Shown in pieces: positions 1-26,395 of a stretch of DNA of 26,395 nucleotides. Within the stretch, counting starts at the first letter, position 1. Every line of letters starts with the position of its first letter. A model generated the notes under the pieces. It had not been told where the DNA came from. It worked only from the letters and a program-made list of their open reading frames with translations, and did not search any database. The stretch is taken from IMG/VR virus record IMGVR_UViG_3300025286_002664, positions 1 through 26,395 of that record. One strand, 5' to 3'. A program made the translations under genes and the position numbers. The DNA comes from a virus.

Positions 1-1
1 G

Positions 2-1858
2 GGTAGGGCGTTCCCTGATGAGGTAGCCAACGCTGCCAACAAGATTCTGGTGGAGGAAGGCCCTGCCAAGGGCAAACTAGCTCCTATCAGCAATACTATC
101 GACGCCTACAACAATCTGTATCGAGGATTCAGGGCCACACTGGACAACTCGGCCCTTGGCATTCAAGGATTGCTTGGCCTTGCCAATGACCAGAAGGCAT
201 ACAAGGCAGCTCTTGGTGTCAACTTCAGGGCATGGCAACGAGGTGGCGATGCAGCCCTGGGCCGGTTTCTCGTTGACTTTGATGATGCCACGAAGGCTGC
301 GAGCAGGCTGTCAGCCGATACATGGGGACGCTCCGGACTACGAGTAGGTGGTGCAGGAACCGAGTTCCAACTGGGTGGCCCTGGCACCATCGGACAGTTT
401 GTTGAACGTATCCCTGGTATCCGACAAGCTAACCGAGCTTTCGGCTTCTTTGGAGACTCCCTGCGCCTCCAGTGGGCAGATGACGAACTGGCTGCATTGA
501 TGCGGCAGACTGGTAAAGCAGCCGACGAGTTGTTGCAGGATGGCTCTGTGGAGAGCCTTGCTCGGACCATTAACGGGGCCACAGGATGGTCCCCCAGCCG
601 TACAGGTGGTCCAATTGGTGACCTGGTACTCTTTGCCCCACGGTTCCTGCAATCAAGGCTGGAGACTGCCGCACGGGCTGGTTTGAGCCTGCGCCCAGGA
701 GCCACCTTAGAGCAGCGGATGGCACGACGGTATCTGCTGAAACTCATTGGCTACGGCACAATGGTCACATTCGCAGCCAATGAAGCATTAGGCAATGACA
801 CCGATGTGCGACCCTTCGTCAAAGGTAGGCCCAACCCCAACTTCATGCGTATCCGCTTCGGTGGACAGGATTGGTCAGTCTTTGGCACATGGGACAGTCT
901 TGCTAAAGCTATCATGGTCACCGCACAGGGCAAGCCAGAACAGGCTCTCCGCACTATGAGTTCGGGTATTGTTGCCAACTCATGGGAGTGGCTATCTCAC
1001 GAGGACTTTGAGGGTCGCAGGGTAGACTTACGGGGCGACCCTCTCGGCTTTGGTGAGTGGATATTTCGTAGTCACAGCCCATTTGCATTCCAGGAACTGC
1101 CCTTCGCTGCCAAACAGTTGGCTGGTGGTGACCCTGCTGGTCTGGCCACTGTGTTCGGTGAAGCAGCAGGGGTAAAAGCCACACCACTGACAGGGACTGA
1201 ACGATTCTCGGGTGAGCTATTCGGGCAGGAGTTTGATGACTTGGAACCCCATCAGCAACGAGCAGTCAGCAAGCAGTTCCCTGGCCGCAATAGAGAATTA
1301 GCCGAGATATATGTACAGACCGATACCAATATCGACGGCTTGCTTCAGACGGCTCAAATGCTGGAACAGCAAGGATTGCCTCGTAATGATATACGGCGGT
1401 TCGTGAATGAGCAGTATAACAGCCTGCGGGACCAGGCATGGGGTGCCACGAAACAGCTACTCGGTCTGGATGATGAACGACGCAACATCGCAGACTTAGA
1501 TAGTCCTGACCCAGGCCGTAGGGCACGAGCAGAGTATCAGGAAATCATTAACGAGCATACCGTCGGTGAGCCAGGATCAGAGTTCATTATGTGGGATGCT
1601 GTGGATGCTGCTGTTAATCGCAAGTTGACAAGCAGGCAATGGACCAAGGAACAACATACTGGCATCATACGCAACCAGTATCTGTCCAGAGTGCCCTTCG
1701 AGTTGGTAGACAAATACTTCTACCCTAGCCGCCAGAAGCGTATTTTGGATGCGAACAATGCCCGGATCCGGCATCTGAAAACATTGGGCCTATGGGATGA
1801 ATTAAAAGATACATACGACGAAACATTCATCCCTGGCGCACAGGCGGGTAGACGATGA
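2..1858 (+). CDS. Large phage protein, possible polyvalent/ejection protein (5' end outside window)
   Basis: The reading frame is open from base 2 with no stop, so the gene begins upstream; 618 residues are visible. A GTG at 50 is in frame but is unlikely to be the true start. The visible part is soluble and mostly helical by composition. A stretch around residues 180-250 (numbered from the GTG) contains NGATGWSPSRTGG and LFAPRFLQSRLE, which resembles the C-terminal parts of phage large polyvalent or DarB-like proteins. That resemblance is from memory and weak. Its place just before scaffold and capsid genes suggests a virion protein that is co-injected or internal, but a portal-associated protein is also possible. 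The stop overlaps the next start by four bases (ATGA), implying translational coupling. Confidence 0.6.
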   Translation, partial: GRAFPDEVANAANKILVEEGPAKGKLAPISNTIDAYNNLYRGFRATLDNSALGIQGLLGLANDQKAYKAALGVNFRAWQRGGDAALGRFLVDFDDATKAASRLSADTWGRSGLRVGGAGTEFQLGGPGTIGQFVERIPGIRQANRAFGFFGDSLRLQWADDELAALMRQTGKAADELLQDGSVESLARTINGATGWSPSRTGGPIGDLVLFAPRFLQSRLETAARAGLSLRPGATLEQRMARRYLLKLIGYGTMVTFAANEALGNDTDVRPFVKGRPNPNFMRIRFGGQDWSVFGTWDSLAKAIMVTAQGKPEQALRTMSSGIVANSWEWLSHEDFEGRRVDLRGDPLGFGEWIFRSHSPFAFQELPFAAKQLAGGDPAGLATVFGEAAGVKATPLTGTERFSGELFGQEFDDLEPHQQRAVSKQFPGRNRELAEIYVQTDTNIDGLLQTAQMLEQQGLPRNDIRRFVNEQYNSLRDQAWGATKQLLGLDDERRNIADLDSPDPGRRARAEYQEIINEHTVGEPGSEFIMWDAVDAAVNRKLTSRQWTKEQHTGIIRNQYLSRVPFELVDKYFYPSRQKRILDANNARIRHLKTLGLWDELKDTYDETFIPGAQAGRR

Positions 1859-1989
1859 CTGAGGTACGCTGCCCCCATTGTGGTACAAAAATTGCTGAGA
1901 GGCTCGATGGAATCTTGACCTATCATTGTCCCAAGAAGTGGTGTGGTAAATGGTCCGTGATTGACAATCGTGTTAAAGTCGTTATATAG
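1855..1989 (+). CDS. Com-like small zinc-ribbon protein (44 aa)
   Basis: This 44-residue frame starts at an ATG that overlaps the stop of the upstream large gene (ATGA). It has two cysteine pairs, CPHC near residues 6-9 and CPKKWC near residues 25-30, the layout of a one-domain zinc ribbon. Size and layout recall the Com family (phage Mu Com activates translation of the mom DNA-modification gene), but no direct homology can be shown here. It may bind nucleic acid or simply be a structural accessory. A terminator follows it, so it is probably the last gene of its transcript. Confidence 0.6.
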   Translation: MTEVRCPHCGTKIAERLDGILTYHCPKKWCGKWSVIDNRVKVVI

Positions 1990-2034
1990 TCCTTAATTAG
2001 TTAACATAACTGCATAGTCCATGGTGTGCGCATA

Positions 2035-2062
2035 GGTCGCCTTGTAAAGGGCGGCCTTTTTT
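2035..2062 (+). terminator. Rho-independent terminator
   Basis: GGTCGCC (2035-2041) pairs with GGCGGCC (2050-2056), allowing one G-T pair, around an 8-base loop, and six T residues follow directly. It separates the upstream gene pair from the scaffold-capsid block. The scaffold ribosome binding site begins only a few bases after the T run. Partial read-through could set the ratio of the two blocks. No convincing promoter was seen between 1990 and 2074. Confidence 0.7.
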
Positions 2063-2074
2063 GTTGGGAGGCGT

Positions 2075-2827
2075 ATGACAACCAGGAAGGAAATCACAAC
2101 CGAAGTAGTAGACCTAGAATCGTCCTTTACCGATGCAGACGATTTCTCGGATGATGAGAATGATACTATCATCGAGGATGATACATCTACCGATGTAGAT
2201 GCTCCTCCTGTAGCAACAGGGGAATCTGCCACACCACTCGCTGATACCACGCCTGAAGCTACTCCTGAGCAGGTTCGGGCTGCACAACAGGATGAGCAGC
2301 GTCGGTTCCAACAGGAACGACAAAGACTACAACAACAACTCCAAGAACTGCAATGGCAAGAGTATGAGCGTGAGTATGTTTCTGCCCTTCAGCAGAGACA
2401 ACAACAGTGGACCGAGCAGGGGTTCTCTCCTGAAGAGGTCCAGCAGCATACCACCTCCTGGCAGCAGTTGGAGAATGGCAAACTAGAGGTGGCCCAACAA
2501 AAGCAGGCCATCGGTCAGTACGGCCAACTCATGGAAGCCGAAAGACGGGCCACTGAAGGCTACATCAAGATGTACATGGACCAGTACGGTGTAAGTCGTA
2601 ATGTTCTAGAGGGTGCCAAGTCTCCCTCTGAAATGGAGAACAAAGCCCTCAAGGCTCAGATGGCTGCGATGCGGCAAGAAAAGACTCCAGTGACCACACC
2701 CGATAACGGTGTCGGGACATCAACGACGGTCCCGAACAGAGAAGCCCGGTTGATTGCTTTGACCAACAAAATTGACCTCACCGATGCAGAGCATAGGGAA
2801 CTGGGTAAACTTACCGGCAACGGATAA
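2075..2827 (+). CDS. Putative capsid scaffold protein
   Basis: The gene encodes 250 residues and lies immediately 5' of the major capsid gene, the usual place for a phage scaffold. The first about 65 residues are strongly acidic (DADDFSDDEND, IIEDD). Residues about 70-165 are rich in Q, E and R with heptad-like spacing (QQDEQRRFQQERQRLQQQ), a predicted coiled coil. The C-terminal about 70 residues are polar and contain KALKAQMAAMRQEK. Acidic head, coiled-coil middle and charged tail are typical of scaffolds that assemble inside procapsids. GGGAGG sits close to the ATG. No protease domain was recognised. Confidence 0.75.
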   Translation: MTTRKEITTEVVDLESSFTDADDFSDDENDTIIEDDTSTDVDAPPVATGESATPLADTTPEATPEQVRAAQQDEQRRFQQERQRLQQQLQELQWQEYEREYVSALQQRQQQWTEQGFSPEEVQQHTTSWQQLENGKLEVAQQKQAIGQYGQLMEAERRATEGYIKMYMDQYGVSRNVLEGAKSPSEMENKALKAQMAAMRQEKTPVTTPDNGVGTSTTVPNREARLIALTNKIDLTDAEHRELGKLTGNG

Positions 2828-2844
2828 CCATAGGAGGATAAACC

Positions 2845-3717
2845 ATGGTCCAGACTGCAACTACAGGCGCAATCGAACGAGCATCCAAGGAAATGCTTGC
2901 ATCAGTGAGGTACACCATTGAGCATAATGCTCCGGTGTACGGAACTTGTATGCACGACCGCCTTGGTAAAGGCGAGGATACAGGTGTGTTCTTCAAGGTC
3001 GGCCAGATGGATATGGCAGATCTGGATGATGGCGTCGATATGGTGGATGAAGAAGATTTTGGTCTGACTGCCATCTCGGTGACCACTGCTGAAGTGGGTG
3101 CCAAAATCATCCTGACTGACAAGATGATGAGGCAGCAGACCAAGCTGAACTTCGCCACTGTTGGCCGACAAATGGGTGATGGGTACAAGCGCAAGAGGGA
3201 AACTGATGGCATCGCCTTGTTCGCATCCTTGAACGGGGGTACTACCTTTGGTGCTGCCGCTGCTGCCTTCAGTGCTGCGAATGCCACCTCTGTGGTCAGC
3301 ATCGCCAAGACGGACAAGATGGGTGATGACCTCGTCATCATTCAGCATCCCAACGCTGTGATGCGGCTGGCTCGTGACCTAACCACCATTGGTTCGGGTA
3401 CTCTACGTCCCATGCCCGACGGCTACTCGGCACGGCTGATGACCAAGGCATGGAAGGGCTACATGATATGGGATGCCCCTGTGTTTGAGACTGGAAATAT
3501 CGTCCGCGACTCAGCCGACGATGCCATCGGTGTCATCAAAGGCAAGGATGCCATCGGGTACCTGGAGTCCAAGACCTTCGGTTCTGAGAAAGAGCGTGAC
3601 GCTTCTCTCCGAGCTTGGGAAGTCAACTACGTAGCTGATTATGCCGTGTTTGAGAATGATGACACCCTGGGCGCACCCCTGACCTTCGATGCAGCCGACC
3701 CCAGCACCAGTGCATAA
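2845..3717 (+). CDS. Major capsid protein
   Basis: This 290-residue protein directly follows the scaffold gene and has the strongest ribosome binding site of the block (AGGAGG before the ATG). Its composition is that of an HK97-fold coat: a helical N-terminal segment (IERASKEMLASVRYTIEHNA), an extended charged region, LIVIQHPN-like core strands (DDLVIIQHPNAVMRLARD), then a C-terminal part with YLESKTFGSEKERDASLRAWEVNYVADYAVFE, which resembles the closing segment of many phage coats. Assignment rests on gene order, size and these segments, not on a database match. It should be the most abundant virion protein. Confidence 0.8.
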   Translation: MVQTATTGAIERASKEMLASVRYTIEHNAPVYGTCMHDRLGKGEDTGVFFKVGQMDMADLDDGVDMVDEEDFGLTAISVTTAEVGAKIILTDKMMRQQTKLNFATVGRQMGDGYKRKRETDGIALFASLNGGTTFGAAAAAFSAANATSVVSIAKTDKMGDDLVIIQHPNAVMRLARDLTTIGSGTLRPMPDGYSARLMTKAWKGYMIWDAPVFETGNIVRDSADDAIGVIKGKDAIGYLESKTFGSEKERDASLRAWEVNYVADYAVFENDDTLGAPLTFDAADPSTSA

Positions 3718-3733
3718 GTGAAAGGGATGATTG

Positions 3734-4138
3734 ATGCCGACAACCCTTAAAGAATGGCAGTCAACACAGAAGTTGAAGGCCCAAGCCAAGAGGCGTGGGA
3801 TAGCCATGGAGTTGTCCTACACTTCGGCCCCTACTGCCCAATGGTATCGGGCAGATGGAGTGCCCTTGCCCAATCTGTTGCCTGCTGACTTGTACCATCG
3901 AGAACAATACGAAGCCAAGGGTTGGAGTTTATTTCCACCTACTGTAAAACCGGATATATCATGGAAACCGGGAGTGATGGCAACACCATCCCCGCAACGA
4001 GCGGATGAAGAGGAACCTGCTATCACTCCAGCAGTTATTCCTCTTCATCCGCACCGATTCACCAGGGTGATGGGCAGTCCTTGTAAAGTACAGGGCTGCT
4101 CTGCCGTAAGGCAACGAGAGTTCGCCGCACGTAAGTGA
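3734..4138 (+). CDS. Hypothetical protein downstream of the capsid gene
   Basis: The frame encodes 134 residues from the ATG at 3734, which is preferred over an adjacent in-frame TTG at 3731 because AAGGGA lies at a normal distance upstream. I do not recognise the family. The N-terminus is basic and helical (LKEWQSTQKLKAQAKRRG). The C-terminus has a cysteine pair, PCKVQGC, possibly half of a metal site. The position after the capsid gene fits a minor head protein. The coding region contains a long perfect hairpin (4001-4052), which constrains part of the protein sequence. Confidence 0.6.
   Translation: MPTTLKEWQSTQKLKAQAKRRGIAMELSYTSAPTAQWYRADGVPLPNLLPADLYHREQYEAKGWSLFPPTVKPDISWKPGVMATPSPQRADEEEPAITPAVIPLHPHRFTRVMGSPCKVQGCSAVRQREFAARK
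4001..4052. repeat. Long perfect inverted repeat inside a coding region
   Basis: GCGGATGAAGAGGAA (4001-4015) and its exact reverse complement (4038-4052) form a 15-bp stem. Inside it, CTGC (4017-4020) can pair with GCAG (4031-4034), leaving a 10-base loop. There is no T run after it, so it is not a standard terminator. In the mRNA it could act as an RNase processing site or as a decay block separating the capsid message from downstream genes. Confidence 0.75.
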
Positions 4139-4223
4139 CCCAGAGGGTGTAACGATTGCCGAGCCCTAAATATCGGCGGTCGCAGGACGTACGAGCCTGT
4201 AATAGCTAAAGGAGAATAAGACG

Positions 4224-4970
4224 ATGTCATTCCCAGGATTCACTAATCTAGGAGCCGGTACCGAGAAAAAGACAGGTACCACCCAACGTTCCCCGCTTGG
4301 CAAAGAAGGATACATGTTCCCTGGCCGGTGGTTTGTATATGCTCAGGCTGGAGAAGCTGCTACCGTTGCCCTTCTTCAGACTACCCGAACCAACGTGGCC
4401 AACAACGACCTGGACTTGGCTCTTTCTGCGGCTGCTGCCGCTGGGGATACCACGGTCAGCCTGACCCTGGGTTCAACAGCCATTGTGGCTAATGAGTACC
4501 GGGACGGGTTCTTCTTCATCAATGATGCTGGAACCGAGCAGGGCCACCAGTACCTTATCAAGAGCCACCCTGCGGCTGCATCTGGTGCCAATGTGGTATT
4601 GACTTTTGCAGAGCCTGACGGATTGTCAGTGGCTCTCACCACTTCTGAGGAATGCGGAATCATCACCAGCGTAGGATTCGACTTTGTGGTGAACCCGACA
4701 ACCTTCACAGACGCCCCTCTGGGTGCTACCTGCGTCGATGTAGCCGACAATGCCTACGCATGGCTCCAGACTCGTGGACCTGGTATAGGTACTGCTGATG
4801 CGACAGCCCCTGCTGGTGGTCTGCCCATCGCAGCATCCAATGGTACTGCGGGAGCCTTCGAGGTGGACCTGGAAGATGGTACCGTTGAACTGCCTCACAT
4901 AGGGACCCAACGTGACACGGCCTCGGTTGATACCGAGTGTGCCCCAGTCATCTGGAAAATATCACCGTAA
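4224..4970 (+). CDS. Beta-rich virion protein (decoration or head-fibre type)
   Basis: The gene encodes 248 residues with a clear AAAGGAG ribosome binding site after an 85-base gap. The sequence is Ala, Thr, Val and Gly rich with alternating hydrophobic residues (DTTVSLTLGSTAIVANEYRDG, GANVVLTFAEPDG), typical of beta-sandwich virion surface proteins. Near the N-terminus it has PLGKEGYMFPGRWFVYAQAG. No catalytic motif is visible. By location it could be a capsid decoration protein or a head-tail joining protein. Its TAA shares a base with the ATG of the next gene. Confidence 0.65.
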   Translation: MSFPGFTNLGAGTEKKTGTTQRSPLGKEGYMFPGRWFVYAQAGEAATVALLQTTRTNVANNDLDLALSAAAAAGDTTVSLTLGSTAIVANEYRDGFFFINDAGTEQGHQYLIKSHPAAASGANVVLTFAEPDGLSVALTTSEECGIITSVGFDFVVNPTTFTDAPLGATCVDVADNAYAWLQTRGPGIGTADATAPAGGLPIAASNGTAGAFEVDLEDGTVELPHIGTQRDTASVDTECAPVIWKISP

Positions 4971-5311
4971 TGCTTGGCTACTGGATGTCTCCTGGGCCCG
5001 ATGGTGTGCGCCGGCAATACCGCTTTGTGCATCCTAAGACACTGCGTACCCAGGATGTGGTCTTTCAAGGCCCACCCTCGGACAACTGGGAGAAGGTTAT
5101 CAAGGCACGGGAACCGCATGCGCTCGTAGAACTGGCAGGTCCTAAGCCTGAGCAGCCACATGTAAGCCGCATGTACAACACAGCCAGGACAGCCTTCACC
5201 AACGATGTGTACAACGATCTCATCCTGACCGGCAAGGTAGAGCCTTGCCCAGACCCAGGCACAACCAAATACTTTTTCGAGAAGCCCGGTAGGGAACGAG
5301 GGCTATGGTAA
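4970..5311 (+). CDS. Small virion-block protein, possibly paralogous to the next gene
   Basis: The chosen start is the ATG at 4970, overlapping the upstream TAA by one base; a longer in-frame GTG start at 4937 would lie inside the previous gene. The 113 residues begin LGYWMSPGPDGVRRQYRFVHP. The next protein has a similar opening (GMW, then YRVIDP and a conserved V and G), so the two may be diverged copies. The C-terminal part (SRMYNTARTAFTNDVYNDLI) looks helical. It is unrecognised; adaptor, completion or chaperone roles are all possible from position alone. Confidence 0.6.
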   Translation: MLGYWMSPGPDGVRRQYRFVHPKTLRTQDVVFQGPPSDNWEKVIKAREPHALVELAGPKPEQPHVSRMYNTARTAFTNDVYNDLILTGKVEPCPDPGTTKYFFEKPGRERGLW

Positions 5312-5601
5312 GACCGCTGGTAGGCATGTGGGATGACCAGACTCGGTACAGGGTCATTGACCCCGTCTCGGGACGCTCTGAAGTGGTGACCATTATGGGC
5401 ACTGAAGAAGAGCTGAAAGACCCTCGGTTCCTAGAAGAGATTGAGCATTATGCCCAAGAGTCGGTGGCCAAAGGCTGGAAGAAGGTACGAGACAAGCCGC
5501 ACATGAACGACCAGCAGGTGAAAGAACTGCCCCATATACTGAGAGATATCAAGAGTTCCAAACGCTATAAGCGGGAGAACTTACATGGGAGGTGGTGGTA
5601 A
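5305..5601 (+). CDS. Small virion-block protein, partner of the preceding gene
   Basis: The gene encodes 98 residues and overlaps the previous gene by 7 bases. Its N-terminal about 30 residues (VGMWDDQTRYRVIDP, then SEVVTIMG) parallel those of the upstream protein. The rest is charged and helical (EELKDPRFLEEIEHYAQE, KELPHILRDIKSSKRYKR) and ends basic. No known domain was recognised. Tight coupling on both sides suggests that its product is needed in fixed ratio with the neighbours. Confidence 0.6.
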   Translation: MVRPLVGMWDDQTRYRVIDPVSGRSEVVTIMGTEEELKDPRFLEEIEHYAQESVAKGWKKVRDKPHMNDQQVKELPHILRDIKSSKRYKRENLHGRWW

Positions 5602-6365
5602 TGACAACTAGACTATCAGGTGATGGCGAAGTCCTTCGACTGGGGGACATCAATGAGTTCTGTGAGGTATTCTACGACAAGTCGGCAAACGCCGTTATTG
5701 TCCAGGCCCCTACGAGTGGTACAGATAATACGGCAGTAGATAGGGTCGTCATCAATGCGGGCGGCATCTTGCAATTCCCTGTTACTACCACCGGGTTGGT
5801 CAATGTGCGTCGGGATGATACGGCGACCACGGCATCCCTACGCCTCGAGCAAGACTCCACTGGAGATAGTGTTCTGGAATTCCTCCTAACAGGTGGAGCT
5901 GAGTGGGCCATCGGAGTTGATAATAGTGCGTCGGACACCTTTGTAATCAGCGCAGGCGGCGACTTGGGGACAGGCGATGAGGATGCTATACGCATCACCG
6001 ATGCTGCCCCGCCCGTGGCAACATATAATGCTACCCATCCGACAGGCACCTTCGACTATATCTGCGATGTCTGCGGCACCAACAACAGCGAACCCTTCGT
6101 ATGCCATGGAGAGCAGGCCCCATGGCACGACGATGTAGAATCTCTCAGTCTTGCTCTCCATGAGATGGATGGCATGAAGCCCCTGCATGAGATCCCGGCC
6201 ATGCAGCATCTAGCTAAAATCGGTGTACTAGACATGGTCCAGCACGATGATGGGCATGTGTGGACTGGTATCAATATGGCTGCTGCCCAGTGGTTCACAT
6301 GGTCGGGTATGCTTCAACTAGAGAACCGTATCAAAGAACTGGAAGCGCAGGTAGCATCTAAGTGA
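5601..6365 (+). CDS. Tail-fibre-like protein with a C-terminal zinc-binding segment
   Basis: The start is the ATG at 5601, which overlaps the upstream TAA and follows GGGAGG at good spacing; upstream in-frame GTG codons are less likely. Of 254 residues, the first about 120 are beta-rich and have the bead pattern of phage fibres (RVVINAGGILQFPVT, then EWAIGVDNSASDTFVIS). Residues about 152-176 contain CDVC, FVCHGEQ and PWH, a plausible zinc site. The end has a helix suited to trimeric coiled-coil packing (LQLENRIKELEAQV). A receptor-binding or baseplate role is inferred. A metal site in such a short fibre is unusual. Confidence 0.65.
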   Translation: MTTRLSGDGEVLRLGDINEFCEVFYDKSANAVIVQAPTSGTDNTAVDRVVINAGGILQFPVTTTGLVNVRRDDTATTASLRLEQDSTGDSVLEFLLTGGAEWAIGVDNSASDTFVISAGGDLGTGDEDAIRITDAAPPVATYNATHPTGTFDYICDVCGTNNSEPFVCHGEQAPWHDDVESLSLALHEMDGMKPLHEIPAMQHLAKIGVLDMVQHDDGHVWTGINMAAAQWFTWSGMLQLENRIKELEAQVASK

Positions 6366-6766
6366 CCATTGACCAGCAAAGGTTGCCAGGACAGAACATA
6401 CACGCTGGTGAGATACCAGAAGAAAAGTGGTTTCATGGGGACGATCTATGTGACTGCACCTTTCAGCGGATGGGATATTGGACCAATGCTCATCTAGCAC
6501 GAACCGTGCGGGTGCGAGTCTGCTGCATCTGGGCCAAGCTATATGCCCAGTTCCCCGAGTTGGTACAAGAGATACCTGCCTGGTTTGACGATAATGAGAA
6601 ACAGTACAAAATAGAGCCACTACCCTGGAACTCCGAAGATGAGGATATGCCTGCTGCTCTGTGGCACCGGCAACTCGCTGTTGAGACGGGCCTAGCACTG
6701 TGGCAGGTGCGACAACTGTATGCTGACCAGGAACCGCCTAAGAAGGTAGTCCCACATGGTAGGTAG
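6362..6766 (+). CDS. Hypothetical acidic virion-block protein
   Basis: The gene encodes 134 residues from a GTG start overlapping the upstream TGA (GTGA). The N-terminal half has HGDDLCDCTFQRMGYW and RVRVCCIWAKLYAQFPELVQ; its cysteines are not arranged as an obvious zinc site. The C-terminal half contains EDEDMPAALWHRQLAVETGLALWQVRQLY, likely helical. The family is not recognised. Position between a fibre and small structural proteins suggests an assembly or tail accessory role. The last 11 bases overlap the next gene. Confidence 0.55.
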   Translation: MTIDQQRLPGQNIHAGEIPEEKWFHGDDLCDCTFQRMGYWTNAHLARTVRVRVCCIWAKLYAQFPELVQEIPAWFDDNEKQYKIEPLPWNSEDEDMPAALWHRQLAVETGLALWQVRQLYADQEPPKKVVPHGR

Positions 6767-7292
6767 GGCACAAGGCTTTATGAGCATTGGGAAAAAGCTC
6801 ACCACAGTCAGCGTCACCAAGGCCTTGGCTGCGGCAGGTAACTATGGGGCTGCTGATGTCCTCTCCGAGAGTGCCTCCGCTGGTACTGCTTGGACCTTTA
6901 GTGCAGTGGTCTCAGAGAATGGCGGCTCAGGCAACATTGTGAAGGCGGTGGCCCTGTTTGAGACCACTGCACTGACCCCTGGGTTGACCCTCTTTCTGTT
7001 TAATGTAACCCCTACCAGTGCGGTGAATGACAACGTAGCCAATACTGCGGTACTCCATGCGGATGAAGCTAACTATCTTGGCCGTGTCACCTTCCCTGCC
7101 ATGGCTGACTTGGGGACTGGTGACTCTGAGGCTGTTGTGACACCATCCCTAGCCACTGGCAATCTACCCCTAGCCTTTACCTGTGCTGCGGCTGATAGTG
7201 CCATCTACGGGCTGGTTGTTACCAGAGATGCCATCACTGGGGAGACAGCCACAGATGACCTCATCATCAAACTGACAATCGAGGAATACTAA
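6756..7292 (+). CDS. Beta-rich minor virion protein
   Basis: The ATG at 6756 overlaps the previous gene; an internal ATG at 6780 (MSIGKKLTTV) is an alternative start with a modest ACAAGG upstream. The 178 residues are Ala, Thr and Val rich with beta-strand alternation (AWTFSAVVSENGG, NIVKAVALFETTAL, SAIYGLVVTRD). No enzyme motif is present. The pattern suggests a compact beta-sandwich of a tail or capsid surface protein. The exact function is unknown. Confidence 0.6.
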   Translation: MVGRAQGFMSIGKKLTTVSVTKALAAAGNYGAADVLSESASAGTAWTFSAVVSENGGSGNIVKAVALFETTALTPGLTLFLFNVTPTSAVNDNVANTAVLHADEANYLGRVTFPAMADLGTGDSEAVVTPSLATGNLPLAFTCAAADSAIYGLVVTRDAITGETATDDLIIKLTIEEY

Positions 7293-7534
7293 TGACCAAT
7301 GCAGATTTGGTAATCAACGTCGGGGATGCCGAGTTTAAGGAACTGATGCAGGACCCTGCCATCAAACTGCAAGCACTGAACCTTGCCCTGCGCCGCATGG
7401 TCCGAGAACGGGATCACATCATAGAAGAACTAGAACAGAATAAAAGTGCATTGACCAAGATGGTGGCAGAGGCAAAAACCACGACCAACGGTAATCAAAC
7501 TAAGGAGCCTGTCGATGCCAGTACACGGACCTAA
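7292..7534 (+). CDS. Small coiled-coil protein
   Basis: An 80-residue protein starts at an ATG sharing a base with the upstream stop (TAATG). Residues about 25-60 are strongly helical with heptad character (LALRRMVRERDHIIEELEQ). The C-terminus is a polar Thr/Asn-rich tail. It could be a tail or head chaperone, or a small structural oligomer. It is unrecognised. Its end overlaps the next, very small gene. Confidence 0.55.
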   Translation: MTNADLVINVGDAEFKELMQDPAIKLQALNLALRRMVRERDHIIEELEQNKSALTKMVAEAKTTTNGNQTKEPVDASTRT

Positions 7535-7607
7535 AGGTGATGTACATGGGCTGAAGGTAGCTCGTAAGGCCAAGAAAAAGAAGAAGATGGGGCGCAAGAC
7601 GAAGTAG
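7515..7607 (+). CDS. Very small Lys-rich basic protein (30 aa)
   Basis: A 30-residue frame starts at an ATG with a good AAGGAG sequence 7 bases upstream and stops at 7607, just before the ribosome binding site of the next gene. Ten Lys and two Arg residues include a run of five Lys (ARKAKKKKKMGRK). Tiny basic proteins of this kind occur in phage head-tail regions and could bind DNA or RNA. The ribosome binding site and snug fit between neighbours support it; the short length keeps doubt. Confidence 0.55.
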   Translation: MPVHGPKGDVHGLKVARKAKKKKKMGRKTK

Positions 7608-7620
7608 TGGAGGCACTTGA

Positions 7621-8901
7621 TTGCCAGTCGTGGGAAAAAGCCGTAAGCAGCTTGAAACTGCTGTTGGGTACAATGTAGGTGCCGTCGTTGAGGGCACCAC
7701 GACCACTGCTGGCGGCGATACCTCTTCAGTCATTGACAGATCTCTTCGTGGCTCCCTCGGGTCTGATGGACACAACGGCAAATGGCTAGTCTTTACCTCG
7801 GGTAGCAGTAGCGGAGAGATTGTACGAGTCACCAACACCGCCCTCGATACCCCTGTCATTGGGGATGTAGACCTTACCGTTGCCCCTGTTGCCTCTGCCA
7901 CCGTAGCCTCTGGCGTCACCTACGAACTATGGGATGCTGACATCCCCCCTGCCCGTATCCGCAACTTCCTGAATACTGCTGTGATGTCTGTCGTCAAGCA
8001 ATACTATGATCCCGTAGAGAGTGTTGCCCTGCACGGGGACCAGAGCGACTACCGTTTTGATATACCCTCTGGTATAGAGATACTCAACAAGATAGAGTAT
8101 CGTTCTTCCATTGTTACCACAAATATTCACACGTGTGAGGTCGTATTCGATGAGACTACCGATGTCGACTTCACCCAAGTCGTTGATACTGAGGATAAGA
8201 AGCAGGGCAATAGCAGCCTGAAAGTGACCGTGGCGGCTACGGGTGCTGCTGGTGACAAAATAACCGACTCCTTTGCTGCTCTGAACCTCTCCAAGTATGA
8301 CATTGTGGAGTTCTGGGCCAAGTGCTCCATCGCTACCACATCCGGTCAGCTCAATCTCCTCTTGGATGATACAGCAGCCTGTGCATCGCCTCTGGAGACC
8401 CTTGTAGTGCCTGCCCTGGTTGCTGATACCTGGACCTATGTTAGGGTCACCATGGCCAATCCTGAGAGCGATACAGCCCTCATCTCCGTGGGGCTGGAGT
8501 ACACCTCAGACATCGGGGCTTGCACCATTTGGATAGACCACATCAGGGCCGTGGAGAACAGCACCGCCCAGTGGACTCGATTACCCACACACCACTGGAA
8601 GATAGATAAGGAAGCCCGAGACCTCATCCTCACCCAGGAGGGTCGGGCCAGAGTGGGCTACAGCCTGATAAAGCTGGTGGGCGGAGATATTCCAACCCTC
8701 CTTACCGCGGATACTACAACCAACGAGGTACCTGACGAATACATCATCTTCAAGACTACAGCCTTGGCTCTTATGGCAATCGGTGGGGGACAAGGCACTG
8801 ACCCAGATGCTAATAGACTCCGTGCCCGGGACTGGGAAACGCTGGCACAGGATGCCCGAAGGTCCTTTCCTTTGATAATCAATGGACGGTTAGTTTCCTA
8901 G
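7621..8901 (+). CDS. Head-tail adaptor-like protein with an inserted carbohydrate-binding-like domain
   Basis: The start is a TTG with GGAGG 7 bases upstream; 426 residues follow. Residues 1-100 form a small beta domain. Residues about 105-163 (PPARIRNFLNTAV, SDYRFDIPSGIEILNKIEYRSS) and 316-380 (QWTRLPTHHWKIDK, LILTQEGRARVGYSLIKLVGG) read as two halves of one adaptor-like fold. Between them, about 165-315, lies a jelly-roll-like stretch (GNSSLKVTV, LNLSKYDIVEFWAKC, WTYVRVTM, TIWIDHIRA) resembling carbohydrate-binding modules. The last 50 residues are helical. The insertion reading is inference from sequence pattern; a purely structural beta-sandwich is the alternative. Confidence 0.6.
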   Translation: MPVVGKSRKQLETAVGYNVGAVVEGTTTTAGGDTSSVIDRSLRGSLGSDGHNGKWLVFTSGSSSGEIVRVTNTALDTPVIGDVDLTVAPVASATVASGVTYELWDADIPPARIRNFLNTAVMSVVKQYYDPVESVALHGDQSDYRFDIPSGIEILNKIEYRSSIVTTNIHTCEVVFDETTDVDFTQVVDTEDKKQGNSSLKVTVAATGAAGDKITDSFAALNLSKYDIVEFWAKCSIATTSGQLNLLLDDTAACASPLETLVVPALVADTWTYVRVTMANPESDTALISVGLEYTSDIGACTIWIDHIRAVENSTAQWTRLPTHHWKIDKEARDLILTQEGRARVGYSLIKLVGGDIPTLLTADTTTNEVPDEYIIFKTTALALMAIGGGQGTDPDANRLRARDWETLAQDARRSFPLIINGRLVS

Positions 8902-9204
8902 ATGCGTTTGGATTCGGACATGACTGATGTGCCCACCGCAGGCACTGCTGTCCAGATACTCAATACCAGTGATCGTGTGCTGTGGATAAAGTTCACTGCC
9001 CCTACTGCCAACACTGGATTGACCTATGTAGGACTAAGTGATGTCTCTGCGACCAATGGGTATGTGCTTGGGGCGGCGGGGGGCGTGGATGCTACGATAG
9101 AACTAGACTTCGCCAAGTATGATGGTTCAATCCCAGCCAGTCAGTTATACATTGATGCCGCTACCAATGGTGACGATGTATCATGGATTGCTATTCTGAA
9201 ATGA
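8902..9204 (+). CDS. Small beta-sandwich virion protein
   Basis: The 100-residue protein starts directly after the upstream stop (TAG then ATG). It has repeated strand-like segments (TAVQILNTSDRVLWIKFTA, GLTYVGLSDV, ATIELDF, LYIDAATNGDDVSWIAIL). Such single-domain proteins are common as capsid decoration or tail accessory proteins. The similar strand layout to small proteins elsewhere in this block is general and not proof of kinship. The 3' end overlaps the next gene. Confidence 0.6.
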   Translation: MRLDSDMTDVPTAGTAVQILNTSDRVLWIKFTAPTANTGLTYVGLSDVSATNGYVLGAAGGVDATIELDFAKYDGSIPASQLYIDAATNGDDVSWIAILK

Positions 9205-11183
9205 CGTTAGCTAGAGTAACAACAGAGAATACCATCAGCCTGGGCGGGACGATTTATCCACTAACCTCCCCAGTACAACCACGGCTGGTCAATCGCTATG
9301 CTCAGAAGATATCCATTGGGGACACCACGGGGGATAGCCAAGCCAATAGATCCAGGCTACAACTGACTGACAACCGTGGTGGCATAGGCATCGATGTGTT
9401 CACTGATGTGGATGTGGCCAATGGCGTGAACCTGAACCGTAGTTTCTACTCATCGTGCTACCTGCGCCATGAAGGGCACCTGACCCTGCCCCGTCTGGCT
9501 ACGGTGACAGCCGCATCGGGTGTCACTGGCATCTTTGAAATCGGTGCCATCAACGAGTTGTCCGATGAGATATACGCAGCCTTCGGCTCCTCAGTACGCA
9601 AATTTAGTTTTACCAGTGATTCTTGGGGTGCTGCACTCCATGCCCTGCCCGCCGTGGCAACGGACTCCATATGCCTGCGCCTGAACGGGACGATCTATCT
9701 CATCTTTGCTCACACTGGGGGCACCACAGATACCACCGATGGTAGTTCCTTCAATGACCGTACCGATGATGTACTATATATGACCTCCTGGGATGACCGG
9801 CTCTGGGGTATCGATAACACCGGCCAATTGAGATATGCCCTGACCATCGGGACATGGACCAACGATGCCATCTTACCCCTGCCCGACTCCTACGTGACTG
9901 ACCTTTTCGTGGACAGGGACGCTGGTGGGGAACCCATAATTTATGCTGCGACTAAAATTGGCCTCTTCGCCCATGATGCTGCTAACCAGCGATTCGTGCA
10001 GACCGAGTTCGAGGTGCCCTTCCATGACGATGCTGGCAAGGGCGTGAAGCGATGGCGGGGTGCCATGTACTACCCTGCCGGCCTGTCTGAGTACGAGTTC
10101 GTTGCTGGTGCCCCTGGTACACAGAGGGTCATGGGACCTGACAGGGACGACGGCCTACCCAGTGACCGCAGAGGCACCATCATAGGCAACGTGACCACCC
10201 ACAACGAGTTAGTAGCCCTAGTGGACTCCACATCTGCTGCTGCGAGCGACTTCGCCGTCAATCCGTCGTACTCTCTGAATGGGGCGAAGGTCATTGACCC
10301 TGATGTTGGTGTGTCCTTGCTCATGGGCTGGGATAGCCGTGGATGGCAGACCATGTGGGAGTCCGCTGCCAACACCGAGGCCATCACCACAGCCCACGTA
10401 TCCAACGCCTACGGTGGTAACCGTCTCTGGTGGGGACACAACCGCCGTGTGACCTATATGGACCTGCCTGTGGACATCGTGAATCCCAGCGAGACCGACG
10501 ACTTCCTGTATGCCCTATCATCTACCCATCGGTATCCATGGCTGTTGATGGGACAGGAAGCCAATGGACTGGCCCTGCGTCTGCGGATACAGGCCAAGGA
10601 CATGTCAGCTACGGAGACCATCACGCCGTACTACCGTACCGATTTTTCCACGACCACTCGGCACAAACTGCCAGCGGTAACATCCAACGGGATTACGACT
10701 TACAATTTCCCCGCTGACCCGATCCTTCTGTTCCCTGGTGCTTCAGGCGATGTTATTACAGGGGGCGGGTTAAATACAGCGTCTGTAATTGACACCACAT
10801 CTTCCGAAATATCCGAACCTGTGGGCAAAGAGTTCCAATCGATTCGGATTGAATTGGATTTTGCACGAGGCACTAACTCTAGGCTGTCCCCTGATTCGGT
10901 GAGCGTCACCTTGGAGTGGCGTAAGAAACTACCTCCGCAGTATTCCTGGGGGATAGAAATAGATATGAGTAATGCCAGTAATGGTAAGGGCGGCCTCAGT
11001 GTGAAGCAACGTAGAGCAGCCATTGTTGCTGCCGTCGCTCAACCTACTCTGCTGCCTTTCACCTTCAGAGATGATAACGGCAACACGAGGAATTATTATG
11101 TAGATGTCCTAGAGTGGAGCGGTGATGAGTTCACAGGCAATGATGAAGGCGGGAACATTCGGATTCTCGTAGGAGAAAGTTAA
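9201..11183 (+). CDS. Large beta-propeller-like tail protein
   Basis: The preferred start is the ATG at 9201, which overlaps the upstream TGA (ATGA); an in-frame ATG at 9183 gives six more residues. Neither has a strong ribosome binding site. Of 660 residues, about 100-430 contain repeated blade-like motifs (LYMTSWDDRLWGIDNTGQLRY, PIIYAATKIGLFAHD, GNRLWWGHNRRVTYMDLP) typical of propeller folds in phage tail hub or nozzle proteins. The C-terminal third is beta-rich (QSIRIELDFARG, SVSVTLEWRK) and ends in a barrel-like segment. It is probably a tail structural protein at the baseplate or tube tip. Confidence 0.65.
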   Translation: MTLARVTTENTISLGGTIYPLTSPVQPRLVNRYAQKISIGDTTGDSQANRSRLQLTDNRGGIGIDVFTDVDVANGVNLNRSFYSSCYLRHEGHLTLPRLATVTAASGVTGIFEIGAINELSDEIYAAFGSSVRKFSFTSDSWGAALHALPAVATDSICLRLNGTIYLIFAHTGGTTDTTDGSSFNDRTDDVLYMTSWDDRLWGIDNTGQLRYALTIGTWTNDAILPLPDSYVTDLFVDRDAGGEPIIYAATKIGLFAHDAANQRFVQTEFEVPFHDDAGKGVKRWRGAMYYPAGLSEYEFVAGAPGTQRVMGPDRDDGLPSDRRGTIIGNVTTHNELVALVDSTSAAASDFAVNPSYSLNGAKVIDPDVGVSLLMGWDSRGWQTMWESAANTEAITTAHVSNAYGGNRLWWGHNRRVTYMDLPVDIVNPSETDDFLYALSSTHRYPWLLMGQEANGLALRLRIQAKDMSATETITPYYRTDFSTTTRHKLPAVTSNGITTYNFPADPILLFPGASGDVITGGGLNTASVIDTTSSEISEPVGKEFQSIRIELDFARGTNSRLSPDSVSVTLEWRKKLPPQYSWGIEIDMSNASNGKGGLSVKQRRAAIVAAVAQPTLLPFTFRDDNGNTRNYYVDVLEWSGDEFTGNDEGGNIRILVGES

Positions 11184-12680
11184 ATGGCAATTGAATTTGC
11201 AGAGTTTCTATATGATGGCGAAGGAACAGCCATTGAAGGTGCCACGGTTGAGTTATTTGATAGGAACACCACTACCCCGGTACGGGCTAGCACTACCACC
11301 AACGCAGCGGGTTATTGGACCATCACCCACGCCACTGAGGGGCGGTTCGATGTTCGGGTTACCTCTGGTTCTTCGGTGCGGTTCACCAAGTACGATGCAG
11401 CGGTACAGATGGAAGAGTTGGAAGCCAAGGAAATCCATCTCAGGAACCCTGCGAACACGTTTAGCATTGACTTGGTGCCTGGTGCGGTAACAGCGAACCG
11501 AATATTAAACGTGCCTGTCATCACGGGCACAGATACTCTGGCCACTCTGGGCCTTGCAGCCACCTTCTCGGCTATTATGACTCACAGTGCTGACATTATC
11601 ATCCAGGACGACAGTGACCTGGCCATTGGCACCAGTTCGGATAACTTACTCCGTTGGTCCACAGGCGATGCTTCGGCCCATACGCTAGTCTTAGGCCTCA
11701 ACGACACCAACCAGACCCTGCACATCACAGATGTAGGGGCTATAGCGACGGACTGGGGTGCCTCTAACCTGACTCACCCAGAGGTGCTGATTCATTCCAA
11801 CACAGATACCAGCACAGACTATCTCAGGTTGGGGGGACACGATGGCACGACAGCGTACATAGACAACGTCGGTGGTACCACCCTGGCATTCCAGATTGCT
11901 GGCACCAGTGAGTTGACGTTGACTGCGACACTGCTTTCGCCAGTCTCAGATGCGACCACCGACTTGGGGACCACATCTGTAGGATTTAATGACCTCCACT
12001 TGGGGTCAGGCGGCATCATTAACCTAGATGGTGGCGATGTCCTCCTTACCCATTCCGCCAACTTCCTGACCATGACAGGTGGCTCCTTCAGGGTAGATGG
12101 TAATGTTGGTACTAACCGTGCTCCGACTACCCAAATGGATGCTTATGTTGCAGATTCTGGGACTACTACTGTAGTGCGGACCATAAAGGCAGTCCATGCA
12201 TCTACTGGGACACCAGATGCTGGTCTGGGCGTTGGTATCCAGTTTGAGATTGATAAAGGTTCTGGAGGTAGTGTCACCACTGCTGGTCGGATGGATGTTC
12301 TGTGGAACAAAGCTCCCAACGCTGGTTCTAATGAAGATGCCGACTGGGTGCTTTCCTTACGGAGCAGCGGCACCACAGGCGAGAAAGTACGTATCCTAGA
12401 TACAGGTAGCATGTCCTTTGCACAAGCCAGCACTATCTTATGTACCTCTGCTACCATGACCTTCGGTTCTTCGGGGCAACAGATTGATGTAGCCAACGGC
12501 AGCGTGAAGCTAACCATGGGCACTGCATCCACCTTCGGGACAACCCAGCCAACCAATGCTATAGTGTGCAGGGCAGGAACAGCCCCTGCTGGTGCTATTA
12601 CCACAGCCAGCGGCATCTTTGCCAGCACCTCCGTGCTCAGGAAGATTATCGCTGATGGTACAGTATCCAACGTAGGATAG
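11184..12680 (+). CDS. Tail fibre protein
   Basis: The 498-residue protein starts directly after the upstream stop, with AGGAG at good distance. Residues 1-80 look like a CnaB/Ig-type domain (LYDGEGTAIEGATVELFD, GYWTITHATEGRFDVRV) that probably anchors the fibre. The middle is a series of short beta repeats of fibre shafts (DLAIGTSSDNLLRWST, TDLGTTSVGFNDLHLG, DWVLSLRSSG). The C-terminal part (TILCTSATMTFGSSGQ, GIFASTSVLRKIIADG) may trimerise or bind receptor. No lyase or chaperone domain is visible. Position at the end of the virion block fits a receptor-binding fibre. Confidence 0.75.
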   Translation: MAIEFAEFLYDGEGTAIEGATVELFDRNTTTPVRASTTTNAAGYWTITHATEGRFDVRVTSGSSVRFTKYDAAVQMEELEAKEIHLRNPANTFSIDLVPGAVTANRILNVPVITGTDTLATLGLAATFSAIMTHSADIIIQDDSDLAIGTSSDNLLRWSTGDASAHTLVLGLNDTNQTLHITDVGAIATDWGASNLTHPEVLIHSNTDTSTDYLRLGGHDGTTAYIDNVGGTTLAFQIAGTSELTLTATLLSPVSDATTDLGTTSVGFNDLHLGSGGIINLDGGDVLLTHSANFLTMTGGSFRVDGNVGTNRAPTTQMDAYVADSGTTTVVRTIKAVHASTGTPDAGLGVGIQFEIDKGSGGSVTTAGRMDVLWNKAPNAGSNEDADWVLSLRSSGTTGEKVRILDTGSMSFAQASTILCTSATMTFGSSGQQIDVANGSVKLTMGTASTFGTTQPTNAIVCRAGTAPAGAITTASGIFASTSVLRKIIADGTVSNVG

Positions 12681-12690
12681 GAGAGCAACC

Positions 12691-12906
12691 ATGGCTATTG
12701 AAAATACTGCATGGACGCGGGTGCGGAAGGTCAAGACAGAAGCCGATGATGGCACCGTGACCTTGAGTTATGAACTCACCGTCGAGGAAGATATTCTGGA
12801 TGAGGCATCCCAGAAGAGGGCTACCCAGACCAGAACGGTGCTCTTGGATTCCTCGGACTTCTCTGCTGCCAGCATCGCTAAACTGGACACAGCAGCGTCT
12901 CGGTAG
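12691..12906 (+). CDS. Small hypothetical protein
   Basis: A 71-residue acidic protein with an AGGAGAG ribosome binding site, 10 bases after the fibre gene. It has an N-terminal strand-rich half (TVTLSYELTVEE) and a C-terminal polar helix (FSAASIAKLDTAAS). No recognised family and no membrane segment. It sits between the fibre and the membrane cassette and abuts the next gene with no gap, so it may be a fibre assembly factor or a minor tail protein. Confidence 0.55.
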   Translation: MAIENTAWTRVRKVKTEADDGTVTLSYELTVEEDILDEASQKRATQTRTVLLDSSDFSAASIAKLDTAASR

Positions 12907-13323
12907 ATGGCTGAACAACCACAAGGCACCACACCATGGCAGGTCCCCAAGGGATTGGAGATGCTCATTGCCACCCTGCTCATTGGTGGCTTCGTGTTCT
13001 TCGGCAGCTTGGTGATTTACGAGTCCACCCGTAGTGCCTTCATCCTACAGAATGTGGTCGTCCTGCTGGCCGCTGTCGGCATCTTCTCGGTACCAGCCAA
13101 TAAGATTGTAAACTCCGTCATGGCAGGGGACCGCCCAGAACTCAAGTACGCTGTGGCTACGCCCATCGTGGTAGCCTTCGTAATGCTTGGTGGTATGATT
13201 CTCTGGCAAGGCACTCGTGCTGACAACGTGTTCGTGGTCGAGAATATTGCTGCCCTCATTACTGCCCTGAGCATATTCTCCGTACCTACTCAGAAGATAA
13301 TCGAGGCAACATGGCCTACTTAA
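12907..13323 (+). CDS. Four-helix membrane protein with an internal duplication (holin candidate)
   Basis: The 138 residues consist of two copies of a unit with two membrane helices. Copy 1 (about 17-74) has GSLVIYESTR and GIFSVPANKIV; copy 2 (about 79-138) has GGMILWQGTR and SIFSVPTQKII. Shared positions include LxxxIAT-like openings, FVxxG, TR, an N before the second helix and IFSVPxxKI. The short soluble N-terminus suggests insertion in the inner membrane. Placement after the fibre and before an XhlA-like protein suggests a lysis role, but no holin family was recognised. Its 3' end overlaps the next gene by 13 bases. Confidence 0.6.
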   Translation: MAEQPQGTTPWQVPKGLEMLIATLLIGGFVFFGSLVIYESTRSAFILQNVVVLLAAVGIFSVPANKIVNSVMAGDRPELKYAVATPIVVAFVMLGGMILWQGTRADNVFVVENIAALITALSIFSVPTQKIIEATWPT

Positions 13324-14060
13324 AGAGAACAATATCTGCTCGGGAATGGAGCCTGTGGATTGGTGTAGGTGCCCTGGTTGCAACCGTGGGCATCTTGTTA
13401 TTCCTCATCATGATGAGTCCTGCGCAGGCCAACTTCTTCCCAGACCCTGGTGTGTACAGCCTGCCCGACTCCGAGCAGAGTCAGGTGGCTACGGACTCCA
13501 CGGGTTCCTTGGCTGTCACCCTGTCGGGGGAACGCCTTAATCGCCTGACCTTCACTGACCTGGATATTGGAGCAGATGGTATCGGTACAGCCTTCAGCAT
13601 CTCTGCATCCACCGGCAGCATCATTGTGGATGCCATGACTGCTGATGGTCTGGTGTGCCCCACCTTCACCATCGGTGACACCACCATATACGATGCTGAG
13701 TACACCCTGAACACCGCAGATGGCAACGACTTTAGCTTCAATGGTGGTTCTCCTTCAGATATAATTATTGGATCCCAAAGGGGCGGCAAGGAACGCACCG
13801 TCGAGGATGACACCTACGACAAGATTACGATAACAGCTACCGCTGATGTACTCATCTCCGAATTGTTGATACAAGATGTGCGAGTATTCGGTGGCGGGTG
13901 TACATTCACTGACCTTGTGGTGGGCACCCTGTACGTGACCAACTCTTTCATCGGGACAGGTGACGGGATAGATGCCAAGGAGTTCGGGTTTGCCTCTGGA
14001 GTGACGATTGGTTCCTTTGCTGGCAGTGGGAACACAGAGACCGAGGTGCATGTCCGATGA
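13311..14060 (+). CDS. Phage protein with signal peptide or N-terminal anchor
   Basis: The 249-residue protein has a basic N-terminus (KRTISAREW), a long hydrophobic segment (about 14-36) and a plausible signal peptidase site after SPAQA. The rest (about 38-249) is beta-rich with many Thr, Gly and Asp residues (TFTDLDIGADGIG, SGSIIVDAMTADG, TIGDTTIYDAEY) and two or three Cys, like a beta-helix or adhesin-type domain. It is probably exported or membrane-tethered. No hydrolase motif was found, so it is not an evident endolysin. Overlap with the membrane protein gene suggests joint function at the envelope. Confidence 0.55.
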   Translation: MAYLKRTISAREWSLWIGVGALVATVGILLFLIMMSPAQANFFPDPGVYSLPDSEQSQVATDSTGSLAVTLSGERLNRLTFTDLDIGADGIGTAFSISASTGSIIVDAMTADGLVCPTFTIGDTTIYDAEYTLNTADGNDFSFNGGSPSDIIIGSQRGGKERTVEDDTYDKITITATADVLISELLIQDVRVFGGGCTFTDLVVGTLYVTNSFIGTGDGIDAKEFGFASGVTIGSFAGSGNTETEVHVR

Positions 14061-14287
14061 CCAAACAGAACGACGAGATACAGCGGTCTCTGGGTGTCAT
14101 TGAGGGCTGGATACCGACTATCGATGGTCGCTTGGACCGGAACGACCAACGCATGGACAAGATGGAGACGGGGCTCGACGCACTATGGATGCGGGGAAAT
14201 CACCACATACAGAAGTTAGCTACCCGTGGGGGCCTTCTAGGAGTCGGAGCAGGGATTCTGGAGATAGGCCGCAGGCTGGTATTGTGA
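14057..14287 (+). CDS. XhlA-like coiled-coil protein with C-terminal membrane helix
   Basis: The 76-residue protein starts at an ATG overlapping the upstream TGA. Residues about 1-45 form a polar heptad helix (GWIPTIDGRLDRNDQRMDKMETGLDAL). Residues about 57-72 are hydrophobic and Gly-rich (GGLLGVGAGILEIG) and end in RR. This layout is that of XhlA/haemolysin-type lysis accessory proteins of phages. With the four-helix protein it may form the lysis cassette. The membrane segment is short, so the topology is uncertain. Confidence 0.5.
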   Translation: MTKQNDEIQRSLGVIEGWIPTIDGRLDRNDQRMDKMETGLDALWMRGNHHIQKLATRGGLLGVGAGILEIGRRLVL

Positions 14288-14300
14288 AGGAGATAACTCA

Positions 14301-14540
14301 ATGATGATGCGTCTGGTTAAAATGTTCTTGCTTCTGCCCATCGCTGGCTTCAAGGAAGCGCGCGCAGCCCTCATCTACGCTGAAGCACGAGTCAAGGACC
14401 GCACGATGCACACCGAGCCTGTGCTACAGGAACTGACTCGGCAATCAGTGGAGGCGATGCTGGCCCTGGTCAAGTACCACCTCGATACCCCAGCACCGAA
14501 GGCTAAGGGAATAAGGATAGTTCGTTCATCTAAGGATTAG
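14301..14540 (+). CDS. Small protein with hydrophobic N-terminus, last + strand gene of the virion block
   Basis: A 79-residue frame with AAGGAG eight bases before the first of three consecutive ATG codons. The N-terminus (MMMRLVKMFLLLPIAGF) could be a weak signal or anchor. The middle is helical (VLQELTRQSVEAMLALVKYHL) and the C-terminus is basic. No family was recognised. Its last 15 bases overlap the end of a gene on the opposite strand, and no terminator separates the two. Confidence 0.5.
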   Translation: MMMRLVKMFLLLPIAGFKEARAALIYAEARVKDRTMHTEPVLQELTRQSVEAMLALVKYHLDTPAPKAKGIRIVRSSKD

Positions 14541-14768
14541 ATCGACACCATGTTGCCATCCAAAGGACATCCGACGTATCAATTCCTTGCCAGGTTCTGG
14601 CGTTGGTAGCATGTCGCAAACACAATCTTCCATGCGAGGGATAAATTTTAAACAGGCTGGGCATTGGTTGTTTTCAGAATCGTGGACTAGCTCGTTGCAT
14701 TTCTTGCAATAGAAGTATTCTGCGTTTTCGCACTCGTTGCTATGGTTATCGGTATCATATATGCTCAT
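14526..14768 (-). CDS. Small zinc-ribbon protein
   Basis: An 80-residue protein whose ATG is preceded by purine-rich AGGAAG. Four cysteines are arranged as CKKC (about 21-24) and CPAC (about 36-39), a zinc ribbon; two more Cys follow in DCVCD. The acidic N-terminus and the ribbon suggest a small regulator or adaptor. It is the last gene of the - strand set and converges with the virion block, overlapping it by 15 bases. Antisense effects between the two transcripts are possible. Confidence 0.6.
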   Translation of the reverse strand: MSIYDTDNHSNECENAEYFYCKKCNELVHDSENNQCPACLKFIPRMEDCVCDMLPTPEPGKELIRRMSFGWQHGVDLILR

Positions 14769-14810
14769 TTCGTCTTCCTTCCTTCCTTTCTTCTTGCTTT
14801 TTTAGGCTCC

Positions 14811-14848
14811 CCATCCTTGCCCCTGACCGGAGTCAGGGGCAGGGATGG
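14811..14848. repeat. Strong 17-bp hairpin without T tract
   Basis: The arms 14811-14827 and 14832-14848 are complementary over 17 bp with a single mismatch, around the loop CGGA. The hairpin begins only two bases after the stop codon of the - strand gene at 14851-15120. No T run follows on either strand, so it is not a canonical intrinsic terminator. It may terminate by another route, or stabilise the 3' end of the upstream message. Confidence 0.75.
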
Positions 14849-14850
14849 AG

Positions 14851-15120
14851 TTACCTACTGCAATTTGTGCAAGCCTTGGGGTCTATCTCGTCCATGACCC
14901 AACCTGGATCCTCTTCATCGCCAGTGTCTAGATAATTCTCGATGGCAGTGGCGAGATCGGGGAAAATGTATCCCTCTCCAAATGTTTCGAATAGTCGCCT
15001 AGTTTTAATGTCACCGCAACCCACCTTGTGGATATCAATTCCATGCCCAGTTACGAATGCTACTACATAGAGGCCATTTGGATTCTCAAACCGGTTCCGG
15101 TTCCTGGTGGCTATAATCAT
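14851..15120 (-). CDS. Small hypothetical protein with its own regulated promoter
   Basis: The start is set at 15120 (MIIATRNRN, 89 aa) because AAGGGGG lies just upstream and because the longer frame would begin at 15189, upstream of the promoter itself. The protein has GLYVVAFVTGHGIDIHKVGCGDI, an acidic C-terminal third (DTGDEEDPGW) and a final CTNC. No family was recognised. It is the single gene directly behind the operator-bearing promoter at 15157-15185, so it is likely controlled with the early genes. Confidence 0.6.
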   Translation of the reverse strand: MIIATRNRNRFENPNGLYVVAFVTGHGIDIHKVGCGDIKTRRLFETFGEGYIFPDLATAIENYLDTGDEEDPGWVMDEIDPKACTNCSR

Positions 15121-15156
15121 GTTGTCCCCCTTGTTAATGTTAATTACCATAATTAG

Positions 15157-15185
15157 AGTATACACCAATAGTGTATACAATGCAA
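15157..15185 (-). promoter_or_regulatory. Operator-containing sigma70-like promoter (site A)
   Basis: On the - strand, TTGCAT (15180-15185) and TATACT (15157-15162) are exactly 17 bp apart. The spacer carries the palindrome ACACTATTGGTGT (15162-15174), with flanking pairs extending it to 8-bp arms. The last T of the palindrome is the first base of the -10 box. This is the same layout as at four other sites. A bound regulator would block RNA polymerase from the 14851-15120 gene. Confidence 0.8.
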
Positions 15186-15266
15186 CCATTTAACGCATCA
15201 ATTTCACAACAATCGTTAAATTGGTTAAAGAGGAAAGGGGCAATCAAAACCGAGCAAAAGAAGGAA

Positions 15267-16568
15267 CTAGCTAATTAGTTCTATGCCAGCTTCTGGAACC
15301 TGGAGCTTAGCAAACGCTCCGGAAACCGCGTCGATCTGGTCGTCATGTGAGCCATTGGGGAAGGACTCGGCTTCGTCAAGGTAATCTGTAATCCAGGTTC
15401 CTGCGATCAACCGGAAGTTACCAGCCTGGGCAGTAGAACTAACCGGATTGGCTCGTTCCTCTTTACTGCCGGTCGGTCGGTCACCGTAACAAATGTATCC
15501 TTGGAGGACTTTGCGGATGTAGTGGTCTATAGTAATGACACCGGAAGAACCTGGTTCTTGTTCAATGTAAATCGGAGTATTAACACCATCAAGGGCAGCG
15601 ACCTGTTTGATAAGATGCTCGATATCAAGAGGGGTTCCTTGGATACGCACCATATGCATGATGTAGTAAATCCCATCTTCATCGATGCCGACAAGCGCAC
15701 CGGCTGTCCAATCAGGATCTTTACCTGGCGCAGGGGCTGTAGCAGCCATGTCCCAATAACGCACTTTGTCTACGAGATTAACAGGCACACGATCCAAAGG
15801 AGCTTTGAACCATTCGCGCTTGAATTTTCCACCTTGCTGTCTGGCTGACCAATCTCCTCGTAGTAACTGCGCTTTTGTGACAGCATCTAGTTGCGACAAG
15901 GATTGCACATATGCTGCACGATCAAGGAACGGGTTATCAGCAAGCCGTGCAGGAATGAAAATACGGCCCTTGGATTTTCCTTCCACCACAAACCGCTGCT
16001 TGACCCAGTCATGGCCTCTTCCACCAGGGTTGGAAGCAGAGCGCATCCTTAATGGGATGTTGCTTCCGGTAGGACGACGAAGTCGAGAGAATAAATAAGT
16101 GTATTGCGATTGAGTGAACTGGGTTAGTTCGTCGAATCCAATAAACTGGAATTCAGTGGACTGATATCGATATTTGTGGTTTTCATTATCCATGTAGGCA
16201 AAGGTCAACGTTGCCCCGCTCGGGAATCTCCACTCTTTCGTCATCTCGTGCCATGTGCAATCCTTGCCATTAAGCCATTCCTTGGATCGTTCCATAATTG
16301 CACCAGGAAGAGCAAGGTCGGCAAAAGTACGCCGGAAGAGAATGGCGTGATAGTCAGGTTCATCTACATACTGTAATGCTGCCATGAGCAAAGCTTCTGA
16401 TTTGCCACCACCGGCAGCACCACCGTAAAGGACTTCTTGTACATCGACCAGCATCAAAAAACGGGCTTCTTTGTGTGTCGGTTCATGAGGAATATAACGA
16501 TTGCGTACAACGGTGAACCCAAGAATACCTTCGCGTAGTTTTATTGGATCAATTGATGCAGTTACCAT
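15267..16568 (-). CDS. terL: Terminase large subunit
   Basis: This 433-residue protein is the packaging ATPase and nuclease. Walker A is GGAAGGGKSE (49-58), Walker B is FIGFDE (142-147) and the coupling motif is SASNPGG (177-183). The nuclease domain has RYWDMA (D273), YIEQEPGSSG (E336) and SHDDQIDA (near 407-414), matching the acidic residues of the RNase H-like fold. The length is typical. It follows TerS by only a few bases. Transcription is opposite to the virion genes and in line with the replication genes. No strong ribosome binding site was seen, so coupling to TerS is likely. Confidence 0.95.
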   Translation of the reverse strand: MVTASIDPIKLREGILGFTVVRNRYIPHEPTHKEARFLMLVDVQEVLYGGAAGGGKSEALLMAALQYVDEPDYHAILFRRTFADLALPGAIMERSKEWLNGKDCTWHEMTKEWRFPSGATLTFAYMDNENHKYRYQSTEFQFIGFDELTQFTQSQYTYLFSRLRRPTGSNIPLRMRSASNPGGRGHDWVKQRFVVEGKSKGRIFIPARLADNPFLDRAAYVQSLSQLDAVTKAQLLRGDWSARQQGGKFKREWFKAPLDRVPVNLVDKVRYWDMAATAPAPGKDPDWTAGALVGIDEDGIYYIMHMVRIQGTPLDIEHLIKQVAALDGVNTPIYIEQEPGSSGVITIDHYIRKVLQGYICYGDRPTGSKEERANPVSSTAQAGNFRLIAGTWITDYLDEAESFPNGSHDDQIDAVSGAFAKLQVPEAGIELIS

Positions 16569-16573
16569 GATGT

Positions 16574-17092
16574 CTAATCCACATCGTATTCATCTTGTTC
16601 TACTACTTGAGACTGTCCATCAATAAGTTGATCCATATCCTGCCAGGGGTCAGCACGAATATCAGCAGCGTACGCAGCCAATTGTTCAGTTAAGCTCATT
16701 GTATGCTCAACTTGAATAGGCCCACCTTGATCTCCGACCAACTCAAGTCGATTACCTACAGCAACATCCAAGCCCAAAAGACGAGCGCGTCGCTCTAAAA
16801 TTTTTAGGACACGATCAATAGTTGGGAGGTCTCCAGCCCTGGCTCGGCTCCAAAGGGCCATTAGCAAAGAGTCCAGTCGTGCTAAGTCCATTTGACGCGC
16901 TTCTTCAGATGGTTCTTGCAGCGTCTTAAACAAAGCGGTCTGGACGGCGTTATAGGCTCCTTGCTTGTTGCTATATCCTAACGCCTGGGCGATCTCAAGA
17001 TAGGTCGCTCCAGCCTTTCGCAAATCCACTGCACTTCGTTGTCGATCAACCGCTGCTATGCGCCGAGGGCTGGTTTTGCTTTCTCTAGGCAT
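16574..17092 (-). CDS. terS: Terminase small subunit
   Basis: The 172-residue protein starts at the ATG whose first base is the last base of the upstream TGA (TGATG); a GTG three bases earlier is in frame but less favoured. GGAGGG lies upstream. Residues about 20-50 (AVDLRKAGATYLEIAQALGYSNKQGAYNAV) form a helix-turn-helix for DNA recognition. The middle (ARQMDLARLDSLLMALWSRA) is the likely oligomerisation helix. The acidic C-terminus may contact TerL. The assignment rests on the HTH, size and adjacency to TerL. Confidence 0.85.
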   Translation of the reverse strand: MPRESKTSPRRIAAVDRQRSAVDLRKAGATYLEIAQALGYSNKQGAYNAVQTALFKTLQEPSEEARQMDLARLDSLLMALWSRARAGDLPTIDRVLKILERRARLLGLDVAVGNRLELVGDQGGPIQVEHTMSLTEQLAAYAADIRADPWQDMDQLIDGQSQVVEQDEYDVD

Positions 17093-18303
17093 CACTCCAC
17101 CCTCCGGGGCTCCAGGCCCATCCCGGCCATCCGCTCTAGGGTCACCGCCACATACTTCGGCTCGATCTCCATCCCGTAGCAGATGCGTTCGGTTTGTTCA
17201 CAGGCGACCATGGTGGTCCCGGAGCCGAGGAAGGGGTCGTACAGCGTCTGGGCAGCATCGGTTATATTTAGAATTGCCGCAAGGAGTTCCACCGGCTTCT
17301 CAGTTGGATGGTTCGGATTACCTGTTCGCTGACAGCGAATAACATTACCCAGGGCCTTGTGGTTGTCAAATTTGATAATGTTTCGACAAGCAAACATGAT
17401 GATTTCGTGTTGGCTGCGCCATCCAACACCCATACCCGGAGACCCCTTATCCCATACAATCATCTGCCTTACACCAAAGCCTGACGATTCCATGACATCA
17501 TAAAGGTTGACCCACATTTTCCAATCAGTAAAGACGTAGGCGCCCGCACACTCTATCTCCCCAATAGCTCGTTTAATCAATGCTAAATACCCATGTGTCG
17601 ACAACCTGTCATTAACTATTTGGGGCACAGGTTGGCCTTGCTGAACTGTTCCAATACTGCCACTGGCCCTTGATGCTTCTTGAAAACCCCCAGAGGAGTA
17701 CGGTGGGTCAGTCATAATAAAATTAGGTGCCACACCTCCGTACAGCTTCCGCCTGTCTTCCGGGCTTGTACAGTCTCCGCACATTAAACGGTGTACCCCA
17801 ACCTCCCAGAGTTGGCCCCGTTCGGTCCCCCACTTAGCTAGCAACTCAGCGGCCTGATCCAACTGAGGCCCTGGATCGGGTGCTCCTCCATGTTCTATGG
17901 GTAGGTGTTGCTGCTTCCGTATGTCATCCAGCATGGCACTCAGGTCCGGGCGCTGGATGCTCTCCAACAGCGCCGTGAGGTCTCCCTTGTCTGCCTCGGC
18001 CATCGCTGCCAGGGGATCCAAGGTCGCCAAGACCACGTCCGCCTCAGCTTCGTCCAGGTCCACCACGAGGACGGGGACAATGGCCTCGGGATCGAGCCCG
18101 GCCCGGAGGGGGCCATCCAGGAGTTCGATCCCCTGGTCCGTCTCGCTGCCTATGAGGGCATCCGCCCACCCAACCTCGGCAAGGACCGCCTGGAGGTGCT
18201 TCTGCTGGGCCGGAGAATGCCGCCTCCAGTTCTTCGGGTTGGGAACCAAATCCCCGGCCCGGGCCCGGCGGAGGTCGGTTATTCGATCTCTAATATCTGC
18301 CAT
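17092..18303 (-). CDS. ParB-like domain fused to a DNA methyltransferase
   Basis: The 403-residue protein has an N-terminal ParB/sulfiredoxin-like domain (about 1-110) with VPNPKNWRRH and ELLDGPLRAG, followed by a beta-class amino-methyltransferase. Motif IV is DPPY (199-202), HPTEKP is at 332-337 and the AdoMet site DPFLGSGTT at 356-364, in the permuted order of CcrM-type enzymes. DPPY suggests N6-adenine methylation, though N4-cytosine is not excluded. ParB domains in such fusions are thought to aid DNA binding. The usual DGHLR of the ParB motif is DGPLR here. It overlaps TerS by one base and may mark phage DNA before packaging. Confidence 0.9.
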   Translation of the reverse strand: MADIRDRITDLRRARAGDLVPNPKNWRRHSPAQQKHLQAVLAEVGWADALIGSETDQGIELLDGPLRAGLDPEAIVPVLVVDLDEAEADVVLATLDPLAAMAEADKGDLTALLESIQRPDLSAMLDDIRKQQHLPIEHGGAPDPGPQLDQAAELLAKWGTERGQLWEVGVHRLMCGDCTSPEDRRKLYGGVAPNFIMTDPPYSSGGFQEASRASGSIGTVQQGQPVPQIVNDRLSTHGYLALIKRAIGEIECAGAYVFTDWKMWVNLYDVMESSGFGVRQMIVWDKGSPGMGVGWRSQHEIIMFACRNIIKFDNHKALGNVIRCQRTGNPNHPTEKPVELLAAILNITDAAQTLYDPFLGSGTTMVACEQTERICYGMEIEPKYVAVTLERMAGMGLEPRRVE

Positions 18304-18314
18304 CAGCGTCCCCT

Positions 18315-18653
18315 TTATCCATTTGATGCAGTCCTCTCGAGGGTCCGGACGATGTCATCCCAATCACGTGGTCGCCATATATATACCTGATGTCCAGGGA
18401 TTTGTTGCAGCATTTCTAACACCTGTTTTTGCGCAGGTGTTAGCTTTCCCTTCTCGGTCTTTAGCTCGGCGATCACCATCCGTGGTGGTCGCAACAAAAC
18501 AAGATCAGGCCATCCTGCCGGACTGTGCTTGCTGTTCCACGTGCGAAACTCCTGCCAACCGAGGCCACGGGCCAGTTGCACTACGTGGTTAGCAAAGGTT
18601 TTTTCGCTGATCGCCAAATTCGCTGGCACCCTCGTTCTCCTAACGGTTGGCAT
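18315..18653 (-). CDS. VRR-NUC domain nuclease
   Basis: The 112-residue protein has the single-domain VRR-NUC (PD-(D/E)XK) signature: E17 in SEKTF, GWPDLVLL with D50, IAELKTEKGKLTPAQKQVL with E63-x-K65, and the following Q. Phage members act as structure-specific or Holliday-type nucleases in replication and recombination. It overlaps the helicase loader by 14 bases and precedes the methyltransferase by 11 bases, so all are probably one transcript. The conserved LTPAQKQVL codons also form a perfect 10-bp hairpin. Confidence 0.9.
   Translation of the reverse strand: MPTVRRTRVPANLAISEKTFANHVVQLARGLGWQEFRTWNSKHSPAGWPDLVLLRPPRMVIAELKTEKGKLTPAQKQVLEMLQQIPGHQVYIWRPRDWDDIVRTLERTASNG
18416..18443. 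repeat. Perfect 10-bp hairpin within the VRR-NUC gene
   Basis: CTAACACCTG (18416-18425) and CAGGTGTTAG (18434-18443) are exact reverse complements around an 8-base loop. It falls on the codons for the conserved LTPAQKQVL motif. It lacks a T tract in the - strand direction. It may be chance, or an RNA processing or binding element within the operon. Confidence 0.6.
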
Positions 18654-19485
18654 AATCCCAATGATCTACACCAGTGCGATGATCCCCTGCTGTAATGTAC
18701 GCTAAAGTAGTTATGCCAGTATCGGTATCCCATAGCCTACTTGCAATCGTGCTGCCCAATACGAGGGCGGTTTTATCACGGGATAGATGCGTGGCAAGGG
18801 CTGTCAGCTTCTCGTCTTGATAACGTTCATTTATGATTGTAGAAAGGGTGGAGACGCTAAAGCTGGTAGCGTTCACCGATCCAAGTTCGTCCAGCAGCAG
18901 CACTTCGGCGTTAATGTAAGCAGCCTCTACATCGTACATGCTAGGGCCATCAGGGTTCGCAATCGTGGCCCGTAGTTTGCGCAGGAGCATTTCGGCACTT
19001 TCATATTTAACCATGTAGCCATCCGCAACCATACGTCTACCGGCTGCTTGCAGTAGATGGCTTTTGCCAGACCCATTGGTGCCGTTGAGCATCAAAAACG
19101 GGGCAGTGTCAGTGCGCATGGCCCATGCCTGCGCCAAAGCTAGCGCATCTTCCGTTCCAGGTATTCGGTCAAAGCCTTTGGTAGTGTCAGTTTCCCCGAT
19201 GTCATCAAAAGTTCGTGGTTTACCCTTGGGGAAATTGTTGTAACGGATCATCATTTCCGCAGTATGCTTAATTGCTTCGGGGCTTTCAGAAACGCAGTGA
19301 CAGCGAAACACATTGCCGAAGTCGGGATGTTCCAAAGGCACTTTGTGACGTACCCAGCCAGTGCCTCTACAATCAGGACACTGCGTTACGGTTTCGTCGT
19401 CGTTCGGATAATCTTCGACTCTCGGTTTCAAACCGGTTCTCGATAGGATTGTGCTGAGGTTTTCCATTCCCTTTTGGTTGGTCAT
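18640..19485 (-). CDS. DnaC/IstB-like helicase loader
   Basis: The 281-residue AAA+ protein has Walker A GTNGSGKS (135-142), Walker B LLLDELG (196-202) and a C-terminal sensor region with TIASRLWD. The N-terminus carries a zinc site, CPDC (36-39) with CHC (62-64), as in several phage loaders. It would load the replicative helicase at the origin marked by the initiator gene. The start ATG at 19485 has GGAGG six bases upstream and lies inside the initiator gene, giving a 113-base out-of-frame overlap. A shorter start at 19467 is possible but has less support. Confidence 0.9.
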   Translation of the reverse strand: MTNQKGMENLSTILSRTGLKPRVEDYPNDDETVTQCPDCRGTGWVRHKVPLEHPDFGNVFRCHCVSESPEAIKHTAEMMIRYNNFPKGKPRTFDDIGETDTTKGFDRIPGTEDALALAQAWAMRTDTAPFLMLNGTNGSGKSHLLQAAGRRMVADGYMVKYESAEMLLRKLRATIANPDGPSMYDVEAAYINAEVLLLDELGSVNATSFSVSTLSTIINERYQDEKLTALATHLSRDKTALVLGSTIASRLWDTDTGITTLAYITAGDHRTGVDHWDYANR

Positions 19486-20263
19486 TAGTACCTCCGGTCA
19501 TCATGCACCATGTACGTAGCACGGCATATAAGTTTCGATAGTGTCGTTTTCCTGTACCGCTGTGATAATCCCAACCACCACCTTTTTTGTAAGTGAAACT
19601 AGCAACCATAGCCCAAGCCTTCAACTCTACGGTTTCCGACGGTATTTGATGTTCACGTTGCCAGCGATCAAAATTATCCGCTTGCTTATCCACATAAACA
19701 AAGCCTTCAATATACGCCAGGATATCGTGGACAGTCTGAATATTATCAACATCCACCGGTATAGATATATTTGATGTTTCTTCTGATGTTTCTAATGGTG
19801 TTTGGGGTGTTACTGGTAACACCCTAGGTTGTTCGTTTTTACACCCTAGGTCTAATTTATTACACCCTAGGTTTTTGTCATTGTGTCTAAAATTACACCC
19901 TAGCTCTATGTCAGATTCAACAACGCTATCCTCGGCACTTGGTTCAGCACGAGCGGAACTTTTAAAGGGTGGCTTAAGAAGACCTTTGCTTAGATCAATA
20001 CGGTATTCGGTAGCATAACCGTTGCGACCTCCACCACCACCACGGCCAGGACTAACGGGTATCAACAAGCCTATCTTTACCAGTTCCTGAAGAATAGTCT
20101 GCACTCTACGGCGAGAGTAACCGGTTTTCCACATCATACGAGCTACGCTTGGGAAGACCTTCGTTCCATCGTCTTGAGCATGGTCGGCAAGGCAAAGCAT
20201 CAAAGTCTGTTGAGTATGTGTTAACTCAATTGACCAAACCTGACCAGACAGTAGACCGCTCAT
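19373..20263 (-). CDS. Replication initiator with winged-helix N-terminus
   Basis: The 296-residue protein begins with a helix-turn-helix of the HTH_36/replication-O type (about 18-75: LMLCLADHAQDDGTKVFPSV, YSRRRVQTILQELVKIGLL), then a Gly-rich linker (GRGGGGGRNG), a variable middle, and a C-terminal domain with ELKAWAMVASFTYKKGGGW. The middle (about 120-150) repeats LGCN or LGCK because the DNA there is an iteron array. This layout resembles lambda O, in which origin iterons lie inside the initiator gene. The ribosome binding site is AAGGA. Its 3' end overlaps the helicase loader by 113 bases. Confidence 0.8.
   Translation of the reverse strand: MSGLLSGQVWSIELTHTQQTLMLCLADHAQDDGTKVFPSVARMMWKTGYSRRRVQTILQELVKIGLLIPVSPGRGGGGGRNGYATEYRIDLSKGLLKPPFKSSARAEPSAEDSVVESDIELGCNFRHNDKNLGCNKLDLGCKNEQPRVLPVTPQTPLETSEETSNISIPVDVDNIQTVHDILAYIEGFVYVDKQADNFDRWQREHQIPSETVELKAWAMVASFTYKKGGGWDYHSGTGKRHYRNLYAVLRTWCMMTGGTNDQPKGNGKPQHNPIENRFETESRRLSERRRNRNAVS
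19817..19905. repeat. Iteron array, probable replication origin
   Basis: Four direct copies of a 13-bp element, consensus TTACACCCTAGGT, lie at 19817-19829, 19839-19851, 19860-19872 and 19893-19905. Start-to-start spacings are 22, 21 and 33 bp, close to two, two and three helical turns, so all copies face the same side. The second and third match the consensus fully; the first and fourth differ by one base each. AT-rich sequence lies between copies 3 and 4 and near 19740-19790. Location inside the initiator gene, as in lambdoid origins, supports an origin role. Confidence 0.75.
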
Positions 20264-20273
20264 GTAATCATCC

Positions 20274-20510
20274 TTATTGCGTGGTCTCGGAAAATTGTTC
20301 CACCTGAATGCTTTCAGCTTTTCGTTTCAGGGCATCCTCCAGTATAGGCACTGATCGTGTGGTTTCTTTATGTTCCACAACGTATAGGCGATCCCAATAT
20401 GGCGACTTACATTTGGCACAGCGTGACGGTTTCGTCATATTTCGGCTATACCATATGTGACCGCAAGCAGGTCGTGCGCATTGGTTCGCTTCCACAGATA
20501 CAGTGGGCAT
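20274..20510 (-). CDS. Zinc-ribbon protein, first gene of the replication operon
   Basis: The start is ATG 20510 (78 aa), with AAAGGAG before it; a longer frame starting at 20552 is rejected because it would begin within the promoter's -10 box. Cys residues at about 11, 16, 31 and 34 (C-x4-C-x14-C-x2-C) form a zinc ribbon. The C-terminus is a charged helix (ILEDALKRKAESIQVEQF). As the promoter-proximal gene of the replication operon it could be a regulator, but no DNA-binding fold can be shown. Confidence 0.65.
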   Translation of the reverse strand: MPTVSVEANQCARPACGHIWYSRNMTKPSRCAKCKSPYWDRLYVVEHKETTRSVPILEDALKRKAESIQVEQFSETTQ

Positions 20511-20550
20511 ATTTAACTCCTTTCTATCCCGTGGGACATGGTTACCAACC

Positions 20551-20579
20551 ATTTAACACTAATAGTGTATAGTAGTCAA
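20551..20579 (-). promoter_or_regulatory. Operator-containing promoter for the replication/packaging operon (site B)
   Basis: On the - strand, TTGACT (20574-20579) and TTAAAT (20551-20556) are 17 bp apart. The spacer carries ACACTATTAGTGT (20556-20568), whose last T is the first base of the -10 box. Transcription from here would start near 20544 and read the zinc-ribbon protein, the initiator, and probably on through TerL. A second operator copy abuts the -35 box. Confidence 0.8.
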
Positions 20580-20658
20580 CACTGTAAGTGTTACTAACAC
20601 GTTTATTATACAGAGAGATGTAATGTTACACAACACTATCAGTGTAGGCACTGATAGT
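20579..20658. promoter_or_regulatory. Extra operator copies in the divergent control region
   Basis: Two more palindromes of the ACAC-N5-GTGT type lie between the divergent promoters: ACACTGTAAGTGT (20579-20591) and ACACTATCAGTGT (20633-20645). The first interleaves with another palindrome, GTGTTACTAACAC (20588-20600). The second is followed by CACTGATAGT (20649-20658), the reverse complement of ACTATCAGTG (20635-20644). Together with the two promoter sites this region could hold four regulator dimers and allow cooperative binding or looping. Confidence 0.7.
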
Positions 20659-20667
20659 TACTCAAGG

Positions 20668-20696
20668 TTGACAATAATACACTATTGGTGTATTAT
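20668..20696 (+). promoter_or_regulatory. Operator-containing promoter for the + strand early genes (site C)
   Basis: TTGACA (20668-20673) and TATTAT (20691-20696) are 17 bp apart. The spacer carries ACACTATTGGTGT (20679-20691), the same 13 bp as at site A. Outer pairing extends it to 10-bp arms (20673-20697). The last T is the first base of the -10 box. It should drive the genes from 20726. It is close to the sigma70 consensus, so a strong promoter when free. Confidence 0.85.
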
Positions 20697-20725
20697 TTTA
20701 AGGAAGGAAAAGAAAGGAGAGTGAA

Positions 20726-21010
20726 ATGGAATTCGTGATATCTGACATCAGTGGAGACTTTCTAACATCAGTCACCATCGTTGCTGACAGTGTGGAGCAA
20801 GGCCATGAATGGGCAGCGTCTCATGCAGCTAGCCTCGGTTTCCCTGGAGTTATCTGTGTAAGCCCACGTTATCCGTTGGTCTGTTGCAACTGCGGTACAC
20901 GAACAGAGCCGTTAGTGTCTTACCACCAATACGCTGGCGGTCATGGCAGTGTAGTCGTTGTGTGCTGCGATGATCGATCTGCATGCTGGGAACGTGAGAG
21001 GAGCCAATAA
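20726..21010 (+). CDS. Small Cys-rich protein (early region)
   Basis: The 94-residue protein has a strong AGGAG ribosome binding site and is the first gene after promoter site C. Its N-terminal half (FVISDISGDFLTSVTIVADSVEQGHEWAASHAASLG) has an alpha/beta pattern. The C-terminal half has CCNCGTRTE and VVVVCCDDRSAC, a probable zinc ribbon. The family is unknown. Expression with the earliest + strand genes makes a host-takeover or regulatory role possible, without direct support. Its stop shares a base with the next start (TAATG). Confidence 0.65.
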   Translation: MEFVISDISGDFLTSVTIVADSVEQGHEWAASHAASLGFPGVICVSPRYPLVCCNCGTRTEPLVSYHQYAGGHGSVVVVCCDDRSACWERERSQ

Positions 21011-21429
21011 TGATTGCTGAATCTGAATTAACAGACGCAGAACTGGTAGCAGCATTGTACGAAGCCAAAGAAAGCCGCAAGCGGGCATACGCTACGCATG
21101 ATGCGCTAGAGCTAGCGTTACTTCAAAGGATGTACGAAAAGAAGGCCCAGGCCCTCGCTGGTGTTGGGATGAACGCCATCTTCGATGAAGATACCACCTG
21201 GGATGTGGGCATCCTGGAAGGTTTAAAGGAGCACATTGGCCCCGAAATCATCCTGACCGCCTACACTGCCGAGCACCAAGAAACGGTACCGGCAAAATGG
21301 GATATGCGCATCGTGCGCTCTTGGGGAAAGTTTGGAGAGGAAGTCTCTGAGCTTCTTGACCGGGCTAAAATCCGAGGCAAGCAACGGGTGAAGATTGTCA
21401 CCACGAAAGAACCTCCGTCCAGCCATTAG
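21010..21429 (+). CDS. Hypothetical protein coupled to the preceding gene
   Basis: The 139-residue protein overlaps the previous stop by one base. Residues about 1-55 are helical and charged (LTDAELVAALYEAKESRKRAY, LQRMYEKKAQALAG). The C-terminal part alternates strands and charged loops (MRIVRSWGKFGEEVSELLDR) and ends in a basic segment. No motif or family was recognised. It ends three bases before promoter site D. Confidence 0.6.
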   Translation: MIAESELTDAELVAALYEAKESRKRAYATHDALELALLQRMYEKKAQALAGVGMNAIFDEDTTWDVGILEGLKEHIGPEIILTAYTAEHQETVPAKWDMRIVRSWGKFGEEVSELLDRAKIRGKQRVKIVTTKEPPSSH

Positions 21430-21432
21430 GGG

Positions 21433-21461
21433 TTGACATGTGTACACCAACAGTGTATTAT
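21433..21461 (+). promoter_or_regulatory. Operator-containing promoter (site D)
   Basis: TTGACA (21433-21438) and TATTAT (21456-21461) are 17 bp apart. The spacer carries ACACCAACAGTGT (21444-21456), which ends on the first base of the -10 box. It lies between two genes and would drive the Cys-rich gene at 21507 and probably the helicase-methyltransferase behind it. Confidence 0.85.
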
Positions 21462-21506
21462 AAGGATAGAAAACAACATTAACAGATATGAAAGGAGCCC
21501 CACAAC

Positions 21507-21827
21507 ATGCAAGCCATCAAACAAGCCAAGGACTTCACCGGGTACATGATACTAAAGCACACCTGCGGAGCGATAAGCCGGGTGTATGTAGGCCCCTGGT
21601 ACTTCAAGGGCTACGCCGCCGACGGTCGCACCCCAGCCGACCTTGATGCGACGATAACTTGCGCTTGTGGGAAGCAACTAAAAATAGAGCATGGCCGGGC
21701 CTTATATGGCCGGTATGTAACCACCACGATCTGCTCCGATAAATGCACCGGAGCCAGCGGGCCATCCTGCGATTGCCAGTGTGGCGGCATGAACCACGGC
21801 GGCAAATACAGCAACGATGTGAAATAG
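21507..21827 (+). CDS. Cys-rich small protein with a CxCxCGGxNHG motif
   Basis: The 106-residue protein has AAAGGAG ten bases upstream of its ATG. It contains a first cysteine set (HTCGA, CACG) resembling a zinc ribbon and, near the C-terminus, SCDCQCGGMNHGG. I recall the same C-terminal signature from small proteins of unrelated actinophages, but its function is unknown. The mix of ribbons suggests nucleic-acid or metal binding. It is the first gene behind promoter site D. Confidence 0.65.
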   Translation: MQAIKQAKDFTGYMILKHTCGAISRVYVGPWYFKGYAADGRTPADLDATITCACGKQLKIEHGRALYGRYVTTTICSDKCTGASGPSCDCQCGGMNHGGKYSNDVK

Positions 21828-21831
21828 TGAG

Positions 21832-21881
21832 GGGCCTGGCCGAAGCCAGGCCCAACGCCAGGGCTGGTCCCAAGGCCAGCC
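21832..21881. repeat. Two consecutive GC-rich hairpins
   Basis: GGGCCTGGC (21832-21840) pairs perfectly with GCCAGGCCC (21845-21853) around CGAA. A second hairpin, GGCTGG (21862-21867) with CCAGCC (21876-21881), follows. Neither has a T run. They fill the gap between the Cys-rich gene and the helicase-methyltransferase gene and may attenuate transcription or protect the upstream message. Confidence 0.7.
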
Positions 21882-21905
21882 AATATAAGCGAGAAGGTAT
21901 AGACA

Positions 21906-24143
21906 ATGGCTCAATATAAAGTGTTATGTGGCTGCGGCCACGAATGCTTACCTCATGGAGGCGCTCAAGGTCTCCAAGGAGGACCTAATGCGGGAGCCCG
22001 ATCCGGAGGAGGTATCGGCATGACTACGGCGGTAGACCTATTCCCTTTCCAGGATGCTATCAGTCAATGGGCAGTCAACAAAGGACGGGCGGCTATATTC
22101 GCTGATACAGGGTTGGGGAAAACTCGGATGCAGCTTACATGGGCAGAGGCGATGGCAGGGCGCACGATCATCCTTGCTCCGTTGGCTGTGGCCTTACAGA
22201 CAGAACGGGAGGCGCAGCTTATTGGCGTTGATGCTGGCTATGCCAGGCATCCCGACCAGGTCTCGGCCAGGGTGACTATTGCAAACTATGAAATGGTGGA
22301 CAGGTTTAACCCCCAAGATTATCAAGCCGTGGTGCTGGACGAGTCTTCCATTTTAAAAAATGTTGACGCCAAGACTCGGGGTAAATTAACGGGGTTATTT
22401 GCCCAGACACCCTATCGCCTCTGTTGCACAGCAACTCCATCACCCAATGATATCGCTGAGTTGACCAACCACGCCGAATTCCTTGGCATCATGCGCCGGA
22501 CAGACGTACTCGCCAAGTTCTTTGTCCATGATGATGATGGGTGGAGGCTCAAGGGCCATGCTCAGGAATCATTCTGGGAGTGGGTATCGACGTGGGCGAT
22601 GGCTTTGCAGCGGCCATCGGATCTAGGATATACCGATGATGGTTATGACCTCCCGTCCCTCAACATTCATCATGTAGAAGTAGAGGGTGAAGCGGCTGCC
22701 TATGCCCAAGCAACGGGGCAGCTATTCGCCACCGAACTGAGGGGGTTACATGGCCGTCTAGCGGCCCGAAAGACGACGGTCGAACAGAGGGCGCAAAAGG
22801 CCATAGACCTTATCTCTGAACATCCCGACGATCAATGGCTAGTGTGGTGTGGATTGAACGAAGAAGGACGGCTACTCAAACGATATTTATCCTCTGCCAC
22901 TCTGATAGAAGGTGCACATTCTTTCGATACTAAAATGGACGCCGCCCGCCAGTTCGCCGATGGAGGGCTAGGTGTCCTCATTAGCAAGCCGTCGATTATG
23001 GGGTTCGGCATGAATTTCCAGAAGGCGCACCGCATGATCTTCCTCGGTATCAATGACAGTTTCGAGACTTACTACCAGGCGATCCGGCGATGCTGGCGAT
23101 TCGGTCAACAAGAGGCCGTTGATGTATATACCATCATGTCAGACCTGGAGCGGCCGGTTTGGGATAATGTCCAACGCAAGGCAAAAGAACATGAGGGGAT
23201 GGTGCAAAAAATGATGGGATTTATGTCGGACTTTGGCAAAGCCGCCCTGCATGGTGCCATCGTCGACCATGAGAGGATGCCAGACGACACGGCCTCCGGA
23301 CAGGGATGGACATTGCACCGGGGCGACTCGACCGCCGTTCTTCCCACTTTGGAGCCCGATAGCGTTGATCTGACAGTATTCAGCCCGCCCTTTCTCAGTT
23401 TGTTCGTTTACAGCGATGATGACCGAGACCTGGGGAATAGTGATTCCGAGAATGTGTTCATGGAGCGGTTCCGGCCCATCGTCGCTGAACTCCTGCGGGT
23501 CACCAAGCCTGGCCGCCTGGCCGTGGTCCATGTGGCCCAGGTGGCGGCGACATTAGCCCATGATGGTTTCATAGGGATCAAGGATTTTCGGGGTGCCGTC
23601 ATCAAGTTGTTTATCGAGGAGCAGTTCCACTATCATGGTGATGTCACCATCGATAAGAATCCCCAAGCCCAAGCCATCCGCACCCACGCCAAAGCCTTGC
23701 TATTCAAGCAGCTCCGCAAGGACGCATCATGGCTACGTCCTGGACTGGCAGACTATATGTTGCTGTTCCGTAAGCCTGGCGAGCCAGCGATACCCATCCA
23801 GCCCGATATCTCCAATGAGGAATGGATCGAATGGGCGCACCCCGTCTGGTATGGCATGAGAGAAACGGACACGCTAAATGTCGCCCTGGCCCGAGCGGAA
23901 CGGGATGAACGCCATATCTGCCCCCTTCAGCTACCTGTTATCGAGCGATGTATCCGACTCTGGAGCAATCCTGGCGATGTTGTGTTGAGCCCCTTCGCCG
24001 GGATCGGTTCCGAAGGCTACGTAGCGTTACAACAAAAAAGACGGTTTGTAGGGGTAGAGCTAAAGGATTCATACTATCGGGTCGCTTGCCGTAACCTGGA
24101 CCATGCTGCGACGACCCGACAGGACCAGATGGAGATGGTATGA
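21906..24143 (+). CDS. SNF2-like helicase fused to a DNA methyltransferase
   Basis: The 745-residue protein joins two enzymes. Residues about 45-440 form a SNF2/DEAD-type translocase: ADTGLGKT (66-73), LDESS (145-149 region), TATPS (175-179), and motif VI QAIRRCWRFGQ (391-401). Residues about 465-745 form a beta-class methyltransferase: SPPF (493-496) and SPFAGIGS (695-702), then FVGVELKDSYY. SPPF leans to N4-cytosine chemistry. Residues 1-38 are Gly-rich and unlike a helicase. An internal ATG at 22020 (residue 39) has strong GGAGGAGG and may be the real start, giving 707 aa. The fusion could couple DNA translocation to methylation for host-restriction evasion. No nuclease motif was seen. Confidence 0.85.
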   Translation: MAQYKVLCGCGHECLPHGGAQGLQGGPNAGARSGGGIGMTTAVDLFPFQDAISQWAVNKGRAAIFADTGLGKTRMQLTWAEAMAGRTIILAPLAVALQTEREAQLIGVDAGYARHPDQVSARVTIANYEMVDRFNPQDYQAVVLDESSILKNVDAKTRGKLTGLFAQTPYRLCCTATPSPNDIAELTNHAEFLGIMRRTDVLAKFFVHDDDGWRLKGHAQESFWEWVSTWAMALQRPSDLGYTDDGYDLPSLNIHHVEVEGEAAAYAQATGQLFATELRGLHGRLAARKTTVEQRAQKAIDLISEHPDDQWLVWCGLNEEGRLLKRYLSSATLIEGAHSFDTKMDAARQFADGGLGVLISKPSIMGFGMNFQKAHRMIFLGINDSFETYYQAIRRCWRFGQQEAVDVYTIMSDLERPVWDNVQRKAKEHEGMVQKMMGFMSDFGKAALHGAIVDHERMPDDTASGQGWTLHRGDSTAVLPTLEPDSVDLTVFSPPFLSLFVYSDDDRDLGNSDSENVFMERFRPIVAELLRVTKPGRLAVVHVAQVAATLAHDGFIGIKDFRGAVIKLFIEEQFHYHGDVTIDKNPQAQAIRTHAKALLFKQLRKDASWLRPGLADYMLLFRKPGEPAIPIQPDISNEEWIEWAHPVWYGMRETDTLNVALARAERDERHICPLQLPVIERCIRLWSNPGDVVLSPFAGIGSEGYVALQQKRRFVGVELKDSYYRVACRNLDHAATTRQDQMEMV

Positions 24144-24337
24144 GTCGCCCCCTCCGCCGTGGGGTCATGGACTCCGCCTGGAGGGAGATCACCCGCCCGA
24201 TCTGGGAGACACACCTCCAGGAGGCGGAGACCGAGGGGAATGAGGGCCGGGCTGCATATGCCCGGTGGGGTCTTCACGCAGGCGGGGGCAGGAGTAAAAA
24301 CAAACCTCCTCTTCTTCAACAAGGGAAGCCACACTGA
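24140..24337 (+). CDS. Small basic/acidic hypothetical protein, possibly with a foreign tail
   Basis: The ATG at 24140 overlaps the methyltransferase stop (ATGA), a normal coupling. The first about 43 residues (MSRPLRRGVMDSAWREITRP, then IWETHLQEAETEGNEGRAAY) read as a genuine small protein. The last about 22 residues come from sequence that in another frame encodes the HsdM-like fragment, and read as low-complexity GGGRSKNKPPLLQQGK. This suggests that an older gene was interrupted by joining to the HsdM piece. The 3' end overlaps that fragment by 80 bases. Confidence 0.45.
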   Translation: MSRPLRRGVMDSAWREITRPIWETHLQEAETEGNEGRAAYARWGLHAGGGRSKNKPPLLQQGKPH

Positions 24338-24623
24338 GAAGATTTGGTACTATGACCTATCTGACCTGAAGGTCGCTAAACGGAAGCCCTTGGCCGCATC
24401 TCACTTCGATGAGTTCTTCAAACTGCTGCCGGGGCGAGAAGAAAGTGAGAACAGCTGGACGGTTACGAGGGCGGAGATAGAAGCAAAGAACTACGACCTA
24501 AAGGCAGTCAACCCCAACAGGAAAGAAGAAGTAGATACTCGTACCCCAGAAGAACTCCTAGACATCATCGAACAGAAGGGTACTGAGATACAGGAAGCGT
24601 TGGCGATGCTGAGGGGATTATAA
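24258..24623 (+). CDS. C-terminal fragment of a type I restriction modification subunit (HsdM-like)
   Basis: From the ATG at 24258 the frame gives 121 residues matching the end of HsdM-type N6-adenine methyltransferases: MPGGVFTQAGAGVKTNLLFF, KIWYYDL, SWTVTRAEIEAKNYDL and VNPN, then a helix (PEELLDIIEQKGTEIQEAL). A full HsdM is about 500 residues; the AdoMet site and NPPF motif are absent, so no methyltransferase activity is expected. The frame extends upstream to 24159 but that part is an Arg-rich, non-HsdM sequence. It could be a remnant from recombination, or a retained decoy that binds restriction subunits. Confidence 0.7.
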   Translation: MPGGVFTQAGAGVKTNLLFFNKGSHTEKIWYYDLSDLKVAKRKPLAASHFDEFFKLLPGREESENSWTVTRAEIEAKNYDLKAVNPNRKEEVDTRTPEELLDIIEQKGTEIQEALAMLRGL

Positions 24624-24634
24624 AATAATTATAT

Positions 24635-24701
24635 TTAGGTTCTATTTCCCTATAGGAAGACTTTGCTGGAGGTCAACCAAGAGAATGTGGATAGAACCTA
24701 A
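24635..24701. ncRNA. Possible structured RNA element in an intergenic gap
   Basis: TTAGGTTCTAT (24635-24645) and ATAGAACCTAA (24691-24701) are exact reverse complements (11 bp) enclosing 45 bases. Inside, TTCC/GGAA can pair around CTATA. A second, weaker inner hairpin around GGAGGTCAACC is possible. There is no T run. The element follows the HsdM-like fragment and lies in a 143-base non-coding gap (24624-24766). It may be an RNA regulatory structure, a processing site or a boundary of acquired DNA. The rest of the gap shows only the ribosome binding site of the next gene. Confidence 0.4.
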
Positions 24702-24766
24702 CGCCTAGGAGTCAAGCCTGCAGTTAATGAGAGGGAATACCACATGCGTATAGAGGAGTTAACGAC

Positions 24767-24976
24767 ATGGATGTTCTACATTGGGCTTGGATGCAGACTG
24801 ACCGAACGACCGGATCATCAAGACCGGTGGACGAGACGGCGGTTAGAATGGCAATAATCGATTACACCCATGACATTGACCGTGCCATCGAACTCGGATA
24901 TCAAGGTGAGAATTTGGAGACTTCCAACAGTTTTTATCGATACGAGGGCAAGCAAGCAAACCGGAGTGTTGAGTAA
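24767..24976 (+). CDS. Small hypothetical protein
   Basis: The 69-residue frame has GAGGAG eight bases before the ATG. It contains AVRMAIIDYTHDIDRAIELGY, likely a helix, and a polar C-terminus. No family was recognised. It ends one base before the -35 box of promoter site E, a tight arrangement that supports it as a real gene. Confidence 0.55.
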   Translation: MDVLHWAWMQTDRTTGSSRPVDETAVRMAIIDYTHDIDRAIELGYQGENLETSNSFYRYEGKQANRSVE

Positions 24977-25005
24977 TTGCATTATATACACTGTTAGTGT
25001 ACAAT
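24977..25005 (+). promoter_or_regulatory. Operator-containing promoter (site E)
   Basis: TTGCAT (24977-24982) and TACAAT (25000-25005) are 17 bp apart. The spacer carries ACACTGTTAGTGT (24988-25000), ending on the first base of the -10 box. It begins directly after the stop codon of the preceding gene and drives the genes from 25039. Confidence 0.85.
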
Positions 25006-25038
25006 AGTAGAGAAGAAAGACGTTAGGAGGATGAAAGG

Positions 25039-25677
25039 ATGATGTTACAGCAACGGGACATATCAATGGAGATGGAACTACGTGGCATTACGCAAAAAAA
25101 GACTAAGGCTGATAAATCCTATGCCGATGTCGAGATACAGTTAGACCCTGTATACCGCCGAAAATACCCCGAAACCCTTAAATGCTGGGACTGGGACATG
25201 GTGGCGCACCTCGTGGATCAGGCTGGTACTCGGCAGACATTTCACCTCAGTCCAGCAAAGTTAAAAACTAATCAAGACGGTTCTGTTAAAGACGACGATG
25301 GTCAGTGGGGAAGTTACGACTGGAAAATCATCGGTGTTGGTGACGGTGATGGTCTACCAGCCTTGGATGCGCCAGTGTACCAACCGCAGACCAAATGGCA
25401 TGACGAGCCGTCCGACGATTCCAAGCCCATTTACGCCAACAATCTTGGCGATACGTGGTTGCGCAAGGATCGCTCAATTGAAAGTCAGACTGCCATGTAT
25501 CAGGCGATAGATTCAGCCAAGTTCCTAACTAAGGAAGCTGCCAATGTCCGAGATACAGTGTTTGAGCAAATCGATGGAGAGCTAATTGTTCACATTGACA
25601 AGTTTACCGACATAGTGAAGATGTTGCATCCGGTGTATGTACAAATGATCCGAGAGGAACGGCCTGACAATTGCTGA
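25039..25677 (+). CDS. Hypothetical protein of a regulated early operon
   Basis: The 212-residue protein is the first gene behind promoter site E and has an AGGAGG-type ribosome binding site. It has beta-rich N-terminal segments (DISMEMELRGITQKK, SYADVEIQLDP, WDWDMVAHLVDQAG) that could form an OB-like or DNA-binding fold, a Pro/Asp-rich linker (about 95-140) and a helical C-terminus (IVHIDKFTDIVKML). I do not recognise it. A single-stranded DNA-binding or recombination role is conceivable but unsupported. Its TGA overlaps the next ATG. Confidence 0.6.
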   Translation: MMLQQRDISMEMELRGITQKKTKADKSYADVEIQLDPVYRRKYPETLKCWDWDMVAHLVDQAGTRQTFHLSPAKLKTNQDGSVKDDDGQWGSYDWKIIGVGDGDGLPALDAPVYQPQTKWHDEPSDDSKPIYANNLGDTWLRKDRSIESQTAMYQAIDSAKFLTKEAANVRDTVFEQIDGELIVHIDKFTDIVKMLHPVYVQMIREERPDNC

Positions 25678-25820
25678 TGTTGTGGACGAAATGTTGGCAT
25701 TGTAAATCGGATAAACTTAAAGTTGCCGATGGCTCACACATGGTGCTGGAATGTACTATGTGTAGAGCCATCATGGTTGGTGTTATTGCCAACCATCCCA
25801 ACACCAAACAACGAAATTAA
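25677..25820 (+). CDS. Small zinc-ribbon protein (47 aa)
   Basis: The ATG shares a base with the upstream TGA (TGATG). The 47-residue protein has CWHC (6-9) and CTMC (26-29), a minimal zinc ribbon, then a hydrophobic and basic C-terminus. Spacing of 16 residues between pairs is usual for one-ribbon proteins. It resembles the 44-residue ribbon at 1855-1989 in size and layout, although sequence identity is low. Confidence 0.6.
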   Translation: MLWTKCWHCKSDKLKVADGSHMVLECTMCRAIMVGVIANHPNTKQRN

Positions 25821-25831
25821 GGAGGCTCAAC

Positions 25832-26395
25832 GTGCCGGTGTTTTATGACCGTGGAGGAAACCCGATCTCGCTGACGAGTTGGACACATAAACTCAACGAT
25901 CCCGATTACTGTGTCATTGATATCACTGAGTTTGATGACGATCACTCCACCAAAATAATCACTCGATGGACTGGCATTGATCTCGGCATTGTGCCAGCGG
26001 AAGATGCTAATCCGAGTCGACATCTTATCTACCAAACTGTGTTGTCGGATGCTCGTGATAACAATATCGTTTATGTCCAGCCCTGGGAAACCGAACGCGC
26101 TGCACAACTGGGTCATCAAGCAGCATCCCAAGCATTTACCGATGGACATATTCTGAGTTGCAGCGAACCGCTATCGGTGGCAGCAGAGCAATTAAGTGAC
26201 GTTGAAAATACAGTTGTTGAACCGTTAGCAGTCGAAACTGTTGTTGAAGAAGCCTTACCAGTGCCAGTGCCAATTTTACCATCTGTTGCCGTTAGTGATG
26301 ATCCGAACCGTGTGGTTCTTGACCACACGCCAGCTATAGCGTCCGAACCCGTGGTACAAATGCAGCCATCAATGGCAGCAGGAGCCGTAGCAGAC
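25832..26395 (+). CDS. Hypothetical protein with Val/Pro/Glu-rich tail (3' end outside window)
   Basis: The frame starts at a GTG with AAGGAGG six bases upstream and stays open for 188 codons to the window end, so the gene is truncated. The N-terminal about 95 residues (GNPISLTSWTHKL, YCVIDITEFDDDHSTKIITRW) look folded and alpha/beta. From about residue 100 the sequence becomes low complexity, rich in Val, Pro, Glu and Ala (ALPVPVPILPSVAVSDD), probably a linker. No family was recognised. Confidence 0.6.
   Translation, partial: MPVFYDRGGNPISLTSWTHKLNDPDYCVIDITEFDDDHSTKIITRWTGIDLGIVPAEDANPSRHLIYQTVLSDARDNNIVYVQPWETERAAQLGHQAASQAFTDGHILSCSEPLSVAAEQLSDVENTVVEPLAVETVVEEALPVPVPILPSVAVSDDPNRVVLDHTPAIASEPVVQMQPSMAAGAVAD

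Follow-up and report, generated by a model that had tools for sequence, protein, structure and literature searches.

Head-tail adaptors are usually regarded as conserved plumbing, and in P22 and T7 the adaptor gene precedes the nozzle gene. The published adaptors are described as lacking sequence homology and as sharing a four-helix bundle (PMC6702177). For the 936 lactococcal phages, carbohydrate-binding modules (CBMs) were reported on the neck, one of which bound its host (PMC6669499), and exchange of domains of the neck passage structure has been reported (PMC10684548). The turret of HFTV1 carries a galactose-binding-like domain, for which the authors propose reversible binding of host glycans (PMC12494034). 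In roseophage R4C, the adaptor is described as bearing an Ig-like domain, and the megatron protein of the baseplate a CBM11-like one (PMC10276861).

The window analyzed here, i.e. the whole stretch of 26,395 nucleotides of a virus (IMG/VR record IMGVR_UViG_3300025286_002664, positions 1 to 26,395), encodes a 426-aa protein that is probably a head-tail adaptor with a CBM-like domain inserted into it. The gene and the parts of its product are as follows.

7609..7613, + strand, probable ribosome-binding site, ggagg, 7 nt 5' of the TTG start (direct reading)
7621..8901, + strand, probable head-tail adaptor with inserted CBM-like domain, 426 aa (ORF, AlphaFold2 model, gene context)
7621..7677, + strand, residues 1-19, N-terminal helix (8-19), consensus of the relatives of GRTRKQLRQSIGYNLG type (alignment, AlphaFold2)
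7684..7932, + strand, residues 22-104, small beta domain, partly separate evolutionary module (AlphaFold2, identity correlations)
7933..8109, + strand, residues 105-163, N half of the probable adaptor core, helix 110-128 and strands (AlphaFold2, identity correlations)
8110..8565, + strand, residues 164-315, CBM-like jelly-roll insert, exchanged cassette (model, structure comparison, co-variation)
8566..8898, + strand, residues 316-426, C half of the probable adaptor core, strands and helices 372-386 and 395-414 (model, identity correlations)

Relatives of the 426-aa protein were found in viral contigs (28, with 39-78% identity in the best segment); none was found in the phage collection at E 0.1, none was confirmed by a pattern search of bacterial and archaeal genomes, and a tblastn search started from a single divergent scaffold yielded matches to Vibrio phages at chance level only (E of at least 6). 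A Pfam match to Bac_thur_toxin (E 0.058, below the family's cut-off) was set aside as a chance match. No tRNA genes and no Rfam families at gathering score were found in the window. Within the N-terminal beta domain (residues 22-104), the identities of parts 6-60 and 61-104 correlate at 0.86 with each other, and at r 0.64 and 0.55, respectively, with those of core residues 105-163; this domain, partly uncoupled from the core, may itself be an earlier insertion that separates helices 1 and 2.

The structure of the whole protein was predicted with AlphaFold2 from 19 aligned sequences (pLDDT 77.5, pTM 0.55), and with this pTM the relative placement of the domains is uncertain. Helices are predicted at residues 8-19, 110-128, 372-386 and 395-414, plus two short ones; residues 22-104 or so are beta structure, and a further all-beta part is enclosed by the long strands 154-170 and 308-320. 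The pLDDT of residues 161-320 is 85-93 in 15 of 16 ten-residue blocks and 75 in block 281-290. Helices 110-128 and 372-386 flank a beta hairpin, and it is this hairpin that holds the predicted jelly roll. A sequence-only reading of this DNA had proposed an independent jelly roll inside another fold; the AlphaFold2 model and the structure comparison place a CBM fold at residues 164-315 within that hairpin, and the model contains a separate jelly roll rather than one continuous fold, which that reading had named as evidence against itself.

Fold matches of the insert, obtained with Foldseek and VIA-align, comprise CBM30, CBM8, CBM11, CBM29, CBM4 and CBM22. The best VIA-align match of residues 164-315 is CBM30 (2c24; Z 14.0, 2.7 A, 142 residues, 15% identity), and Foldseek against solved structures matched the insert to CBMs with E-values down to 1.6e-6. 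In a separate search, the top viral match was A0A1B1ITR8, an unnamed protein (E 9.6e-21, 19% identity). Among the 50 VIA-align matches listed, 47 are CBMs or glycan-degrading enzymes, and the remainder consists of the HFTV1 turret and two complex I assembly structures, 7zkq and 7zkp; the presence of the latter two means that the CBM fold does not of itself prove sugar binding. At the level of sequence, the family CBM_11 (PF03425) was matched by four of 14 insert sequences (best E 1.7e-4), and the other Pfam matches among the 14 were MgpC in three (best E 0.0015) and Mann_GBD_bact in one (E 0.0088). The insert of the window itself matched no Pfam family at E up to 1, and it is therefore not filed as CBM11. 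As predicted, residues 164-315 are a CBM-type jelly roll.

The occurrence of the insert in relatives was surveyed by three scans, with the insert alone, the C flank alone and the N flank alone, which took the best 80 of 198, 258 and 231 confirmed stretches, respectively (80 loci each). Any match was found in 269 ORFs at 269 loci, with the architecture N-insert-C in 257, N-insert in nine and insert-C in two, the remaining one being a protein of Methanosarcina virus MetMV; all 11 partial ORFs lie at contig or locus ends. Among these best 80 per scan, the architecture N-C without insert occurred in 0 of 269 ORFs, and the insert was present in all 257 ORFs having both flanks. The full proteins comprise 124 distinct sequences, the window's included, with several loci from the same contig, and the insert profile matches once in each of the 20 longer records chosen (window included). 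The sequence-only reading had considered itself contradicted if homologues always contained the region and the region bore no similarity to CBMs; the former is what the best 80 per scan gave (257 of 257), and the latter is at odds with the fold matches and with the CBM_11 matches in four of 14 sequences. The MetMV protein (784 aa, L030:7476-9827; E 7.7e-13 with the insert profile) has the domain in another context, and is large, repetitive and structural-looking.

Co-variation was analyzed by pairwise identities among 122 distinct sequences for the pieces 105-163, insert and 316-370. The two flank pieces correlate at r 0.80 despite the 150 residues between them, compared with r 0.37 for 105-163 and the insert (difference of the two plain correlations 0.27-0.55; 500 resamplings, 99% range), and the partial correlations are 0.77 for the flanks given the insert and 0.09 for 105-163 and the insert given 316-370. 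When the loci are separated by the scan that fetched them, the partial correlations of flank with flank and flank with insert are 0.80 and 0.18 for the C flank (63 distinct), 0.78 and 0.05 for the N flank (57 distinct), and 0.75 and 0.01 for the insert (60), the raw insert/flank correlations being higher in this last set (0.65 and 0.74). The insert columns agree internally (odd versus even, 0.86). The suspicion of the sequence-only reading that the halves around 105-163 and 316-380 are one unit is borne out by the correlation of 105-163 with 316-370 across the insert.

Of 131 pairs whose flanks are at least 85% identical, 27 have insert identity below 70%, and of 1729 pairs whose flanks are at most 50% identical, 197 have insert identity of 80% or more; the same two counts for one flank piece against the other are 3 of 103 and 0 of 1565 (pairs of sequences are not independent, and pair counts are not event counts). 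Trees of the pieces, with 115-118 splits each, share 52 splits between the two flank pieces, 18-26 between flank and insert, and 30 between the insert halves. Tree distances, which separate flanks from insert better than do shared splits, correlate at 0.65 between the two flank pieces and at 0.77 between the insert halves, and at 0.26-0.38 for flank versus insert.

Identity profiles at the DNA level were computed for five locus pairs. For L220/L249, L146/L142 and L179/L175, the gene flanks are mostly 80-100% identical on both sides of a dip to 42-77%, which extends from about residue 160-180 to about 300-330; L169/L140 has the same pattern (75-90% down to 48-70%), and in L062/L059 it is the insert that shows the higher conservation. 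Identity dips upstream of the gene as well in all four of the close pairs, and L146/L142 has a dip in its nozzle gene, hence the insert is not the sole exchanged stretch. The insert behaves as a cassette exchanged among related viruses, and it keeps invariant residues. That it is far more conserved than the scaffold (0.71 versus 0.57-0.58, all 122 sequences) was discarded as partly a search bias; after the choice of loci by flanks only, a smaller excess persists (0.69-0.70 versus 0.58-0.62).

An extra domain of about 75 residues was found directly before the insert core in 12 of the 124 proteins, and for 10 of these 12 carriers the nearest protein by flank is without it. The state of this module changes 11 times on the flank tree and three times on the insert tree; judged from these sequences, it travels with the insert cassette. 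In other relatives, this module lies within the nozzle (11 distinct stretches, some partial), nine near residues 180-195 of the window's nozzle and two near 490-545, the latter two being one sequence from two contigs, one of them cut. These occurrences suggest that the domain moves between two neck proteins, adaptor and nozzle. Examples of the module, TTLNGAI...SSNTLTVSRG-like, are in nozzles L060:4771-6924 and L241:4263-6443, and in adaptors L022, L142 and L151.

The neighboring genes to which the 426-aa protein was compared are the following.

2845..3717, + strand, major capsid protein (Phage_capsid_4, E 1.9e-7)
8902..9204, + strand, small protein, 100 aa, between adaptor and nozzle (ORF; r 0.67 with the adaptor core, 73 loci)
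9183..11183, + strand, probable tail nozzle, 666 aa, beta-propeller, P22 gp10-like fold (structure model, fold search)
11184..12680, + strand, probable tail fibre, N-terminal CarboxypepD_reg-like domain just under the Pfam cut-off (Pfam, position in G001)

The nozzle model (pLDDT 69.7, pTM 0.63) resembles podoviral tail hubs along most of the chain, with P22 (8u10_1) matched at E 3.4e-9 and TMt 0.58; ranks 1-4, 10 and 12 of the fold search are Pa223, P22, VP1 and GP4, with 590-655 columns aligned at rmsd 7.7-9.9 and TMt 0.50-0.58. Unrelated propellers (e.g. human LGI1) are interleaved in this list over about 380-410 columns only, and the VIA-align list, ordered by Z, contains generic propellers only. 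The matched P22 chains have the length of gp10. A strict-pattern scan for nozzle relatives gave no matches; the nozzle homologues were taken from adaptor-bearing loci.

The gene order in G001 is terminase, a 623-aa gene (probably the portal, by position), genes of 743, 121 and 2017 aa, scaffold (named by position), major capsid protein (by likeness to that of the window), genes of 134, 248 and 120 aa, and adaptor, followed by nozzle, genes of 97 and 132 aa, and a fibre with a Peptidase_S74 C terminus. The terminase of G001 (L289:15966-17315) lies before the probable portal and is encoded in the same direction as the head genes; that of the window (15267-16568, - strand) is found downstream of the fibre and runs in the opposite direction to its head genes. 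The 248-aa protein of the window (4224-4970), whose relatives average 45% identity (116 loci), has low correlations with the core of the adaptor (r 0.19) and with the insert (0.18); it too changes on its own within the cluster of head genes, and may be a decoration protein. The window also encodes a 745-aa fusion of SNF2-type helicase and N6/N4 DNA methylase (21906-24143).

For the scaffold, i.e. the joined flanks, none of 11 members matched any Pfam family, only weak single matches were found in PHROG (best E 0.066), and nothing convincing was found among PDB sequences (best E 0.073). When scaffold alignments were compared by hhalign with 15 SU10-type adaptors, using shallow alignments (Neff 2.1-2.7), the P-values were 0.09-0.21 (local) and 0.75-0.94 (global), and similarity to the SU10-type profile was not detected; the P-values of this profile were 0.27 with the full protein and 0.30 with the insert as control. 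Known adaptors are themselves described as unlike one another in sequence, so the missing sequence match is weak counter-evidence. Adaptors were also absent, by description, among the 50 matches listed per fold search, in which residues outside 163-348 were barely covered; the CBM part filled these lists, so that the scaffold's own fold was hardly compared. Four main helices are predicted. A relative of the nozzle starts at most 315 nt after the end of the adaptor gene in 212 of 215 loci (those with at least 900 bp downstream), and the adaptor core correlates with the nozzle at r 0.81 (87 loci; partial correlation given the insert, 0.77). The helix order and the gene context indicate that the host protein is probably a podoviral head-tail adaptor, and the head-tail joint fits better as the place of the insert than does the capsid surface, which the sequence-only reading had named as the other option.

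The boundaries of the insert, its CBM fold, the unity of the flanks, the exchange, and the nozzle-like neighbor were computed directly. The explanation that we favor, at somewhat better than even confidence, is a glycan-binding collar at the neck, carried by the adaptor and exchanged by recombination. The protein would serve a podovirus-like phage as its head-tail adaptor subunit; the helix core, from the N and C parts of the chain, would form a ring between portal and nozzle; the CBM-fold domain would project outward from the beta hairpin of the core and bind host-surface glycans (sugars of the wall, the capsule or the surface layer). The resulting collar would make weak, multivalent contacts for a first, reversible attachment separate from that of the tail fibre, and recombination would swap the domain among related viruses, retuning the glycan target and leaving the neck machinery intact. 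Counting against this explanation, the conservation of the insert above that of the scaffold is unusual for a fast-changing receptor binder.

The insert might instead be an enlarged dock for the fibre or tail, i.e. a protein-protein platform in the adaptor without sugar binding, as in T7 gp11, whose adaptor with four-helix bundle is reported to carry a five-stranded jelly-roll fibre dock (PMC6702177). Such a dock should track its partner; correlations of the insert given the core are weak with the nozzle (0.17, 87 loci), the N terminus of the fibre (0.24, 51 loci) and the major capsid protein (0.02, 82 loci), and those of the core given the insert are 0.77, 0.58 and 0.37 in the same loci. That the insert barely tracks these three proteins favors a free, outward binding domain over a docking surface, and the fold match spans whole CBM domains. 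The residual correlation of 0.24 with the fibre leaves room for a docking role, and the insert's own conservation, with invariant residues and slightly above that of the scaffold, implies some constraint on it. We consider a dock unlikely. A clamp in contact with the capsid appears less likely still: for R4C, the peripheral Ig-like domain of the adaptor is reported to meet the capsid, with a role in adsorption deemed unlikely by the authors (PMC10276861), and a clamp would be in keeping with the insert's presence in 257 of 257 ORFs having both flanks (best 80 per scan), but once the core is allowed for, the insert is uncorrelated with the capsid protein (0.02, 82 loci), and it is exchanged between lineages. 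Finally, that the protein is no adaptor but a different CBM-bearing neck or decoration protein is improbable even though sequence matches and direct fold matches to adaptors are absent (the scaffold being barely covered in the CBM-filled fold lists), as its gene sits right before a P22 gp10-like nozzle gene and co-varies with it, four helices are predicted, and no other adaptor gene was recognized in G001, which counts little with 10 ORFs scanned and most of them without a family match.

Under the favored explanation of a glycan-binding collar, the broader picture for these uncultured podovirus-like phages, to which we give an even chance, would be an adaptor ring that binds glycans through a cartridge swapped among lineages, and attachment tuned at the neck and not tied to fibre, nozzle or capsid, with a second small domain moving between adaptor and nozzle. 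If true, an exchangeable glycan-binding domain of the adaptor may mean that host range is partly set at the neck, a contribution that prediction of hosts from fibres only would miss. The signal of exchange, i.e. flanks that track each other around an insert that does not, is also a simple computational finder of modules in unnamed virion proteins.

Much of the sequence-only reading stands, i.e. a CBM jelly roll in another fold, flanks that are one unit, and most likely an adaptor; the adhesion device that it called unusual is less so, in view of the CBM-type domains already reported on necks and capsids (936 phages, HFTV1). In the text accessible for the open-licence papers searched, no adaptor with an inserted CBM was described; as far as these searches show, CBMs of neck and capsid are known, and a CBM fold inside an adaptor together with cassette exchange was not found described in this literature.

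In comparison with the adaptors T7 gp11, P22 gp4 and that of SU10, the protein shares the position of its gene before the nozzle gene and, as predicted by the model, four main helices, and with T7 gp11 also a beta element (the fibre dock) inserted in the helix core; it differs by the absence of sequence similarity (by profile comparison for SU10-type adaptors only), and by an additional domain of CBM size and an N-terminal beta domain (22-104). The R4C adaptor likewise has an accessory beta domain at its periphery; this is an N-terminal Ig-like domain, structural according to the authors, and is not described as a CBM in the available text of that report. The likeness to CBM families 30, 11, 8, 4, 22 and 29 is one of fold (Z 11-14 over 121-149 residues in the rows listed) and of a weak CBM_11 sequence match in four of 14 insert sequences; identity is 8-17% among the CBM rows listed, and theirs are domains of polysaccharide-degrading enzymes whereas the insert is in a virion protein. 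The head of the HFTV1 turret (8qpg) has the same domain fold (Z 12.9, 2.8 A, 137 residues, 19% identity), on capsid turrets with a deacetylase-like domain, whereas here the domain is in a probable adaptor and without an enzyme domain. The neck passage structure of the 936 phages is alike in its CBM-type neck domains and in their exchange; as reported, these are C-terminal domains of a separate neck protein, whereas the domain described here is an internal insertion in a probable adaptor.
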